Assembly (NCBI RefSeq): GCF_008727865.1
Contig: NZ_VTWU01000001.1
Location: 186,001 to 250,000 of the forward strand
Reading direction: 5' to 3'
Length of the DNA: 64,000 nt
DNA from: Hymenobacter busanensis
GTDB taxonomy: Bacteria; Bacteroidota; Bacteroidia; Cytophagales; Hymenobacteraceae
The notes under the pieces are model-generated. The model was not told where the DNA came from, did not search any database, and saw only the letters and a program-made list of their open reading frames with translations. Of this stretch, positions 1 through 64,000 are shown one piece after another. A program made the position numbers and the translations under genes. How positions within the stretch are numbered: position 1 is the first letter of the stretch; each line of letters starts with the position of its first letter.

Positions 1-230
1 AGCAGCCTGCACCTGCCGTTGCTGAGCCGCTGGCGCCGGCAGCTTCCTACGCCACCGCGCCGCAGAAGGAAGAAATCATCCGCCTGCTGAACCACCCGGT
101 CATCACCCGCCAGGAGAAGACCAAGATGTTGCTCAATATCAACAAACTAGACCAGGAGCGCGCCAACTCGGCCATTGCCAACCTGAAGAAAACCATCGAA
201 GGCCGCGAAGGCGACCAAGCTGCAGCCTAA
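1..230 (+). CDS. C-terminal end of an unidentified protein (5' truncated)
   Basis: An open frame enters from the left edge and stops at TAA 228-230, giving about 75 residues. The start is a Pro/Ala-rich linker (QPAPAVAEPLAPAAS), followed by a charged, probably helical segment (EEIIRLLNHPVITRQEKTK, then LDQERANSAIANLKKTIEGRE). A strong terminator follows at once, which supports this being the true gene end. I do not recognise the family. The low-complexity linker followed by a charged helix resembles a C-terminal extension of a larger protein, but nothing here identifies that protein. Confidence 0.6.
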   Translation, partial: QPAPAVAEPLAPAASYATAPQKEEIIRLLNHPVITRQEKTKMLLNINKLDQERANSAIANLKKTIEGREGDQAAA

Positions 231-250
231 GCATTCAGTCCTTCGGTTTC

Positions 251-287
251 AAAAGCCCGGTTCCGTTTTGGAGCCGGGCTTTTTTGT
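251..287 (+). terminator. Rho-independent terminator of the leftmost gene
   Basis: Arms AAGCCCGGTTCC and GGAGCCGGGCTT (one G-T pair) enclose a short loop and are followed by a run of T. It lies 21 bases after the stop of the preceding frame. Confidence 0.85.
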
Positions 288-317
288 GTTCGGTGCGAAA
301 TGATGGGCCGGGTTGGG

Positions 318-325
318 TAACTTCG
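318..325 (+). promoter_or_regulatory. Candidate -7 promoter box for recQ
   Basis: TAACTTCG matches the TAnnTTTG/TTCG type of Bacteroidota -7 element. It sits about 30 bases before the GTG at 355, the same spacing as the pgk box from its start. No convincing -33 TTG is visible, so this rests on one half-site. Confidence 0.35.
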
Positions 326-354
326 TAATTGCATACAAAACCGCTTTATCTACC

Positions 355-2286
355 GTGCCCGCACCTACCGACGATATTCTCTCCGTTCTGCGCCAGCATT
401 GGGGCCACAGCGCGTTTCGGCCGGGACAGGAAGACATTATCCGGGCCGTGCTGGCGGGACATGATGCCCTGGCGCTGCTGCCCACGGGCGGCGGCAAATC
501 CATCTGCTTCCAGGTGCCGGCCCTCAGCCGCGACGGGTTGTGCCTGGTCATCTCGCCGCTGATTGCGCTGATGAAGGACCAGGTGGAAAACCTGCGCAAG
601 CGCGGCATCAAGGCCGAGGCCGTGTACGCCGGCATGAGCCACCGCGACATCGATCAGACGCTGGATAACTGCGTGTACGGGCCGGTGAAGTTCCTGTACG
701 TGTCGCCGGAGCGGCTGCTGACGGAGATGTTTCGGGCCCGCGTCGGCCGCATGAAAGTGCAGCTCATTGCCGTCGACGAAGCGCACTGCCTCTCGCAGTG
801 GGGCTACGATTTCCGGCCACCGTATTTGCAGATTGCGGCCTTGCGCGAGCTGCTGCCGGGCGTGCCGGTGCTGGCTCTTACGGCTACGGCCACTGAAGAA
901 GTGCGCCGCGACATTCGCGAAAAGCTGCAGTTCGGTCCCACGGGCCAGACGTTTCAGAAAAGCTTCCTGCGGCCCAACCTCTCGTATTCGGTGCAGCACA
1001 CCGAAGACAAGCTGCGCCGCCTGGTGGAAGTGCTGCAAGGCGTAGGCCCAAACAAAACCTCGGTGGTGTACGCCCGCACCCGCAAGCAAACCGAAGACGC
1101 CGCCGCGTGGCTGCAGCAGCACGGCCTGAAAGCCGCCGCCTACCACGCCGGCCTGCCGCCCGAGCAGCGCACCCGCGTACAGCAGGACTGGACCCAAGAC
1201 AAAACCCGAATAGTAGTAGCCACCAACGCCTTTGGCATGGGCATCGACAAGCCCGATGTGCGCTGCGTGGTGCACCTCGACGCGCCCGATTCCTTGGAAG
1301 CCTACTACCAAGAGGCCGGCCGCGCCGGGCGCGACGAGCAGTACGCGTTTGCCGTGCTGCTGTGGGCGCCCAACGACGGCGACGAAATGCGCCGCCGCAC
1401 CCTGCAGGCCCACCCGCCGCTGGATGTGGTGAAGCGCGTGTACCAGGCCCTGGCCAACTATTCGGGCACGGCCACCGGCGGCGGCGAGATGGTGGCTTTC
1501 GACTTCGATTTGCAGCAGTTTGCCCAAACCTACCGCCTCAAGCCCCTGGACGTGCACAACGCCATGCGCACCCTGGAGCGCGAAGGACTGGTGCAGCTCA
1601 ACGAAGCCGTGTTCAACCCGGCCAAAGTCTTCATTCCCATCGACGCCCGCGACCTGTACCGCTTTCAGGTCGACAACGCCCGGCACGACCAACTCATTAA
1701 AGCCGTTTTGCGGCTCTACGGCGGCGAGGTATTCAGCTCATTTCAGAGCATTTCGGAAGGGGCCCTGGCCCAGCACCTGCGCTGGAGCACCACCGAAGTG
1801 CGCAAGGCGCTGGAGTTTCTGCACCGCTCGGGCATCGTGCAGTTTCAGCCGCGGCACGAGTCGCCGCAGGCTATGTTTACCACGCCCCGCAAAGACGCCG
1901 ACCGGCTGCCGCTGAATGTGCCGGCGCTGGAAGCCGGGCGGGAGCGGGCCCTGCGCAAAACCGAATCGGTCATCGGCTACGCCACCGGCACGCGCTGCCG
2001 GCAGCAGCTGTTGCTGGAGTATTTCGGCGAACTGGACAGCCCGCCCTGTCGCATCTGCGACCCGTGCCTGGCCGAGAAACGCCGCCAGCGGGCCAGCGAG
2101 TCGGCGGGGGATTTGCGGCAGAAGGTGTTGAAAGTGCTGCGCAGCACCCCGCGCACGCCGCGCGAGCTGCTGGCCGGCTTCGCTCCGGCGCAAGCAGAAA
2201 CCCTCACGGTGTTGCTGCGCGACTTGGTGGATACCGGCGCGCTGCGCTACCACGCCAACGGGCAGCTGGGCGTAGCTTCGGCGTAG
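355..2286 (+). CDS. recQ: RecQ-family ATP-dependent 3'-5' DNA helicase
   Basis: Superfamily 2 helicase that unwinds recombination and stalled-fork intermediates. Numbering from GTG 355 (643 residues): FRPGQ motif 0 at 21-25, Walker A TGGGKS 44-49, DEAH 141-144, motif III TATAT about 176-180, motif V NAFGMGID about 291-298, and arginine-finger motif AGRAGRD 321-327. Four cysteines at 548, 565, 568 and 571 look like the RecQ zinc site, but they lie about 200 residues after the helicase core, with winged-helix-like sequence on both sides and no clear HRDC domain. The start is uncertain: an in-frame TTG lies at 313 and no ATG is available. I prefer GTG 355 because a promoter-like TAACTTCG overlaps the longer extension. 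The gene stands alone between two terminators. Confidence 0.93.
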   Translation: MPAPTDDILSVLRQHWGHSAFRPGQEDIIRAVLAGHDALALLPTGGGKSICFQVPALSRDGLCLVISPLIALMKDQVENLRKRGIKAEAVYAGMSHRDIDQTLDNCVYGPVKFLYVSPERLLTEMFRARVGRMKVQLIAVDEAHCLSQWGYDFRPPYLQIAALRELLPGVPVLALTATATEEVRRDIREKLQFGPTGQTFQKSFLRPNLSYSVQHTEDKLRRLVEVLQGVGPNKTSVVYARTRKQTEDAAAWLQQHGLKAAAYHAGLPPEQRTRVQQDWTQDKTRIVVATNAFGMGIDKPDVRCVVHLDAPDSLEAYYQEAGRAGRDEQYAFAVLLWAPNDGDEMRRRTLQAHPPLDVVKRVYQALANYSGTATGGGEMVAFDFDLQQFAQTYRLKPLDVHNAMRTLEREGLVQLNEAVFNPAKVFIPIDARDLYRFQVDNARHDQLIKAVLRLYGGEVFSSFQSISEGALAQHLRWSTTEVRKALEFLHRSGIVQFQPRHESPQAMFTTPRKDADRLPLNVPALEAGRERALRKTESVIGYATGTRCRQQLLLEYFGELDSPPCRICDPCLAEKRRQRASESAGDLRQKVLKVLRSTPRTPRELLAGFAPAQAETLTVLLRDLVDTGALRYHANGQLGVASA

Positions 2287-2296
2287 ATGTAAAAAG

Positions 2297-2336
2297 CCAA
2301 ACGTCGTTCCGAGCCCAGGCTCGGAACGACGTTTGG
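2297..2336 (-). terminator. Perfect 19-bp palindrome between convergent recQ and rhodanese genes
   Basis: Arms at 2297-2315 and 2318-2336 are exact inverted copies with a 2-base centre. Read on the minus strand the hairpin is followed by CTTTTT, so it would terminate the rhodanese transcript. The core GTCGTTCCGAGC resembles the ends of the dispersed palindromes found elsewhere in this window, so it may be a minimal member of that family. Confidence 0.75.
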
Positions 2337-2356
2337 AAAGGGCCAGACTTTCTTGA

Positions 2357-2656
2357 CTACCCGGCGTTGTAGGCGTTGATGCCGCCCACGAGGTTGCGCA
2401 CGTGGTCGAAACCGTGCTGCTGGAGCAGGGCCTTGGCCGTGGCCGAGCGGCCGCCGCCTTTGCAATGCACCACCACTTCGGTGTGCTTAAGGTCTTCGAG
2501 GTCTTCGATCTTGGTGGGCAGCTCACCCAAGGGAATGTTGCGGCTGCCGTCGATGCGGCTTTCCTCGTATTCCCACGGCTCCCGCACGTCGATAATAATG
2601 GGGGCCTGTTGGTTTTGCTGACGCTCTTTCAGTTCGGCAGGGGTGATGTCGTTCAT
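2357..2656 (-). CDS. Single-domain rhodanese-like sulfurtransferase
   Basis: A 99-residue cytoplasmic protein with one rhodanese fold. It opens with ITPAELKERQ, then IIDVREPWEYEESRIDGSRNIPLGEL (rhodanese signature, residues about 20-45), with the active-site loop HCKGGGRS holding Cys65 as persulfide acceptor. Proteins of this size (GlpE/PspE-like) transfer sulfane sulfur to small thiols or carrier proteins; the substrate cannot be read from sequence. It is the last gene of a minus-strand row behind the T9SS-sorted protein, with a 117-base gap, so it may have its own promoter. Confidence 0.88.
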   Translation of the reverse strand: MNDITPAELKERQQNQQAPIIIDVREPWEYEESRIDGSRNIPLGELPTKIEDLEDLKHTEVVVHCKGGGRSATAKALLQQHGFDHVRNLVGGINAYNAG

Positions 2657-2773
2657 GAAGCAGGAAAATAGGTGGCGTGGTGGAGTACGGCTGAGCGCGC
2701 CGAAAGGTGGGGCGCTGCGCCAAGCGAAGAAAGGAAATTGTGGCTACACCACCAGCGCCGCGGCGACTAACAG

Positions 2774-4639
2774 CTATTTTTCCAGCAGCAGGCGGTGCGT
2801 GCTTACCGATGCATCGGGCAGCGTGAGCTGCAGCAGGTACACTCCCGGCGTGAGCTGCCGCAAATCGAGCGACGATTGGTCGGCTTCGGCCAGTGGCTGC
2901 TGCCACACCACCCGGCCCAGGGCGTCGAGCACCCGGGCTTGCTGGTAGCGGCCGGCCACCTGCACTAGGCCGTGGCTAGGGTTGGGGTACACCTGGGGAG
3001 CATCGGCAGCGGCGGCGCGGCGGGTGCTGGTGACAACGCCCGACATGACCGCGCGCAGCATGGGCGCTCCGCGCAGTTGCGCAAACGGCGCCCAGGTGCC
3101 TTGGATGTTGCGCCAGAAAAAGCCCGCCGGCACTTTCGAGTTCAAATCGAGCCCGAAGCGAATGAACTGCGAGGTGGCAATCTGGCCGTAGCCGAAGTAG
3201 CACGTGCCGCTGACGGGCACGGGCTGATCGAAAGTGACATCGAACCACTGACCGGCCGGCACGCTGGCCGGCAACTGGAATGCTTTGACGGCTTTGGGCT
3301 GGGCCGCGGGCTGCCCGCCCTGGTCTTCCCATACCGCAGCCGTCAGCGAAAAGCCGGAAACGAGCGGTTGGGTGAGGTAAATGCGCAGGGCCGTAATCTG
3401 GTCGGCGCGGTTGAGCACCAGGCGGTAGGCGCGGTAGGAGGTAGGGCCAGTGGTTTCGGTGATGCCGTCCACCGCCTCGGGCGTGCCGTCGTCGAAGGCG
3501 TAGTAATTGCTCAGCACCGCTTCCCGCGACACCGTGTCGTTGGGCAGGGTGCGGGCGGGCGGCAGCGGGCCGGTGGTGCCCAGGAACATGCTGTAGCGCA
3601 CCGTTTGGGCCGCCGCTGGGGTCGACAGCGGCGCGTTGCGGGCCGAGCCTTGCAGGGGCTGACCGATGACCAGCGGGGAAATGACGTCGTTGCGGGGGCT
3701 AAGGAAAAAATTGACCGGACCGCTGGGCCGTTGCTGCACGGTGCCGCTGATGATGTAGGGCGTGGGCGCCGGGCCGGCGTCGAGGTTGTTGACCGTCGTC
3801 GCCACGCTGTCGTTCAGCTCCAGCGTGGGGTTGGCGGCGGCGTTATATTGCCACGTCGGCAGCGACGAATACCGCTTGAAAAAGGAAGTCAGCTGCTGGC
3901 CCAGGGCCACGTCGCGGTAGGCGGTGTTGTTGATGTCGCGGCCGGTATCGAGCAGCACGTAATCGACGCTCCAGGAATCCTGGGTGGTGGCTTTGCGGCC
4001 GGAACTGCGGAAACGGAACTGAAAGTTGGCGTGGAAATACTTGGCGTCGTTCACCGCAACAAACTGCTGCTGAAACGCGGTGCGCACACCCGTGCTGCGC
4101 TGTTGCCACACTTGCGTCCAGCGGCCGGTGTTGTCGAGAAACTCCAGCTGCAGAAACACCGGCACGGTGCTGCTGAACGTGTTGGGCGCGCCCACGATGC
4201 TGCCGGCCTGCCAGTAGAAGCTCAAATAGGTGTTGCTGCCGACGGCTAGCCCACCCAGGTTGATGGGCTGCGACGTGAGCGAATCAGTAGTGCCGAAGCT
4301 GGACGTGCTGCCGTAGGGCGCCCCGTTGGCGTCGATGCCGTCGAAGGTGGCCACACCTTTGGTGGGCTGGGCCACGGCAAAACGGTTGTTGATGAGTGTG
4401 CCGCCGCGGGCTTCCCAACGGTCGGCCACCGGGTTTCCTTCACGCTGCGCGGCAAAATCTTCGAAAAAGGGCAAAGCCAAGGCCGCCGGGCGCCGGGCCG
4501 TGGCGGCAGCAGGCCGGGCATTGGCGGCGCGGGCGGGGTCAGCAGCCAGCGGCTGCGGGCCGTCGGGGTGCTGGGCCTGGGCGGGCAGCCAAGCGACGAG
4601 CGAGAGAAAAAGCGCGCGAAACAGTAACCGATGGTTCAT
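2774..4639 (-). CDS. Secreted protein with a type IX secretion C-terminal sorting domain
   Basis: A 621-residue protein with a clear signal peptide (MNHRLLFRALFLSLVAWLPAQAQ) and a C-terminal Por-type tail: VYPNPSHGLVQV, then a beta-rich stretch with VLDALGRVVWQQ and LTPGVYLLQL, ending in a basic HRLLLEK. This tail directs export through the type IX system and often anchoring on the outer surface. The middle is rich in Asn, Thr, Ser and aromatic residues in beta-sandwich-like patterns (FFEDF, TYLSFYWQAGS, NFQFRFRSSG), resembling jelly-roll or carbohydrate-binding modules, but I see no catalytic motif. The start at 4639 is chosen because the signal peptide begins there; an upstream in-frame extension is not signal-like. 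Function unknown. Confidence 0.85.
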   Translation of the reverse strand: MNHRLLFRALFLSLVAWLPAQAQHPDGPQPLAADPARAANARPAAATARRPAALALPFFEDFAAQREGNPVADRWEARGGTLINNRFAVAQPTKGVATFDGIDANGAPYGSTSSFGTTDSLTSQPINLGGLAVGSNTYLSFYWQAGSIVGAPNTFSSTVPVFLQLEFLDNTGRWTQVWQQRSTGVRTAFQQQFVAVNDAKYFHANFQFRFRSSGRKATTQDSWSVDYVLLDTGRDINNTAYRDVALGQQLTSFFKRYSSLPTWQYNAAANPTLELNDSVATTVNNLDAGPAPTPYIISGTVQQRPSGPVNFFLSPRNDVISPLVIGQPLQGSARNAPLSTPAAAQTVRYSMFLGTTGPLPPARTLPNDTVSREAVLSNYYAFDDGTPEAVDGITETTGPTSYRAYRLVLNRADQITALRIYLTQPLVSGFSLTAAVWEDQGGQPAAQPKAVKAFQLPASVPAGQWFDVTFDQPVPVSGTCYFGYGQIATSQFIRFGLDLNSKVPAGFFWRNIQGTWAPFAQLRGAPMLRAVMSGVVTSTRRAAAADAPQVYPNPSHGLVQVAGRYQQARVLDALGRVVWQQPLAEADQSSLDLRQLTPGVYLLQLTLPDASVSTHRLLLEK

Positions 4640-4794
4640 TGGCGGAAAGTTACGTAACGGCAAACGAGCCACGAGGCCAAAAGATTTTCGCCGGCACCGA
4701 AAAAAGCCGCACCTGCCTGCTGCCTAACAACAGCACCGCCGCCCAACGCAAGTCGGGCGGCGGTGCCAGTGAGACTCAGAAACGGCCGGAGAAA

Positions 4795-5580
4795 CTACCG
4801 CACCGGCTTGATGGGCTCTTCGCCCGCCACCCACAAATCGACCAGCTGGCCGGTGCGGATGGTGGCGCCCTGCACGGCCTCGGGCCGCTGCTTCACCACC
4901 GTGCCTTCGGTCTGGCCGGCTTCGGCGGGTTGGTAGAAAATTTCGCCCACCTGCAGGCCCTGGCCGGCCAGCAGCGTGGTGGCTTCGTCTGCGGGCGTGT
5001 TCACCAGGTTGGGCACCGGGAATTCCTGGTTGCCCTGTCCGTCGCCCACTACTAGGTCTACCCGCGTGCCTTTGGCAATGGGGGCACCGGGGGCTATTTC
5101 CTTGCCGTTCACCAGCTGCTTGAGCACGGCGTTCTGTGCCAGGTCGGGCACCAGCTGAATCTGGCCCACCACGAGGTCGTAGCTTTTCAGAATCATTTGG
5201 GCGTTTTTCACCGAGCCGTCCGTCAGCTTGGGCATCTTGATGACCGGCGGGTTTTTCATGGCCACCGAGATGTAAATCTTGCGGCCTTCTTTCACCTTCT
5301 CGCCCGGCTTGGGGTCTTGGGTGAGCACCGTGCCGGGGCGGGTGCTGGCATTGTAGCTGCTGTCGTCGACGAAGTACGCCAGGTCCCGCTCGTCGAGGTA
5401 ATCCTCCAGGTCGGCCATCTGCATGCCCGTTACCTTCGGCACCGGAATGGTTTCGCCGTGGTTGGTGGTGATGGGCAGGTACACGAAAAAGAAGCCGAAC
5501 AGCAGCAGCAGCGACACCACGCCAATCACCAGCAAGTGCTTGACGAGGTCGAACCAAGAATCAGATTTCAGAAAAGCCAT
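4795..5580 (-). CDS. Membrane-anchored PASTA-domain protein
   Basis: 261 residues. A short cytoplasmic N-terminus is followed by one transmembrane helix (about 14-36, VIGVVSLLLLFGFFFVYL), then three PASTA repeats facing the periplasm. Each repeat begins with a VPKVTGM/MPKLTDG/VPNLVNT-type motif and ends with a GxxVxxGxxIxLxV strand (GEKVKEGRKIYISV, GAPIAKGTRVDLVV, GATIRTGQLVDLWV). PASTA modules bind uncrosslinked peptidoglycan or penicillin-binding proteins. Here they are not fused to a Ser/Thr kinase or PBP. The gene lies 77 bases after the D-Ala-D-Ala-ligase-like gene on the same strand, so a cell-wall role is likely by context, but no enzymatic function is visible. Confidence 0.9.
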   Translation of the reverse strand: MAFLKSDSWFDLVKHLLVIGVVSLLLLFGFFFVYLPITTNHGETIPVPKVTGMQMADLEDYLDERDLAYFVDDSSYNASTRPGTVLTQDPKPGEKVKEGRKIYISVAMKNPPVIKMPKLTDGSVKNAQMILKSYDLVVGQIQLVPDLAQNAVLKQLVNGKEIAPGAPIAKGTRVDLVVGDGQGNQEFPVPNLVNTPADEATTLLAGQGLQVGEIFYQPAEAGQTEGTVVKQRPEAVQGATIRTGQLVDLWVAGEEPIKPVR

Positions 5581-5657
5581 TGATTAGAATTGAGAAGGTA
5601 GAGCTGAGAGCTTAGAAACTGACGCGAGCGAGAAGGAAAGGAGCGGGCCAGCCCAAT

Positions 5658-8360
5658 CTAGCTTCTAAGCTCTAACTTCTCACTTCTGCTCTTGCCGTAC
5701 TCCAGAATGCGGTCGATGAAGTCGTAGGGCGTGTAGCCGGCCAGCGCCGTTTGGTGGAAGATGCAGGTGGCGGGCGTCATGCCGGGCAGCGAGTTTACCT
5801 CGATGATAATGACCTCCACGGCCCCCGTGTCGCGCACCCGCACGAAGGCATCAATGCGGGCATAGCCTTCGATGTTGAGCACCTCGGCCACGCGGTGCAG
5901 CACCTGCTTCACCTCGTCCGAAATGCGCTGGCGTTCGGCAGGCTCCGGGGCGTAGCGTGCGGGCGTGATGTTCTGCCCTTCGCCGGCCAGGAATTTCTCT
6001 TCCAGACTCAGCACCTCGCCCGTGGCCAGGGCTTCCGAGGCTTCGAATACTTCGATGTCGCGGCCGCCGTCGGGACGGCGGTGGGTGAGCAGGCCACCCG
6101 TTATTTCGAGGAAGTGCCGGGCACCGTCGCGCGAAATCAGCGTTTCGACCAGGAACACCTCCTTGCGGGGAAATTCCTCCTTGAAGCCCAGGCTGAGCGT
6201 GCGGGCGGCATCCTCCAGCAACTCTTCCTGGTCGCGGAAAATCAGGCGGCTGAAAGCTTCCAGCTCGGCGCGGTTTTTCAGCTTCTTCACGGCCGAAGAG
6301 CAGCCGTCGTCGGCGGGCTTGGCAATGAAGGGGTAGGGAAACTGCGCTTCCAGTTCCTGGTAGAACCGCTCGGTGTCGGCTTCCCACTCCAGGCGGGCGG
6401 CCAGGCGGTGGTCGGCCACGCGCAGGCCGGCGTCGCGCAGGCGCTTGTTGGTTTCGAACTTGTTGATGGTGATGCTGCTCGACTGCACGCCCGAGCCGTT
6501 GTAGGGCAGGCCCACGCGCTCCAACTGCTGCTGCAGGGCGCCGTCTTCGCCGGGGCGGCCGTGCAGGGCAATAAACACGGCGTCTACGCGCTCGGCCAGC
6601 TGCTCAAACGTCAGCTTTTCGGGCACGGCCACCGATTCGGCGGCGTAGGTGCTGGTAATCTGCGCGGCCTCGTGGCGAATGCGCTCCAGCACCGGGTGCG
6701 GATCGTGGCCGGCCCCGTAGTGCTCAATTTTGTCGCGGATGTCGTCGGCGTTGTCCTTCAGCATCACGTTCACCGGCAGCACGTGCAGCTGGTAGTTTTC
6801 CGACGAGCCCGAGAGGAACACCGGCACCGGCTGGTACTTGGCCGACGACGAGAGCTTCTCGTAGATGTTGCGCCCGCTTTCCACCGAAATGTGCCGCTCC
6901 GACGAGTAGCCACCCATGATGACGGCCACCTTGGTGCGCGGCTTCTGCTCGTGCTGGCGCCCGGCCACGGCCTCGTCGAGCTGCCGGAGCTTGCGGCCCA
7001 GCTTCACCGGCTGCAAGCCCGCGCGGCGACGCGCAGCCAGCGAGGTGCGGATGAGGTAGGTGAGGAACTGCGAGGGGTTCAGCCCGATTTCGGCGGCCTG
7101 GTGGAAAAAGAACGAGGCCGGCAACATGCCCGAGGTGGTGTTCGGGTCGTTGAGGAAAATCTCGCCGCTGCTGGTCAAAAAGCCATCCAAACGGGCGTAT
7201 ACCTGGAAGCCGAAGGTGCGGAACAGCTGTTCGCACTGCTCCCGGATGCGCTGAATGTCGGCTTCGGGCAGGTCGATGGGCGTGATTTTGCGCGAGAGGC
7301 CGGGCAGGTATTTCGAGCGGTAGTCGAACATTTCCTCGCCCTTCACAATCTCCGTCGGCGGCAGGGCCAGGGGGCGGCCGTCCACGTCTTCCACCACAAT
7401 ACAGGAAAACTCGCGGCCTTGCACGAAGGCTTCCACCAGCACCTGCTGCTCGCCCTGGGTGTTGGTCAGGCGCACGGCGTCTTGCAGCGTGAGCTTCTGG
7501 TCGAGGGCGCGCAGCAGCTCGTCGGGGTGGTAATACACCTTCTCGTCATCCGAATCGAGGATGACAGGCAGGCCGATACCGTCGCGGATGTCGGTCAGGT
7601 GCTGGGCCCAGGCCACGCGGTCTTGCGGGCCGAGGCGCTGCCACTCGTCTTTGGTGAGGGTGCGGCGGAACAGGCTGCGCTCCACGGCGGTGGCAAACTT
7701 GGCTGGGTCGGCTTCGCGCAGAATGCTCACGCCGATGCTGGAGCCCTGGCGCGGCGCTTTCAGCACCAGCGGCAAGCCCAGCTCCTTTTGCAGGTACGCC
7801 AGCAGCGCAGCCGGGTCGGCCGCGTCGAACTCGTCGGCCGTGAGCACACGGAAGGCGGGCGACGGGAGGCCGAGGGCGTGAATGAGGGTCTTTTGCGCGA
7901 TTTTGTCGATGCCGAACGCCGAGGGCAGAATGCCCGAGCCGGAGTACGGAATGCCGTACCATTCGAGCAGGCCCTGGATGGCACCGTCTTCGCCCGCGGG
8001 GCCGTGCAGGGCCAAGAAGGCGAAGTCGATGAGGCCGACCAGCTCGTCGGGGCGCAGGCGGCGGCCCACTTCCCCGATGATGCGGTCCTGCTCGGCTTGG
8101 CTTAGCTCGCCGAGGCTTTCGAGGTACACCTGCAGCTTGTGCTCGGAGTCGGGCAGGGCCGACACGGGCGGGTAGAAGTCGCGAATGGTGCCCTTGTAGA
8201 GGTACTGCCAGTCGAGCAGGATGAAGTTGCCGTGGCTGTCGACAAAGACCGGAACGGCCTGAAACAGCGACTTGTCGAGGTTATCGTAAACCGTGCGGCC
8301 GCCCGCAAAGGATATTTCCCGCTCACGCGACGGGCCGCCGAAGAAAATGCCAATTCTCAT
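5658..8360 (-). CDS. Tandem (double-length) D-alanine-D-alanine ligase-like ATP-grasp protein
   Basis: 900 residues, about three times a usual Ddl, made of two complete ligase-like halves. Half 1 (1-450): GGPSREREIS 8-17, ALHGPAGEDG 117-126, ATP-grasp loop KAPRQGSSIGV 201-211, Ddl omega-loop FDYRSKYLPG 345-354, and metal/substrate motif NDPNTTSGM 404-412, where the usual EVN reads DPN. Half 2 (475-890): GGYSSERHIS 483-492, ALHGRPGEDG 598-607, KPADDGCSS 681-689, ARID 834-837 and canonical EVNSLPGMTPA 854-864, but its omega-loop is changed (LEEKFLAG, no FDY-KY pattern). Both halves could bind ATP. Ddl makes D-Ala-D-Ala for peptidoglycan; whether both halves do so is unclear. The start at 8360 is preceded by a TACCTTTG box. 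Followed by the PASTA gene. Confidence 0.88.
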   Translation of the reverse strand: MRIGIFFGGPSREREISFAGGRTVYDNLDKSLFQAVPVFVDSHGNFILLDWQYLYKGTIRDFYPPVSALPDSEHKLQVYLESLGELSQAEQDRIIGEVGRRLRPDELVGLIDFAFLALHGPAGEDGAIQGLLEWYGIPYSGSGILPSAFGIDKIAQKTLIHALGLPSPAFRVLTADEFDAADPAALLAYLQKELGLPLVLKAPRQGSSIGVSILREADPAKFATAVERSLFRRTLTKDEWQRLGPQDRVAWAQHLTDIRDGIGLPVILDSDDEKVYYHPDELLRALDQKLTLQDAVRLTNTQGEQQVLVEAFVQGREFSCIVVEDVDGRPLALPPTEIVKGEEMFDYRSKYLPGLSRKITPIDLPEADIQRIREQCEQLFRTFGFQVYARLDGFLTSSGEIFLNDPNTTSGMLPASFFFHQAAEIGLNPSQFLTYLIRTSLAARRRAGLQPVKLGRKLRQLDEAVAGRQHEQKPRTKVAVIMGGYSSERHISVESGRNIYEKLSSSAKYQPVPVFLSGSSENYQLHVLPVNVMLKDNADDIRDKIEHYGAGHDPHPVLERIRHEAAQITSTYAAESVAVPEKLTFEQLAERVDAVFIALHGRPGEDGALQQQLERVGLPYNGSGVQSSSITINKFETNKRLRDAGLRVADHRLAARLEWEADTERFYQELEAQFPYPFIAKPADDGCSSAVKKLKNRAELEAFSRLIFRDQEELLEDAARTLSLGFKEEFPRKEVFLVETLISRDGARHFLEITGGLLTHRRPDGGRDIEVFEASEALATGEVLSLEEKFLAGEGQNITPARYAPEPAERQRISDEVKQVLHRVAEVLNIEGYARIDAFVRVRDTGAVEVIIIEVNSLPGMTPATCIFHQTALAGYTPYDFIDRILEYGKSRSEKLELRS

Positions 8361-8367
8361 ACTGGGG

Positions 8368-8375
8368 CAAAGGTA
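8368..8375 (-). promoter_or_regulatory. Candidate -7 promoter box for the tandem ligase gene
   Basis: On the minus strand TACCTTTG, an exact TAnnTTTG match, ends 7 bases before the ATG at 8360, which implies a very short or absent leader. No TTG at the expected -33 spacing was found. Confidence 0.4.
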
Positions 8376-8606
8376 GGCAGATTTCGAGCGGCTCGGCACA
8401 CCCGGCCAGCCGCTCCGGCGCCTAACAACCGTGCCGGCCGAAACGTTACGATTTGCGCTGGTGGAGGTAGCCGGGCTATTCCCAAACAACAGGCGCCTGC
8501 ACGGCTGCCTCGGGCGTGTCAGCGGAGGTGAAGTACTGCGCAAACCTCTCTCTGCGCGTCAAAAGACTCCTGCGAAAGTCGGCTTAGGGTAAACGGCCGC
8601 GTATGC

Positions 8607-8614
8607 TACCTTCG
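8607..8614 (+). promoter_or_regulatory. Candidate -7 promoter box for pgk
   Basis: TACCTTCG lies 30 bases before the pgk ATG at 8645. It overlaps an in-frame upstream ATG (8603), which argues that the shorter pgk start is the real one. The -33 element is weak (TTA rather than TTG). Confidence 0.4.
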
Positions 8615-8644
8615 CGCCGTAGCGTTTCACCCATTCCCCTCTTC

Positions 8645-9832
8645 ATGCAAACCCTCGATCAGTACAACTTCGCCGGCAAAAAAGCCCTGGTGCGCGTCGA
8701 TTTCAACGTGCCCCTCGACAAAGACTACCGCATCACCGACGACACCCGCATTCGGGCGGCCACGCCCACCATTCGGAAGATCTTGGCCGATGGCGGCAGT
8801 GTAATTCTGATGTCGCACCTGGGGCGGCCCAAGGGCGGACCGGAGGATAAATACTCCCTGCGTCATCTGGTCAATCGGCTGAGTCAGGAATACGGGGCGC
8901 CGGTGAAGTTTGCCCCCGATGCCGTGGGCGCCGAGGCCCTGCAGCTGGCTCAAAGCCTGCAGCCCGGCGAGGTGCTGCTGCTCGAAAACCTGCGCTTCCA
9001 TCCCGAAGAAGAGAAGGGCGACGCGGCCTTCGCGCAGCAGCTGGCCCGCCTCGGCGACGTGTACGTGAACGACGCCTTCGGCACGGCGCACCGCCGCCAC
9101 GCTTCCACGGCCGTGGTGGCCGAGTCGTTTCCGCAGGCGCGGGTGAGCGGCTACGTAATGCAGGGCGAAATCGACAACGCCCGGAAAGTGCTGGAGCACG
9201 CCGAGCGGCCCTTCACCGCCATCATGGGCGGGGCCAAAATTTCCGACAAAATCCTCATCATCGAGCAGCTGCTCGACAAAGTCGACAACCTCATCATCGG
9301 CGGCGGCATGGCCTACACCTTCGCCAAGGCGCAAGGCGGGCACATCGGCTCGTCGCTGCTGGAAGCCGACAAAATGGACCTGGCCCTGCGCCTCATCCAA
9401 ATGGCCGAGGACAAAGGCGTGAACCTGCTGCTGCCCGGCGACTCCCTCATTGCCGACAAGTTTTCGAACGACGCCAACGTGGACGTGGCCAGCAACATGA
9501 GCATTCCCGACGGCTGGATGGGTCTCGACATCGGCCCCGAAGCCCGGGAGCAGTTTGCCCAAGTAGTGCGCAACTCGAAAACCATTCTCTGGAACGGCCC
9601 GATGGGCGTTTTTGAAATGAGCAACTTCTCCTTGGGTACCGCCTTCGTGGCCCGCGCTATTGCCGAGGCCACCGAAAACGGTGCCTTCAGCCTCATCGGC
9701 GGCGGCGACTCGGCCGCGGCCGTCAACCAGCTCGGCTTCGCTGACCGGGTGTCGTACATCTCCACCGGCGGCGGCGCCCTGTTGGAGTACATGGAAGGCA
9801 AGGAGCTGCCGGGCGTAGCAGCTCTGGGCTAA
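8645..9832 (+). CDS. pgk: Phosphoglycerate kinase
   Basis: Glycolytic enzyme converting 1,3-bisphosphoglycerate and ADP to 3-phosphoglycerate and ATP in the cytoplasm. 395 residues, the normal length. Visible landmarks are the N-terminal signature [14 protein letters not shown], substrate-binding SHLGRPKG, the [15 protein letters not shown] block, [15 protein letters not shown], the hinge [11 protein letters not shown], and the C-terminal nucleotide motifs GPMGVFE and [12 protein letters not shown], ending in [19 protein letters not shown]. The start is set at ATG 8645 ([13 protein letters not shown]), which matches family N-termini; the upstream ATG at 8603 would add 14 unrelated residues inside the promoter. 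Stands alone with its own terminator, separate from the fba-pfkA operon about 32 kb away. Confidence 0.97.
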
Positions 9833-9852
9833 AAGCCATTTTGATAATAAGG

Positions 9853-9890
9853 AAACGCCCCGCTGGCTTGGTAGCCGGCGGGGCGTTTTT
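9853..9890 (+). terminator. pgk: Rho-independent terminator of pgk
   Basis: AACGCCCCGC and GCGGGGCGTT pair around a 16-base centre that can add further pairs, followed by TTTTTG. It begins 20 bases after the pgk stop. Confidence 0.9.
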
Positions 9891-9903
9891 GTTGGGGTAA
9901 GTT

Positions 9904-10248
9904 TTAACTGGGCAGCGCCTCTTCCTCGTCGGGGCGGCTGTAGAGGTTGATCCAAACCAATTGGCGGAAGAAATTGAACGTCTTGGCGCATTCGGGGTCG
10001 TCGGCGCAGGCGGTGCCTTTGGCGTGCTTCACAAACAGGTCGCGGGCTTCGTGGTCGGGCAGGTGCGCGAGGCCTCGCACGTAGTTAGCCTCGGCCTTGG
10101 GCAGCGCGCCGTGCCCGATGAGGTCGTCGGGTGAGGTGGTGTCGTGCACGTCGCGGTGGCTGAGGCCGGCTTCGAGCATACGGCCAGCAATGCGTTCGGC
10201 CAAAGACCAGCGGTATTCGGGGGCGTGGATATCGGGGGACGTGGGCAT
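9904..10248 (-). CDS. Hypothetical 114-residue protein
   Basis: A soluble, acidic, His- and Asp-rich protein with no signal peptide or membrane segment. It contains RWSLAERIAGRMLEAGLS near the N-terminus and a pair of nearby cysteines (GTACADDPECAK, about residues 79-90), then an aromatic FNFFRQLVWINLY stretch. I do not recognise the family. It lies 51 bases after the M50 protease gene on the same strand, so it may be the third gene of a HAD / M50 / hypothetical operon. The continuous frame with no overlap with other genes supports it being real. Confidence 0.6.
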   Translation of the reverse strand: MPTSPDIHAPEYRWSLAERIAGRMLEAGLSHRDVHDTTSPDDLIGHGALPKAEANYVRGLAHLPDHEARDLFVKHAKGTACADDPECAKTFNFFRQLVWINLYSRPDEEEALPS

Positions 10249-10299
10249 ACCCGGTGGTACGCGGCCGGCCCGTTGGCGTTACTTGCTACGCCGGCTTTT

Positions 10300-11463
10300 T
10301 TACCGAAACGGCGACGGGGTGAAGCACAGCACGAACACCGCCAGCATCAGCCAGCCCAGAATTTTGCGGCCGGCGGTCAGGGGCCGCTCGTCGGGGGCGG
10401 GCGGGTGGTAAATGCCCGTCAGGCGCCCGAGCAACAGGCCGAATACCAGCCAACCAGGGTTGCCCTGCACGTGCGGAAAAGCGGTTGAAACCGCCAATTG
10501 GGCCGCCACCATGCCGCCTACCAGCATGAGTGTGCGGCGCTTGCCGGGCAGCACGCGGCCCAGCACCCAATACAGGTACAGCAGGTACACCGGAGCTCCG
10601 TAGAGCAGCTCCTGCCGCGACGAATTCAGGGTGAACAAGCCCAGACCCGCGTAGAAAATAAAGAACAGAAACAGCACCGGCGAGACGCGGTTGAAGCGCC
10701 GGTAGCCCAGCAAGCCGTAGAGAATATGGCCGCCGTCGAGCTGGCCAATGGGCAGCAGGTTGAGCGCCGTGAAAAACAACGACAGCAGGCCCGCCAGCAG
10801 CAGTGGGTAGTGCATCAGCTCGTTGGGGTGAGGAATGCGGGCCGGGTCGGCTAGCCAATACTCCAGAAACTGGTACAGCAACGGCCGGCTTAGCGTCAGG
10901 CCCTGATGGGCCTCGTGGGATGAATAAATGGCTAGTTCTGCTGGCGGCAGGTTCAGAAAGCCATATATCAGCAGCGGCACAGCCACCAGGAAGCCCGCCA
11001 GCGGGCCGGCAATGCCCACGTCGAAAAACTCGCGCCGGGCAAAAATCTTTTCCTTGATGCGAATGACTGCGCCAAACGTGCCGATGGAGTTGATGATGCC
11101 CAGGAAGAAAGGAATGTAGTAGGGCAGCGTCACCCGGATGCGGTTGCGGCGGGCCACGAAATAATGGCCGAACTCGTGCACCGTAAGCACGCCTAGAAAC
11201 GGCAGTGAAAAACACAGCCCGCGCAGCATTTCGGGTGCGGTGAGGCCGGGCTTGGCAAAGGTGAACTTGCCGGTCATCCACTCGGCCCCGGCCAGGGTGG
11301 TGGTGAGCAGCGTCACCAGAAACAGGCTTGTGTGCAGCAGCACCGTGCGCCAGAGCGGCGGCTCGGGCCGCTCGTAGCGGCGCCAGTAGGTGAGAGGCCG
11401 CAGCAGGCGCAACCGCGGTGGCGTGGACGAGGCGTCAGTGGGCGGAAAGCTCGGAAAAGGCAC
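10300..11463 (-). CDS. Site-2-type intramembrane metalloprotease (M50 family)
   Basis: A multi-spanning membrane protein of about 387 residues. The zinc motif HEFGH (96-100) lies in one hydrophobic helix (LPFLGVLTVHEFGHYFVARR) and the second M50 motif, LLPIGQLDGGHILYGLLG, in another; together they form the S2P active site. Several further helices (LLHTSLFLVTLLTTTLAG, FDVGIAGPLAGFLVAVPLLIYGFL, VLFLFFIFYAGLGLF) complete the core. There is no PDZ domain, unlike RseP, so this resembles the simpler S2P branch. Substrate unknown. The start is placed at GTG 11463, overlapping the end of the HAD gene by 29 bases; a TTG further in is possible. Translationally coupled to the HAD gene. Confidence 0.88.
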   Translation of the reverse strand: MPFPSFPPTDASSTPPRLRLLRPLTYWRRYERPEPPLWRTVLLHTSLFLVTLLTTTLAGAEWMTGKFTFAKPGLTAPEMLRGLCFSLPFLGVLTVHEFGHYFVARRNRIRVTLPYYIPFFLGIINSIGTFGAVIRIKEKIFARREFFDVGIAGPLAGFLVAVPLLIYGFLNLPPAELAIYSSHEAHQGLTLSRPLLYQFLEYWLADPARIPHPNELMHYPLLLAGLLSLFFTALNLLPIGQLDGGHILYGLLGYRRFNRVSPVLFLFFIFYAGLGLFTLNSSRQELLYGAPVYLLYLYWVLGRVLPGKRRTLMLVGGMVAAQLAVSTAFPHVQGNPGWLVFGLLLGRLTGIYHPPAPDERPLTAGRKILGWLMLAVFVLCFTPSPFR

Positions 11464-12103
11464 GGAGGGCGTCGGGCAAAGCGGCGGTGAGGGAGAGGGG
11501 CGGAGCCAGGAATAGCGTGTGCAGCCCCAGGCGCCGGGCCGTTTCAATGTGCTGAAAACTGTCCTCGATAAAAAGAGTTTCCTCTGGCCGCCAGTTCATT
11601 TCGCGCAGCGCGTGCCGAAATATTTCTTCGCCCGGCTTGCGCAGCCCCACTTCCTGCGAGTAGAACACGCGGTCGAGCACGTCGGCAATGCCGTGCGCGA
11701 AGCCGTACTGCGACTTCAGCTGCGCGTTGATGGTGTTGATGTGGATGGCGTTGGTGTTTGAGAGTAGCGCCGTTTGGTGGCCCTGCGCCCGCAGTTCCCG
11801 AATCAGCTCCAGCCGTTCCAGCGGCACGTCGAGCAGCATGGCGTTCCAGGCCGCGTCCAATTGTTCGTCGGTAGCGTGGTGCAGGTTGTAGTGGCGGCGC
11901 AGCCCGCTGCGGAAATCTTCCGGACTGAGGCGCCCGGTTTCCATATCGTCGAACAATTGCGCCTGCGCCTGCTGCGTGAATTCGATGGTGGAGCCCGCCG
12001 GGCTCAGGGCGCGCATGGCCTCTAGGGTGCGCTGGTAGTCGATGTTGATGATGACGCCGCCGAAATCAAACAGCAGGTTGGGCAAACGATGCAGAGCAGG
12101 CAT
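11435..12103 (-). CDS. HAD-superfamily (subfamily IA) hydrolase, YihX-like
   Basis: 222 residues, cytoplasmic. The nucleophile motif is LLFDFGGVIINID with Asp13; the usual second Asp is Gly (DFGGV), which is typical of the YihX / alpha-glucose-1-phosphatase branch. Motif II is ALLSNTNAIH (Ser/Thr-Asn) and motif III/IV is VGLRKPGEEIF plus ETLFIEDSFQHIETARRLGL. The helical cap lies between residues about 20 and 85. Members dephosphorylate small sugar or nucleotide phosphates; the substrate is not readable here. First gene of a likely operon with the M50 protease, whose start overlaps its end. Confidence 0.88.
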   Translation of the reverse strand: MPALHRLPNLLFDFGGVIINIDYQRTLEAMRALSPAGSTIEFTQQAQAQLFDDMETGRLSPEDFRSGLRRHYNLHHATDEQLDAAWNAMLLDVPLERLELIRELRAQGHQTALLSNTNAIHINTINAQLKSQYGFAHGIADVLDRVFYSQEVGLRKPGEEIFRHALREMNWRPEETLFIEDSFQHIETARRLGLHTLFLAPPLSLTAALPDALRAFSELSAH

Positions 12104-12193
12104 AGGCAGAAAAGCTTGGAATTGCAGCCGCGAAATTCGAAGTTTGCACTGCCGAAACCAACCGCCCTATCAAGTTGCGGACCGTTTCAGGCC

Positions 12194-12270
12194 GGGCCTA
12201 TAGCTCAATCGGTTAGAGCAGCTGACTCATAATCAGCAGGTCGCTGGTTCGATTCCAGCTGGGCCCACCA
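12194..12270 (+). tRNA. tRNA with CAU anticodon, probably tRNA-Ile2 (lysidine type)
   Basis: The full cloverleaf is visible: acceptor GGGCCTA/TGGGCCC, D arm AGCTC..GAGC, anticodon stem GCTGA/TCAGC around loop CTCATAA, T arm GCTGG-TTCGATT-CCAGC and encoded CCA. A CAU anticodon fits initiator Met, elongator Met or Ile2. Initiator is unlikely because the 1-72 pair is G-C. The acceptor pairs C4-G69 and C5-G68 are known positive determinants for TilS lysidine synthetase, so Ile2 (reading AUA) is favoured over elongator Met. 77 bases including CCA. Confidence 0.93.
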
Positions 12271-12308
12271 AACCGGCCTTAACGCGTTTTCGTGTTAAGG
12301 CCGGTTTT
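12271..12308 (+). terminator. Rho-independent terminator directly after the tRNA
   Basis: AACCGGCCTTAAC and GTTAAGGCCGGTT pair perfectly around a 10-base loop, followed by a short T run. It starts at the base after the tRNA CCA. Confidence 0.9.
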
Positions 12309-12446
12309 CGTTGGTGGTTAGTAGCTGAAAGAAAGGAGATTATATCAAACATGGCTTGGACGCGGCCGGCAAGGTTTGGTTGCAGGAGAGAGCCAAGCCG
12401 GCCGAAGACTTTGGTTGTAGGCGCGGATGGGTAAACGTTCAGTACC

Positions 12447-12507
12447 AGCCCGTCAGCGGGCCGCCACAAAGCCAGCATCTTGCTTCGTGGCGGCCCGCTG
12501 ACGGGCT
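12447..12507. repeat. Perfect 21-bp inverted repeat in the tRNA-adh spacer
   Basis: Arms 12447-12467 and 12487-12507 are exact inverted copies (core CGTCAGCGGGCCGCCAC) around a 19-base loop, followed on the plus strand by TTTT. No gene lies in the 463 bases between the tRNA terminator and the alcohol dehydrogenase start. A second transcriptional stop is possible, but no gene ends here that would need one. Confidence 0.7.
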
Positions 12508-12771
12508 TTTGCCCACGCCGTGCCTGGCTGGTACCTAGGCGCCCGAAAGCGTGTTTCAGCCCATGCTCGGTGGCCGCTAGCAGGGGCGATGGGTTGCGGC
12601 TTACACCTAGCGTACTGCCCAAGTGACGTAGGGCAGGAAAATATACGCAGCCAGAATTACGGGTTTGTTGGGGCACAAATAGGTAGTAAACTGAGAGTCA
12701 GAGGGTGGAGCGAAGTGTATACCAATAAGTTCAAAAAAAACTTCGAATGTTTCACCTTCAAGCCTGCGCTT

Positions 12772-13938
12772 ATGTTAGCCATGAACTTTCGGGGGCCCTT
12801 CCAGATAAGGGCGGACCGTAACCGGCCCGAGCCGGAAATCAAGCATCCCATGGATGCCATTGTCAGGGTCACCAGATCTTTGATTTGCGGCTCCGATCTG
12901 CACCTGTATCATGGCATGGTGCCCGATACCCGGGTGGGCATGACCTTTGGCCACGAGTTTACCGGCATCGTGGAAGCCGTGGGCTCCGAGGTGCAAAAAC
13001 TGAAGGTAGGCGACCATGTGCTGGTGCCGTTCAACATTGCCTGCGGCAGCTGCCCGCATTGCAAGCAGGAGCTCTACGGCAACTGCCACGAGGCCAATCC
13101 GGAAGCCACGGCCGTGGGCGGCTTCTTTGGCTACGCCCACACGGGCGGCGGCTACGACGGCGGCCAGGCCGAATACGTGCGCGTGCCCTACGCCGACGTG
13201 AGCCCCACCATTCTTCTGGAAGGGATGGACCTGGAAAATGCGGTGCTGCTGACCGACGTGGTACCCACCGGCTACCAGGCGGCCGAGCAGGCCGGTATTC
13301 AAAAAGGCGACACCGTGGTGGTGTTTGGCGCCGGCCCAATCGGGCTGATGGCGGCCCGTTTTGCCTGGTTTTTCGGCGCCGGCCGCGTCATCGTGATTGA
13401 TGAATTGGATTACCGCCTGGAGTTTGCCCGCAAGTTTTCTTTTGCCGAGGCCTACAACTTCCGCGAAATGAACGACCCGGTGGTCTTCCTGAAAAAGGCC
13501 ACCGATTATTTTGGCGCCGACGTGTGCATCGACGCGGTGGGCTGCGAAGCGTCGGGCCATGCCTGGCAAACGATTTCCGGTAAAAGCCTCCTAATGCAGG
13601 CCGGCACGGCCACGGCCTTTCACTGGGCGGTCAATTCCGTCAAAAAAGGCGGTATCGTGTCCATTATCGGGGTGTACGGCCCGCCCTGGAATCTCGCGCC
13701 CTTGGGCAGCATCATGAACAAAGGCTTGACCATCCGGGGCAACCAGGCCTCGGTCAAGCGGCTGCTGCCCAAACTGATTGACCACATCATGAGCGGCCGG
13801 ATCAATCCCAAGGAAATCATTACCCACCGGTTTCCGCTGGAAGAAATACCGGATGCCTACCGCATGTTCTCCAAAAAGCTGGACAACATCATCAAGCCCC
13901 TGTTGATTCCGTCGCGCGCCAACGCTTCGTTCGCTTAA
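12772..13938 (+). CDS. Zinc-dependent alcohol dehydrogenase (glutathione-independent formaldehyde dehydrogenase-like)
   Basis: 388 residues, medium-chain dehydrogenase fold. Catalytic zinc ligands are Cys39 (ICGSDLHLYHG) and His61-Glu62 (GHEF); the structural zinc site is Cys91, 94, 97 and 105 (CGSCPHCKQELYGNC). A Rossmann motif VVVFGAGPIGLMAARF follows near residue 190, and an acidic residue (VIDELDYR) suggests NAD rather than NADP. The C-terminal region is IITHRFPLEEIPDAYRMF. The long insert EANPEATAVGGFFGYAHTGGGYDGGQAEYVRVPYAD is typical of the formaldehyde-dehydrogenase-like branch. The start is set at ATG 12772; the second ATG at 12781 is an alternative. Only 7 bases separate it from the next gene. 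Confidence 0.88.
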   Translation: MLAMNFRGPFQIRADRNRPEPEIKHPMDAIVRVTRSLICGSDLHLYHGMVPDTRVGMTFGHEFTGIVEAVGSEVQKLKVGDHVLVPFNIACGSCPHCKQELYGNCHEANPEATAVGGFFGYAHTGGGYDGGQAEYVRVPYADVSPTILLEGMDLENAVLLTDVVPTGYQAAEQAGIQKGDTVVVFGAGPIGLMAARFAWFFGAGRVIVIDELDYRLEFARKFSFAEAYNFREMNDPVVFLKKATDYFGADVCIDAVGCEASGHAWQTISGKSLLMQAGTATAFHWAVNSVKKGGIVSIIGVYGPPWNLAPLGSIMNKGLTIRGNQASVKRLLPKLIDHIMSGRINPKEIITHRFPLEEIPDAYRMFSKKLDNIIKPLLIPSRANASFA

Positions 13939-13945
13939 CCCCCTC

Positions 13946-14512
13946 ATGCTCATGAAAAACGCATTGGAAGACCGCATTGCGGCGGGGCAGGACCGCATCA
14001 TCGCCCAGCGCAACATGGCCCGCGCCGCCGACATACCCGGCTGGGGCCTGGATGCCGACCCGGACAACGACCCCACCTACCCCATGAAGCACAGCAACGG
14101 GGCAGACCACGAGCGGCTCAATTACGAAAAGGCTCCCCAGCAGCCGCTGGACATGGAAATTCTGCATTCCATCGAGCGGCCCGGCGTGACGCGGGTGTTC
14201 GGCACCTCGACGCCGCCCATCGGCCTGAGCGGAGCCATCCGGCGCTTTGCCTACAAGTACAGCGAAGCCACCGCCACGCACTGGATGACGCTGATCCTGG
14301 CCGACCGCGTCGACACCATTCAGGGCAAGTTGACCGATTTAATGCACGGCATTCTTCCCAACCCCTGGGTCGAGCGGGGCTGGCGCGCGGAATGGAAGCA
14401 TAACCGCGCCGGCTTTATTGGTCGGACAGCGACGACGGCGCTGCTGCTAACGGCCGGTATCCTGCTGCTGAAAAGGAAAAAGAAGAATAAGTACCAGTTG
14501 AGCAACAGGTAG
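13946..14512 (+). CDS. Hypothetical protein with C-terminal membrane anchor, partner of the alcohol dehydrogenase
   Basis: 188 residues with no signal peptide. The body is hydrophilic and Asn/Asp-rich (GLDADPDNDPTYPMKHSNGADH), with a conserved-looking TPPIGLSGAIRRFAYKYSE segment. A single hydrophobic helix (TATTALLLTAGILLL) near the end, followed by a basic RKKKNK tail, fits an inner-membrane tail anchor with the bulk in the cytoplasm. The family is unknown to me. It starts 7 bases after the dehydrogenase stop and ends at a terminator, so the two form an operon. It may hold the enzyme at the membrane or act in the same redox step; this is inference from spacing only. Confidence 0.75.
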   Translation: MLMKNALEDRIAAGQDRIIAQRNMARAADIPGWGLDADPDNDPTYPMKHSNGADHERLNYEKAPQQPLDMEILHSIERPGVTRVFGTSTPPIGLSGAIRRFAYKYSEATATHWMTLILADRVDTIQGKLTDLMHGILPNPWVERGWRAEWKHNRAGFIGRTATTALLLTAGILLLKRKKKNKYQLSNR

Positions 14513-14520
14513 CCAACAAA

Positions 14521-14568
14521 GCGTCAACCCCAACACGGGCGGCACCCCGTTGGGGTTGATGCTTTATT
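14521..14568 (+). terminator. Terminator of the dehydrogenase operon
   Basis: GTCAACCCCAAC and GTTGGGGTTGAT pair around a short loop, followed by a T-rich stretch that includes TTTTTT at 14571-14576. Confidence 0.85.
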
Positions 14569-14609
14569 GGTTTTTTCTATCATCAAGGACTTGCTGTTGA
14601 AAAACGCGT

Positions 14610-15230
14610 ATGCACAACCATCGACCAACGGACCGGCTTGAATATTTCAGCGACGCGGTTTTGGCCATAGCGGCCACCCTGCTGGCTACCGAACTGCCTA
14701 AGCCCGAAACGGAAACGGGCTTGCTGCAGGAGCTTGGAAGACTCTGGCCCCATTATGCGGCCTTCGCGGCGTCTTTCCTGTTCATCTGTATTGCCTGGTC
14801 CAACCACCATAACATGTTCATTTACATCAAGCAGACGGACCAGTACCTGCTTATCCTGGATATTCTGTTTTTGATGTTCGTGACCCTGCAATCCTTTACC
14901 ACCGGCCTATTAGCGCGTCACATCGGCCAACCGGACGAACGGACGGCCGCCCTGATCTACCACGGGACCTTGGTGATGATGACCTTGCTGTATAATTGTA
15001 CCTGGTGGTATGCCATCAGCAAGGATGAACTGCTGGAAGACGATACCGATAAAAGGCTCATTCGTCTGCTGACGAAAGAATATGCCATTGCGCCGGCGCT
15101 GCACCTGGCGGCCTTGGTCATATGTTTGTGGAGCGTGCCGTTTAGCATCGTGCCCGTTGTGCTGTTATACGTCTATTTTGCCCTGCCTCGGTTTGGGGAA
15201 AAAAAGGTACAAGAGCAGAGTCATGCCTGA
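14610..15230 (+). CDS. TMEM175-family (DUF1211) potassium channel-like membrane protein
   Basis: 206 residues with six probable transmembrane helices. The family signature RxxxFSD is present at residues 9-15 (RLEYFSDAVLAIAATLL), at the start of the first helix, where it lines the pore of bacterial TMEM175 channels. Other helices include AAFAASFLFICIAWSNHHN, LLILDILFLMFVTLQSF and IVPVVLLYVYFALP. Bacterial members have one six-helix repeat and form tetrameric, weakly selective K+ channels. The gene stands alone between terminators, with its own start 98 bases after the previous stop. Confidence 0.9.
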   Translation: MHNHRPTDRLEYFSDAVLAIAATLLATELPKPETETGLLQELGRLWPHYAAFAASFLFICIAWSNHHNMFIYIKQTDQYLLILDILFLMFVTLQSFTTGLLARHIGQPDERTAALIYHGTLVMMTLLYNCTWWYAISKDELLEDDTDKRLIRLLTKEYAIAPALHLAALVICLWSVPFSIVPVVLLYVYFALPRFGEKKVQEQSHA

Positions 15231-15377
15231 TGCCTTCCCGCGCCGGCGCTTCGGTTGGAACTGCCGAAGTACGGGGGCGTAGCGGCCGCGGTGGGGACAG
15301 AGTTAAACGCCTTTAAAGGCTGCAATGGCTTCTAAATCTTAGTGTTATTAGTCTGATAATGCACTGTTTGGAACCAC

Positions 15378-15414
15378 AAAAGCCCTGTTTCCAGCCTGGA
15401 AACAGGGCTTTTTT
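15378..15414 (+). terminator. Rho-independent terminator after the TMEM175-like gene
   Basis: AAAAGCCCTGTTTCCA and TGGAAACAGGGCTTTT form a perfect 16-bp stem with a 3-base loop and a T run. The 147 bases between the stop codon and this hairpin hold no gene. The same stem read in reverse could also end purK transcription from the other side. Confidence 0.9.
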
Positions 15415-15441
15415 AGAGCGCGTTTGGAATTTTAGGATTTG

Positions 15442-15530
15442 GTCATGCTGAGCTTGTCGAAGCATCTTTACCGCTTTATCTGCAACGATTCAACGAAGCG
15501 GTAGAGATGCTTCGGCAAGCTCAGCATAAC
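15442..15530. repeat. Dispersed palindromic repeat, copy A
   Basis: The left arm GTCATGCTGAGCTTGTCGAA continues to ACCGCTT; the right arm is its inverted copy with three mismatches over about 35 bases, separated by about 20 bases. It lies between the TMEM175-like gene and purK. This is the most complete member of the family listed in the findings. Confidence 0.85.
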
Positions 15531-15646
15531 GGCCTAGAGTCCTTTTTACGCTCTTATTTATAGCTCCACTTTTGCCAACGAGCACCTGCTATTCAGCAGA
15601 CCTAAGAGCAGTGGATACCCACTTGGGCAAGACCAGATAGCGGCAT

Positions 15647-16897
15647 CTAAATGTCGTTCAGCCCCGGCAGGCCAAGCCAGCCAGCAGCGCGCCGCGCCAC
15701 GGTTTTGACGCTGTCGACGTCCGGGCCGGTGATGGTCAGGTGGCCCATCTTGCGGCCTATGCGCGCGTGCTCCTTGCCGTAGAGGTGTAGGTGCGTGCCC
15801 GGCAGGCTCAGCACGGCCTGCCAGTCCGGCTCACGTCGTTGTCCGCTGGCGTCAAGCCACACCTCGCCCAGCAGGTTGAGCATAATGGCCGCGGAATGCT
15901 GGCGCGGCTGCGGCAGGGGCAAGCCCGCCATGGCGTGAACCTGCAGGTCAAACTGCGACGCGTCGCAGGCGTCCAGGGTGTAGTGGCCGCTGTTGTGCGG
16001 GCGCGGGGCCATTTCGTTGACCACCAAGCCGCCGTGCGCGCTGCCGTCGTCCACCACAAAGAACTCGACGCACAGCACCCCGACGTAGCCCAGATGCTGC
16101 GCAATAGCTACGGCCGCCTCGCGGGACCTGGTTGCCAGGGCGGGCGGCATATTGCCTTCGTAGGCGTGAGTCACGGCCAAAATGCCGTCGACGTGCACGT
16201 TGCGCTGCGGGGCGAAGCTGACCACTTGTCCGTCCCAGCCGCGCGCCACCAGCACCGAGCACTCGGCGGTGAGCGGCAGCATCTTTTCCAGCACGCAGGC
16301 CACGCCGCCCAGCTCCGCCCAGGCGGCACCCAGTTCCTCGACGGTTTTGACGCGGACCTGGCCCTTGCCGTCGTAGCCCATGCGGGCGGTTTTCAGGATG
16401 CCGGGCAGTAAATCCGCCCGGTTGGCCAACACATCCTGCAGCTGGGCCGGCGTTTCAATCACCGTGTAGGGCGCGCAGGTCACCCCCGAAATGTCGGCGC
16501 AGGCCGTGAAGTGGGCTTTTTCCTCGATGCGGTTTTGGGCAATGCCCACCACGGCCGCGCCCGGTGCTACGGCGCGGGTCTGCGCCAGCGTCTGCAGGGC
16601 CTGAGCCGGCACGTTCTCAAACTCGGTGGTAATGGCCTGGCACAACTGGGCCAGCTGCGCCAGCCCGGCCGGGTCGTCGTAGGCGGTCTGGATGTGGTGG
16701 TGACTCACCAAGCCGGCCGGGCTTTGCGCGTCCGGGTCCAGCACGGCGGTAAAGTACCCCAGGCGCTGGGCAGCGTGCACAAACATCCGGCCCAGCTGGC
16801 CGCCCCCCAGCACCCCCAGCGTGGCCCGCTGGCCAGCAGTGTCCACGCTGCCCGGAAAAATGGGAATCGTCGTTGCAATGTCAGTCCCTTCGCTCAT
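15647..16897 (-). CDS. purK: N5-carboxyaminoimidazole ribonucleotide synthase
   Basis: ATP-grasp enzyme of de novo purine synthesis; carboxylates AIR with bicarbonate and ATP to N5-CAIR, the substrate of PurE. 416 residues. The N-terminal nucleotide motif is [21 protein letters not shown], followed by [12 protein letters not shown], the ATP-grasp loop [10 protein letters not shown] and the catalytic/metal region [19 protein letters not shown], all typical of PurK. The leading 25 residues ([20 protein letters not shown]) extend beyond the usual start, but this ATG overlaps the purE stop by 4 bases (ATGA), so coupled translation with purE supports it. Confidence 0.95.
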
Positions 16898-17427
16898 ACC
16901 GGCAGTTCCATTGCGCGAGCGGCCTCGGTTTGTTCGGCGCGAAACGCCTGCAGCTTGGCCGCCAGGTCCGCATCGTGCAGGGCCAGCATGCTGACGGCAA
17001 ACAGCGCGGCGTTGGCCGCCCCGGCATCCCCGATGGCAAACGTGGCTACCGGCACCCCCTTGGGCATCTGCACGATGCTGTGCAGCGAGTCCACCCCCTG
17101 CAGATGGCGGCTGGCCACCGGCACCCCCAGCACGGGCACCGTGGTTTTGGCGGCCATCATGCCCGGCAGGTGGGCGGCCCCACCCGCCCCGGCAATGATG
17201 GCCTGCAGGCCGCGCGGGCCGGCTTGTTCGGCGTAGGCAAACAAGTCGTCGGGCATGCGGTGGGCCGACACCACGCGCGCTTCGTGGGCCACGCCAAAGC
17301 GCGTGAGAATCTGCACGGCGTGCTGCATGGTGTTCCAGTCGCTGCTGGAACCCATGACCACGCCGACCAGGGGCTTGTCCGGAGCGGTGCCGAGGCTCGG
17401 GGTGTCGGAGGAGGGAAGGGTACTCAT
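16894..17427 (-). CDS. purE: N5-carboxyaminoimidazole ribonucleotide mutase (class I PurE)
   Basis: Converts N5-CAIR to CAIR in purine synthesis. 177 residues. It shows [15 protein letters not shown] (phosphate and active-site loop), [15 protein letters not shown] and [17 protein letters not shown], the hallmarks of the class I octameric enzyme, followed by [32 protein letters not shown]. The start at 17427 (MSTLPSS) is preferred; a further 14 in-frame residues upstream do not resemble the family. First gene of the purE-purK pair, overlapping purK by 4 bases. Confidence 0.96.
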
Positions 17428-17535
17428 AGTAAGCTTAGTAAACGGGGCTGGGCATCCCCGAGTGGGCAAAATAACGTGGTTTCAAGCATGGGTGCGGCCC
17501 CAAAACCGCGTTCGGACAGCATAGTCCTTTAGGCC

Positions 17536-17573
17536 GTCATGCCCCGACAGGCGGACGCCAGATGGAGCATGAC
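17536..17573. repeat. Short degenerate palindrome, possible copy B of the dispersed family
   Basis: GTCATGC at 17536-17542 and GCATGAC at 17567-17573 are inverted; the interior is only weakly related. It lies between the purE promoter region and the end of pyrC. Membership in the family is tentative. Confidence 0.4.
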
Positions 17574-17611
17574 GTTCTTCTTCGCGCTTTATAGTTAGGC
17601 ACAATTACCTG

Positions 17612-18889
17612 TTAGCGCTCCAGCAGGATTTCCGCGCCCAGAATCACCAGGTCTACCCGGCCTTTCAGCGTCTGGTCGATGAAGGGCGTGTTCTGGGATT
17701 TGGACTTCATGAACTCCTTGGTGAAGGTGGTTTCGGCTTCGGTATCGAACAGCAGACACTCGGCGGGCTGGCCGACTTCGATGGTGGGCACCGACAGGCC
17801 CATCAGGCGGCGGGGCTCGGCCGAATAGCGCTTCACCACCAGGTCCCAGCCGAATTTCTCGGGCCGCACGAAGTAGTGGTAGAGCGACACCAGAGCCGTT
17901 TCCAGGCCGGTGATGCCGTTGGGCGCGCTGATGAAGTCCTGGGCTTTTTCAAACGGCGTGTGCGGGGCGTGGTCGGTGGCAATGAGGTCGAATACGCCCT
18001 CCTTGAGCCCTTCGAGCAGCGCGTCACAGTCGGCCTGCGTGCGCAGGGGCGGGTTCATTTTGTAGTTCGTGTCGTAGTCGCCGATGTGCTCGTCGGTGAA
18101 CAGCAGGTGGTGCGGGGCCACTTCCGCCGTCACCTTCACGTCGCCGCGGGATTTCCACCAGCGGATGGTTTCCATGCCGAGCTTGCTCGACACGTGCTGG
18201 ATGTGAATATGCGCGCCCGCCGCCCGGGCCAGGCGAATGTCGCGGTCGATGATGATTTCCTCGGCGCAGGCCGGTGAGCCTTTGATACCGAGCCGGTAGC
18301 TCATCACGCCTTCGTTGAGGGCGCGCGGGCCGGCCAGCTCCGGCACCTCGCAGTGGCTGGCGAAAAACATCCCGAACTCGGTGGCGTACTGCATGGCCCG
18401 CAGCAGCACCGCCGGGTCGTTGGTGGTATCCCCGTCGTCGGTGAGCATTTTCACCCCGTGCAGGCGCATGCCGTCGATTTCGGCCAGTTCCTTGCCCTCG
18501 CGGTTCTTGGTGACGCAGCCGGAGGTATACACCGGAATGCGGGACCGGAGCTTGGCATTGTCGAGCACGGCCGCTACCACCGCCGCCGAGTCGATGGCCG
18601 GGCGGGTGTTGGGCATCATCACCACGCCGGTCACGCCGCCGTTGATGGCCGCTTCGCTGCCCGTGGTAATGGTTTCCTTGTTCTCAAAGCCCGGGGCGCG
18701 GAAATGGACGTGGGCATCAAACATGGCCGGCATCAGGATCCGGCCGCGCGCGTCGATGACGCGGGCGCCCTCGGGCACGGCCAGGCCCTGGCCGATGTCC
18801 TGAATTTTTCCTTCGACCATCAGGACGTCGCCCTCAGTAAGTTCGGGTGAATGTTCGGAGGCGATGCGGGCGTTTTGAAGGAGAAGCAT
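17612..18889 (-). CDS. pyrC: Dihydroorotase (class I, amidohydrolase fold)
   Basis: Third step of pyrimidine synthesis, cyclising carbamoyl-aspartate to dihydroorotate. 425 residues. Metal-binding motif DAHVHFRAPG at about 58-67 (usual form DxHVHxRxPG), then GGVTGVVMMPNTRPAID, the His region HIQHVSSK, and the C-terminal catalytic Asp in IATDHAPHTPFEK. The C-terminus returns to the beta-sandwich (VILGAEILL). The start at 18889 gives MLLLQNARI, a normal amidohydrolase N-terminus; nine upstream residues are unlikely to be translated. It lies 135 bases downstream of pyrB on the same strand, so it is probably co-regulated through the pyrB leader. Confidence 0.93.
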   Translation of the reverse strand: MLLLQNARIASEHSPELTEGDVLMVEGKIQDIGQGLAVPEGARVIDARGRILMPAMFDAHVHFRAPGFENKETITTGSEAAINGGVTGVVMMPNTRPAIDSAAVVAAVLDNAKLRSRIPVYTSGCVTKNREGKELAEIDGMRLHGVKMLTDDGDTTNDPAVLLRAMQYATEFGMFFASHCEVPELAGPRALNEGVMSYRLGIKGSPACAEEIIIDRDIRLARAAGAHIHIQHVSSKLGMETIRWWKSRGDVKVTAEVAPHHLLFTDEHIGDYDTNYKMNPPLRTQADCDALLEGLKEGVFDLIATDHAPHTPFEKAQDFISAPNGITGLETALVSLYHYFVRPEKFGWDLVVKRYSAEPRRLMGLSVPTIEVGQPAECLLFDTEAETTFTKEFMKSKSQNTPFIDQTLKGRVDLVILGAEILLER

Positions 18890-19024
18890 GGAGTGATGAG
18901 TGCAGTAAACCGGCAAGGGAGGTTGGGAGGTCTCGTCTAGTGGAGATGCAAAGAAAGGACGGAATCAGCCACCGCGGCCGGCGTTTGGGGCAAAACCGTT
19001 GCGCTGGCTCGAGGCTGGGCGGCA

Positions 19025-20005
19025 CTAGGCCAGGATCGACTGCTGGCCCGCCAGCTGAGAAGGATGAGCAGACATTTCGCTCGAGGATTCCCCGCCCGGC
19101 CGGAGCCAGTCGAGCACGGCCATGCGGATGGCAATACCGTTTTCGACCTGGTTGTTGATCAGACTGCGCTCATAGTCCATCACGGCGTCGCACAGCTCCA
19201 CGCCCCGGTTCACGGGGCCAGGGTGCATGATGTAGAGGCCGCGCTGGCGGATTTCGGTCAGCCGGTCGTTGGTGATACCGTAGAGGCGGTGGTACTCGCG
19301 CAGGCTGGGGAAGAACTGCACGTCCTGGCGCTCCATCTGCACGCGCAGCAGGTACACGAAATCGGGCGCCCAGGCCATGGCCGCGTCGTAGTTGGTGAAG
19401 AGGCGGATGTTCTCGGGGCCTTGCTTGGGCACCAGCGTCCCCGGGCCGAGGTAGGCGACTTCCATACCCAGCTTTTTCAGCAGGGTGCTGGTGGAGCGCG
19501 CGACGCGGGAGTGGAGAATATCCCCGATGATGAGGACTTTTTTGCCCACCGGGTCGGGATACTTTTCCTTGATGGTGAAGGCGTCGAGCAGGGCTTGGGT
19601 CGGGTGGGCGTGCGCCCCGTCGCCGGCGTTGATAACCGAGGCCTTGGTGAGGCGGGCAATCATGCCGGGCAGGCCCGAGCGGCCGTGGCGCACCACGATG
19701 TAGTCGGTGCGCATGGCCTGCAGCGTCTCCACCGTCTCGCGCACCGATTCGCCCTTGGTGATGGAGGACTGCGCGATGTCGAAATTCGTCACCTCGGCGG
19801 AGAGGCGCTTGGCCGCCACTTCAAAGGAGGTATGCGTGCGGGTGCTGGGCTCGTAGAACAGCATGAGCACCGACTTGCCCTCGAGGGCAGGGACTTTCTT
19901 CACCGATTGGGTGAACAGCTGCTTGAAGGACGTGGATTGGTCGAGCAGGAACTCGATTTCCTCGCGGTGAAGAGATGCAATGTCGAGCAGGTCTTTACGT
20001 GCCAT
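19025..20005 (-). CDS. pyrB: Aspartate carbamoyltransferase catalytic subunit
   Basis: Second step of pyrimidine synthesis, joining carbamoyl phosphate and aspartate. 326 residues. The carbamoyl-phosphate motif is FYEPSTRTHTSFE (51-63), followed by GKGESVRET-like KGESVRETVETL (catalytic Lys/Ser loop), GDGAHAHPTQALLDAFTI, IIGDILHSRVARS, and the aspartate-domain motif MHPGPVNRGVEL. No pyrI regulatory-chain gene is adjacent, so allosteric control of the enteric type is not evident. A long leader of about 380 bases with an internal terminator precedes it (see separate entries), which suggests transcriptional control instead. pyrC follows. Confidence 0.96.
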   Translation of the reverse strand: MARKDLLDIASLHREEIEFLLDQSTSFKQLFTQSVKKVPALEGKSVLMLFYEPSTRTHTSFEVAAKRLSAEVTNFDIAQSSITKGESVRETVETLQAMRTDYIVVRHGRSGLPGMIARLTKASVINAGDGAHAHPTQALLDAFTIKEKYPDPVGKKVLIIGDILHSRVARSTSTLLKKLGMEVAYLGPGTLVPKQGPENIRLFTNYDAAMAWAPDFVYLLRVQMERQDVQFFPSLREYHRLYGITNDRLTEIRQRGLYIMHPGPVNRGVELCDAVMDYERSLINNQVENGIAIRMAVLDWLRPGGESSSEMSAHPSQLAGQQSILA

Positions 20006-20391
20006 AGCGGAGTGGAGGAAAGGTGAGGTCGTTCAGCTAAAACGGACGGTTTGCAGTGTTATCGGCCCCTGCCCACGACGCAGCAACGGGCCGGTGCAGG
20101 CCGGGGCGCTGGTGGCCGCAGCCACGCTTGGGGTGGGTGTCCAGCAGGGGAATGAGCTTGGCGCTGGAGGTATGTATTGGCCGCGGAGCGGCGGCCGACG
20201 AATCCAAAGGGCACAAAAAAACCGTTTCGAAATCCGAAACGGTAGCGGGGCAACAGCCAGAAAAAACAACGGAAATGCCAGCGGCAAAATCGGGAGAACC
20301 GACGGGGGCGAAGACCTTTCGGTCCCCTCGCGGTTCCTTGCCGAGCACGGCCCCGCGCTTCATCAACGATTCTTTTGGTTGAAGCACGGTG
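20006..20391 (-). promoter_or_regulatory. Long structured 5' leader of pyrBC with possible leader ORF
   Basis: Between the promoter and the pyrB ATG lie about 380 transcribed bases. In order they hold a hairpin GCTTCA/TGAAGC, a helix AGGAACCG/CGGTTCTCC enclosing GACC-GAAA-GGTC, a U-rich stretch (GTTGTTTTTTCTGG on the transcript), and an intrinsic terminator. A reading frame starting at ATG 20363 (or GTG 20387) runs through the U-rich stretch and across the terminator to a TAG at 20037, 31 bases before pyrB. A U-tract just before a terminator that is crossed by a leader ORF is the arrangement of the enterobacterial pyrBI attenuator. Alternatives are a separate small RNA ending at the terminator, or PyrR-type control. 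The frame itself may not encode a working protein. Confidence 0.5.
20213..20243 (-). terminator. Intrinsic terminator inside the pyrB leader (candidate attenuator)
   Basis: On the minus strand ACCGTTTCG-GATTT-CGAAACGGT is followed by seven T in total (TTTTTTT counting the last stem base). It lies about 208 bases upstream of the pyrB start and about 150 bases downstream of the predicted transcript start, with no complete gene between, so it would stop transcripts before pyrB unless prevented. Confidence 0.8.
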
Positions 20392-20420
20392 CAAAGCTAC
20401 GGCATTGTTACGCCCGCCAA
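20392..20420 (-). promoter_or_regulatory. Promoter of the pyrB leader (TTG-N18-TAGCTTTG)
   Basis: On the minus strand TTG (20418-20420), an 18-base spacer and TAGCTTTG (20399-20392) match both elements of the Bacteroidota housekeeping promoter. Transcription would start near 20386, so pyrB would have a leader of about 380 bases. Confidence 0.65.
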
Positions 20421-20490
20421 TTCATCGGCCTTGTTAATTTTTTTCGCCCCGCTCTTGCCAGCTTTTGTTTCCCAGCTAAATAGGCTGAAT

Positions 20491-20545
20491 GACGCAAAAA
20501 CCCTCGAAAACAGCCATTGTCAGCTGATTGCGAGGGTTTTTGCGT
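20491..20545 (-). terminator. Terminator between maeB and the pyrB promoter
   Basis: Exact 15-bp inverted arms ACGCAAAAACCCTCG (20492-20506) and CGAGGGTTTTTGCGT (20531-20545) surround a 24-base loop. It lies 67 bases past the maeB stop in the direction of maeB transcription. The T-tract is within the stem, so it would work on the minus strand. Confidence 0.7.
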
Positions 20546-20611
20546 AGCCGGTGGAGCAATGAACCTGGCAGTGCTTACCTCCAAGGGTTGGCTTCTTTCG
20601 GTATGAGGCGG

Positions 20612-22906
<2,295 letters not shown>

Positions 22907-23090
22907 AAGGCAACGGGTAGGGCAGGGGAGCGGAAAGCAAAAGAACTGCAAGTAAGCAACGGGCTCGGCAACTGCCGGGATGCAAGCCGAGCAGCTTGCT
23001 ACAGGCACAGCCAAAAGGCCGGAATGCGTTTACGCGATGCGCAAATACGCATATCGAACCGGCATTTTCGTGGGCATGCAGCATCAAATA

Positions 23091-23159
23091 CCGCTGCCCG
23101 CGTGGCGCCGGCGGCAAAGGCTTGCTAGGCTTTTGCCGCCGGCGCCACGCGGGCAGCGG
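23091..23159 (-). terminator. Perfect 28-bp hairpin after the ABC efflux operon
   Basis: Arms at 23091-23118 and 23132-23159 are exact inverted copies (core GCCCGCGTGGCGCCGGCGGC) around a 13-base loop. It lies 54 bases past the permease stop, in the 306-base spacer ahead of maeB. It probably ends the efflux operon transcript, although the stem is much longer than needed and has no long T run. Confidence 0.7.
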
Positions 23160-23212
23160 CACCGGCTTCAATAGGATATGAAATTTGCTTCTGCCTGCTC
23201 GTCAAAACGGCC

Positions 23213-25648
23213 TCAGTCGACCCGTAGGTTCTTGATGGGATTGGCGGTGGCGGCCCGCACGGCTTGGTAGCCCACTGTGAGGAACGCCACGGCGGCGGCC
23301 AGTAGCCCGGCGGCGGCAAAAGCCCACAGCGGCATGTCGATGCGGTAGGCGAAATCCTGCAGCCAGCGGCTCAGGGCCAGCCACGCGGCCGGGAAGGCCA
23401 GCAGCGTGGCCACGGCCACCAGCACCAGAAACTCCTTCGAGAGCAGGCCCACGATGGTCAGCACGTCGGCGCCGAGCACCTTGCGGATGCCAATTTCCTT
23501 TTTGCGCCGCTCGGCCGCGTAGGTTGCCAGGCCAAACAACCCCAGGCAGCCCACAAAAATGGCCACGCCGGTGAAGGCGAAAAGCAGGGTTTGGAGCTTG
23601 TCTTCGGCGCGGTACATCTCGTCGAAGTTGTCGTCCATGAAGCGAAACTCAATGGGGTTGTCGGGGCTGAACTTGGCCCACACCTGCTTCACGCTGGCCA
23701 CGCCCGCGGCCACGTCGCCTTTCAGCTTCACGGCTACTTTCCAGTTGGCTTCGGGGAAAATCTGCAATACGGTGGGCTCCACCTGGTCGTAGAGACTTTT
23801 GTAGTTGAAGTCCTGCACTACGCCGATGACCTTGCCCACTTTCACCGAATCGGGGTTTCGGTCGTTCCAGACTTTCCACTGCATCGTCTGGCCCACGGCT
23901 TTGTCGGGCGAGGGAAAGCCCAGCACGCGCACGGCGGTTTCATTGATGATAAAGGCGTGGCCGGGGTCGGACTTATAGGCCTCGGAGAAGTTGCGGCCGG
24001 CCACCAGCTTCAGCCCCAGGGTGGGCACGTAGTGGTAGTCGACGAGGAGCTGGGTCACCGAAAACTCCTTCATTTCGCCGTTCACCGGCACTTCAATGCC
24101 GTCACCGGCAAAAATGTCGCCGGGGAAGCCGTAGCCGATGCTGGCCGAGGCCACGCCCGGCGCCTGCTCCAGCTCGTGCTGAAAAGCCTGGTAGTTGCGG
24201 GTCATGTTGTCGCCGCGCATGGGGAAAAACATGATCTGGTCTTTGTTGAAGCCCAGGTCTTTGTTGTGCAGAAACGCCACCTGCCGGAACACCACGATGG
24301 CGCTGACGATGAGAAACACCGACAAGGCAAACTGCACCACAATCAGCCCGTGCCGCAGCCACTGCACCCGCCCAAACAGCCCGTCGGTAACCACCGCGCT
24401 TTTCAGCACTTTCACCGGCTTGAAGCTGGCCAGCACCAAAGCCGGGTAGAAGCCCGCGCCCAGGCCCACCAGCACCGTGAGACCCAGCAGCACGGCCAGC
24501 AGCACCGGGTTTTGGAGCAGGTTGAAGCTCATCTGCTTGGCCGTGAAAACATTCAGATAAGGCAGCAGCAGGCCCGTCAACACGGTGGCCAGCACCACGC
24601 TCAGCAAGGTGAGCAGCAGGGTCTCGGCCAGAAACTGCAGCATGAGCTGGCGCTGGCTGGCCCCGATGGTTTTGCGAATGCCCACTTCCTTGGCCCGCTG
24701 CATGGATTTGGCCGTGGCCAGGTTCACGAAATTGAAGCAGGCAATGAGCAAGATGGCCCCGGCAATGATGCCCAGCGCCCGTACGTAGGTGATGTTGCCG
24801 TGCCGGATGAAATTGATTTTGAAATCGGCTGAATGCAGGTATACTTGGTGCAGGGGCTGCAGAAAAACGGTGTAGTCTAGGTGCTGGTCGCTTTTCAGCT
24901 GGGGCTTCACTTTGTCCACCAGGTAGCGCTGAAACTTCGCTTCCACGGCCGCGGGGTCGGTGCCGGGCCGCAGCTTGGCGTAGGTTTGAAACTGCCGCCA
25001 GCCCCAGGACTTCATGCGCGCCTCGGGCACGCCAATGGCGGCCGGCGTGAGTAGCGTCACGAAGTTCATGTTGAGGTGAAACTTCAGGTTCTGGTTTTGC
25101 AGCACGCCCGTCACCCGGAAAGTGCTCGTGTCGAGCTTCAGCTCCCGGCCAATGGGGTTGCCGGGCCCGAAAAACTGCTCGGCCATTTGCTCCGACAGCA
25201 CAATGGCGCGCGGGTCGGTAAGGGCCTGCGCGGGCGTGCCGTAGCGGAACGGCACCTGCAGCACGCTGAACACCGTGGGGTCGGCCACAAAACCGTCTTC
25301 TTGGTAGAGCAGTTTGCCGTCGGCGCTGCGAAACAACAGCTTGGACTGCAGCGACATCAGCCGCACGGCCTGCTCCACTTCGGGCAGTTCCTGCTGCAGG
25401 GTGGGCGCAAACATGGGCGAGCCAAACGACACCCGCTCCAGCTCCCCGTTCTTCGAGTTTTGGGTGGCCACGCGGTACACCCGCTCGCCGTCGGGCATAA
25501 ACCGGTCGTACTGCAGCTCGTCGGCCACAAACAGGCCAATGAGCAGGCAAGCCGTGATGCCCAGCGCCAAGCCGGCAATGTTGATGAAGGAAAAGCCTTT
25601 GTGCCGGAGCAGGTTCCGGTAGGCCACCAGGAGGTAGTTCTTAAGCAT
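23213..25648 (-). CDS. ABC transporter permease of the MacB/FtsX type
   Basis: 811 residues with two FtsX-like units in one chain, the form common in Bacteroidota. The N-terminal helix (INIAGLALGITACLLIGLFVADEL, 22-45) is followed by a MacB-type periplasmic domain, three helices (IIAGAILLIACFNFVNLATAKSMQRAKEVGIRKTIGA with its coupling motif, LLLTLLSVVLATVLTGLLLPYL, VLLAVLLGLTVLVGLGAGFYPALVL), a fourth with VQFALSVFLIVSAIVVFRQV, a second periplasmic domain, and three C-terminal helices with AAERRKKEIGIRKVLGA. Such permeases work with a MacB-type ATPase and a HlyD-type adaptor, both encoded just upstream, to expel antibiotics, peptides or envelope stress products. Substrate not known. Confidence 0.93.
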   Translation of the reverse strand: MLKNYLLVAYRNLLRHKGFSFINIAGLALGITACLLIGLFVADELQYDRFMPDGERVYRVATQNSKNGELERVSFGSPMFAPTLQQELPEVEQAVRLMSLQSKLLFRSADGKLLYQEDGFVADPTVFSVLQVPFRYGTPAQALTDPRAIVLSEQMAEQFFGPGNPIGRELKLDTSTFRVTGVLQNQNLKFHLNMNFVTLLTPAAIGVPEARMKSWGWRQFQTYAKLRPGTDPAAVEAKFQRYLVDKVKPQLKSDQHLDYTVFLQPLHQVYLHSADFKINFIRHGNITYVRALGIIAGAILLIACFNFVNLATAKSMQRAKEVGIRKTIGASQRQLMLQFLAETLLLTLLSVVLATVLTGLLLPYLNVFTAKQMSFNLLQNPVLLAVLLGLTVLVGLGAGFYPALVLASFKPVKVLKSAVVTDGLFGRVQWLRHGLIVVQFALSVFLIVSAIVVFRQVAFLHNKDLGFNKDQIMFFPMRGDNMTRNYQAFQHELEQAPGVASASIGYGFPGDIFAGDGIEVPVNGEMKEFSVTQLLVDYHYVPTLGLKLVAGRNFSEAYKSDPGHAFIINETAVRVLGFPSPDKAVGQTMQWKVWNDRNPDSVKVGKVIGVVQDFNYKSLYDQVEPTVLQIFPEANWKVAVKLKGDVAAGVASVKQVWAKFSPDNPIEFRFMDDNFDEMYRAEDKLQTLLFAFTGVAIFVGCLGLFGLATYAAERRKKEIGIRKVLGADVLTIVGLLSKEFLVLVAVATLLAFPAAWLALSRWLQDFAYRIDMPLWAFAAAGLLAAAVAFLTVGYQAVRAATANPIKNLRVD

Positions 25649-25679
25649 GGCAGTAGCCGCTCAGCGGTGAAAGAAGGCG

Positions 25680-26369
25680 CTAGACCGCCAGGGGTTTGTG
25701 CACGTTTTCCAGCACCACTTGCCCGTCGAGCAGGCGGATGACGCGGTGGGCGTAGCGGGCGTCGTGCTCGGAGTGCGTCACCATCACGATGGTGGTGCCG
25801 GCCTCGTTCAGCTCCGTGAGCAGCTCCATCACCTCGTTGCCGTTGCTGGAATCGAGGTTGCCGGTGGGTTCGTCGGCCAGAATCAGGCGGGGCGAGTTTA
25901 CCACGGCGCGGGCCACGGCCACGCGCTGCTGCTGCCCGCCCGAGAGCTGCTGCGGAAAGTGGTTGCGGCGGTGCATGATCTGCATCTTCTCCAGCACCCG
26001 CTCTACTTTTTCCTGGCGCTCGGCCGCGCCCACGCCCAGGTAAATGAGCGGCAGCTCCACGTTTTCGGCCACGGTCAGCTCCTCAATCAGGTTGAAGCTC
26101 TGAAACACGAAGCCGATGTGCTTTTTGCGCAATTCGGCGCGCCGCCGCTCCGACACGCGCGACACGTCGGCATCGGCAAACAGGAATCGGCCGCCGTCGG
26201 GCTCGTCGAGCAGGCCGATGATGTTGAGCAGCGTGGATTTGCCGCAGCCCGACGGTCCCATGATGGCCACAAACTGGCCTTCCTGCACTTCCAGCGACAC
26301 GTTGTTGAGCGCCTTGGTCTGCACTTCGTCGGTGCGGTAAATCTTTTCGAGGTGTTCGATTTTGAGCAT
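25680..26369 (-). CDS. ABC transporter ATP-binding protein (MacB/LolD type)
   Basis: 229 residues, a single nucleotide-binding domain. Walker [10 protein letters not shown] 38-46, Q-loop [22 protein letters not shown], signature LSGGQQQR, Walker [14 protein letters not shown] and switch His VTHSEHDA. The TGNLDS after Walker B is typical of the MacB/LolD/FtsE group. It starts at 26369 ([12 protein letters not shown]); 49 residues of in-frame sequence upstream do not look coding. The permease follows 31 bases after its stop, and the adaptor precedes it by about 220 bases. Confidence 0.94.
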
Positions 26370-26588
26370 GGTAGTAAGGGCTGCGGTTGAGAGAATCGGG
26401 GAGAAAAGTGGAGCGAGGAAAAGTGGTGCTTTGAAAAAGACCGTCGTGCCGGACAAAGCCGGGGCAGCAGGAGAGCAGCGCTGCTGCCGTGGCGTGGGCG
26501 CCCATTCACTCACCAAAATGCTGGGCGCCGCGGCGGCCGGGCTCCGGTAGCCGGGCCGGGGTCGGCTTGCTCAACACGACGGCCGTTT

Positions 26589-27848
26589 TCAGTTGTTGCT
26601 GGCCTTGAGCAGCAGCTCGCCCATCTGGTCGTAGCCTTCGTAGCTCGACGTCACCACCCGGTCGCCGGGCTTCAGGCCTTCCAGCACCTCGAAGTAATCC
26701 GGGTTTTGGCGGCCCAGCCGAATGTCGGCCCGGTAGGCCTTGGTGCCGTCGTCGCTCACTTTGAAAATCCAGTTGCCGCCGGTTTTCTGGTTGAAACCGC
26801 CGCGGGGCACTCGCACGGCCTGCGTCTGGTCGCTCAGGGCCAGCCGCACCGGCACCGACTGCCCGCGGCGGATATCGGGCGGCGTGGGGCCGCTGAACTC
26901 CAGGTCGACCTGCAAGCCACGGGTTACCTGCGGAAAAATCTTGGTCACGCGCAGCTCGTAGCGGTTGCCGCCCAGTGTCATTTCGGCTTTCTGGCCGGGA
27001 AAAATGCGCGAGATGTAGTATTGGTCGAGGGTGGCGCGCACTTTCAGGCCCGAGAGCATGTCCAGCTGCCCGATGCGCTGCCCGCGGGTTTTCAGCTCGC
27101 CCATTTCGGCGTTCAGGGAGGTCAGGCGGCCGGCCGCCGGGGCCTTGATGGTGAGGTCCTCCAGCTTGCGGCGCATCAGGGCGAGGTTGCTTTGCATGCG
27201 CCCCACCGACTGCTGCATTTGCCCGATTTGCTGGCCCATGCTCAGGGAATCTTGCCGCAACGACTGGCGCGTGAGCTGCTGGCGGCGCTGCTGGTAGCGG
27301 TAGTTATTCTGGGTTTGCAGAAACTCCTGCCGCGAAATCACCTTCTGCTCGTAGAGTGAGGTGTTCAAATCGTGCAGGCGTTTGGCCTCGCGCAGCTGAA
27401 AGTCGATGTCGGCCAGCTGGTTGAGCTGCTGAATGCGGTTTTGCTGGAGCAGGTTGCGCGTGTTGTGCAGGTTGTTCATCAAGTCGAACACGGCCGTTTC
27501 GCGGTTCACCATTTCCAGCTGCAAGTCGCTGTTGGCGAGCTGAATAATGGGCTGCCCCGGCACAAGCGTAGCGCCGTCTTCCACCAGAATGCGCTGCACG
27601 GTGCCGCCCTCCGGCGCATCGAGGTAGATGGTCTTGATGGGCATCACCACCCCGTCGACCGGCACAAACTCCTGGAACGGGCCGCGGGTAACCGCGCTGA
27701 TGGTCAGCCGCTGCGGGTCGACGTTCAGCTTGGCCGGTCCGGCTTTGGTCATCAGGCTGGCCCCGGCCCACACCGCTACCAGCAGGGCCACGCCCAGCAG
27801 CAGCAGTCTGGCAGGCGTCCAGGTTTTCTTGTGAATGGGTACGTCCAT
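26589..27848 (-). CDS. Periplasmic adaptor (HlyD/membrane-fusion family) of the ABC efflux system
   Basis: 419 residues. One N-terminal membrane anchor (LLLLGVALLVAVWAGASLM, about 15-33), a barrel-sandwich half motif (YLDAPEGGTVQRILVEDGATLVPGQPIIQL), a long Gln-rich coiled-coil hairpin (residues about 115-235, LLQQNRIQQLNQLADIDFQLREA and QQIGQMQQSVGRMQSNLALM), the second lipoyl half (IKAPAAGRLTSLNAEMGE), and beta-barrel and membrane-proximal domains ending in LEGLKPGDRVVTSSYEGYDQMGELLL. It would bridge the inner-membrane permease to an outer-membrane channel; no TolC-type gene lies in this window. First gene of the minus-strand operon, divergent from the response regulator. Confidence 0.92.
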   Translation of the reverse strand: MDVPIHKKTWTPARLLLLGVALLVAVWAGASLMTKAGPAKLNVDPQRLTISAVTRGPFQEFVPVDGVVMPIKTIYLDAPEGGTVQRILVEDGATLVPGQPIIQLANSDLQLEMVNRETAVFDLMNNLHNTRNLLQQNRIQQLNQLADIDFQLREAKRLHDLNTSLYEQKVISRQEFLQTQNNYRYQQRRQQLTRQSLRQDSLSMGQQIGQMQQSVGRMQSNLALMRRKLEDLTIKAPAAGRLTSLNAEMGELKTRGQRIGQLDMLSGLKVRATLDQYYISRIFPGQKAEMTLGGNRYELRVTKIFPQVTRGLQVDLEFSGPTPPDIRRGQSVPVRLALSDQTQAVRVPRGGFNQKTGGNWIFKVSDDGTKAYRADIRLGRQNPDYFEVLEGLKPGDRVVTSSYEGYDQMGELLLKASNN

Positions 27849-27983
27849 GGCTTCGGCAACCGCTCGGCATACGTGGGCCGGTCGGTCGGATGAAGCCTAG
27901 GAAGAACGATGCCATTTGTGTAAATTATTGTTTGTCAATCATTTGAAAATTGCCGGTGTCGCCGCGTTTATAAAACTGTTCGC

Positions 27984-28018
27984 TTTCGATACACCGCACC
28001 GTCCGGTTTCGATACACC
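27984..28018. promoter_or_regulatory. Two direct copies of TTTCGATACACC between the efflux operon and the regulator
   Basis: TTTCGATACACC occurs at 27984-27995 and again at 28007-28018, a 23-base period (about two helical turns), in the 312-base region between the divergent adaptor and response-regulator genes. This is where binding sites for the sigma54 response regulator would be expected. The first copy ends in ACCGCAC and the second in ACCTGCAC. I could not find a convincing GG-N10-GC sigma54 promoter on either strand. The rest of this region is AT-rich (TTTATAAAAC, AATTATTG). Confidence 0.5.
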
Positions 28019-28160
28019 TGCACGCCGCTGCCGCAGTCGAAAACGGCTTTTCGGCCGCATCAAGCAGCTTTTGCATGCTTAGTACAGTTTATGATGGGTA
28101 ACTTCGGACTTTGCTTGGCCGGGCGAAGCCTTGCCCTTCCCGATTCCTCCCTCGATTTCC

Positions 28161-29540
28161 ATGGTTCTGAAGAAAGCGCGCGTTTTGGTGGTTGACGACG
28201 ACACGGACGTGCTGTTTGCCATGCGCATGCTGCTCAAAACCGAGGTGCAGGAAGTGGTAACCGAGAAAAACCCCGAACTGCTGCTGTCGTTGCTCAGCAA
28301 GCAGCGCTTCGATGTGGTGTTTCTCGACATGAACTACAAAAGCACCCAGGGCAGCGGCAACGAGGGCCTATACTGGCTGGGGCGCATTCGGGAAAAAGAC
28401 CCCACAGCCACCGTCATCATGATAACGGCCCACGGCGACGTGGGCACCGCCGTGCGCTCCTTGAAGGCCGGCGCCACCGATTTTGTGGTGAAGCCCTGGC
28501 ACAACGCGCAGCTGGTGGAAACCCTGGAAGCGGCCCTGCAACAGCGCGGCGCTGCCGGCAAAAGCCCGGGCACTCTGCCCGCGCCGCGCCGCCCCGCTTC
28601 CTTTGCCGAGTTCGACTTGCTGGGCCAATCGGAGGCCATGCAGGAGGTGTTTCACAAGATCGAGAAGGTAGCACCCACCGAGGCCAACGTACTGCTGCTG
28701 GGCGAAAACGGCACCGGCAAAGAGCTGGTGGCCAAAGCCCTGCACCACCGCTCGTTTCGCGCCGCTCGGCCCTTCGTCACCGCCGATTTGGCCGCCATGA
28801 GCGAGGGTATCTTCGAGAGCGAGCTGTTCGGCCACAAGAAAGGCGCCTTTACCGACGCCCGCGACGACCGCACCGGCCGCTTCGAAGCCGCCACCGGCGG
28901 CACCTTGTTTCTGGACGAAATCGGCAACATCAGCTTGCCGCAGCAGGCCAAGCTGCTCACGGCGCTGCAAAACCGGCAGGTCATTCCGCTGGGCAGCAAC
29001 GTGCCGGTGCCGGTCGACATCCGCCTGGTGTCGGCCACCAACGCTCCGCTCTACGAGCTGGCTGCCCGCAACGAGTTCCGCAAGGACCTGATTTACCGCC
29101 TCAACACCGTGGAAATAACCCTGCCGCCCCTGCGCGACCGGGGCGACGACGTGCTGCTGCTGGCCCAGCACTTCGCAGGCCTGTACGCCGCCCGCAACCG
29201 CAAACCCACGCCCAGCTTCGCCCCCGAAACCCTGCAGAAGCTGCGGCAGCACCGCTGGCCCGGCAACGTGCGCGAGCTGCAGCACGCCGTGGAGCGGGCC
29301 GTTATTCTGGCCGAAGCCGCCGAACTGTGCCCCCAGGATTTCCGCTTTTCGGCGATGGAAACGCCAGCCGCTACGCCCCCGCCAGCCCTGCCCGATGGCC
29401 CGCTGCAACTCCACGAAGTCGAGAAAAACACGATTCTGCGGGTAATTGAGCGCCACAACGGCAACATTACCAAGGCGGCCAAAGAATTGGGCCTGACCCG
29501 CACCGCCCTCTACCGCCGCCTCGAAAAACATGACCTCTAA
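28161..29540 (+). CDS. Sigma54-interacting (NtrC-family) response regulator
   Basis: 459 residues in three domains. Receiver (1-125): acidic pocket VDDD 11-14, phospho-acceptor Asp56 (VVFLDMNYK), conserved Lys111 (VVKPW). AAA+ domain (about 152-380): Walker A GENGTGKE 181-188, the sigma54-contact loop GAFTDA 228-233 (a common variant of GAFTGA), Walker B GGTLFLDEI, sensor NEFRKDLIYRLN and R-finger region. C-terminal Fis-like helix-turn-helix: NITKAAKELGLTRTALYRRL. It should activate sigma54 promoters when phosphorylated by the following kinase, whose start overlaps its end by 11 bases. The divergent ABC efflux operon is the obvious target. Start set at ATG 28161. Confidence 0.95.
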   Translation: MVLKKARVLVVDDDTDVLFAMRMLLKTEVQEVVTEKNPELLLSLLSKQRFDVVFLDMNYKSTQGSGNEGLYWLGRIREKDPTATVIMITAHGDVGTAVRSLKAGATDFVVKPWHNAQLVETLEAALQQRGAAGKSPGTLPAPRRPASFAEFDLLGQSEAMQEVFHKIEKVAPTEANVLLLGENGTGKELVAKALHHRSFRAARPFVTADLAAMSEGIFESELFGHKKGAFTDARDDRTGRFEAATGGTLFLDEIGNISLPQQAKLLTALQNRQVIPLGSNVPVPVDIRLVSATNAPLYELAARNEFRKDLIYRLNTVEITLPPLRDRGDDVLLLAQHFAGLYAARNRKPTPSFAPETLQKLRQHRWPGNVRELQHAVERAVILAEAAELCPQDFRFSAMETPAATPPPALPDGPLQLHEVEKNTILRVIERHNGNITKAAKELGLTRTALYRRLEKHDL

Positions 29541-30882
29541 GCGGCTGGAGCTGGGCATCGGGTTGCGGCTGCTCGGGCTGTTGGCACTGTTATGCGCTGG
29601 CTTCTACGCCTTTCAGCACCAAGTGTACGGCCTCGTGGCCGGGGCTGGCCTGCTGCTGATACTGGCCGTGTGGGAGCTGGCCCGGTACGTCACGCGCAAC
29701 AACCGCGCCCTGGCCGACTACCTGCTGGCCGTGAGGTACCGCGACTTTGCCCAGCACTACAACGAGCAGCACGCCGACCGCTCCCTGCGGCCGCTCTACG
29801 CGGCTTTCAACCAGCTCAACGGCACCTTTCGGCAGCTCAGCGCCGAGCGCGAAGCCCAGTTCACGTACCTGCAAACCGTGCTGCAGCTCATCGACACCGG
29901 TATTATTTCCTACGACGCCGTGGGGCAGGTGGAATGGCTGAACGAGTCCTTTAAGCAGACGCTGGAGCTGCCTTACTTGAAGAACATCCAAGCCCTGCAA
30001 AAGCGCCTGCCGGTGCTCTACGAGGCCATCGTGCACCTGCAGCCCGGTACGCCCACGGTGGTGAAGCTGGCGGTGGGCGCGAAAACGATGCAGCTGCTGC
30101 TGTCAGCCACTGCGTTTCGGCTGCACGAGCGGCAGTTCACCCTGGTGGCCTTCAAGAACATCAGCCACACCCTCGACGAAACCGAAACCGCCGCCTGGCA
30201 CAAGCTGCTGCGCGTGATGACCCACGAGCTCATGAATTCGGTGGCGCCCATTGCGTCGTTGGCCGATTCGTTGCGCCGCAACCTGCACCGCGAAATGGAG
30301 CTGGTGCCCCCAAACCCGTCCGCTGACCACGGCCTGCTCGACGACGTGGCCGAAGGCCTGGGCATCATCCAAAACCGCAGCGAAGGGCTGCTGCGCTTCG
30401 CCCAAGTGTACCGCGACCTGAGCACCATCAGCTCGCCGCAACTGGCTACGGTATGCGTGCAGGACGTATTCGGGCGCGTTCAGGGCTTGATGCTGCCGCA
30501 ACTGGACGGAGCAGGCATTGCGCTGCTGACCGCGGTGGAGCCATCCGAACTGCCGCTCCGGGCCGACCCGCACTTGCTGGAGCAAGTGCTCATCAACCTC
30601 GTGCTGAACGCCGCCTACGCCGTGCGCGAAACTTCCACGCCACGCATTCACCTGCGGGCCCGCGCGGCCGCCTCCAGCCGGGTGCTGATCGAAGTAGCCG
30701 ACAACGGCACCGGTATTCCCGCCGACCTGCTCGACAGCATCTTCATCCCGTTTTTCACCACCCGCCCCAACGGCAGCGGCATTGGCCTGAGCCTGGCCAA
30801 GCAAATCGTGCACCTGCACGGCGGCAGCATCAAGGTCCAGTCGGCGGAAGGCGAGGGGACGGTCTTTCAGCTGGAGCTGTAA
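29530..30882 (+). CDS. Sensor histidine kinase of the efflux two-component system
   Basis: 450 residues. Two N-terminal helices close together (LLGLLALLCAGFYAF and LVAGAGLLLILAVWELA, about 12-50) with almost no periplasmic loop, then a PAS-like cytoplasmic region (QLIDTGIISYDAVGQVEWLNES), an H-box MTHELMNSVAPIASLA (non-canonical, lacking the usual Pro after Asn) and an HATPase domain with N-box LEQVLINLVLNAAYAV, G1 VADNGTGIP, F-box FIPFFTT and G2 GSGIGLSLAKQI. The short periplasmic part suggests it senses membrane or intracellular state rather than a soluble ligand. Overlaps the regulator gene by 11 bases, so the pair is translationally coupled. Confidence 0.94.
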   Translation: MTSKRLELGIGLRLLGLLALLCAGFYAFQHQVYGLVAGAGLLLILAVWELARYVTRNNRALADYLLAVRYRDFAQHYNEQHADRSLRPLYAAFNQLNGTFRQLSAEREAQFTYLQTVLQLIDTGIISYDAVGQVEWLNESFKQTLELPYLKNIQALQKRLPVLYEAIVHLQPGTPTVVKLAVGAKTMQLLLSATAFRLHERQFTLVAFKNISHTLDETETAAWHKLLRVMTHELMNSVAPIASLADSLRRNLHREMELVPPNPSADHGLLDDVAEGLGIIQNRSEGLLRFAQVYRDLSTISSPQLATVCVQDVFGRVQGLMLPQLDGAGIALLTAVEPSELPLRADPHLLEQVLINLVLNAAYAVRETSTPRIHLRARAAASSRVLIEVADNGTGIPADLLDSIFIPFFTTRPNGSGIGLSLAKQIVHLHGGSIKVQSAEGEGTVFQLEL

Positions 30883-31167
30883 GCGGCCCAGCGTAAAGCC
30901 GAGCCGACGATGGGTGCCCCCCGCGCTAATCGAACAGTTGATACGGCAGCTGGTGGGCCCACTTTGCAAAAGGCGTGGCTGCCACCGTTGAGCACAGCCG
31001 GTAGCTGAAATCGATGGCCGCCGGTACTGCCTAGGCCGGTCTTGGCTCAGCGGGCCGAAGGGCTTGGGGCAGTGTTTTAAAAAAATATTTTGCGGCAAGC
31101 TGTAACCTTCACCAAAAGGCCAGGTTTCCACGCCCGAATTCGCTCCTCACCCTCCTCGACCCCGCGC
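30883..31167. other. 285-base spacer ahead of the ECF sigma operon
   Basis: I see no gene here. An A/T-rich patch (TTTTAAAAAAATATTTTG at 31075-31092) followed by GTAACCTTCACC is the most promoter-like part and lies 80-110 bases before the sigma gene, but neither element matches the consensus exactly. Confidence 0.4.
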
Positions 31168-31734
31168 TTGAACTCGCTCACCGACAATTCGCTCATGCTG
31201 CAAGTGAAGGCCGGCCAGGTCGACAAGATGGGCCTGCTGTTTGAGCGGTACCACCGGCCGCTGCTGGCGTTTTTCTACCACGCCACCAGCCACGCCACCG
31301 GCAGCGAAGACCTGGTCCAAACCGTGTTCTACCGCATGCTCAAGTACCGCCACACGTTCAGCGGCGAGGGCGAATTCCGGACCTGGATGTACCACCTCGC
31401 GCGCAACGTGCTAGCCGATGCCGCGAAAAAGGAAAAGCCCGCCAAATACCACCAGGACGTGGCCGACTGGGCTGAAAAGATTGGGGGCGGCCCCACGGCC
31501 GACGCCTCGCTGCAGAAAAACCAGGAGGTAGACCTGCTGCACCGGGCCCTGGGCCAGCTCAGCGCCGACGCCCGCGAGGTGCTCGTGCTAAGCCGGTTTC
31601 AGGAGCTGAAATACGAGCAGATAGCCACCCTGCTCAACACCACGGCCGGGGCCGTGAAGGTGCGCGCGCACCGGGCCCTGGGCCAATTGAAGGACATCTA
31701 CATGAAAATGGAAAATGGAAGCAAAGTTCATTAA
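31168..31734 (+). CDS. ECF-type RNA polymerase sigma factor
   Basis: 188 residues from TTG 31168. Region 2 is GLLFERYHRPLLAFFYHAT...SEDLVQTVFYRMLKYRHTF with the conserved FRTWMYHLARNVLAD (core binding and -10 contact), and region 4 is LLHRALGQLSADAREVLVLSRFQELKYEQIATLLNTTAGAVKVRAHRALGQLK, a helix-turn-helix for -35 contact. No ATG fits the full region 2: TTG 31168 gives MNSLTDNSLMLQVKAG, whereas ATG 31195 would drop nine residues and is the main alternative. It overlaps the anti-sigma gene by 20 bases and heads a four-gene operon of envelope-sensing type. Confidence 0.9.
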   Translation: MNSLTDNSLMLQVKAGQVDKMGLLFERYHRPLLAFFYHATSHATGSEDLVQTVFYRMLKYRHTFSGEGEFRTWMYHLARNVLADAAKKEKPAKYHQDVADWAEKIGGGPTADASLQKNQEVDLLHRALGQLSADAREVLVLSRFQELKYEQIATLLNTTAGAVKVRAHRALGQLKDIYMKMENGSKVH

Positions 31735-32650
31735 CTGCGAGCAGGTGCGGGAAGGCTTGATGGACTGGCTGGCCAACGAAATGCCCGCCGACGAGGCCCA
31801 GGCCGTGGAAGCCCACCTGGCTCAGTGCCCCGACTGCCGCCGCGAACAAGCGGCCGTGTGGCAGCTGTGGCAGGCCATGGGCAACCTGCCCGTGCCCGAG
31901 CCGAGCGAGCAGATGCGCCCGCGCTTCTACTCCATGCTGGCCGAGTTTCAGGCCGCCGAGCAGCGCAAGCAGCAGTGGTCGGTGGCGGCGCTGGTGCAAA
32001 AGCTGCGCGACTGGTGGCAGCCCGCTTACGCCATGCGCTTGGCCTACGGGCTGGCTCTGCTGGTAGTGGGGCTGGCCGCTGGCTACGGCCTGAAAGCGCG
32101 GGTGGACGCACCCGGCGCCGCAACGCAGCAACCCCTGGCCGCCGTGCCCGCCCCGGCTGAAAACGCCCAGCAGGCGCAGCTGCTGGCTCTGCTGGCCAAC
32201 CCGTCGGCGGTGCAGCGGCTGCGCGCCGTGAGCTACGCCGAAGAAGTGGCCCCGACGAATGAGCGCGTGGTGGGCGCCCTGCTCAGCACCTTGTACCAAG
32301 ACCCCAACGTGAACGTGCGCCTCGCCACGCTGGAAGTGCTGGCCGGCCTCGCCGACGACCCCACGGTGCGGCAGGGCCTGGTGCGCGCCCTGGCCCAGCA
32401 AGATTCCCCGCTCGTGCAGTCGGCCATGGCCGATGTGATGGTGCAGCTGCAGGAGCGCCGCTCGGTGCGCGGCCTGCGCAAGCTGCTCCGGCAAGACAAC
32501 CTCAACGAGCAAGTGAAAACCAAAATCGAGCAAAGCATTCAGTCTTTGTCCCACGACCGGTCTGCCCCGGCAGACGCCTCAACTCCCTCGACCTACCATG
32601 AAAACAACGACCATACTGACTCTGCTCTGGACACTTCTGTGGCTGCCTAG
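31715..32650 (+). CDS. Anti-sigma factor with zinc-finger (zf-HC2) domain and periplasmic HEAT-like repeats
   Basis: 311 residues. The cytoplasmic ZAS motif is Cys8 plus HLAQCPDC (His34, Cys38, Cys41), which holds the sigma factor. A transmembrane helix (LAYGLALLVVGLAAGYGL, about 109-126) follows. The outer part has Ala/Leu-rich helices in HEAT-repeat style (ERVVGALLSTLYQDPNVNVRLATLEVLAGLADDPTVRQGLVRALAQQDSPLVQSAMADVMVQL), an uncommon sensor domain for an anti-sigma factor. A low-complexity tail ends the protein. It overlaps the sigma gene by 20 bases and the next gene by 53 bases, so tight coupling is likely. It should restrain the sigma factor until a surface signal releases it. Confidence 0.9.
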   Translation: MEAKFINCEQVREGLMDWLANEMPADEAQAVEAHLAQCPDCRREQAAVWQLWQAMGNLPVPEPSEQMRPRFYSMLAEFQAAEQRKQQWSVAALVQKLRDWWQPAYAMRLAYGLALLVVGLAAGYGLKARVDAPGAATQQPLAAVPAPAENAQQAQLLALLANPSAVQRLRAVSYAEEVAPTNERVVGALLSTLYQDPNVNVRLATLEVLAGLADDPTVRQGLVRALAQQDSPLVQSAMADVMVQLQERRSVRGLRKLLRQDNLNEQVKTKIEQSIQSLSHDRSAPADASTPSTYHENNDHTDSALDTSVAA

Positions 32651-33497
32651 CTGCTCGCTGCAAGCCCAGGACCGCGAAGCCACCGAAAAAATCAGCCGCC
32701 AGTTCACCATCGGCGGCGACGTGAGCCGCGCCACGCTGGCCCTCTACAACATCAACGGCTCGGTGACGGTGCAGGGCTACAGCGGCAAGACGGTGCAGGT
32801 GGAAATCACCAAAACCATCAAAGCCCCCAGCGCCGAGTTGCTGGCCCAGGGCCAGAAAGATGCCCTGCCCGGTTTCGACCAACACGGCGACAGTGTGCTG
32901 GTGTACGTGGCCGGCCCGCAGGACTCGCGCCCCAACCGCGACAACCGCCGCTCGGGCACCCGCTTCGAGGACAACTGGCGCAACAGCGAGCGGCCCCGCT
33001 ACTCCTACCAGTTTGACTTCACTGTGAAAGTGCCCGCCGGCATGGAAGTGCGCGTCTCGACCGTGAACGGAGGCAAGGTGCTGGTGGAAGACGTAACCGG
33101 CCCGCTGCAGGCCCGCAACGTGAACGGCTCGGTGAGCGTGAAAAACGCCCAGCAGGCCACGCTGGCCCACACCGTCAACGGCGACGTGGACGTGAGCTAC
33201 ACCGTAGCGCCCACCAAAGCCGCTTCCTACCACACCATCAACGGCAACATCACCGTCAGCTACCCTTCGAACGTGTCGGGCGACCTGTACTTCAAGAGCA
33301 TGCACGGCGAGATGTTTACCGATTTTCCCAAGGCCGAAGTCCTGCCGGCCCGCGTGAGCACCAACCAGCAGCGCGAAGGCCAGGGCACCAAGTACAAACT
33401 CAGCAAAGAGACGGCCGTGCGGCTGGGCAAGGGCGGAATGGATTTCCGCTTTGAAACCATCAACGGCAACGTCACCATCAAGCAGCAAACCCGATGA
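32598..33497 (+). CDS. Secreted DUF4097 beta-repeat protein 1
   Basis: 299 residues with a signal peptide (MKTTTILTLLWTLLWLPSCSLQAQ); the SCS could be a lipobox, but the AQA signal-peptidase I site is as good. The body is a chain of short beta repeats with a VNG/ING pattern (LYNINGSVTVQG, VSTVNGGKVLVEDV, ARNVNGSVSVKN, AHTVNGDVDVSY, YHTINGNITVSY), the toast-rack / bactofilin-like DUF4097 fold. It overlaps the anti-sigma gene by 53 bases, yet the signal peptide shows the start is right. Likely a periplasmic or surface structural protein under control of the sigma factor. No enzyme motif. Confidence 0.9.
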   Translation: MKTTTILTLLWTLLWLPSCSLQAQDREATEKISRQFTIGGDVSRATLALYNINGSVTVQGYSGKTVQVEITKTIKAPSAELLAQGQKDALPGFDQHGDSVLVYVAGPQDSRPNRDNRRSGTRFEDNWRNSERPRYSYQFDFTVKVPAGMEVRVSTVNGGKVLVEDVTGPLQARNVNGSVSVKNAQQATLAHTVNGDVDVSYTVAPTKAASYHTINGNITVSYPSNVSGDLYFKSMHGEMFTDFPKAEVLPARVSTNQQREGQGTKYKLSKETAVRLGKGGMDFRFETINGNVTIKQQTR

Positions 33498-34327
33498 ACA
33501 AGGTATTTTTTCGTGCGCTCCTGGCCCTTTCGATTTTCACCTGGGCGCGGCCCCTGTTGGCCCAGCAGGGCAGCAAAGAGCAGCTGGTCGTGACCCTGAG
33601 CAACCCCGGCAAGCCCGGCACGCTCCACCTCAAGCTGGTTACCGGCTCCATTCGGGTAGAAGGTGGCGCCGGCAAGGAAGTGGTGATTGAAGTGGGCAAC
33701 CGCGACGGCAGCCGCCGCGAAACCGGCGGCGACGAGCCCACGCCGCCCGGCATGCGCCGCCTCTCCAAAGTCAACGGCCTCGACGTGACGGCCCAGGAAA
33801 AGGACAACCACGTGTACGTGCGCACCCAGTCGGTGAACAACCCGGTGGACTTCACCATTCACGTGCCGCGCAACTTTTCGCTGCAGATCGGCACCGTCAA
33901 CAACGGCAACATCACGGTGCAGAAGGTGACCGGCGAGCTGGAAATTTCCAACGTCAACGGCTCCATCAGCGTCGACGACGTGGCCGGCTCAGCGGTGCTG
34001 AACACGGTGAACGGCAGCATCACGGCCGACTTTCGCGACGTAACCAGCGGCGTGCCCATGGCCTTTTCCAGCGTCAACGGCAAGATTGATGTGACGCTGC
34101 CGGCCCGAACCAAGGCCGACCTCAAGCTGAAGTCGGACCGGGGCGAAATCTACAGCGACTTCGACCTGACCATCGACAACAGCGCCCCCAAGGTGACGCG
34201 CACCGCCAAAGACGGCACCTACCGCGTGAGCCAGGAGAGCTGGACCAGCGGCAAAGTCAACGGCGGCGGCGCCGAGTTCATGATGAAAACCCTGAACGGC
34301 AACATCTACATCCGCAAGGCCAAATAG
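33494..34327 (+). CDS. Secreted DUF4097 beta-repeat protein 2
   Basis: 277 residues with a signal peptide (MNKVFFRALLALSIFTWARPLLAQQ). The same VNG repeats occur: GTVNNGNITVQKV, ISNVNGSISVDDV, LNTVNGSITADF, FSSVNGKIDVTL, MKTLNGNIYIRK. The start codon overlaps the previous stop (ATGA). The two proteins are related over the repeat region but differ in the N-terminal half. A pair of DUF4097 proteins behind a sigma/anti-sigma unit is a recurring Bacteroidota arrangement; their joint role is not known. End of the four-gene operon. Confidence 0.9.
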   Translation: MNKVFFRALLALSIFTWARPLLAQQGSKEQLVVTLSNPGKPGTLHLKLVTGSIRVEGGAGKEVVIEVGNRDGSRRETGGDEPTPPGMRRLSKVNGLDVTAQEKDNHVYVRTQSVNNPVDFTIHVPRNFSLQIGTVNNGNITVQKVTGELEISNVNGSISVDDVAGSAVLNTVNGSITADFRDVTSGVPMAFSSVNGKIDVTLPARTKADLKLKSDRGEIYSDFDLTIDNSAPKVTRTAKDGTYRVSQESWTSGKVNGGGAEFMMKTLNGNIYIRKAK

Positions 34328-34618
34328 GTACTTCCCTGCGCCCATCCGAAGCTTCGGAGCTGCCGGCCCGCCGGACAGAAGCTGTGGTGAGTGAATCCTG
34401 CCCGACCCGGCGGCCCCGCGGCTTCGGTTGGGCGCAGGTGTAAGACCGCCCTTTTCGAGGGCTTCAAGGGCGCTCCGCCTTCCTTCCCGCTTCCTGCAAT
34501 ACCCCGTGCCAGCGCCGCCGAGGCCGCTGCCAGCTACTGCTTTGCCTGCTCGGTTTGCTGCCCGCCCCGGTTTTTCGGCTCGGTTCTTCTGCTCCGCTTT
34601 CCGCTCCCTTTCTGCGCT

Positions 34619-37171
34619 ATGAAAACCACGCTTACGCTTCGTTTGGTCGGCTTGCTACTGGGTTTCGGCCTGGCCCTGCCGCAAGCCCATGCCCAAACAC
34701 CCGCTACACCCACCGCGGCTACTGCGGCCACGCAGCGCCAGTTGCAAGCCCTGCGCACCGGCGAGGCCATCAAGCTCGACGGCGTGCTCGACGAACCCGT
34801 CTGGCAGCAGGCCCAAGTGGCTTCCGACTTCATCCAGAACCGCCCCAAGCCGGGCCCGCACGAGCGCCACAAAACCGAGGTGCGCGTGCTCTACGATGAC
34901 GCCGCGCTCTACGTGGGTGCCATCATGCACGACGTGAGCCTCGACTCCATTCCCAAGGAACTGACCGCCCGCGACAACTCCGGCAACAGCGACTTTTTCG
35001 GTATTTTCCTCGATACCTACCACGACAAGCTCAACGGCTACGGCTTCATTGTGACGACGGGCGGCGTGCAGATGGACGCCCGCTACTCGCCCGCCGGCGG
35101 CGAAGACTTCAACTGGAACGCCGTGTGGGACTCGCGCACCTCGCTGCAAGGCACCGATTGGGTGGCCGAAATGCGCATTCCGTATTCGGCCATCCGTTTC
35201 GGCACGGCCGACGTGCAGGAGTGGGGCTTGCAGTTTATGCGCCAGCGGCGGCGCGAAAACCAGGGCTTCTTTTGGAACGATGTGAAGCCCGAAGTCAACG
35301 GGTTTGTGAACCAATGGGGCCTGCTCACCGGCCTGCAAGGACTGAAGCCGCCCTTGCGCCTCTCGCTCACGCCCTACGTATCGGGCTACGTGAACCACAA
35401 CCCGCTGAGTCCCGACGGCGCGCGCCGCACGACGACGAGCTTCAACGGGGGCGCGGACGTGAAGTGGGGCATCAACGAGAGCTTCACGCTCGACGCGACG
35501 CTGGTGCCCGATTTCGGGCAGGTGCAGAGCGACAACCAGGTGCTGAATTTGTCGCCCTTCGAGGTGCAGTTTGCCGAAAACCGCCAGTTCTTCACCGAGG
35601 GCACCGAGCTGTTCAGCAAGGGCAACTTGTTTTACACCCGCCGCGTGGGTGCCCAGCCCATCGGCTACGGCAGCGTGTCGGCGGGACGGGGCGAGAAAAT
35701 ACTGCGTAACCCGGCCGAAACGCGCCTGCTGAACGCCACCAAGATTTCGGGCCGCACCAACAAAGGTTTGGGCGTGGGCCTCTTCAACGCGCTGAGCAAC
35801 GACGTGTACGCCACGCTGCAGGACAGCGCCACCGGCGCCAAGCGCGACGTACTGACGCAGCCGTTCAGCAACTACAGCATTGCGGTGCTCGACCAGAGCC
35901 TGAAAAACAACTCCTACGTCTCGCTCATCAATACCAACGTCACGCGCTGGGGCCGCACCTACGACGCCAACGTCACCGGCGGCCTGTTCCGCTTCAACGA
36001 CAAGAAAAACGCCTACGCCCTCGACGGCAGCGTGGTGTATTCGCGCCGCCGCGGCACCGTATTCGGCTCCGACACCACTCGAATTGACGACCCGAACGGC
36101 TTCAAGTACACCGTTGGGCTGGGCAAAATCAGCGGCAAAATTACCTGGGGCCTCAACCACCGCATCGAGTCGGACCACTACAACCCCAACGACTTGGGCA
36201 TCCTGTTCGGCAACAACAACATCACGCAGTCGTTCGACGCGGGCTACCACCTCTACAAGCCGTTCTGGAAAGTCAACAACCTGCACGTGTTCGGGCAAGT
36301 CACGCACTCGTTGCTGTACCGCCCCACGCGCTACCAGAGCGTCGATTACTACCTCGGCGCCAACACCACCTTCACCAAAAGCTTCCTGCAGCTGGGCTTC
36401 GATTTCAACGTGGACCCGGCCAACAACGACTTCTACGAGCCGCGCCAGTACCCGCTGGGCCAGTATTGGGTGCGCGTGCCGGGCAGCACCAGCCTGGTGT
36501 TTTTCATCAACATGGACCCGCGCAAGAAATTCCAGCTGAACTGGAACGTGGGCAGCCGCCAGTACGCCGAAGACGAGCGACTGGACCGTCCGCGCCGCAC
36601 GCGCTACAGTTTCGGCGCCTACCCGCGCTACCGCGTCAACGACCACCTCACGTTCCGCTACAACATCGATTGGAGCTACGACGGCAACCAGATCGGCTAC
36701 GTGAACGGCGGGCTGAAGCGCGACGAGCCACTCGACCACGACTTTATGGGGCAGGTCATCCTGGGCCGCCGCAACGTGGCCACGGTATCGAACGTGGCGC
36801 AGGTCATCTACACCTTCACCAACCGCATGTCGTTCACGTTTCGGGCGCGGCACTACACCAGCTGCGTGCGCTACCAAGACTTTGCCCGCCTGAAACCGGG
36901 CGGGGAAGAAGAGCTGGTAAACTACCAGCGCAACCGCGACAACACGTTCAATGCCTTCAACATCGACGCGGTGTACTCGTGGTGGTTTGCGCCCGGCTCG
37001 CAGGTGAGCGTGGTCTGGAAAAATGCTGGCTCCACGTCGTTGCTGGCCAACCAGGCCACCCCGCTCTACTTCGACAACCTCTCGAACACCATCAACACGC
37101 CCCACAGCAACTCCGTCTCGGTCAAGCTCATCTACTACCTCGACTACCTCGCCCTGCGCAAAAAGCGGTAA
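34619..37171 (+). CDS. DUF5916 outer-membrane protein with N-terminal CBM9-like domain
   Basis: 850 residues. A signal peptide (MKTTLTLRLVGLLLGFGLALPQAHAQ) is followed by a carbohydrate-binding family 9-like domain: GEAIKLDGVLDEPVWQQAQVASDFIQNRP, VRVLYDDAALYVGAIMHD and VAEMRIPYSAIRFG are its usual blocks. The C-terminal 550 residues (DUF5916) alternate aromatic and polar residues in beta-hairpin style (NGFKYTVGLGKISGKITWGL, FTNRMSFTFRARHY) and end in SVKLIYYLDYLALRKKR, as in an outer-membrane beta-barrel. The 291 bases upstream hold no gene. Function unknown; the CBM9-like part suggests binding of a saccharide. The start is set by the signal peptide. Confidence 0.88.
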   Translation: MKTTLTLRLVGLLLGFGLALPQAHAQTPATPTAATAATQRQLQALRTGEAIKLDGVLDEPVWQQAQVASDFIQNRPKPGPHERHKTEVRVLYDDAALYVGAIMHDVSLDSIPKELTARDNSGNSDFFGIFLDTYHDKLNGYGFIVTTGGVQMDARYSPAGGEDFNWNAVWDSRTSLQGTDWVAEMRIPYSAIRFGTADVQEWGLQFMRQRRRENQGFFWNDVKPEVNGFVNQWGLLTGLQGLKPPLRLSLTPYVSGYVNHNPLSPDGARRTTTSFNGGADVKWGINESFTLDATLVPDFGQVQSDNQVLNLSPFEVQFAENRQFFTEGTELFSKGNLFYTRRVGAQPIGYGSVSAGRGEKILRNPAETRLLNATKISGRTNKGLGVGLFNALSNDVYATLQDSATGAKRDVLTQPFSNYSIAVLDQSLKNNSYVSLINTNVTRWGRTYDANVTGGLFRFNDKKNAYALDGSVVYSRRRGTVFGSDTTRIDDPNGFKYTVGLGKISGKITWGLNHRIESDHYNPNDLGILFGNNNITQSFDAGYHLYKPFWKVNNLHVFGQVTHSLLYRPTRYQSVDYYLGANTTFTKSFLQLGFDFNVDPANNDFYEPRQYPLGQYWVRVPGSTSLVFFINMDPRKKFQLNWNVGSRQYAEDERLDRPRRTRYSFGAYPRYRVNDHLTFRYNIDWSYDGNQIGYVNGGLKRDEPLDHDFMGQVILGRRNVATVSNVAQVIYTFTNRMSFTFRARHYTSCVRYQDFARLKPGGEEELVNYQRNRDNTFNAFNIDAVYSWWFAPGSQVSVVWKNAGSTSLLANQATPLYFDNLSNTINTPHSNSVSVKLIYYLDYLALRKKR

Positions 37172-37214
37172 GGGCTTGGGTTGTATGGTTTAGCCAAAGC
37201 CTGCCTAATAGGTC

Positions 37215-37332
37215 GTCATACTGAAGGGGGCGAAGCAACTCTACCGCTTTTCAGGATGGAATCGTACCATCTGAGGGCGCGGTAGAGAGGCTTGACTACG
37301 TCGACCTTTGGTTCGGCTGCGCTCAACACGAC
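37215..37332. repeat. Dispersed palindromic repeat, copy C (degenerate)
   Basis: Starts GTCATACTGAAG and ends GCTCAACACGAC; inner arms ACTCTACCGC and GCGGTAGAG are inverted. It fills the gap between the convergent DUF5916 and DUF3037 genes. Confidence 0.7.
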
Positions 37333-37341
37333 GCTCTGAGC

Positions 37342-37731
37342 CTACGCCACCAGTTGCTCAAACAGCCGGTTCAGGGTATCGGCCCCATCCGAGCACAGGC
37401 CGGGGTGCACGGGCGAGGTTTGCACCACCGTGCTGCGCGTGGCCGTGAGCCAGCGAAACCGCTCGGCCACGCCCAGCTGCCCGATGGGCCCGCCTTCGCG
37501 CCGGCCGCGGCAAATCCGCTCGAACGCCTGCAGCCGCTGCTGAATTTCGGTCAGGTCCAGCTCGTCGCCGGCGAAGGCGCGCAGCCGGGCTTCGGGCACG
37601 TGGTAGCGGCACTGCAAAAAGCCCTGCGCCTTGCAGTACACAATGACGCCCACGTTGAGGAATTCCTCCCGCTCCACGCGCGGCACCACGCGCAGCACGG
37701 CGTACTCAAACAAGTGCTTGGCGGGCAGCAT
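37342..37731 (-). CDS. DUF3037 protein
   Basis: 129 residues, cytoplasmic, all one DUF3037 domain: HLFEYAVLRVVPRVEREEFLNVGVIVYCK (family signature), then the central DLTEIQQRLQAFERICRGRREGGPIGQL and the conserved end FRWLTATRSTVVQTSPVHPGLCSD. No known activity. The start is set at ATG 37731 (MLPAKHLFEYA), inside the end of the HipA-like gene (26-base overlap); an ATG at 37746 is the alternative. The two genes commonly occur as a coupled pair in other bacteria, so a joint function is likely. Confidence 0.88.
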   Translation of the reverse strand: MLPAKHLFEYAVLRVVPRVEREEFLNVGVIVYCKAQGFLQCRYHVPEARLRAFAGDELDLTEIQQRLQAFERICRGRREGGPIGQLGVAERFRWLTATRSTVVQTSPVHPGLCSDGADTLNRLFEQLVA

Positions 37732-38497
37732 CGGCTTCCTGAACAAAGGTTTCTGAGGCGCCGAGGCGGTATTCGAGGAACTGCACGTAGGCGGCCCGTT
37801 GCGCGTCGGCCGAGAGGTCGGGCTCCGTTAGCCACACGTCGGGCACCAGGGCCACGATGGCGCGCAGCAGCTCGGGCGTGATGCGGGCGCGGCTTTCGGC
37901 ATCCACCGCCGCCAGCTCGGTGGCTTGCGGCAGCAGCACGTGGTCCTTGATTTGGGGGAAGGAGCGGGGCCGCGGCTCGGCCCAGCCCGCGCCGGCGTGG
38001 TGGGCATACAGCGCCGCGCCGTGGTCAATCAGCCACAACTGCTTGTGCCACATGAGCATGTTGGTGTTGCGGGCGGTGCGGTCCACGTTCAGCGTCAGCG
38101 CATCGAGCCACACCACCTGCGAGGCCAAGCGGGCGTCCACCGTTGTCACCAGCGCATCGAAGGTGATGGCGCCGGAGAGGTAGTGCAGGGCCAGGTTCAG
38201 GCCTGTGCTGAAGCGCAGCAAATCCTGGATTTCCTCATCGGGCTCGGTGCGGCCGAAGGATTCGTCGAGCTCCAGAAACACCAGCTCGGGCACGCGCAAA
38301 CCCAGCGCCCGGGCCAGCTCGCCCACCACCAGCTCGGCAATCAGCGCCTTCGGGCCCTGGCCCGCGCCGCGGAATTTGACCACGTACAGAAACCCGTCGT
38401 CGGCCTCCATCAGGGCCGGAAGGGAACCGCCTTCGCGCAACGGCGTCACGTAGCGCGTCGCGCCGACGGTTCGTAAAGAGAGCGTACTAGCCTGCAT
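37706..38497 (-). CDS. HipA-like kinase-fold protein
   Basis: 263 residues, shorter than HipA toxins (about 440). It shows the compact HipA-type fold: FLYVVKFRGAGQGPKALIAELVVGELARALGLRVPELVFLEL (N-lobe with Lys and Glu), then the catalytic WLDALTLNVDRTARNTNML (D-x5-N style loop) and LWLIDHGAALY (metal-binding Asp). The aspartate and histidine of these loops are present, so phosphotransfer is possible. There is no HipB-type antitoxin next door; the partner is the overlapping DUF3037 gene. The start at 38497 (MQASTLSLRTVGATRYV) is preferred. It may be a protein or small-molecule kinase; a toxin role is not shown. Confidence 0.82.
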   Translation of the reverse strand: MQASTLSLRTVGATRYVTPLREGGSLPALMEADDGFLYVVKFRGAGQGPKALIAELVVGELARALGLRVPELVFLELDESFGRTEPDEEIQDLLRFSTGLNLALHYLSGAITFDALVTTVDARLASQVVWLDALTLNVDRTARNTNMLMWHKQLWLIDHGAALYAHHAGAGWAEPRPRSFPQIKDHVLLPQATELAAVDAESRARITPELLRAIVALVPDVWLTEPDLSADAQRAAYVQFLEYRLGASETFVQEADAARQALV

Positions 38498-38594
38498 AGG
38501 GCACGAATACGGGAAAGGAGCGGGCAAAGGACGCCCAAAGTCGCGGTTTATCGGCTGGAGCGGCGATTCGCCGATTTTACGCGAGGACCTGACG

Positions 38595-38634
38595 CACCGC
38601 AGCCCCGGCGCGCGTTCGTGCCGGGGCTGCGGTG
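38595..38634 (-). terminator. pgi: Hairpin after pgi
   Basis: CACCGCAGCCCCGGC and GCCGGGGCTGCGGTG pair exactly over 15 bases with a 10-base loop, 19 bases past the pgi stop. No T run on either strand follows, so it may act as a transcript end stabiliser. Confidence 0.6.
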
Positions 38635-38652
38635 GTAGACAGTTACCCTGAA

Positions 38653-40389
38653 TTAGCGCGTCGGCACCAGCGCCAGCAGCGTTTGCAAGCCTTGGGCTGC
38701 ATCGGCGCCGAGGTGCACCCGCAGGGTGCGGCGGCCGTTGTGGTGCAGGGCTTCCAGGTCGCCCTGGGCCTGGGCGTTTTTCAGCGTGCCGAACGTGTAT
38801 GAGCGGCCGGGCAAGGGCAAATCGTTCGGGTTGTCGGCTGTGAGCTGCAGAAACAGGCCGGTGTTGGGGCCGCCCTTGTGGTACTGACCGGTGGAGTGCA
38901 AAAAGCGCGGGCCGTAGCCAGCCGTGGTGGCAATATGCCGGCTGTTCAGCACCGCCGCCCGAATCTGCTGAATGGCGCCGGTTACGGTGGGCGTTTCGGT
39001 CAGGTAAGCCTGTACCGAGAGGTAGTCGCCGGCCTGGGCCTGGCCGAAAAAGTCTTTCACCAGCTCGGCGGCCGAACCCGCCGCCCCGGCGTGGGAGGCG
39101 TAGAACGTCAGCCCGTTTTCTGCCAGCGTAGCGGGTTGCTGGGGCAGTTCGCCGTGCTCTTCCACGGCCTTCATCAGCTTGTCGGTAGCCGTTTTGGCCG
39201 CTTGCACGTTGGGCTGATCGAAGGGGTTGATGCCGAACACGGCGCTGGCTACGGCTGTGGCCACTTCCCAGCGGAAAAACTCCTGCCCCAAATCCAGCAC
39301 GTCGTTCATCAGAATGGTGATGATCGGGTGGCCTTTCTCGCGCAGTTGTTTGATGAGTTGCTCGTTGGCCGCGTCGGATTGGCCTTTGTAACCCACGTAT
39401 ACAAACACGCGGTCCAGGCCGTAGTCGGCCGAGGCCAGCGGCTCGTCGGCAATGGGCAAGATGCCAAGGCCTTCTTTGCCGGTGCTTTCGGCCACCAGCT
39501 GCTCCATCCAGAGGCCGAGGCTGCTGAGTGACGGGGGCACGAGCAGGGTGAGCTTGTCGTGGCCAGCCTGGGCCAGCACGCCAAGGGCCACGCCGAGGGC
39601 TTCGCCGGGGTTGTTTTCGGCGGGGCCGTTGGCGCCGCAGGCGCGCATCATGTGCAGGGCGCGGGTCAGGATTTCGCGCACGTCGAGGCCGTAGAGGGCG
39701 GCGGGCACGAGGCCAAAGTAGGTGAGGGCCGAAAAGCGGCCGCCCACTTCGGGAAAGTTCAGGAACACCCGGCGGTAGCCCAGCTTCTCGGCCGTGGCCA
39801 CGAAGGGCGTACCGGGGTCGGTGATGCCGATGAAGTTTTCGCCGGCCCGCTCGCCCTTGATTTCCTTCAGGCGGGCGTAGAAATAGTCGCCAAACGCCAG
39901 CGGCTCGGCCGTGGTGCCCGATTTGCTGGCCACGATGAACAGCGTGTGGGCCAGCGGCACCGCCTGTTCAATCTCCTGAATGGTGCCGGGGTCGGTGGTG
40001 TCGAGCACCAGCATGTTCAGCCCGTTCGGGCCCTGTTCGGCCGACTCGCGAAACACAATGGGGGCCATGGTGCTGCCGCCCATGCCCATCACCACCACGT
40101 GGCTGAAGCCCGCAGCCTTCACTTCGGCCACAAACTGCTCCAGGTCGGGCACGGCCTGCTGCAGGTCTTCGGCCACGCGCAGCCAGCCCATAAAGCTGCG
40201 GATGCTTTGCTGGGCCTGGGCATCCTGGGTCCAAAGCGTGGCATCTTTTTGCCAGAAACGCTCGGTGAAGTTTTGGGTCCCGAAAGCCTGCAATTGGGCA
40301 TCTACGGCGGCTTGGTAGCTGCCTAGCTCGAAAGTGGCGGTAGGAATATGGGCTGGCGCGGCAGAGGTGCCGGAAAGGGGAGTCGACAT
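38653..40389 (-). CDS. pgi: Glucose-6-phosphate isomerase (type found in transaldolase-isomerase fusions)
   Basis: Interconverts glucose-6-phosphate and fructose-6-phosphate. 578 residues. SIS-fold motifs: VVVMGMGGSTMAPIVFRE (residues about 91-108), FIVASKSGTTAEPLAFGDYF, and DPGTPFVATAEKLGYRRVFLNFPEVGGRFSALTYFGLVPAALYG. The second SIS domain has GVALGVLAQAGHDKLTLLVPP and the C-terminal RFLHSTGQYHKGGPNTGLFLQLT. The pattern is that of the isomerase half of Tal-Pgi proteins rather than the classical enteric enzyme, but no transaldolase part is present. The start is ATG 40389; a TTG two codons earlier also fits. Confidence 0.9.
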   Translation of the reverse strand: MSTPLSGTSAAPAHIPTATFELGSYQAAVDAQLQAFGTQNFTERFWQKDATLWTQDAQAQQSIRSFMGWLRVAEDLQQAVPDLEQFVAEVKAAGFSHVVVMGMGGSTMAPIVFRESAEQGPNGLNMLVLDTTDPGTIQEIEQAVPLAHTLFIVASKSGTTAEPLAFGDYFYARLKEIKGERAGENFIGITDPGTPFVATAEKLGYRRVFLNFPEVGGRFSALTYFGLVPAALYGLDVREILTRALHMMRACGANGPAENNPGEALGVALGVLAQAGHDKLTLLVPPSLSSLGLWMEQLVAESTGKEGLGILPIADEPLASADYGLDRVFVYVGYKGQSDAANEQLIKQLREKGHPIITILMNDVLDLGQEFFRWEVATAVASAVFGINPFDQPNVQAAKTATDKLMKAVEEHGELPQQPATLAENGLTFYASHAGAAGSAAELVKDFFGQAQAGDYLSVQAYLTETPTVTGAIQQIRAAVLNSRHIATTAGYGPRFLHSTGQYHKGGPNTGLFLQLTADNPNDLPLPGRSYTFGTLKNAQAQGDLEALHHNGRRTLRVHLGADAAQGLQTLLALVPTR

Positions 40390-40578
40390 GGGCAACGGAT
40401 GGGTTAAAGCACGAATGAGTTGCGGGGCGCAAAGTAATAAAGGCTGGTTGGTTCGCCGGTATTCCTATTGGCTCTGGCGCGCGTGAGGAGTTGTTGCCAG
40501 AAGAAACTACCAGTGCATTAGCGGCTGCCAACGGCTGAATATCCGGTCAATTCATGTGCAGCTGGCAGAATAATTAGC

Positions 40579-40586
40579 TATTTTCG
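40579..40586 (+). promoter_or_regulatory. Candidate -7 promoter box of the cupin gene
   Basis: TATTTTCG fits TAnnTTCG and ends 7 bases before the ATG at 40594. No -33 TTG was found. Confidence 0.35.
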
Positions 40587-40593
40587 CCTTCTT

Positions 40594-41100
40594 ATGACCG
40601 ACGTACAGACCCCCAAACAGCAGCTTTTTGCGCAAACCGAGCAGCAACTGCAAGCGCAGGGCTTCCGCATCGACCGCCAGGACCAGACGCGCCCCTGGGG
40701 CGGCTTCTTCGTTATCGATGAAACTCAGGCCCAGTCGTTTGCCGATGCGTACTTCGGAGGGCTTTCGGTTGACGAATTGCGGATTTCGGGCAAGCTCAGC
40801 CCCAAGATTCTGCTCGTGGCTCCCGGTCAGCGCCTTTCGTGGCAGTACCACTTCCGCCGGGCCGAAATCTGGCGCGTGGTGCAGGGCCCGGTGGGCGTGG
40901 TTACCAGCGACACCGACGAAGAAGGCGAGCTGAAAACTTACCAGCCCGGCGAGCAAATAACGTTGCGCCAGGGCCAGCGGCACCGCCTCGTGGGCCTGCA
41001 GGGCTGGGGCGTGCTGGCCGAAATATGGCAGCACACCGACGCCGCCCAGCCTTCCGACGAAGACGATATCGTGCGGGTACAAGACGATTTCGGCCGCTAA
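40594..41100 (+). CDS. Cupin protein related to type II mannose-6-phosphate isomerase
   Basis: 168 residues, one cupin domain. The N-terminal half carries RPWGGFFVIDE, a motif of phosphomannose isomerase-type cupins; metal ligands are probably in LSWQYHFRRAEIWRVVQGPVGVV (His/Glu) and the second cupin motif QRHRLVGLQGWGVLAEIWQH. This is close to the C-terminal cupin of bifunctional GDP-mannose pyrophosphorylase/PMI. It probably acts on a sugar phosphate or nucleotide sugar, and pgi is its neighbour. The stop overlaps the stop of the convergent TetR gene by 3 bases. Confidence 0.82.
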   Translation: MTDVQTPKQQLFAQTEQQLQAQGFRIDRQDQTRPWGGFFVIDETQAQSFADAYFGGLSVDELRISGKLSPKILLVAPGQRLSWQYHFRRAEIWRVVQGPVGVVTSDTDEEGELKTYQPGEQITLRQGQRHRLVGLQGWGVLAEIWQHTDAAQPSDEDDIVRVQDDFGR

Positions 41101-41642
41101 AAAGCCTTGCTGGCAACCTGTGAGCCGTATTTGGACTTGATAAATTCCAGTAGCTCGGGCAACTCGTTTGTCCCGTTCGTTGCCAGGTTTTTCCAGAGGG
41201 CGTCCACCAGCAGCATCAGCAAGCGGGCTTCCTGGGCCGGCTGCGCGTAGCCGAGCTGCCGGAATGCCACTTCGAGCAGGCCGGGCAAGGGCTGCATAAA
41301 CCGCTCGTGCTGGGTGCGGGCCACTTCCACGTCGCCGAGACGGGTTTGCAGCTTCCAGAAGGCTGCTTCTTCGCGCACCAGCACCAGCGGCAACTCAATG
41401 ATGCGGTGAATGAGCTCCAGCGGTGAGTTTTCCAGCAGCCGGCCGCGGTTTTGCTCGATCACGCGCTTGTAGCCGGTCCGGATGACGTAATCGAGCAGCA
41501 ACTCCTTGCTGCCAAAGTGCTTGAAAATAAGAGCCTCCGATACCTCGGCTTCCTTCGCAATTAGCTGCGTGGGCGTATGCTCGACGCCTTTTTCGGCGAA
41601 GAGGTGAAGCGCGACTTGGGCGATGAGCTGTTTGCGAGTCAT
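41097..41642 (-). CDS. TetR/AcrR-family transcriptional regulator
   Basis: 181 residues. The N-terminal helix-turn-helix is TRKQLIAQVALHLFAEKGVEHTPTQLIAKEAEVSEALIFKHFGSKELLLDYVI, the standard TetR DNA-binding block. The C-terminal ligand domain is all helical (LIHRIIELPLVLVREEAAFWKLQTR and ARLLMLLVDALWKN). The ligand and target are not identifiable. The gene is convergent with the cupin gene, with overlapping stop codons and no terminator between. Start set at ATG 41642. Confidence 0.9.
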   Translation of the reverse strand: MTRKQLIAQVALHLFAEKGVEHTPTQLIAKEAEVSEALIFKHFGSKELLLDYVIRTGYKRVIEQNRGRLLENSPLELIHRIIELPLVLVREEAAFWKLQTRLGDVEVARTQHERFMQPLPGLLEVAFRQLGYAQPAQEARLLMLLVDALWKNLATNGTNELPELLEFIKSKYGSQVASKAF

Positions 41643-41765
41643 AAGTGAAAAAGCCAACCCACGGTGCCGACGCGGCGGGGTGCGGGCCGTGGGGCCGCAT
41701 CACCAAGTGCCACGCCGGAGGCGGTAGCCGCGGGCAAATATATTCAGCCGCCGCGGGCAAGGACC

Positions 41766-41821
41766 AAAAAAACCGCCCGCCGACCCAATTTGCCGAAAAC
41801 GGCGGTCTGGGTGGCGGGCGG
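41766..41821 (-). terminator. pfkA: Rho-independent terminator of the fba-pfkA operon
   Basis: On the minus strand CCGCCCGCCACCCA and TGGGTCGGCGGGCGG (one bulge) are followed by TTTTTTT. It lies 28-83 bases past the pfkA stop. The rest of the 206 bases between the TetR start and pfkA shows no gene. Confidence 0.85.
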
Positions 41822-41848
41822 AAATAGCAGACTGTCGACTGCCGGAGG

Positions 41849-42820
41849 TTATGTGGACAGGATTTCCATCATCCGCATGAACGATTGATTGATTGGCTTT
41901 TTGCGGGTGATGCAGTCGTGGAAGGGGGTGTAGACGAGCTTCCGGTCGACGATGCCGGCCATGACCGAGCGCATGCCGTTGATGAGGCCCTCCACCGCCG
42001 CTATGCCGATCTGCGAGGCCAGCAGCCGGTCGGCCGCCGAGGGCGCCCCGCCGCGTTGGATGTGGCCCACAACCGTCACGCGCACGTCGAGTTCGGGAAT
42101 GGCTTCCTTTACCTGCGTGGCAATATGGGTAGCGTTGCCTTCTTCCTCGCCTTCGGCCACCACCACTAGAAACGACGATTTCTGCCGCTTGCGGCCGATC
42201 TGCAGCTGCTCAATCACCGATTCGAGCGACTGTTGCGTTTCGGGCACCAGCACAATTTCGGCCCCGCCGCCGATGGCGCAGGGAATGGCAATGTAGCCCG
42301 AGTCGCGGCCCATTACCTCCACAAAAAAGGCGCGGTCGTGGGAGTCGGCCGTGTCGCGGATCTTGTCGATGGCCTCGAGGGCGGTGTTGACGGCCGTGTC
42401 GTAGCCGATGGTGTAGTCGGTGCCGAACAAATCGTTGTCGATGGTGCCCGGCGCGCCCACCGTCGGAATGCCAAACTCCCGCTCGAACAGCTCCGCGCCC
42501 GTGAACGTGCCGTTGCCGCCGATGGCCACCAAGCCCTCAATCTTATGGTTTACCAGCTGATCGAACGCGGCTTGGCGGCCTTCCTTGGTCTGGAACCGCT
42601 GCGAGCGGGCCGACTTAAGAATGGTGCCGCCGCGCTGCACGATGTTGGCCACGGACGTGGTGTCGAGGCGCACGATTTCGCCCTTGATCATGCCCGAATA
42701 GCCGCGCATGATGCCGTACACCTCCACGCCGTGGTAGAGCGCGGTGCGCACCACGGCCCGCACACACGCGTTCATGCCCGGCGCGTCGCCGCCGCTGGTA
42801 AATACCCCGATTCGTTTCAT
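41849..42820 (-). CDS. pfkA: ATP-dependent 6-phosphofructokinase
   Basis: Commits fructose-6-phosphate to glycolysis. 323 residues, a normal PfkA. Landmarks: GVFTSGGDAPGMNACVRAVV (ATP loop), IGGNGTFTGAELF near residue 100, where the Gly that marks ATP use (as opposed to PPi) is kept but the usual Asp before it is Asn; PGTIDND (catalytic Asp about 125), ETMGRDSG-like EVMGRDSGYIAIPCAI, and VTVVGHIQRGGAPSAADRLLAS (substrate Arg). It starts 8 bases after the fba stop, so both are in one operon transcribed fba to pfkA. Confidence 0.95.
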   Translation of the reverse strand: MKRIGVFTSGGDAPGMNACVRAVVRTALYHGVEVYGIMRGYSGMIKGEIVRLDTTSVANIVQRGGTILKSARSQRFQTKEGRQAAFDQLVNHKIEGLVAIGGNGTFTGAELFEREFGIPTVGAPGTIDNDLFGTDYTIGYDTAVNTALEAIDKIRDTADSHDRAFFVEVMGRDSGYIAIPCAIGGGAEIVLVPETQQSLESVIEQLQIGRKRQKSSFLVVVAEGEEEGNATHIATQVKEAIPELDVRVTVVGHIQRGGAPSAADRLLASQIGIAAVEGLINGMRSVMAGIVDRKLVYTPFHDCITRKKPINQSFMRMMEILST

Positions 42821-42828
42821 CTACGCGG

Positions 42829-43914
42829 TTAGGGGCGGCGGTTTACGCAGTTCAAATCTTCGAAGGCTTGCTTGAGGCGGGCCACAAACACTTCTTCGCC
42901 CTTGCGCAGCCATACGCGCGGGTCGTAGTACTTCTTGTTGGGAGAGTCGGGGCCGTTGGGGTTGCCGATCTGGCCCTGCAGGAAGGCCTCGTTGCCCACG
43001 TAGTAGTCCTTGATGCCTTCCCAGAACGCCCACTGCAGGTCGGTGTCGATGTTCATCTTGATGGCGCCGTAGCTGATGGCCTCGCGGATTTCCTCCTGCG
43101 ACGAGCCCGAGCCGCCGTGGAACACAAAGTCGATGGGGAGGGCCTCGGCAATGTTGTTTTTGCGGCGCAGGTACTCCTGCGAGTTGTGCAGGATTTTGGG
43201 CTGCAGCTTCACGTTGCCGGGCTTGTACACGCCGTGTACGTTGCCGAACGCAGCCGCAATGGTGAAGCGGTTGCTCACTTCGCTCAGCTGGTCGTAAGCA
43301 TAAGCTACTTCCTCGGGCTGGGTGTAGAGCTTCGAGGAGTCCACGTCGGAGTTGTCGACGCCGTCTTCTTCGCCGCCGGTCACGCCCAGCTCGATTTCCA
43401 GCGTCATGCCAATCTTGCTCATGCGCTCCAGGTAGCGCTTGCAGATTTCGATGTTCTCCTCAATCGGCTCCTCCGACAAGTCGAGCATGTGCGAGCTGTA
43501 GAGCGGCTGGCCGAACTGCGCGTAGTGCTTTTCGCCGGCGGCCAGCAGGCCGTCGATCCAGGGCAGGAGCTTCTTGGCGGCGTGGTCGGTGTGCAGCACC
43601 ACGGGCACGTCGTAGAGCTGGGCCATGAGGTGCACGTGCTGCGCGCCCGAAATGGCGCCGGCAATGCTGGCACGCTGGTCGCCGTTGGGAATCGACTTGC
43701 CGGCAAAAAACTGCGCACCGCCGTTCGAAAACTGAATCATGACGGGCGAGTTCACGGCCTTCGCCGTTTCCAGCACACCGTTGACGGTGTTGGTACCGGT
43801 CACGTTCACGGCCGGCAGGGCAAAGCCGTTGGCCTTGGCGTATTGAAACAAGGACTGCACTTCGTCGCCGTGCAACACGCCGGCGCGCAATTGGGTGAGG
43901 GTTTGTTCAGCCAT
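42829..43914 (-). CDS. fbaA: Class II fructose-bisphosphate aldolase
   Basis: Zinc enzyme cleaving fructose-1,6-bisphosphate. 361 residues, type A class II. Zinc and catalytic motifs: VVLHTDHAAKKLLPWIDGLL (Asp and first His), DLSEEPIEENIEICKRYLERM, LEIELGVTGGEEDGVD (catalytic/metal Glu), HGVYKPGNVKLQP (second His), FVFHGGSGSSQEEIREAISYGAIKMNIDTDLQWA (third His, phosphate loop). The start ATG 43914 gives MAEQTLTQLRAGVLHGDEVQSLF; a longer in-frame extension is unlikely. First gene of the operon with pfkA. Confidence 0.96.
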   Translation of the reverse strand: MAEQTLTQLRAGVLHGDEVQSLFQYAKANGFALPAVNVTGTNTVNGVLETAKAVNSPVMIQFSNGGAQFFAGKSIPNGDQRASIAGAISGAQHVHLMAQLYDVPVVLHTDHAAKKLLPWIDGLLAAGEKHYAQFGQPLYSSHMLDLSEEPIEENIEICKRYLERMSKIGMTLEIELGVTGGEEDGVDNSDVDSSKLYTQPEEVAYAYDQLSEVSNRFTIAAAFGNVHGVYKPGNVKLQPKILHNSQEYLRRKNNIAEALPIDFVFHGGSGSSQEEIREAISYGAIKMNIDTDLQWAFWEGIKDYYVGNEAFLQGQIGNPNGPDSPNKKYYDPRVWLRKGEEVFVARLKQAFEDLNCVNRRP

Positions 43915-43935
43915 TTGGAAGAAGATATGGGAGTG

Positions 43936-43967
43936 GAAAGGTAGGGCGGAACGGAGTGGTATACCAA
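43936..43967 (-). promoter_or_regulatory. fbaA: Candidate promoter of fba-pfkA (TTG-N21-TACCTTTC)
   Basis: On the minus strand TTG (43967-43965), 21 bases, then TACCTTTC (43943-43936), about 22 bases before the fba ATG. The spacing is slightly long for this promoter class. Confidence 0.4.
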
Positions 43968-44355
43968 TTCTGCCCGGCAAATTGCCCCGCGCCCCAGCCC
44001 GCCAAGCACCCACCGAAATACCGGCAGCTACTTCATGCGGGCTTTGTGGGAGCTGAACGTAACGACGAATGAACGCACCGCGGGCGCGGGTGCGCCCGGT
44101 CGGATTCCGCCCGAAAGGTTTCGTTGCCAGGCGGAAAGGCGGCCGGCTCTGGCGCCCTGCGCGGGAATTTTGTCTGGACAGGGTAAATGAAGAAAAGCCG
44201 GATGATGGAAGTTGCACCCAGCGGTGCTATTTTGCCGGCTTCGGCGCGCAACGCGCCGCCAGGGCTGGGCTGCGGTGCGCGTGTACCAAGCGGCGGTAGT
44301 GGCCCGTTGTGCCCGGGGAAATTGAATTTCGGTACCAGAAGCGAGCATAAAGAAG
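43968..44355. other. Divergent spacer between fba and the LacI-family gene
   Basis: No convincing gene on either strand. A 13-base near-palindrome GAAATTGAATTTC at 44320-44332 lies 24 bases before the regulator start and could be an operator, though it does not look like the usual LacI-family CG-centred site. TGCTATTTTGCC near 44225 resembles a promoter box. Confidence 0.3.
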
Positions 44356-45420
44356 ATGGCAAACCGTCGGGCATCCATAACTGATTTGGCCAAGGCCCTG
44401 AACCTGTCGGCCTCCACTATTTCGCGGGCGTTGTCGGACCACGCCGACGTGAGCGAAGCCACCAAGCAGCGGGTGCGGCAACTGGCCGAAGAGCTGCACT
44501 ACCAGCCCAACCAGCTGGCGGCGGCCCTGCGCCGCGGGCGCAGCAACACGCTGGGCGTGCTCGTGCCGCACATCACCGGGCACTTCTTCCCCGAGGTCGT
44601 CAACGGCATTGCTGTGGAAGCCAGCAAGGCCGGCTACAACGTGATGATTTTTCAATCGAACGAGGACGTGCAGCAGGAAAAGAAAAACCTGGAGCTGCTC
44701 ATGAACGCCCAGGTCGAAGGCATCCTTGTGTCGCTGGCCAACACCACCCAGGATTTCGCCCACTTCGACGCCGTGCGCGGCCAGGGCGTGCCGCTCGTGT
44801 TTTTCGACCGCGTGGTGGAAGGCTTCGACGGACCCAACGTGGGCACCGTGGTGCTCGACGACTACCAAGGCGCCTACCAGGTCGTGTCGCACCTCATCGA
44901 GCAGGGCTGCTCGCGCATTGCGCACTTCACCGGGCCGCTGCACCTCAACATTCACCGCAACCGCCACCAAGGCTACCTCGACGCGCTGACGGCCCACGGC
45001 ATGCCCATTGAGCAGGAGCTGATTGCCTTCTGCGAAATGAACCTGAAAGGCGGCAAACAGGCCATGCGCAGCTTGCTGAAACTCCCGGCAGGCCAGCGCC
45101 CCGACGCCGTTTTCTCGTCAAATGATTTGGCGGCGGTGGGGGCCATGCAGGTGGCCAAAGAGCGCCGCCTGCGCGTGCCCGACGACGTGGCCATCGTGGG
45201 CTTCAGCAACGAGGTCTTCACGTCGCTGACGGAACCCATGCTCTCGTCGGTGGACCAGCGCTGCGAGCGGATGGGCAAAACGGCGGTGCAACTGCTCCAG
45301 GGCCTGCTCGATACCCGCAAGCTGCGCGGCTCCCGCCAGATCATGCTCAAGCCTGAGCTGCTGGTGCGCGAGTCGTCGTTGCGGCGCCCGGAGCCCACCA
45401 AGCCCCGCAAAAAGCGGTAG
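44356..45420 (+). CDS. LacI-family transcriptional regulator
   Basis: 354 residues. The N-terminal DNA-binding domain is ASITDLAKALNLSASTISRALSDHADVSEATKQRVRQLAEELHYQPNQLAAALRRGRSNTLGV (helix-turn-helix plus hinge helix with LAAALRR). The ligand domain is a type I periplasmic-binding fold: VVNGIAVEASKAGYNVMIFQSNED, EGILVSLANTTQDFAHFD, VPLVFFDRVVEGFDGPNVGTVVLDDYQGAYQ and the C-terminal AIVGFSNEVFTSLTEPMLSSVDQRCERMGKTA. It probably responds to a sugar or sugar phosphate. It is divergent from fba-pfkA, which is the nearest likely target. Confidence 0.93.
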   Translation: MANRRASITDLAKALNLSASTISRALSDHADVSEATKQRVRQLAEELHYQPNQLAAALRRGRSNTLGVLVPHITGHFFPEVVNGIAVEASKAGYNVMIFQSNEDVQQEKKNLELLMNAQVEGILVSLANTTQDFAHFDAVRGQGVPLVFFDRVVEGFDGPNVGTVVLDDYQGAYQVVSHLIEQGCSRIAHFTGPLHLNIHRNRHQGYLDALTAHGMPIEQELIAFCEMNLKGGKQAMRSLLKLPAGQRPDAVFSSNDLAAVGAMQVAKERRLRVPDDVAIVGFSNEVFTSLTEPMLSSVDQRCERMGKTAVQLLQGLLDTRKLRGSRQIMLKPELLVRESSLRRPEPTKPRKKR

Positions 45421-45530
45421 TTCAGGTTAAGACAATCTGTTGCGAGACTGATTGCCGTAGGGTGAAAACTGGGAGGCGTCGACGGCGTGGCAGCTTGGGC
45501 GCCAGTGAACAAATGGCCGGGCTTCCGGTG

Positions 45531-45560
45531 TTGTACACGTGCCTTTGGCTTCTACCTTTC
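45531..45560 (+). promoter_or_regulatory. msrA: Promoter of msrA (TTG-N19-TACCTTTC)
   Basis: TTG at 45531-45533, 19 bases, TACCTTTC at 45553-45560, then the ATG at 45569. Close to the Bacteroidota consensus. It also overlaps an in-frame GTG at 45539, which supports the later ATG. Confidence 0.55.
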
Positions 45561-45568
45561 TCGCTGAC

Positions 45569-46234
45569 ATGACCCACGCAAAATCCTTGTTGCTGACCAT
45601 ACTGGCCGCTTGTGCCTTTGGCTCGATGGCTCAGGCCCAATCGGCCCGCTCCACGGCCGCGGCACCGCCCAAAGACCTGACCGGTCTGGCCGTGGCCACC
45701 TTTGCCGGAGGCTGTTTTTGGAGTGTCGAAGAAACGTTTGAAGAGCTGCGCGGCGTGCGGGCGGCCGTGTCGGGCTACGCCGGGGGATCCGTAAAGAGCC
45801 CCAGCTACGAGCAGGTATCGGGCGAGGCAACCGGCCACGCCGAAGCCGTGCAGGTGTACTACGACCCGAAACAAATCAGCTACCAGAAGCTGCTGAACGT
45901 GTTTTTCCTGGGCGCCCACGACCCCACCACCCTCAACCGCCAAGGCCCCGACGCGGGCCCGCAGTACCGCTCAGTAGCCTTCTACCGCACGCCGCAGGAA
46001 AAGCAGCTCATCGAGGCTACCATCAAGCAGGTAAACGCCTCCAAGCACTACGCCCAGCCGGTGGTAACGCAGGTGACGGCCTTCACGCAGTTCTGGCCCG
46101 CCGAAGACTACCACCAAGGCTACTACCGCCTGCACCTGCGCGACAACCCGTATTTGCAGCACGTATCGGTGCCCAAAGTGGAGAAGTTTCGCAAGGCTTT
46201 TCCCGGCGAGCTGAAAGCCAGCAACGTACTGTAA
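45569..46234 (+). CDS. msrA: Peptide methionine (S)-sulfoxide reductase MsrA, exported form
   Basis: Reduces the S form of methionine sulfoxide in proteins. 221 residues, longer than cytoplasmic MsrA because of an N-terminal signal peptide (MTHAKSLLLTILAACAFGSMAQAQ) and a short linker. The catalytic motif is FAGGCFWSVEETFEELRGV with nucleophile Cys49; then GYAGGSVKSPSYEQVSGEATGHAEAVQV and the conserved Asp/Glu/Tyr block AHDPTTLNRQGPDAGPQYRS. The C-terminal part (PAEDYHQGYYRL) is standard, and no MsrB domain is fused. The exported location suggests periplasmic repair. Ends in a strong terminator. Confidence 0.94.
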   Translation: MTHAKSLLLTILAACAFGSMAQAQSARSTAAAPPKDLTGLAVATFAGGCFWSVEETFEELRGVRAAVSGYAGGSVKSPSYEQVSGEATGHAEAVQVYYDPKQISYQKLLNVFFLGAHDPTTLNRQGPDAGPQYRSVAFYRTPQEKQLIEATIKQVNASKHYAQPVVTQVTAFTQFWPAEDYHQGYYRLHLRDNPYLQHVSVPKVEKFRKAFPGELKASNVL

Positions 46235-46256
46235 ACCAACTTGTAAACTGTTAATC

Positions 46257-46296
46257 GACCCGCGGCACCTCTGGGAAGAGGTGCCACGGGTCGTTT
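46257..46296 (+). terminator. msrA: Terminator of msrA
   Basis: GACCCGCGGCACCTCT and AGAGGTGCCACGGGTC pair over 16 bases with one mismatch and a 4-base loop, followed by GTTT. It also lies between two convergent genes, so it may stop the molybdoenzyme transcript from the other side. Confidence 0.85.
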
Positions 46297-46332
46297 GGTG
46301 CTGCCTGAAAAGCTGTTTTCGTTGCAGACACC

Positions 46333-47166
46333 TCAGTGGCCCGAGTCCCAGTCGTAGCCGCGCTCGGCCCAGAAATCGGCGGGGCGCTGGTCGACGAAGG
46401 CAATGGTGCCGATGCGCTTGAGGTGCTTGATGCCGTATTTGAGCGGCGTAACGAGGCGCAACGGCGCGCCGTGCTCGGGCGTGAGCGGCTGGCCGTTCAT
46501 TTCGTAGCAGAGCAAGGTTTGCGGGTGCAAGGCGCTCTGCATATCAAGCCCAACATAATATTGCCGGTCGGGCGTGACCAAACTCACGAACGGCGCCAGG
46601 TCGGCCGGCGGGTTATTAGGGTCGGCGGGCTGGCCGGAGCGCGTGGCCAAGGGGTATGTGGCCAGGAAATCGGCGAAACGGGCGCCGCCCCAATGGACCA
46701 CCGTGCTCCAGCCTTCGATGCATTTGAGCTCGGTTATCATCTCTACCTTCGGCAGAGCCCGAATGTCGGCCAGAGTAAGCTGCCGGGTGCCGGCCGGGCC
46801 GAAACCTTGCACGTTCAGGCGCCACGCAGCGGCATCCAGCTCGGTTTTGAGGCCGTATTTCCCATTCACGCGGGGTGCGCGGGCGCGGCCGCGGGCAAAC
46901 TCCGGTGCGAGGCGGGTGTTGCGAAAGTACGCGGCCGAGAGGCGGCCGTTGGCGTCGAGTACACGCCGCAGCGGAGCCGGTACCCCGTCCTCGTCGGGCC
47001 GGGTGACGAGCCAGCCCCAGCCGCCGAGGCCGAGCAGCGCGGCCCCGCCGGCCAGCAGAAACGAGCGGCGCGAACGGCGCCGGATTTCCTGCTGCAGCGC
47101 GTCCGGCGCAGGAGCCTGGGAAGTTGGTTCGCGGGGAAGCGAGTCGGGCGAAGAAGACGCTGGCAT
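46333..47166 (-). CDS. Molybdopterin-dependent periplasmic oxidoreductase (SUOX / MsrP-like)
   Basis: 277 residues with a Tat-type leader (RRRSRRSFLLAGGAALLGLGG; twin Arg at 33-34). The mature domain is the sulfite-oxidase-type fold: LNVQGFGPAGTRQLTLADIRALPKVEMITELKCIEGWS with molybdenum ligand Cys149, HWGGARFADFL, then the Pro-rich region GLDMQSALHPQTLLCYEMNGQPLTPEHGAPLRLVTPLKYGIKHLKRI, which is typical of the YedY/MsrP group. Natural substrate is uncertain; MsrP reduces protein methionine sulfoxide, and MsrA next door fits that. It lacks a C-terminal dimer domain. It follows the cytochrome b gene by 3 bases. Confidence 0.88.
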   Translation of the reverse strand: MPASSSPDSLPREPTSQAPAPDALQQEIRRRSRRSFLLAGGAALLGLGGWGWLVTRPDEDGVPAPLRRVLDANGRLSAAYFRNTRLAPEFARGRARAPRVNGKYGLKTELDAAAWRLNVQGFGPAGTRQLTLADIRALPKVEMITELKCIEGWSTVVHWGGARFADFLATYPLATRSGQPADPNNPPADLAPFVSLVTPDRQYYVGLDMQSALHPQTLLCYEMNGQPLTPEHGAPLRLVTPLKYGIKHLKRIGTIAFVDQRPADFWAERGYDWDSGH

Positions 47167-47169
47167 GGC

Positions 47170-47877
47170 TTAGGCAGGGTCGGTGGTTGCAGAAGGAGGG
47201 AGGCCAGCGGGCGTGGTGGAATCGGGCGTGTCCACCACCTCGAAGCCGGCCACCATAGACCGGAAATTGTTCCAGCCGGCGCGCACGACTTGGGCAATGT
47301 GCACCAGAAAAAACAGCACGTAGCCGACGGTAAGGGCGAAATGCTCGATGCGGGCCCACTCGTAGCCGCCCAGGGCCGTGGTCAGCCAGGCCAGTTGCGT
47401 GGGCTTGTAAATGGCCAGGCCGGTGAGCAACGAGCCCGCGCCCATCAGCACCACAGCGGTGTAGGCAATCTGCTGGGCGCCGTTGAATTTTTGCTTGGGC
47501 AGTGGCGCTTTCCGAATACCAAGGTCGTGCAGCACGGTTTGCCAGGCGCTGGCGAAGCTGCGGCGGTTGGGTAGCAGTTCGCGCCACTCGCCCGAAACGG
47601 CCGTGTAGAGCACGTACAGCAGGCCGTTGAGGGCAAATACCCACATCAGCACGAAGTGCCACGCCATGCCTTGGGCCAGCTTGTGGTCGATGTGGAAAGC
47701 CTCGTAAAACGACTGCGGGAAGAACTTAAACAGCGTGGTGCGGCCCCAGCCGATGCGGTAAACATCGTTGGCCCAGTAAATCCACATGCCGCTCCAGATC
47801 ATGAGGGCCAGCACCGGAAAATTGACCCAGTGAAACCAGCGAATGGCCAGCGGGTGCTTTTCAACGAGTTTTTTCAT
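47170..47877 (-). CDS. Membrane cytochrome b (b561 / hydrogenase-type) partner of the molybdoenzyme
   Basis: 235 residues, four or five transmembrane helices (LAIRWFHWVNFPVLALMIWSGMWIYW, AWHFVLMWVFALNGLLYVLYT, IAYTAVVLMGAGSLLTGLAIYK, HFALTVGYVLFFLVHIAQVVRAG). Histidines in the first helix (WFHWVN), second (AWHFVL, DHKLAQG) and last (EHFALT, LVHIAQ) could ligate two b hemes. It should pass electrons from the quinone pool to the periplasmic molybdoenzyme, replacing the MsrQ (YedZ) subunit of E. coli. First gene of the two-gene operon; 3 bases from the molybdoenzyme start. Confidence 0.86.
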   Translation of the reverse strand: MKKLVEKHPLAIRWFHWVNFPVLALMIWSGMWIYWANDVYRIGWGRTTLFKFFPQSFYEAFHIDHKLAQGMAWHFVLMWVFALNGLLYVLYTAVSGEWRELLPNRRSFASAWQTVLHDLGIRKAPLPKQKFNGAQQIAYTAVVLMGAGSLLTGLAIYKPTQLAWLTTALGGYEWARIEHFALTVGYVLFFLVHIAQVVRAGWNNFRSMVAGFEVVDTPDSTTPAGLPPSATTDPA

Positions 47878-48337
47878 GAGCAGAAGCCGTGTCTGGTGCT
47901 TTAAGCGGCAAGAACGCAGAAAGTTGCGGTCAACTTTTGGAGCAGCTTTCGGAAGGCGGCGGAAGCCGCATGCTGCGCGCGTTTCAGGCCAGCAGTGGTG
48001 GTGTCTTTAGGGCGCACCAACCGGGCTTCTCTCCGCTGCCGCGCCGATCAGGTAGCAAAGGGAGTCACTATGAAAAATAATTACCCCATTGAATACCATC
48101 GGAAGAACTGGTAGGATAGACAAACTTCCAAGGGTGGAGCAGCTGGGTAGTAGGCTTCAGGAGAGGTGGTTGGCAGAAATTCGGCCTTCGGAAGTGCTAG
48201 CCGCAACCTCCCGGCAACGGCCCAACGCCCATGAGCCGCGGGCCGCTGCCGACCACGGAAACCGATACCGGCAGCCCGGCGTAAAATTATTTTCCGGATA
48301 TTGGTGTTGGCCCGGAACACCCTTTATTCTCAGCGCT
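47878..48337. other. 460-base spacer with no recognised gene
   Basis: I see no credible coding sequence on either strand; frames here lack start context. TTATTTTCCGGATATTGG at 48289-48306 is the most promoter-like part, 40 bases before the DUF2141 start. Confidence 0.4.
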
Positions 48338-48799
48338 ATGCCTATGCCTGCCTTCCCGAAAGCTCTCGTTGCGGCTGCCTGCAGCCTATTGTGTGTAGCT
48401 GCCACCCCGGCTGGCTCGGGTCAGCCCACCGCTACGTCGCCGGTCATGGTCGTCGTGTCGGATCTGGCCTCCACTACTTCGGTGGTGAAGCTGTACTTCT
48501 ACAACATCCGCGAGAATTTCCTGAAGCCGGGCCATTACACCATGCTCAAGCGCGTGAACCCCGACGGCCAGAGCAAGCTGGTGCTGCCCGTAAATCTTGA
48601 GCCCGGCGAATGGGCCGTGGCCATTACGCAGGACGTCAACAACAACGACAAGCTCGACAAGAACATGGTGGGCATTCCCACCGAGCCCTACGGCTTCTCC
48701 AACAACTTCCGCCCCCGCCTCGCCGCGCCCGACTTCGACGACTGCAAGTTCACCGTTGAAGGGCCGGGCAAGGTCGTTACCATCAACTTAGTGAAATAA
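48338..48799 (+). CDS. DUF2141 family secreted protein
   Basis: 153 residues with a signal peptide (MPMPAFPKALVAAACSLLCVAATPAGS). The mature part shows the DUF2141 pattern: VVVSDLASTTSVVKLYFYNIRENFLKPGHY, then LPVNLEPGEWAVAITQDVNNNDKLDKNMVGIPTEPYGFSNNFRPRLAAPDFDDCKFTVEG, where NNNDKLDKN resembles an EF-hand-like calcium loop and GIPTEPYGFSNN is the family signature. Role unknown. Start 48338 (ATG) is preferred because of the signal peptide; the frame stays open upstream. A terminator follows. Confidence 0.86.
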   Translation: MPMPAFPKALVAAACSLLCVAATPAGSGQPTATSPVMVVVSDLASTTSVVKLYFYNIRENFLKPGHYTMLKRVNPDGQSKLVLPVNLEPGEWAVAITQDVNNNDKLDKNMVGIPTEPYGFSNNFRPRLAAPDFDDCKFTVEGPGKVVTINLVK

Positions 48800-48836
48800 G
48801 GTAAAGCCAAGACCTGCCGCCCTGCGGAAAATTGCA

Positions 48837-48874
48837 AAGCCGCGCCGTTGCCTCGTCAACGGCGCGGCTTTCTT
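48837..48874 (+). terminator. Terminator of the DUF2141 gene
   Basis: AAGCCGCGCCGTTG and CAACGGCGCGGCTT pair exactly over 14 bases around a 6-base loop, followed by TCTT. Confidence 0.85.
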
Positions 48875-49000
48875 ATGGCCGAAACGCTAGCTTTTATTGC
48901 AGAACTTGTAAAAAAGCGACGAAAAACGCCGGAAAAAAATGCCGGAAGTTGCATATGTGTAACAAATCCATTACTTGCAACGGCTTAACAAAAAGGTAAC

Positions 49001-50473
49001 ATGGAAGTCGAAGTTTTGAAGTATCCGGCCGTGCGCAATTATGTGGCTGGGAAGTTTGTAGAAGACGCCGGCGCCCGCGCCATGGACGTCTTCAGTCCCC
49101 TAACCGGCGCCGTGATTTCCACGTTGCCGCTGAGCGGCTCCGCCGCCCTCAACCAAGCCGTAGAAGCCGCCAAAGCCGCGTATCCCGCCTGGTCGGCCAT
49201 GCCCATCAAAGAGCGCGTTCAGATTTTCTACCGGTATAAAATGCTCCTGGAGCGCGACATGAAAGCCTTGGCCGACCTGGTGCGCGAGGAAAACGGCAAA
49301 ACCTACGACGAGGCCCGTGCCGAAGTCGAAAAAGCCATCGAGCTGACCGAGTTTGCCTGTTCCATGCCCCAGCTCATTCAGGGCGAGTTTTTGGAAGTGA
49401 GCAAGGGCGTGGAAGCCCGCGCTGAGCGCAAGCCTCTGGGCGTGGTGGCCAGCATTGCCCCCTTCAACTTCCCCAACATGGTGCCGCACTGGACCATCCC
49501 GAACGCCATCGTGCTGGGCAACACCATGATCCTAAAGCCCTCGGAGCAGGTGCCGCTGAGCGCCGGCCGCATTGCCGAGCTGCTGAAAGAAGCCGGCCTG
49601 CCCGACGGCGTACTTAACATCGTGCACGGCGACCGGGAAATCGTGGAAGCCATCTGTGACCATCCCGATATCCAGGCGGTGTCCTTCGTGGGCTCTACCA
49701 AGATTGCCAAGGTGGTGTACATCCGTGCCACCAGCAACCTGAAGCGCTGCGTGGCCCTGGGCGGCGCCAAAAACCACCTGATGGTACTTCCTGATGCGCA
49801 TCCGGAAATGACGGCCTCGAACGTGGCTGCTTCCATGTCAGGTTGCGCCGGGCAGCGCTGCATGGCCGGCTCCACCATGGTCGGCGTTGGCGCCGTTGAT
49901 GGCATCGTGGCCAAAATTGTGGAAGAAGCCCGCAAGATTGTGCCCGGCCAGAACCTCGGCTCCGTTATCAGCCGCGAAGCCAAGGAGCGGATCGAAGCGC
50001 ACATCACCGAAGCCGAAGCAGCCGGCGCCAAAGTGCTGCTCGACGGCCGCAATGCCACCGTGCCCGGCCACGAAGACGGCTACTACGTGGGCGCCACCGT
50101 CATCGACTACGTGACGCCCGACATGCGCATTGCGCAGGAAGAAGTGTTCGGGCCGGTGCTGGCCATCATGCGCACCAACACCCTTGACGAGGCCTTGGCC
50201 ATCGAAAACGCCAACCCCTACGGCAACGCCGCCGCCGTGTTTACCAGCAGCGGCAGCTCGGCCCGCTACGTGATGGACCACGCCAACGCCGGCATGATCG
50301 GCGTCAACATCGGCGTGCCCGTGCCGCGGGAGCCGTTTTCCTTCGGCGGCTGGAACGAGTCGAAGTTCGGCGCCTGCGACATCACCGGCAAAAGCTCCAT
50401 TGAGTTCTGGACCCAACTCAAGAAAACCACTACCAAGTGGAACCCAGAGTCGCGCGTAAACTGGATGAGCTAG
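49001..50473 (+). CDS. mmsA: CoA-acylating (methyl)malonate-semialdehyde dehydrogenase
   Basis: Converts malonate semialdehyde to acetyl-CoA plus CO2, and methylmalonate semialdehyde to propionyl-CoA, with NAD and CoA. 490 residues. Aldehyde dehydrogenase fold: VVASIAPFNFPNMVPHWTIPNAI (cofactor cleft), KPSEQVPLSAGRIAELLKEAGLPDGVLNIVHG, and the catalytic SGCAGQRCMAGSTMV, where the GQRCMA sequence with catalytic Cys is typical of the MMSDH branch. First gene of the pyrimidine breakdown cluster; it would act on the product of the aminotransferase. Also usable in valine catabolism, so the pathway role is partly from context. Confidence 0.93.
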   Translation: MEVEVLKYPAVRNYVAGKFVEDAGARAMDVFSPLTGAVISTLPLSGSAALNQAVEAAKAAYPAWSAMPIKERVQIFYRYKMLLERDMKALADLVREENGKTYDEARAEVEKAIELTEFACSMPQLIQGEFLEVSKGVEARAERKPLGVVASIAPFNFPNMVPHWTIPNAIVLGNTMILKPSEQVPLSAGRIAELLKEAGLPDGVLNIVHGDREIVEAICDHPDIQAVSFVGSTKIAKVVYIRATSNLKRCVALGGAKNHLMVLPDAHPEMTASNVAASMSGCAGQRCMAGSTMVGVGAVDGIVAKIVEEARKIVPGQNLGSVISREAKERIEAHITEAEAAGAKVLLDGRNATVPGHEDGYYVGATVIDYVTPDMRIAQEEVFGPVLAIMRTNTLDEALAIENANPYGNAAAVFTSSGSSARYVMDHANAGMIGVNIGVPVPREPFSFGGWNESKFGACDITGKSSIEFWTQLKKTTTKWNPESRVNWMS

Positions 50474-50497
50474 GTTCCTTTGCTTGGTCAAAGAACG

Positions 50498-50589
50498 GTC
50501 ATGCTGAGCTTGTCGAAGCATCTCTACTGGTAGTATCTTCTATTGGGAGAACGAAGAGGTAGAGATGCTTTGACTTCGCTCAGCATGAC
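50498..50589. repeat. Dispersed palindromic repeat, copy D
   Basis: Left GTCATGCTGAGCTTGTCGAA..., right end GCTCAGCATGAC; outer arms inverted over about 35 bases with a few mismatches. It sits between mmsA and the aminotransferase and could also act as an mRNA processing or end signal. Confidence 0.85.
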
Positions 50590-50651
50590 GACCAAATTCA
50601 ATTTTAGATTGACCTAAATCAATAGTGCCGTTTTTGCTTAAATCAGCACGG

Positions 50652-50679
50652 TTGGATTCAAGTCTTTTGCCTACATTTA
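50652..50679 (+). promoter_or_regulatory. Candidate promoter of the aminotransferase gene (TTG-N17-TACATTTA)
   Basis: TTG 50652-50654, 17-base spacer, TACATTTA 50672-50679, 46 bases before the ATG. Suggests the cluster is not a single transcript from mmsA. Confidence 0.35.
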
Positions 50680-50725
50680 ATGGACGCCTTGTGCGCCTAT
50701 TAATTGCCCTTTCCCCACAACCAAA

Positions 50726-52078
50726 ATGGAAACCTTTACCGAAACCGACAAGGAGCAAATCCTGCGGGATAACCTCGACCACACGCTCTTTTCGTGGTCG
50801 AAACAAAGCGGCCTGAACCCCATTAGTGCCGAGCGCGCCGAGGGCGTGTACCTCTGGGACCGGGACGGCAAGCGCTACATCGACTTCTCGTCGCAGCTGA
50901 TGAACGTGAACATCGGCCACGGCAACCAAAAAGTAACCGAGGCTGTGGCTGCGCAGATGCGCGAGCTGAGCTACGTGTACCCCGGCATGATTACCAAAGC
51001 CCGCGGCGACCTTGGCAAGCGCTTGGCGCAAATCACCGCGCCCAATCTGACTAAGGCCTTCTTCACGTTGGGCGGGGCCGAAGCCATTGAAAACGCCATC
51101 AAGCTGGCCCGCATCTACACCGGCCGGCACAAAATCGTGTCGTTGTACCAGTCATTCCATGGTGCTTCGTACGGGGCCATCAGCGTGGGCGGCGACCCGC
51201 GCAAGTTCGCCGTCGATTCGCAGGCCATGCCCGGTACGGTGCACGTGGAAAACCCGTACTTCTACCGCTGCCCCTGGTACAGCGCCACGCCCGAAGAATG
51301 CGCCGAGCGTGCCGCCGCGGCCATGGAGCGCATCATTCAGTACGAAAACCCGGGCAGCGTCGCGGCCATCGTGCTCGAGGGCGAATCGGGTACATCCGGC
51401 TGCATCAAGTACCCGCCCGGCTACTGGAAACGGGTACGCGAAATTTGCGACAAGTACGGCATTCTGCTTGTGGCTGACGAAGTTATGTCGGGCTTCGGTC
51501 GTACCGGCAAGTGGTTCGGCTCCGACCACCACGGCGTGAAGGTGGACCTGATGTGCATGGCCAAAGGCATTACGGCCGGCTACCTGCCGCTGGGGGCCGT
51601 GATGGTGGACGAGAAAATTGCCCACTATTTCGATGACCGTCCGTTGCCGCTGGGCCTTACGTACTCGGCCCACCCGGTATCTTGCGCCGCCGCTGTGGCC
51701 GTGCTTGATATCTACGAGGAAGAAAACATGCTCGAGAATGTGACCGAGCTGGGCAAATACCTCGATGCGCGCATGTGTGACCTGATGGCCGAGCACCCAA
51801 GCATCGGCGACTGGCGCAACACGGGCCTGTTCGGCTGCATCGAGCTGGTGAAAAACCGCGCCACCAAGGAGCCGATGGCGCCCTGGAACGCTGCGCCCGA
51901 TCAGATGACGGTGATGAACCAGGTAGCAGCCAAAATCCGCGAGCTGGGCATGTACACCTTCGTGCGCTGGAACTACATTTTCATCGCGCCGCCGCTCAAC
52001 ATCACCAAGGACGAGCTGGACGAAGGCCTTGACATCATTTCGCAAGCCATCCGCATTGCCGACGAGCACGCGCGGTAA
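50726..52078 (+). CDS. Class III aminotransferase, likely beta-alanine (omega-amino acid) transaminase
   Basis: 450 residues, PLP fold type I. Motifs: FTLGGAEAIENAIKLARIYTGRHKIVSLYQSFHGASYGAISVGGDPR, LVADEVMSGFGRTGKWF (PLP-binding Asp) and LMCMAKGITAGYLPLGAVMV, where Lys forms the Schiff base; ALTYSAHPVSCAAAVAVL-like GLTYSAHPVSCAAAVAVLDI follows. Among class III enzymes this matches omega-amino acid:pyruvate transaminases. Placed between mmsA and the dihydropyrimidinase, it most likely turns beta-alanine (from uracil) or beta-aminoisobutyrate (from thymine) into semialdehydes. Substrate is inferred from context. Confidence 0.88.
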   Translation: METFTETDKEQILRDNLDHTLFSWSKQSGLNPISAERAEGVYLWDRDGKRYIDFSSQLMNVNIGHGNQKVTEAVAAQMRELSYVYPGMITKARGDLGKRLAQITAPNLTKAFFTLGGAEAIENAIKLARIYTGRHKIVSLYQSFHGASYGAISVGGDPRKFAVDSQAMPGTVHVENPYFYRCPWYSATPEECAERAAAAMERIIQYENPGSVAAIVLEGESGTSGCIKYPPGYWKRVREICDKYGILLVADEVMSGFGRTGKWFGSDHHGVKVDLMCMAKGITAGYLPLGAVMVDEKIAHYFDDRPLPLGLTYSAHPVSCAAAVAVLDIYEEENMLENVTELGKYLDARMCDLMAEHPSIGDWRNTGLFGCIELVKNRATKEPMAPWNAAPDQMTVMNQVAAKIRELGMYTFVRWNYIFIAPPLNITKDELDEGLDIISQAIRIADEHAR

Positions 52079-52161
52079 GTTCCGCAGGAAGTAACCGCTG
52101 GCCAATCCAGTTTGTCCAAATCTACCGGTCGGCACAGCTGGTTCGTCTCTCACCCACGGGT

Positions 52162-52617
52162 ATGCGTTCGGTTTGCAAAAAAGTTCTGGTAATGCTGACC
52201 GCTTTTGTGGGCTTGGAAACTAGCGCTGAGGCGCAGGTGCCGGCCGATAAAAGCTTGCTCATAAACGGTAAGCAAACAGCTGTAACAAGCTGCCTGCCGC
52301 TGGCAGAATTACGCACCGTGAGTTTGCCAAAATTAGCCGGGGATTCACTGGCCGTGGAGCTATATTTAATTCGCGGACGAATTCCCATCGGTCGGAATTA
52401 TTTTAACTCCGTGGCGGCCTTTAATTCCACTGATTTATTGGCTTGGCTAAAATTGGAAAAGCCGACCGATGAATTGTACCTGAAAGACCGTCGGGCGGTA
52501 GCTCCCCTGCGCCGGGTGTACCCCGGCGACCGGGTGCTGATATTGGTGGGCAAAGGCTCCAACCTGCCTGAAAACGGCTTCCGGTACTCCTACAATCTGC
52601 AGCTCTGCGACGATTAA
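52162..52617 (+). CDS. Hypothetical secreted protein inside the pyrimidine cluster
   Basis: 151 residues with a signal peptide (MRSVCKKVLVMLTAFVGLETSAEAQ). The mature part is beta-rich: SLPKLAGDSLAVELYLIRGRIPIGRNYF, then YPGDRVLILVGKGSNLPENGFRYSYNLQLCDD. Two cysteines (near the N-terminus and the end) could form a disulfide. The pattern PGDRVLI...KG...and IRGxxPI is reminiscent of C-terminal domains of gliding proteins such as GldM, but I do not regard this as established. Its base composition is more AT-rich (AATTCCCATCGGTCGGAATT region) than the flanking genes, so it may be an insertion or fast-evolving gene. Confidence 0.7.
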   Translation: MRSVCKKVLVMLTAFVGLETSAEAQVPADKSLLINGKQTAVTSCLPLAELRTVSLPKLAGDSLAVELYLIRGRIPIGRNYFNSVAAFNSTDLLAWLKLEKPTDELYLKDRRAVAPLRRVYPGDRVLILVGKGSNLPENGFRYSYNLQLCDD

Positions 52618-52675
52618 CCGCCGCGCCGCTTCCGGATTCTTTTTCCCTCGTATTTGCCCGCTTTTGCCTTAGCGC

Positions 52676-54049
52676 ATGTCCCTTCTTATTCGAAATGCCC
52701 GCGTCGTCACGGCCGATTCCGACGCGGTGTGCGACATTCTGATTGACGGCGAAACCATTGCCGCCATTGGAAAAAACCTGCCGGTGCAGGCCGACGAAGT
52801 CATCGATGCCACTGGTAAAATTGTGGTGCCCGGCGGCATCGACCCGCACGTGCACTTGGATATGCCCTTCATGGGCACGTTCAGCTCCGATACCCACGAA
52901 ACCGGCACCCGCGCCGCGCTGCACGGCGGCACCACCACCGTCATCGACTTCGTGCTGCAGAAGCAGGGCCACTCGCTGCGCGAAGCCCTCACGGAGTGGC
53001 AGGGCCGGGCCACCGGCACGGCCGTGGGCGACTACAGCTTCCACATGGCCGTGACGGATTTCAACCCGACCACGAAGGAGGAAATCAAGGACATGGTGGC
53101 CGAGGGCATCACCTCGTTCAAGACCTTCATGGCCTACAAGGGCGCGCTCATGATTGACGATGCGCAGATGGTGGGGCTGATGCAGGAAGTGCGCAAGCAC
53201 GGCGGCTTGGTGACGGCCCACGCCACCAACGGCGACATGATTGACACGCTCATTGCCCAGCACCGGGCCGCGGGCAAGCTCACGCCGCGCTACCACTACC
53301 TCTCGCAGCCCGAAGTAACGGAAGCCGAAGCCTCGGGCCGCTTCTCGGACATTGCCAACTACACCGGCGTCAACGCCTACATCGTGCACCTGACCTGCGA
53401 GGGCGCGCTCAACCAAGTGCGGCGCGCCACCGAGCGCAACCAGCGCGTGTTCGTGGAAACCTGCATTCAGTATCTGCTACTCGATGCCTCGCTCTACGGC
53501 GAAGAGTTTGAGGGTGCCAAATGGGTGATGTCGCCGCCGCTGCGGGAGAAAAAAGACCAGGAGACGCTCTGGGCCGGCATCAACCAGGGCTTGGTGCAGG
53601 TGGTGGGCACCGACCATTGCCCCTTTATGTGGGAGCAGAAGCAGATGGGCAAGGACGACTTTTCGAAGATTCCGAACGGGCACCCGGCTATCGAGCACCG
53701 CATGGAACTGCTGTTTTCGGAGGGCGTCAACAAGGGCCGCATCAGCCTGCAGAAATTCGTGGAGGTATCGAGCACCAACGCGGCTAAAATCTTCGGCATG
53801 TTTCCGCGCAAAGGCACCATCAGCGTCAGCGCCGATGCGGATCTGGTGCTCTTCGACCCCGAGAAGAAGCACACGATTTCAGCCGCGACCCACCACATGA
53901 ACGTGGACTACTCCGGCTACGAAGGCTGGGAACTGACCGGCAAAATCGACACGGTGGTGCTGCGCGGCAAAGTGGCCGTGCAGGACGGCGAAACGAAAGT
54001 GGGCCGTGGCTACGGGCAGTTTATCAAAAGAGGCCCCACGATTTACTAA
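52676..54049 (+). CDS. hydA: Dihydropyrimidinase
   Basis: Hydrolyses dihydrouracil or dihydrothymine to N-carbamoyl-beta-alanine or the methyl analogue. 457 residues, amidohydrolase fold with two zincs. Motifs: PHVHLDMPFMGT (first metal His pair, 58-60), SFKTFMAYKG with the likely carboxylated Lys149, AHATNGDMIDTLIA (His), YIVHLTCEGAL (His), and GTDHCPF (metal Asp). The HATNGD block replaces the common HAENGD. Ends with GKIDTVVLRGKVAVQDG. The neighbours (beta-ureidopropionase, PreT, PreA) point to pyrimidine rather than hydantoin breakdown. Confidence 0.93.
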   Translation: MSLLIRNARVVTADSDAVCDILIDGETIAAIGKNLPVQADEVIDATGKIVVPGGIDPHVHLDMPFMGTFSSDTHETGTRAALHGGTTTVIDFVLQKQGHSLREALTEWQGRATGTAVGDYSFHMAVTDFNPTTKEEIKDMVAEGITSFKTFMAYKGALMIDDAQMVGLMQEVRKHGGLVTAHATNGDMIDTLIAQHRAAGKLTPRYHYLSQPEVTEAEASGRFSDIANYTGVNAYIVHLTCEGALNQVRRATERNQRVFVETCIQYLLLDASLYGEEFEGAKWVMSPPLREKKDQETLWAGINQGLVQVVGTDHCPFMWEQKQMGKDDFSKIPNGHPAIEHRMELLFSEGVNKGRISLQKFVEVSSTNAAKIFGMFPRKGTISVSADADLVLFDPEKKHTISAATHHMNVDYSGYEGWELTGKIDTVVLRGKVAVQDGETKVGRGYGQFIKRGPTIY

Positions 54050-54073
54050 CTTACCAAGAGCTGTTTTCAGCCC

Positions 54074-54181
54074 GTCATGTCGAGCTTGTCGAGACATCTC
54101 GCGTGCTGATGTTGAATAGTAATTCTGATTCAACCACAGAATTACTATCCAGCGAGATTCCTCGGCTTCGCTCGGAATGAC
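54074..54181. repeat. Dispersed palindromic repeat, copy E
   Basis: Starts GTCATGTCGAGC, ends GCTCGGAATGAC; inner arms ATAGTAATTCTG and CAGAATTACTAT are also inverted, so this copy has two nested stems. It lies between the dihydropyrimidinase and the ureidopropionase genes. Confidence 0.8.
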
Positions 54182-54247
54182 GCCCTTGTGGCCCTTTCCG
54201 ACTTCCACCAGAAACACTTTCCCCAACCAAATAACCGCGTACCCACA

Positions 54248-55114
54248 ATGCCAAGAATGATTAAATCTGGTCTCATCCAGATGAGCTTGCCGATGACCGA
54301 AGGCGAAGGCACGATTGAGGAAATCAAGGAAGCCATGGTGCAAAAGCACATTCCCTTGATTGAGGAGGCCGGTCGGCAGGGCGTACAGATTCTCTGCCTG
54401 CAGGAAATCTTCAACACCCCGTATTTCTGCCCCGGTCAGGACAAAGCATGGTACGCTTCGGCGGAGCCCGTGCCCGGCCCCACGACCGAGCGCATGGCCG
54501 AGTACTGCAAGAAGTACAACATGGTCATGATCGTGCCGATTTACGAGAAAGAAGCCGCGGGCTTCCTCTACAACACGGCCGCCGTAATTGACGCCGACGG
54601 GACCTACCTCGGCAAGTACCGCAAGAACCACATTCCGCACACCTCCGGCTTCTGGGAGAAGTTTTTCTTCAAGCCCGGCAACATGGGCTACCCCGTGTTC
54701 CAGACCAAGTATGCTAAGGTGGGTGTGTACATCTGCTACGACCGGCACTTCCCCGACGGAGCCCGCGTGCTCGGCCTGAACGGGGCCGAAATCGTGTACA
54801 ACCCCTCGGCTACTGTGGCCGGCCTCTCGCAGTACCTCTGGAAGCTGGAGCAGCCCGCCCACGCCGCCGCCAACGGTTACTTCATGGGCTGCATCAACCG
54901 TGTAGGGGAGGAGAAGCCCTGGAACCTGGGCCGTTTCTACGGCACTAGCTATTTCGTGGACCCGCGCGGGCAGATCATTGCCCAGGCCGACGAATACAAG
55001 GACGAGCTGCTTACTTCTGAATTCGACCTCGACATGATTGACGAGGTGCGCGCCACCTGGCAGTTCTTCCGCGACCGGCGCCCCGAAACCTACGAGAAGC
55101 TGGTGGAGCTGTAG
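54248..55114 (+). CDS. Nitrilase-superfamily beta-ureidopropionase / N-carbamoyl-beta-alanine amidohydrolase
   Basis: 288 residues. The Glu-Lys-Cys triad is present: Glu53 (ILCLQEIFNTP), Lys126 (GKYRKNHIP) and Cys163 (VGVYICYDRHFPDGARVL). The sequence from FWEKFFFKPG to ATVAGLSQYLWKLEQPAHAAANGYFMGCINRVGEE is characteristic of beta-ureidopropionase and N-carbamoyl-putrescine amidase branches. Between dihydropyrimidinase and PreT, the beta-ureidopropionase role (release of CO2 and NH3, giving beta-alanine) is the best fit. Start set at ATG 54248; the repeat lies just upstream. Confidence 0.9.
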   Translation: MPRMIKSGLIQMSLPMTEGEGTIEEIKEAMVQKHIPLIEEAGRQGVQILCLQEIFNTPYFCPGQDKAWYASAEPVPGPTTERMAEYCKKYNMVMIVPIYEKEAAGFLYNTAAVIDADGTYLGKYRKNHIPHTSGFWEKFFFKPGNMGYPVFQTKYAKVGVYICYDRHFPDGARVLGLNGAEIVYNPSATVAGLSQYLWKLEQPAHAAANGYFMGCINRVGEEKPWNLGRFYGTSYFVDPRGQIIAQADEYKDELLTSEFDLDMIDEVRATWQFFRDRRPETYEKLVEL

Positions 55115-55131
55115 GCCATTTCGTTTCAGCT

Positions 55132-55234
55132 GTCATCCTGAGGCAAAGCCGAAGGACCTTATCACGCAGGAGACTCCCACGATTGTGGGGTTGCTAGCAG
55201 ATGTAATAAGGTCCTTCGCTCTGCTCAGGACGAC
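55132..55234. repeat. Dispersed palindromic repeat, copy F
   Basis: GTCATCCTGAGGCAAAGCCG on the left and its inverted partner GAGCAGAGCGAAGGACC... (minus strand) on the right; arms match around AAGGACCTTAT. Between the ureidopropionase and preT genes. Confidence 0.8.
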
Positions 55235-55267
55235 AATATTTCCCTTCTCTCCGCAACCAACGCCGCA

Positions 55268-56599
55268 ATGGCAGAATTTTCTACTCCCACCACTGAGCAG
55301 GAGTTTGACGCGAATTTCGCGCAGATCAAACCCCTGATGAGCAACACCGAGGCGCTGTACGAAAGCTCCCGGTGCCTGTTTTGCTTCGATGCGCCCTGCA
55401 TTAAGGCTTGCCCCTCGGGCATCGACATTCCGCAGTTCATCCGCCAGATCAACACCGGCAACACCACCGGGGCGGCTAAGACGATTTACGAGGCCAACTA
55501 CTTCGGCAACGCCTGCGGCAAGGTGTGCCCCACGGAGGTGCTCTGCGAAGGCGCCTGCGTGTACAACCTCAACGAGCAGAAGCCCATTGAAATCGGGCGA
55601 CTGCAAAGCCACGCCACGCGCAAGGTCATCGACAGCGGCAAGAAGCTGTTTGGGCCGGGCGCGCCGAATGGCCGCAAAGTGGCCGTGGTTGGGGCCGGTC
55701 CGGCGGGCATTTCGGCGGCCTGCGAGCTGCGCGCCCTCGGCTACGAAGTGGACGTGTTTGAGGCCAAGGCGCTGCCCTCGGGCCTGACGCTCTACGGCGT
55801 GGCGCCTTACAAAATCACCAACGCCGAGACGCTGGCCGAAATGGAGTACCTGGAGTCGCAATTCGGCTACAAGGTGCACTACAACCAGCCCATCAGCTCG
55901 CGGCGCGAGTTGGAGGCACTGGAAGAATCATATGACGCCATTTTCCTTGGCATCGGCTTGGGCCGCACCAACGCCTTGCTACTGCCGGGTGAGGAACGGG
56001 CCAATTGCATCGGCGCGGTGGAGTTCATTGAGCAGCTGCGCACCGAACACCACCACGTAGCCGTCGGCAAAAAGGTAATCGTGCTCGGCGGCGGTAACAC
56101 GGCCATGGACGCGGCTTCGGAATCGTCGCGCCTCGGGGCCGACAGCGTAATTCTGGCCTACCGCCGCGGCAAGGAGGAGATGGGGGCCTACGAGTTCGAG
56201 TACGACCTGGCCAAGGGCGTGGGCGTGAAGGGGCTTTTTAACGTGGCGCCGGTGGAAATTGTGGGCAACGGCAAGGTGGAAGGCGTGAAGTTTATCCGCA
56301 CGGCCATTCAGGACGGACAGGTGCAGATTGTGCCGGGTTCGGAGTTCGTGGAGCCCTGCGACATGGTCATCAAGGCTACCGGTCAAGCCAAGCAGACGCA
56401 CTTTCTGCAGCTGATACCGGGCCTGCAGCTCGACGGCAAGGGCCGCATTGTGGCCGATGCCCGCACGGGCCAGACCACCAACCCCAAGTATTTCGCCTCG
56501 GGCGACGCCCTGAACGGCGGCGCCGAAGTGGTAAACGCCGCCGCCGAAGCCAAAGCTACGGCCCGCGGCATCCACGAATACCTTTCTAACCAGCTGTAG
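55268..56599 (+). CDS. preT: NAD-dependent dihydropyrimidine dehydrogenase subunit PreT (FAD, Fe-S)
   Basis: 443 residues. The N-terminal Fe-S region has Cys36, 39, 44, 48 (CLFCFDAPCIKACP) and Cys83, 87, 93, 97 (ACGKVCPTEVLCEGAC), binding two 4Fe-4S clusters. An FAD Rossmann motif GAGPAG at 142-147 and the NAD(P) motif VIVLGGGNTAMDAA near 270 follow, then ATGQAKQTHFLQLIPGL and GDALNGGAEVVNAAAEAKATARGIHEYL. It takes electrons from NADH to PreA. The preA start lies 2 bases after its stop, so the two are coupled. Confidence 0.94.
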   Translation: MAEFSTPTTEQEFDANFAQIKPLMSNTEALYESSRCLFCFDAPCIKACPSGIDIPQFIRQINTGNTTGAAKTIYEANYFGNACGKVCPTEVLCEGACVYNLNEQKPIEIGRLQSHATRKVIDSGKKLFGPGAPNGRKVAVVGAGPAGISAACELRALGYEVDVFEAKALPSGLTLYGVAPYKITNAETLAEMEYLESQFGYKVHYNQPISSRRELEALEESYDAIFLGIGLGRTNALLLPGEERANCIGAVEFIEQLRTEHHHVAVGKKVIVLGGGNTAMDAASESSRLGADSVILAYRRGKEEMGAYEFEYDLAKGVGVKGLFNVAPVEIVGNGKVEGVKFIRTAIQDGQVQIVPGSEFVEPCDMVIKATGQAKQTHFLQLIPGLQLDGKGRIVADARTGQTTNPKYFASGDALNGGAEVVNAAAEAKATARGIHEYLSNQL

Positions 56600-56601
56600 C
56601 C

Positions 56602-58014
56602 ATGCCCGATCTTTCCATAAATTTTGCCGGTATCAAGTCGCCGAACCCGTTCTGGCTGGCCTCGGCACCGCCCACCAACTCGGGTTACCAGGTGATGAAA
56701 GCCTTCGACGCCGGTTGGGGCGGCGCGGTGTGGAAGACCTTGGGCGTGCCCGTGGTGAACGTATCGAGCCGCTACGGCAGCGTGAACTACCGCGACAAGC
56801 GCATGGTCGGCTTCAACAACATCGAGCTGATTTCGGACCGCCCGCTCGCGGACAACCTGCGCGAAATCGAGGAGGTAAAAAAGCGCTTCCCCAACCACGC
56901 CGTCATTGCCTCCCTCATGGTGCAAAGCCGCCAAGAATGGCACGACATCGTGCGCGACGTGACCAACGCCGGCTCCGACGGCATCGAGTTGAACTTCGGT
57001 TGCCCGCACGGCATGTGCGAGCGGGGCATGGGCTCGGCCGTAGGGCAGGAGCCCGAGGTGCTGCAGACCATTGTGGAGTGGGTGATGGAAGTGGCCAAGA
57101 TTCCGGTCATCGTGAAGCTAACGCCCAACATTTCGGACATAACCGAGCCGGCCCGCGCCGCGCGCAAAGCCGGGGCCGATGCCATTTCGCTCATTAACAC
57201 GATTCAGAGCATCGTGGGCGTCGATCTGGACCAGTTTGCGCCCTACCCGATTGTGGACGGCAAAGGCTCGAACGGCGGCTACTGCGGCCCGGCCGTGAAG
57301 CCCATTGCCCTGAACATGATCAAGAACTGCGCCCAGGACCCGAACGTGCGCCTGCCTATTTCGGGCATCGGCGGCATCGAGAACTGGCGCGACGCGGTAG
57401 AGCACATCCTGCTTGGGGCATCGAGCGTGCAGGTGTGCACGGCGGCCATGCACTTCGGCTTCGGCATCATCCGCGAAATGACGGCCGGCCTGGAGCAGTA
57501 CATGGTGGAAAAGAATTTCAACACCATCTACGACTTCGTGGGCAAGGCCCTGCCGAATGTGAAGCACTGGGAAGACCTGAACCTGAAGTACAAGGTGACG
57601 GCCCAGATCAACGAGGACAAGTGCATCGGCTGCCAGCTCTGCTACACGGCCTGCGAAGACGGCGCCCACCAGGCTATTGCCTTGCGCGAAGGCTCCCGAG
57701 TGCCCGAAATCATCCAGGAAAACTGCGTGGGCTGCAACCTCTGCTCGTTGGTATGCCCCGTGGAGCAGTGCATCACGATGGAGCGCCGCGACGATGGCAC
57801 CCAGCACCAGACGTGGAAGGAGCGTACCGAAGCCAATAACATCCCGACTACGTTCAACGACGAGCGCGCCGGTGGTCTGCACCACTGGGTGCCCGAGCCG
57901 GCCGCCGCGCTGGGTAAGGAGCGCCACAAAACGCTGCCGGGCAAGGCCCGCGCCATGGGCAGTCCGGCCGAAGCCACCGCCACCAAAGCCTCGGATGTGC
58001 TGACTGCCGAGTAA
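56602..58014 (+). CDS. preA: NAD-dependent dihydropyrimidine dehydrogenase subunit PreA
   Basis: 470 residues; reduces uracil and thymine to their dihydro forms. The FMN-binding TIM barrel resembles dihydroorotate dehydrogenase: SVNYRDKRMVGFNNIELISDRPL, then the catalytic-loop region LNFGCPHGMCERGMGSAVGQEPE, where the cysteine in GCPHG is the probable acid catalyst. It continues KLTPNISDITEPARAARKAGADAISLINT and GIGGIENWRDAVEHILLGASSVQVCTAAM. The C-terminal ferredoxin-like domain has CIGCQLCYTACEDGAH and CVGCNLCSLVCPVEQC (two 4Fe-4S clusters). The Ala/Thr-rich last 80 residues extend beyond the E. coli protein. Followed by a 31-bp hairpin terminator. Confidence 0.95.
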   Translation: MPDLSINFAGIKSPNPFWLASAPPTNSGYQVMKAFDAGWGGAVWKTLGVPVVNVSSRYGSVNYRDKRMVGFNNIELISDRPLADNLREIEEVKKRFPNHAVIASLMVQSRQEWHDIVRDVTNAGSDGIELNFGCPHGMCERGMGSAVGQEPEVLQTIVEWVMEVAKIPVIVKLTPNISDITEPARAARKAGADAISLINTIQSIVGVDLDQFAPYPIVDGKGSNGGYCGPAVKPIALNMIKNCAQDPNVRLPISGIGGIENWRDAVEHILLGASSVQVCTAAMHFGFGIIREMTAGLEQYMVEKNFNTIYDFVGKALPNVKHWEDLNLKYKVTAQINEDKCIGCQLCYTACEDGAHQAIALREGSRVPEIIQENCVGCNLCSLVCPVEQCITMERRDDGTQHQTWKERTEANNIPTTFNDERAGGLHHWVPEPAAALGKERHKTLPGKARAMGSPAEATATKASDVLTAE

Positions 58015-58026
58015 GCAATATCCCCG

Positions 58027-58097
58027 CAAATCCCCAAGTACGCAAGAGCCGCCTAGGATGACCCCTAGGCGGCTCTTGCGTACTTGGGGATTTGTTT
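58027..58097 (+). terminator. preA: Perfect 31-bp hairpin terminator of preA
   Basis: Arms 58027-58057 and 58064-58094 are exact inverted copies (core AAGAGCCGCCTAGG) with a 6-base loop, followed by TTTTG. It ends the pyrimidine cluster and separates it from the polysaccharide locus. The stem is far longer than usual. Confidence 0.85.
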
Positions 58098-58319
58098 TGT
58101 TGATAATCAGAACATTATGGCTCTGATCATCGGCGTTGATAATTGCGGTATATGGAGTCTAAATGCACAAGAGCAAGAAGCGTTATACTTTTTATAAATT
58201 ATGTTATAATAAATATTGATTAAGGTAAATAAAATGCTTTCTTTGTTCTACTTACCTCGTGCTGCTAACCACTGCCTTGATGGCTGCACCATTCCACCCC
58301 GCATACATGCCCTGTTGCT
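58098..58319. other. AT-rich spacer ahead of the polysaccharide locus
   Basis: No gene seen. The stretch 58170-58235 is almost all A/T (TACTTTTTATAAATTATGTTATAATAAATATTG), unlike the surrounding high-GC DNA. No unambiguous TTG-N18-TAnnTTTG pair was found, though TATACTTTTTATAA and TTCTTTGTTC are possible box elements. Such AT-rich leaders are common before surface polysaccharide genes. Confidence 0.5.
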
Positions 58320-59717
58320 ATGGAACGCTACCGCCACTACTCCGATGCGTCCCGCATTGTTTTACCGCTTTTTGACGTAGTTCTCATCTTTGGCGCCTTC
58401 CGCCTGGCCGGCTTTATCATCAGTGGTGGCTGGCATTTCGGGCGGATGGACGTGGCGCTGTTTTCGGTTTTTGCCCTGCTCTGGTGGATTCTCTCCGGGC
58501 AGTACGCCAACATCTACCGCGTCGATCGGCTGATAACGTATCCCGAGAAGCTGCTCTACGTCATGCGCACGTTTCTGCTGCATGCTGTGCTCCTGGGTAT
58601 TGGCGCGGTTGTGTTGCAGCAATACTGGGTGTCGGCCCGGTTTCTATTTTCAGCTTACAGCGTTTCGCTGATGGCAGTGGTGAGCGGGCGGTTCCTGCTC
58701 ACGTTCAGCTACCGGCTCTACCTGCGCCACATGGCCCGGCCGGCTAGTCGCTACGTGATAGTGGGAGCGGGCGAAAGCGGCCAGAGCTTGTACCGGTTTT
58801 TGGCCTCCCACGACCCCGTAGGCAATGAGTTTGTCGGGTTCTTTGCCGACGAGCCCATCCCCGGCGGCCTGCGGGCCCTGGTGCGGGGCCGCATCGGCGA
58901 CCTGAAAGACTTTTGCCGCCAGACGCACATCGACGAAATATACTTTGCCCTGCCGCTCGACCAACGGGAGTTAATCGAAGACCTCTCGCACTTCGCCGAC
59001 CAGCATTTCCTGTCGTTCCGCATTGTGCCCGATTTCCGCGGGACCGTGCGCAAAGACGTGAACGTGTACTTCTACGACCACCTGCCAATTCTCACCATTC
59101 GGCACGAGCCGCTGGGTATTCGGACCAATCAACTGCTGAAACGGGTTTTTGACATTGGCTTTTCGCTTGCGGTTATCTGCTTGGTCTTTCCCTTCATCAT
59201 GCCCGTCCTGGCCCTGCTGATCAAGCTCGACTCGCCGGGACCGGTATTCTTCAAGCAGTTGCGCCCCGGCAAGCGCAACCAGTTGTTTCCGTGCTACAAG
59301 CTGCGCACGATGCGCACCGACCACGGCAAAACCGAGCTGCAGGCGACTAAAAACGACGTTCGGGTTACCCGCATGGGTGCCTACCTGCGCAAGTACAACC
59401 TCGACGAGCTGCCGCAGTTCTTCAACGTACTGCTGGGCCATATGTCGGTAGTCGGGCCGCGGCCCAACATGGTGTCGCAGCTGGAAGAATACTCCAAGCA
59501 CATTACCGAATACCAACTGCGCCACGCCGTGACGCCCGGCATAACGGGCTATGCGCAAGTGAACGGCTACCGGGGTGAAACCCGCGAAGCCGGCACCATG
59601 GAAAAACGCGTGGAATACGACCTGAAATACGTCGAAAACTGGTCGTTTGGCCTTGATATGAAGATTATTGGGCAAACGGTGTGGAACATGGTGAAAGGCG
59701 AAAAGAACGCCTATTAA
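58320..59717 (+). CDS. Undecaprenyl-phosphate sugar-1-phosphate transferase (WcaJ / PglC-like)
   Basis: 465 residues. Four N-terminal helices ([71 protein letters not shown]) and a CoA-binding-like cytoplasmic domain ([18 protein letters not shown]), then the bacterial sugar transferase domain: [100 protein letters not shown]. It starts lipid-linked oligosaccharide synthesis by moving a sugar-1-phosphate to undecaprenyl phosphate. First gene of a surface polysaccharide locus. Confidence 0.93.
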
Positions 59718-59916
59718 CACCGCCACCCAAAACTGCCCACTCCCGACATACTGGGGTGGAATGGGGACCGGAACTTCCGGAATGGCAGACCTGCAGATAA
59801 GCCAGAAAGCTGTGTTGGCGCGGCTAATGGACGCGGGGATGCTGCGCAACCGTAGCCGCCGTTGGTGGAGCAGCGGGCTACACCTGCGCCGGAGGCTCCG
59901 TTCCCCATCCACCCCA

Positions 59917-60717
59917 ATGATTCCACTAACTCCACCACCTGTGCTCCGCCGCCATCAAGTTCTGGGCACCTGGGTTTCCACTGGCCCGGCTGCCGCTTTC
60001 GTCGATACCGTATTGCAGCTAGGCGCCGCCCGCAGCTCGGCCTACGTGTGCTTTGCCAACGTGCACATGCTGGTAGAGGCACACCGCCAACCCGCCTTCG
60101 GGCAGGTAGTGAATGCAGCGGCCGTGGTAGCACCCGATGGCAGCCCTGTGGCCGCCGCCGTGCGGTGGTTTGGGGGGCCCCGGCAGGAACGCGTGGCCGG
60201 CATGGATGCCCTCCCGCTGCTGCTGCAGGAAGCGGCGCGGCGCGGGCAATCGGTGTATTTCTACGGCACTACGCCCGAGGTACTGGCGGCCCTCACCGCC
60301 CGCGCGCAGGCTGAACAACCTGCCTTGCGCATCGTGGGCAGTTACTCGCCGCCGTTTCGCCCGCTCACGCCCGCCGAAGACGAGGCCATTGTGGCCAGCA
60401 TCAACGCCGCCGACCCCGACCTGCTGTTTGTAGCGTTGGGCTGTCCGCGGCAAGAGCAGTGGATGGCAGCGCACCAGGGGCGCATTCGCGCTTGCATGCT
60501 AGGGGTAGGGCAGGCTTTTCTCACCTATGCGGGGCTGGAGCGCCGGCTGCCAGTATGGGCGCGCCGGCTGTGGCTGGAATGGGCCTACCGGTTGTGGCTG
60601 GAGCCCCGCCGGTTGTGGCGGCGGTACCTGCTCACCAACTCCCGTTTCGTGTGGCTGATAACGCAACGGTTGGGCCAACGACTACTGAGCACTAGCTCCC
60701 ACCAACAAATAGGATGA
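59917..60717 (+). CDS. WecG/TagA/CpsF-family glycosyltransferase
   Basis: 266 residues. The WecG/TagA signature begins VLQLGAARSSAYVCFANVHMLVEAHRQPAFGQVVNAAAVVAPDGSPVAAAVRWFGG (Asn in CFANVHM, Asp in APDGSP, both essential in TagA), then YFYGTTPEVL, ADPDLLFVALGCPRQEQWMAAHQGRI and MLGVGQAFLTYAGLERRLPVWARRLWLEWAYRLWLEPRRLWRRYL. Members add ManNAcA or ManNAc to lipid-linked GlcNAc. The start ATG 59917 is set by family match; the 199-base spacer before it has no gene. Follows the WcaJ-like gene, so probably the second sugar of the same lipid-linked chain. Confidence 0.9.
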   Translation: MIPLTPPPVLRRHQVLGTWVSTGPAAAFVDTVLQLGAARSSAYVCFANVHMLVEAHRQPAFGQVVNAAAVVAPDGSPVAAAVRWFGGPRQERVAGMDALPLLLQEAARRGQSVYFYGTTPEVLAALTARAQAEQPALRIVGSYSPPFRPLTPAEDEAIVASINAADPDLLFVALGCPRQEQWMAAHQGRIRACMLGVGQAFLTYAGLERRLPVWARRLWLEWAYRLWLEPRRLWRRYLLTNSRFVWLITQRLGQRLLSTSSHQQIG

Positions 60718-60782
60718 GACTAATGCAATGGTACTTATTAGTAATTATTTATACTTTTTAAAAAATATACTTCTATTTATTG

Positions 60783-60811
60783 TTGGAAACTTATAATTAA
60801 ATATATCTTTC
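60783..60811 (+). promoter_or_regulatory. Promoter of the CDP-sugar gene block (TTG-N18-TATCTTTC)
   Basis: TTG 60783-60785, 18 bases, TATCTTTC 60804-60811, in an AT-rich stretch from about 60718 to 60850, 95 bases before rfbF. Suggests rfbF and following genes are transcribed separately from the WcaJ/WecG genes. Confidence 0.5.
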
Positions 60812-60905
60812 GGCATACTGAAGACCCAGTAGAGTTTTACCAAATGGTTTGGTCAAAACACTCATAAGCCCTTCGAATTTCCTCTCCACCAACCCGAACA
60901 AGGCA

Positions 60906-61796
60906 ATGAAAGCGGTGATTTTAGCGGGCGGCTACGGCACCCGCATCAGCGAAGAGAGTGGCGTGCGCCCGAAACCTATGGTTGAAATCGGCGGCCGGCC
61001 CATTTTGTGGCACATTATGAAGATGTACGCCCACCACGGGGTGCGGGATTTTGTGGTGTGCTGTGGCTACAAAGGCCACATGATCAAGCAATACTTCGCC
61101 GATTACTTCCTGCACAATGCCGACGTTACGTTTCAGATGGACCGTAACGAAATGCAGGTGCACCGCCACCACGCCGAACCCTGGCGCGTGACGTTGGTAG
61201 ACACCGGGCAGGAAACCATGACCGGCGGCCGCCTGCGCCGGGTGCAAGAGCACGTGGGAGACGCGACTTTCTGCATGACGTACGGCGACGGGGTAGGGGA
61301 TGTCAACATCCGCGAAGCCATTCGTTTCCACCGCCAGCAAGGCCGACTGGCCACGCTCACCGCTGTGCGCCAACCCGGCCGTTTCGGCGTCTTCAACCTC
61401 ACAGATACCGATACGTCGATTCACTCTTTCACCGAAAAGCCCGAAGGCGGCGAAATGCCCTGGATTAACGGCGGCTTTTTTGTGCTGGAGCCGGGCGTAT
61501 TCGATTACCTGGAAAACGACCAGACGGTGTGGGAAAAAGCGCCTCTGGAGCGCCTGGCTCAAGCTGGTGAACTAGCGGCCTACCGCCACACTGGTTTCTG
61601 GCAGCCCATGGATACCCTGCGCGACCGGAACCTGCTGGAAGAGCTTTGGCAGAATGGCAAAGCCAGTTGGAAGGTGTGGAGCAACGACCCCGAGCCCACG
61701 CACGATGACCCCGTGCTGGCCGAGATTCTTGCTGCTCCCGTGCAGGCGCCCAAAGGGCAGCGCGTGGCCACGCCCACGGTCCTGCCCCTCGACTAA
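60906..61796 (+). CDS. rfbF: Glucose-1-phosphate cytidylyltransferase
   Basis: Makes CDP-glucose from glucose-1-phosphate and CTP. 296 residues. Nucleotidyltransferase signature [44 protein letters not shown] is typical of RfbF, followed by [25 protein letters not shown], the metal motif [10 protein letters not shown] and [43 protein letters not shown] closes the core. The start ATG 60906 is the family N-terminus. It lies at the head of a block with an SDR, an RfbC-like epimerase and a methyltransferase, so the product should be a CDP-linked deoxysugar. Confidence 0.94.
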
Positions 61797-61883
61797 GCCA
61801 GCTTTGCCAGCGGCCGCCGGCAGCTCCTTGCTACCTCTGGCCGCGGCACAATGCTTTTTCTACTGCCATTCCGCCTACTCTAC

Positions 61884-63029
61884 ATGATCAACTTCAACCC
61901 CGCCCGCATTCTTATTACCGGCAACATGGGCTATGTGGGCCCTGGCGTAGTGCGCCAACTGCGCCAGACGTTTCCCAAGGCCGAGCTGATCGGGTACGAC
62001 ATCGGTTTTTTTGCGCATTGCCTCACGGGGGCCGTGCGCCTGCCCGAGGTGCTGCTCGACCGCCAGGTATTTGGCGACATTCGCAACCTGCCCGCGGGCT
62101 TGCTGGTGGGCGTCGATGCCGTGGTGAACCTGGCTGCCATCAGCAACGACCCGATGGGCTACGCCTTCGAGCAGGCCACCATGGAGGTGAACCACCAGGC
62201 GGGTATCTGGCTGGCGCGCCGGGCCAAAGCGGCTGGGGTGAAGGCCTTTGTGTTTGCCAGCAGCTGCAGCATGTACGGTGCCGGCGACGATGCTCCGCGC
62301 ACGGAATGCGCAACGCTGAACCCGCTCACAGCCTACGCCCGCTCCAAGGTGCTAACCGAGCAAGACCTGAAGCCGCTGGCCGACAACGATTTTACGGTAA
62401 CGAGCCTACGCTTTGCCACCGCCTGCGGGTGGAGCGACCGGCTGCGGCTGGATCTGGTAGTCAACGACTTTGTGGCCTCGGCCGTGGCGTCGGGCCAGAT
62501 TACCATCCTCAGCGACGGAACGCCGTGGCGCCCCCTCATCCATGTGCAGGATATGGCCCGCGCCATTGAGTGGGCGGTGCAACGCCCGGCGGCCAACGGC
62601 GGCCACTACGTAGCCGTGAACGTGGGCGCCGACGAGTGGAACTACCAGGTGAGCGAGCTGGCCGAAGCCGTAGCGCGGGCCGTGCCCCACACCGAGGTGA
62701 ACCTAAACGCCGCCGCGCCGCCCGACAAACGCTCCTACCGGGTCGATTTCAGCCTGTACCGGGAGCTGGCACCGCACCACCAGCCCCAGCGGCACTTGGC
62801 CGATACCATTGCCGAACTGCGCGACAACCTCACGGCCATGAACTTTCACGACGCCAACTTCCGGGCCTCCACCTTCATGCGCCTGCGCGTGCTCACGGCC
62901 CTGCGCGAAAGCCACGCCCTTACCGACGACCTGAGCTGGGCCAAGCCCGAGCCCGTTGGCCGTAGCACCGCCGCCGAGGCGGTGCCGGCTGGCTACGCGG
63001 CCGAACTAGCGGCGGCTCCGGTTGCCTAA
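61884..63029 (+). CDS. NAD-dependent epimerase/dehydratase (extended SDR)
   Basis: 381 residues. Rossmann motif RILITGNMGYVGPGVVRQL (GxxGxxG), then LAAISNDPMGYAFEQATMEVN, catalytic Ser region FASSCSMYG and Tyr-Lys YARSK (Y-x3-K). The substrate region is PWRPLIHVQDMARAIEWAVQ. A C-terminal extension (ANFRASTFMRLRVLTALRESHALTDDLSWAKP) and an Ala-rich tail follow. It is not clearly the CDP-glucose 4,6-dehydratase (RfbG), which carries different motifs; it could be a 4-ketoreductase or 4-epimerase for a CDP-sugar. Its place between RfbF and RfbC-like genes supports action on a nucleotide sugar. Start ATG 61884 is chosen from the Rossmann N-terminus. Confidence 0.86.
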   Translation: MINFNPARILITGNMGYVGPGVVRQLRQTFPKAELIGYDIGFFAHCLTGAVRLPEVLLDRQVFGDIRNLPAGLLVGVDAVVNLAAISNDPMGYAFEQATMEVNHQAGIWLARRAKAAGVKAFVFASSCSMYGAGDDAPRTECATLNPLTAYARSKVLTEQDLKPLADNDFTVTSLRFATACGWSDRLRLDLVVNDFVASAVASGQITILSDGTPWRPLIHVQDMARAIEWAVQRPAANGGHYVAVNVGADEWNYQVSELAEAVARAVPHTEVNLNAAAPPDKRSYRVDFSLYRELAPHHQPQRHLADTIAELRDNLTAMNFHDANFRASTFMRLRVLTALRESHALTDDLSWAKPEPVGRSTAAEAVPAGYAAELAAAPVA

Positions 63030-63080
63030 GCACACGCTTTCCGCTCCTTATGCTCCCTTGCCACATCCACCACCTTCGCC

Positions 63081-63626
63081 ATGATTTTTACCGAAACGGA
63101 ACTGGCTGGCGCCTTCATCATTGATGTAGACCGCATGGCCGATGAGCGCGGCTTTTTCGCCCGCTCTTGGTGCGAGGACGAATTTGCGGCCCACGGCCTC
63201 GTTGCTCCGCCCCTGCAAGCCAATTTATCGTCGAACCCCCGCCGCGGCACCTTACGGGGCATGCACTACCAGTTGCCCCCGCACGAGGAAACCAAGCTGG
63301 TGCGCTGCACCCGCGGCGCCATCTACGACGTCATCATCGACCTGCGCGAAGAATCGCCGACCTACGGGCAGTGGCTGGGCGTGGAGCTGACGGCCGACTC
63401 GTTTCGGATGCTGTTTGTGCCCGGCCGGTTTGCGCATGGGTTCCTCACGCTGCAAGACAACTCCGACGTGTGCTACCAGGTGTCGGCCAAATATGCGCCG
63501 GGGGCCGAGCGGGGCATTCGGTGGAACGACCCCGCCATCGGCATTCAATGGCCTATGGAGCCGACGCTGATTTCTGATAAAGACCGCCGCCACCCCGATT
63601 TCCAACTGCTGGTGCCGCAGGTGTAG
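63081..63626 (+). CDS. rfbC: dTDP-4-dehydrorhamnose 3,5-epimerase-like protein (RfbC family)
   Basis: 181 residues, cupin-like fold. The family blocks are visible: VDRMADERGFFARSWCEDEFAAHG, QANLSSNPRRGTLRGMHYQLPPHEETKLVRCTRGAIYDVIIDLREESPTYGQW with catalytic His in GMHYQ, then LFVPGRFAHGFLTLQDNSDVCYQVSAKYAPGAERGIRWNDPAIGI (Tyr and Asp). In classical enzymes the substrate is dTDP-4-keto-6-deoxyglucose; RfbC homologues in CDP-sugar clusters act on 3- or 5-positions of CDP-4-keto sugars. Gene symbol reflects the family only. Confidence 0.9.
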   Translation: MIFTETELAGAFIIDVDRMADERGFFARSWCEDEFAAHGLVAPPLQANLSSNPRRGTLRGMHYQLPPHEETKLVRCTRGAIYDVIIDLREESPTYGQWLGVELTADSFRMLFVPGRFAHGFLTLQDNSDVCYQVSAKYAPGAERGIRWNDPAIGIQWPMEPTLISDKDRRHPDFQLLVPQV

Positions 63627-63726
63627 CGGTGGGGCAGCAAGCCTGCCCCGCCCGCTGCTCTGAAGATGTGTGCCCGCCAAGCGGCCGCCGAGGCCGCCTA
63701 CCTATTCGCCACCAATCCTTTTTGCT

Positions 63727-64000
63727 ATGAACTGCCGCCACTGTGGGTCGTCGCTCCACCACGTTTTCGCCGACCTCGGGCACTGCCCACCCGCCAATTC
63801 CATGCTCAGCTCCGCGCAGCTGGACGAGCCCGAACTCCACTATCCGCTGAAAACGTACGTCTGCGACAACTGCTTTCTGGTGCAGGTGGGCGAGGTGAAG
63901 AAGGCCGTGGAAATCTTCGGCAACGAATACACCTACTTCTCCTCGTATTCTTCGAGCTGGCTGGAGCATGCCCGCCGCTACGTAGACATGATGATGGAGC
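63727..64000 (+). CDS. SAM-dependent C-methyltransferase (start only, cut at window edge)
   Basis: 91 residues to the edge. The start MNCRHCGSSLHHVFADLGHCPPANSMLSSAQLDEPELHYPLKTYVCDNCFLVQV has a CxxC (Cys3, Cys6) and a CDNC pair that form the zinc-binding N-terminal domain of sugar C-methyltransferases (TylC3-like), which precedes a SAM domain and a C-terminal domain not in the window. The IFGNEYTYFSSYSSSWLEHA stretch is typical of this family. These enzymes add a methyl at C3 of a keto sugar. It follows rfbC-like by 100 bases. Confidence 0.85.
   Translation, partial: MNCRHCGSSLHHVFADLGHCPPANSMLSSAQLDEPELHYPLKTYVCDNCFLVQVGEVKKAVEIFGNEYTYFSSYSSSWLEHARRYVDMMME

Follow-up and report, generated by a model that had tools for sequence, protein, structure and literature searches.

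What controls the pyrB-pyrC operon on the minus strand of the DNA analysed here (the window, 64,000 nucleotides in all), and what is the structured leader that lies between its promoter and pyrB? An earlier note on this sequence had proposed attenuation of a kind equivalent to enterobacterial pyrBI, and had described a promoter (TTG, 18 nt, box) on the minus strand at 20420-20392, followed by hairpins, a U-tract and a terminator with a run of seven T residues about 208 bases before pyrB. These elements were all found in the sequence (our own count from the terminator to the pyrB ATG at 20005 is about 209 bases), and the box, hairpins, U-tract and terminator are kept in relatives. The gene order after the leader is pyrB-pyrC and then purE-purK. 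As the note had said, no pyrI adjoins pyrB-pyrC in the window. The comparisons described below lead us to regard the leader as probably a translation-coupled transcription attenuator of pyrimidine biosynthesis, working like that of E. coli pyrBI, a proposal that gains support from the kept terminator, U-tract and frame, from the copy before a second pyr operon and from the lack of a PyrR match.

Layout of the leader and strength of the signal in a single sequence

The features of the leader and of the genes that follow it are collected in Table 1.

Table 1. Promoter, leader elements and downstream genes, in window coordinates
Feature	Position	Strand	Support
Promoter: TTG 20420-20418, 18 nt, Bacteroidota -7 box of the TAnnTTTG type, TAGCTTTG, 20399-20392	20392..20420	-	sequence
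Leader ORF, GTG 20387 to stop 20037; 116 codons, ~48 as far as the terminator	20037..20387	-	
In-frame ATG, second possible start	20361..20363	-	ATG in 88/108 copies
Hairpin P0 (CTTCA...TGAAG)	20358..20384	-	94.0% of cells paired, 53 copies
Hairpin P1 (CGCGG...CCGCG)	20329..20357	-	two-sided changes in 6/9 pairs; 83.9% of cells paired
Hairpin P2 (GGACC-GAAA-GGTCT, GNRA-like loop)	20312..20325	-	two-sided changes in 3/5 pairs; 89.4% of cells paired
Hairpin P3, longer leaders only	20289..20303	-	94.5% of cells paired in the 29/53 copies with the region
U-rich tract GTTGTTTTTTCTGG, candidate UTP-sensitive pause	20257..20270	-	T enrichment across copies
Intrinsic terminator (attenuator) ACCGTTTCG-GATTT-CGAAACGGT with T7	20215..20243	-	93.7% of cells paired; two-sided changes in 2/9 pairs
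pyrB, aspartate carbamoyltransferase catalytic subunit	19025..20005	-	NCBIfam NF002032 and TIGR00670 above cut-off
pyrC, dihydroorotase	17612..18916	-	TIGR00857 above cut-off
purE, possible distal gene of the pyrB-pyrC transcript	16894..17469	-	TIGR01162 above cut-off
purK, possible distal gene of the pyrB-pyrC transcript	15647..16897	-	NF004677 and TIGR01161 above cut-off

The terminator was recovered by a consensus scan, which gave 2 terminator-like sites in the stretch compared with 2.9 in shuffled sequences, and a consensus scan for sigma-70 promoters, which does not cover the Bacteroidota box, returned none. The 173-nt leader folds better than its shuffles (z of -2.6, with 3 of 200 shuffles as good) and the whole 381 nt less clearly so (z of -1.4, with 6 of 100 as good). 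Given that the terminator scan is not above chance, the case rests on relatives, and it is conservation, as judged from the distribution in genus and family, the covariation and the open frame, that lifts the element above chance.

A long inverted repeat (GCAAAAACCCTCG...CGAGGGTTTTTGCG) at 20493-20543 lies downstream of an 800-amino acid open reading frame (20612-23014), which by eye is malic-enzyme-like; from its sequence the repeat looks like a two-way terminator insulating the pyr leader.

Distribution of the leader in relatives

A 195-nt element (20206-20400) was found in all eight genomes of the window's genus (g1, which appears to include Solirubrum), its own included, at 86-100% identity, and in 116 of 200 genomes of the family, every one of which belongs either to that genus or to Hymenobacter (g5), where many genomes carry two or three copies. 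At E <= 1e-3, a profile of the leader peptide run against 291 genomes of the order matched all 35 listed genomes of these two genera and none outside them; the best match elsewhere (E 0.0016) has a stop inside. That the profile matches just two genera within the order suggests an origin separate from that of enterobacterial pyrL.

A start codon at the predicted transcription start and an open frame

Because the pattern used to assemble the 109 distinct copies requires an A/GTG past the box, start codons were also counted without this requirement. A TAnnTTTG box stands 95-175 nt upstream of 116 of the 187 distinct terminator sites, and at 111 of these 116 a GTG (70) or an ATG (41) lies exactly 4 nt past the box; the five boxed sites without a start codon come from organisms outside the two genera. 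No box was found by pattern at the remaining 71 sites, which include the Hymenobacter loci L147 and L149, both outside the 109. In Flavobacterium psychrophilum the TAnnTTTG element is reported to occupy -12 to -5 (PMC9723704), and with that spacing the start codon would be +1 and the frame leaderless. For the window locus the position of the box predicts a +1 at 20387. The frame that the earlier note had drawn from ATG 20363, through the U-tract and the terminator to a stop 31 bases ahead of pyrB, is present as described, but it belongs to a longer open reading frame that begins at GTG 20387, and the GTG or ATG at +1 is the more constant of the two starts. The rarity of leaderless starts in Bacteroidota counts against a leaderless leader frame: leaderless mRNAs are given as 5.5% in F. 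psychrophilum (PMC9723704), and about 3.7% of 5' UTRs as under 10 nt in Bacteroides thetaiotaomicron (PMC7366714). The same reports mention leader-peptide attenuation before amino-acid operons in Flavobacterium (PMC9723704) and leader-like short open reading frames in B. thetaiotaomicron (PMC7366714).

Between the conserved Lys-Arg/Cys codons and the terminator, the main frame contains no stop in 3885 codons of 108 leaders (L257, of the 109, was not anchored in this count). Stops were present in 15 copies in frame +1 and in 51 copies in frame +2; frame +1 is thus also fairly free of stops, which marks the region as stop-poor by composition. In each of the five leaders with an out-of-frame 5' part a TAATG restarts the main frame, which in these copies begins at the position of the second possible start of Table 1. 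Counting instead from +1 in 68 unique copies, a count that missed L059, we found no stop in 3040 codons of frame 0 and stops in 67 and 33 copies in the other frames. When 1086 inferred substitutions were relocated at random, 23.6 stop-making changes were predicted, compared with 2 scored, and no present-day copy has a stop; this result is only a guide, since the copies share ancestry and codons are disturbed by gaps.

Past the T-run the main frame is no longer open, with 102 stops in 3265 codons. The main-frame stop falls inside the hairpin in 7 of the 109 copies and after the hairpin or T-run in the other 102. Near the terminator, L222 and L225 have indels of 1-2 nt, and the phase differs in six same-genus pyrD leaders and in L243 and L247, with the frame open. 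A second terminator lies no more than 30 nt from the leader stop in eight copies. In seven (L056, L059, L061, L062, L065, L068 and L075) its stem begins within the leader TAG, which lies 36 nt past the first T-run in six copies and 42 nt past it in one, and in L154 the second terminator is 18 nt farther.

Selection on the encoded peptide is less easily seen. For the main frame dN/dS was 0.67 in the pyrB set, 0.59 in the pyrD set and 0.66 in divergent pairs, compared with 0.57 and 0.72, 1.31 and 0.88, and 0.99 and 0.86, respectively, in the shifted frames, so that in the pyrB set the ratio does not separate the frames. As proof of coding dN/dS was found weak and was not retained. Third codon positions, too, show high nucleotide identity. 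Our reading is that translation would be kept rather than the peptide, and little coding constraint would give the same dN/dS. A frame that stays open more faithfully than its peptide is kept is what one would expect if translation itself is what counts.

Comparison with E. coli pyrBI and a proposed mechanism

In E. coli K-12 the 44-codon pyrL frame, which closes 3 nt ahead of pyrB, takes in a hairpin, then a U-rich tract and finally the attenuator. Published accounts place the pyrBI terminator within the leader gene (PMC4824070), describe attenuation as dependent on tight coupling along the pyrL frame (PMC5021804) and state that high UTP speeds the polymerase past U-rich pause sites, whereupon attenuators form (PMC7818426). 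The Hymenobacter/Solirubrum leaders share this order of elements. The window leader, too, lies before pyrB, and its frame runs past hairpin structure and the U-rich tract, crosses the intrinsic terminator and ends ahead of pyrB; the distance from the end of the U-tract to the terminator stem is about 13 nt, compared with about 20 nt in E. coli.

There are also clear differences. The pyrL start lies inside a 5' UTR with a GGAGG, whereas the window leader starts at the predicted +1, and its first transcribed bases, GTGCTTC, lack the U-run needed for reiterative transcription. Unlike pyrBI, the Hymenobacter/Solirubrum leaders add the covarying hairpins P0-P2 (of which P0 hardly varies) and stand also before pyrD-pyrF-pyrE and purE, and the window locus has no adjacent pyrI. 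In an informal comparison pyrL and the window leader have no evident sequence relation and encode different peptides. With respect to the start, the leader resembles Sinorhizobium meliloti trpL, the RNA of which is reported to begin with the ATG of the leader peptide and, once terminated, to be a small RNA (PMC7298713); a start of this kind is predicted in the Hymenobacter/Solirubrum leader, which, unlike the trp operon leader, has no evident control codons and a frame that enters the terminator.

In the mechanism that we propose, the polymerase would start at 20387, where the first three bases form the start codon, and a ribosome would load on the 5' end. With UTP scarce, the polymerase would slow in the U-rich tract and allow the ribosome to catch up along the leader frame; the ribosome's footprint would then block folding of the terminator and permit read-through into pyrB-pyrC and perhaps into purE-purK. 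With UTP plentiful, the polymerase would run ahead, the hairpin would fold and transcription would end near 20215. From the parts that comparison of genomes has shown, namely the box, a start codon at fixed distance, the open frame, U-tract, hairpins and terminator, two pyr operons and the lack of a detectable PyrR, we infer the +1 at the start codon, translation, pausing, the UTP signal and termination in the cell. We also incline, if only slightly, to the broader proposal that a regulon-wide UTP sensor like that of pyrBI, with a leaderless frame and ribosome loading at +1, arose independently in Bacteroidota lacking PyrR and acts before pyrBC, pyrD-F-E and, in two genomes, purEK, with tandem terminators tied to the leader stop in some lineages.

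If true, ribosome-dependent UTP attenuation would have arisen separately outside the enterobacteria, in a lineage with no detected PyrR. Close coupling of transcription to translation in these bacteria would follow, and a leaderless start codon would be tied to an attenuator, which is directly testable. According to a review, transcription that is uncoupled from translation ("runaway") may be found fairly widely among bacteria (PMC7858274), and the coupling of ribosome and polymerase is therefore a live question, for which the leader would be a natural reporter of whether ribosomes closely trail the polymerase in Bacteroidota. Attenuation of pyrBI and the leaderless trpL attenuator peptide are both known, and what is apparently new here is the variant in the pyr leaders of Hymenobacter and Solirubrum; in the titles and abstracts of the open-licence literature, among the matches listed, no such leader was found for Hymenobacter or other Bacteroidota.

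Covariation of the hairpins

The earlier note had suggested aligning the region with those of relatives, looking for covariation in the helices and conservation of the U-tract. In an alignment of 53 of 58 representatives (L030, L257, L263, L264 and L269 were left out) the helices covary. In relatives the U-tract and terminator are kept upstream of pyrB. For the structure made up of P1, P2, P3 and the terminator, 89.5% of cells are paired, compared with 84.9% when shuffled and 34-45% when slid, and two-sided changes are present in 91 cells compared with 37.2 in shuffles. RNAalifold unaided predicts just P1 and the terminator. The 94.0% pairing of P0 says little, as P0 hardly varies. A long rod obtained by single-sequence folding, in which the 3' arm of P1 pairs with downstream bases, was set aside in favor of P1 and P2 because these covary. 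As a candidate pause hairpin before the U-tract, P3 is present in 29 of the 53 copies, and P2, in most copies, lies farther upstream. T occupies positions -23 to -20 before the terminator in 94-97% of copies, and T content in 10-nt bins is 42-61% from -50 to -11, drops to 36% one bin farther upstream and is 10-21% past -60.

The simplest pyrBI model does not account for the covarying P1 and P2, which give rise to its chief rival. According to that rival, the leader would be a cis-regulatory RNA that senses a ligand or protein, with P0-P2 binding a pyrimidine compound or some protein that controls the terminator, and with translation secondary. The two-sided changes in P1 and P2, the high third-position identity and the weak dN/dS would all suit such an RNA, but it would leave aside the total lack of main-frame stops before the terminator in 108 copies, the TAATG restart in the five out-of-frame copies and the position of the stop codons in or after the terminators. 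Moreover, a search of Rfam gave no relevant match, and no PyrR binding site, in the window at the gathering threshold, and no relevant match around the leader at a permissive one. We therefore consider a ligand- or protein-sensing RNA unlikely. In a translation-coupled attenuator P1 and P2 may slow the ribosome, pause the polymerase or bind something.

Genes downstream of the leader copies

All 109 distinct copies lie no more than 2 kb before pyrB (52 copies), the group of an AsnRS-like gene, pyrD, pyrF and pyrE (55) or purE (2), although for 9 of the 109, which come solely from loci fetched by PyrB or PyrD protein searches, this context is given by construction. The element precedes pyrB-pyrC in all 31 loci from the same-genus and family searches (L002-L032). 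Second copies were sampled at 40 further places chosen from the family match list, and most of these precede the second operon (AsnRS-like gene, pyrD, pyrF, pyrE); L037 is a second pyrB copy with a leader. A divergent copy stands before pyrD in the window's own genome and in the other seven genomes of its genus (L150-L157). In L041 (G194) and L042 (G140) the leader lies before purE-purK, and these two copies before purE count against the explanation as a pyrimidine attenuator. One search pattern missed L008, so that 71 of 72 loci entered that count, and the distinct-copy, frame and stop counts drew on all collected loci.

A scan that used the terminator only returned at least 120 stretches, 80 of which were classified. 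Box and start codon were present in 40, all of them Hymenobacter or Solirubrum records; 38 are open from +1 and 2 are of the TAATG type, and a pyr or pur gene follows in 39, the 40th (L199) being stored as 82 nt. The other 40 loci of the 80 had neither the leader nor a downstream match to the pyr and pur queries.

These contexts bear on the alternative raised in the earlier note, that the first 180 bases are an independent small RNA, taken here as one of ~173 nt that would act in trans, with pyrB merely downstream. It would account for the leader having its own promoter and terminator, and action in trans by a terminated attenuator RNA has a precedent in rnTrpL of S. meliloti (PMC7298713), by analogy with which a trans role of the terminated RNA is possible in the pyr leader too. 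An RNA independent of the operon is nonetheless very unlikely, as pyr or pur genes follow 109 of 109 copies, with three different contexts among them, and the 6S RNA family (RF00013) was over the cut-off in none of 18 genomes, the window's own included, with three weak matches elsewhere and none in the window.

Several further observations concern the second operon and its surroundings. An AsnRS-like protein of ~347 amino acids precedes pyrD-pyrF-pyrE in L046 and other second-operon loci (e.g. L036 and L038) and matches AsnRS/AspRS models across the catalytic part, below the cut-off; PyrD of the second operon is likewise below curated cut-offs. In L058, L066 and L070 the leader persists although the AsnRS-like gene is reduced to remnants; the leader frame of L070 continues into the remnant. 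In L041 and L042 the leader is downstream of genes that by eye resemble argC-argD. Five nearly complete Hymenobacter genomes (G016, G020, G024, G028 and G040) gave no PyrB match at E <= 0.001, and all of these except G024 have a strong PyrD match with leader-like sequence upstream.

The leader peptide

Within the leader peptides the parts LMKRGT and DRKV recur. That a peptide is encoded and that parts of it recur could point to an attenuator of the amino-acid type, where certain codons or the nascent peptide make the ribosome stall, as in trp/his or arrest-peptide systems. By eye, however, no run of one control codon is evident, no residue is invariant in 24 representatives and purifying selection is weak, which together make a system of this type highly improbable.

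The leader in the place of pyrR

A PyrR query at E <= 0.001 found no match in any of 24 genomes from the two leader-bearing genera, the window's own included, compared with strong matches in six of six genomes from four other genera of the family. Of 25 pyrB loci from the other family genera one is truncated, and the 24 that include upstream sequence all have pyrR immediately before pyrB. In the wider order the same holds for 18 of 28 loci, the other ten having been judged by eye. On the genomes compared, the leader is restricted to the window's genus and Hymenobacter and stands where related genera keep pyrR.

The PyrR-regulated pyr leaders of Bacillus also contain an intrinsic terminator, but in Hymenobacter and Solirubrum the genomes have no detectable pyrR and an open frame enters the terminator. 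A PyrR-controlled attenuator, for which the place of pyrR in the other genera might speak and which the earlier note had already ranked as the weaker model, has next to no probability, as the lack of a PyrR match excludes such control as far as the search reaches and Rfam gave no PyrR site in the window.

If our account of the leader is true, the locus would offer a clean case of one regulatory solution replacing another. PyrB of the two genera (19025-20005 in the window) is 45-52% identical to PyrB of other genera of the order, and PyrD of the two genera (L150) has only weak matches in four other genera of the family. From the distant PyrB and the weak PyrD matches, replacement may have affected the pathway genes along with their regulator.
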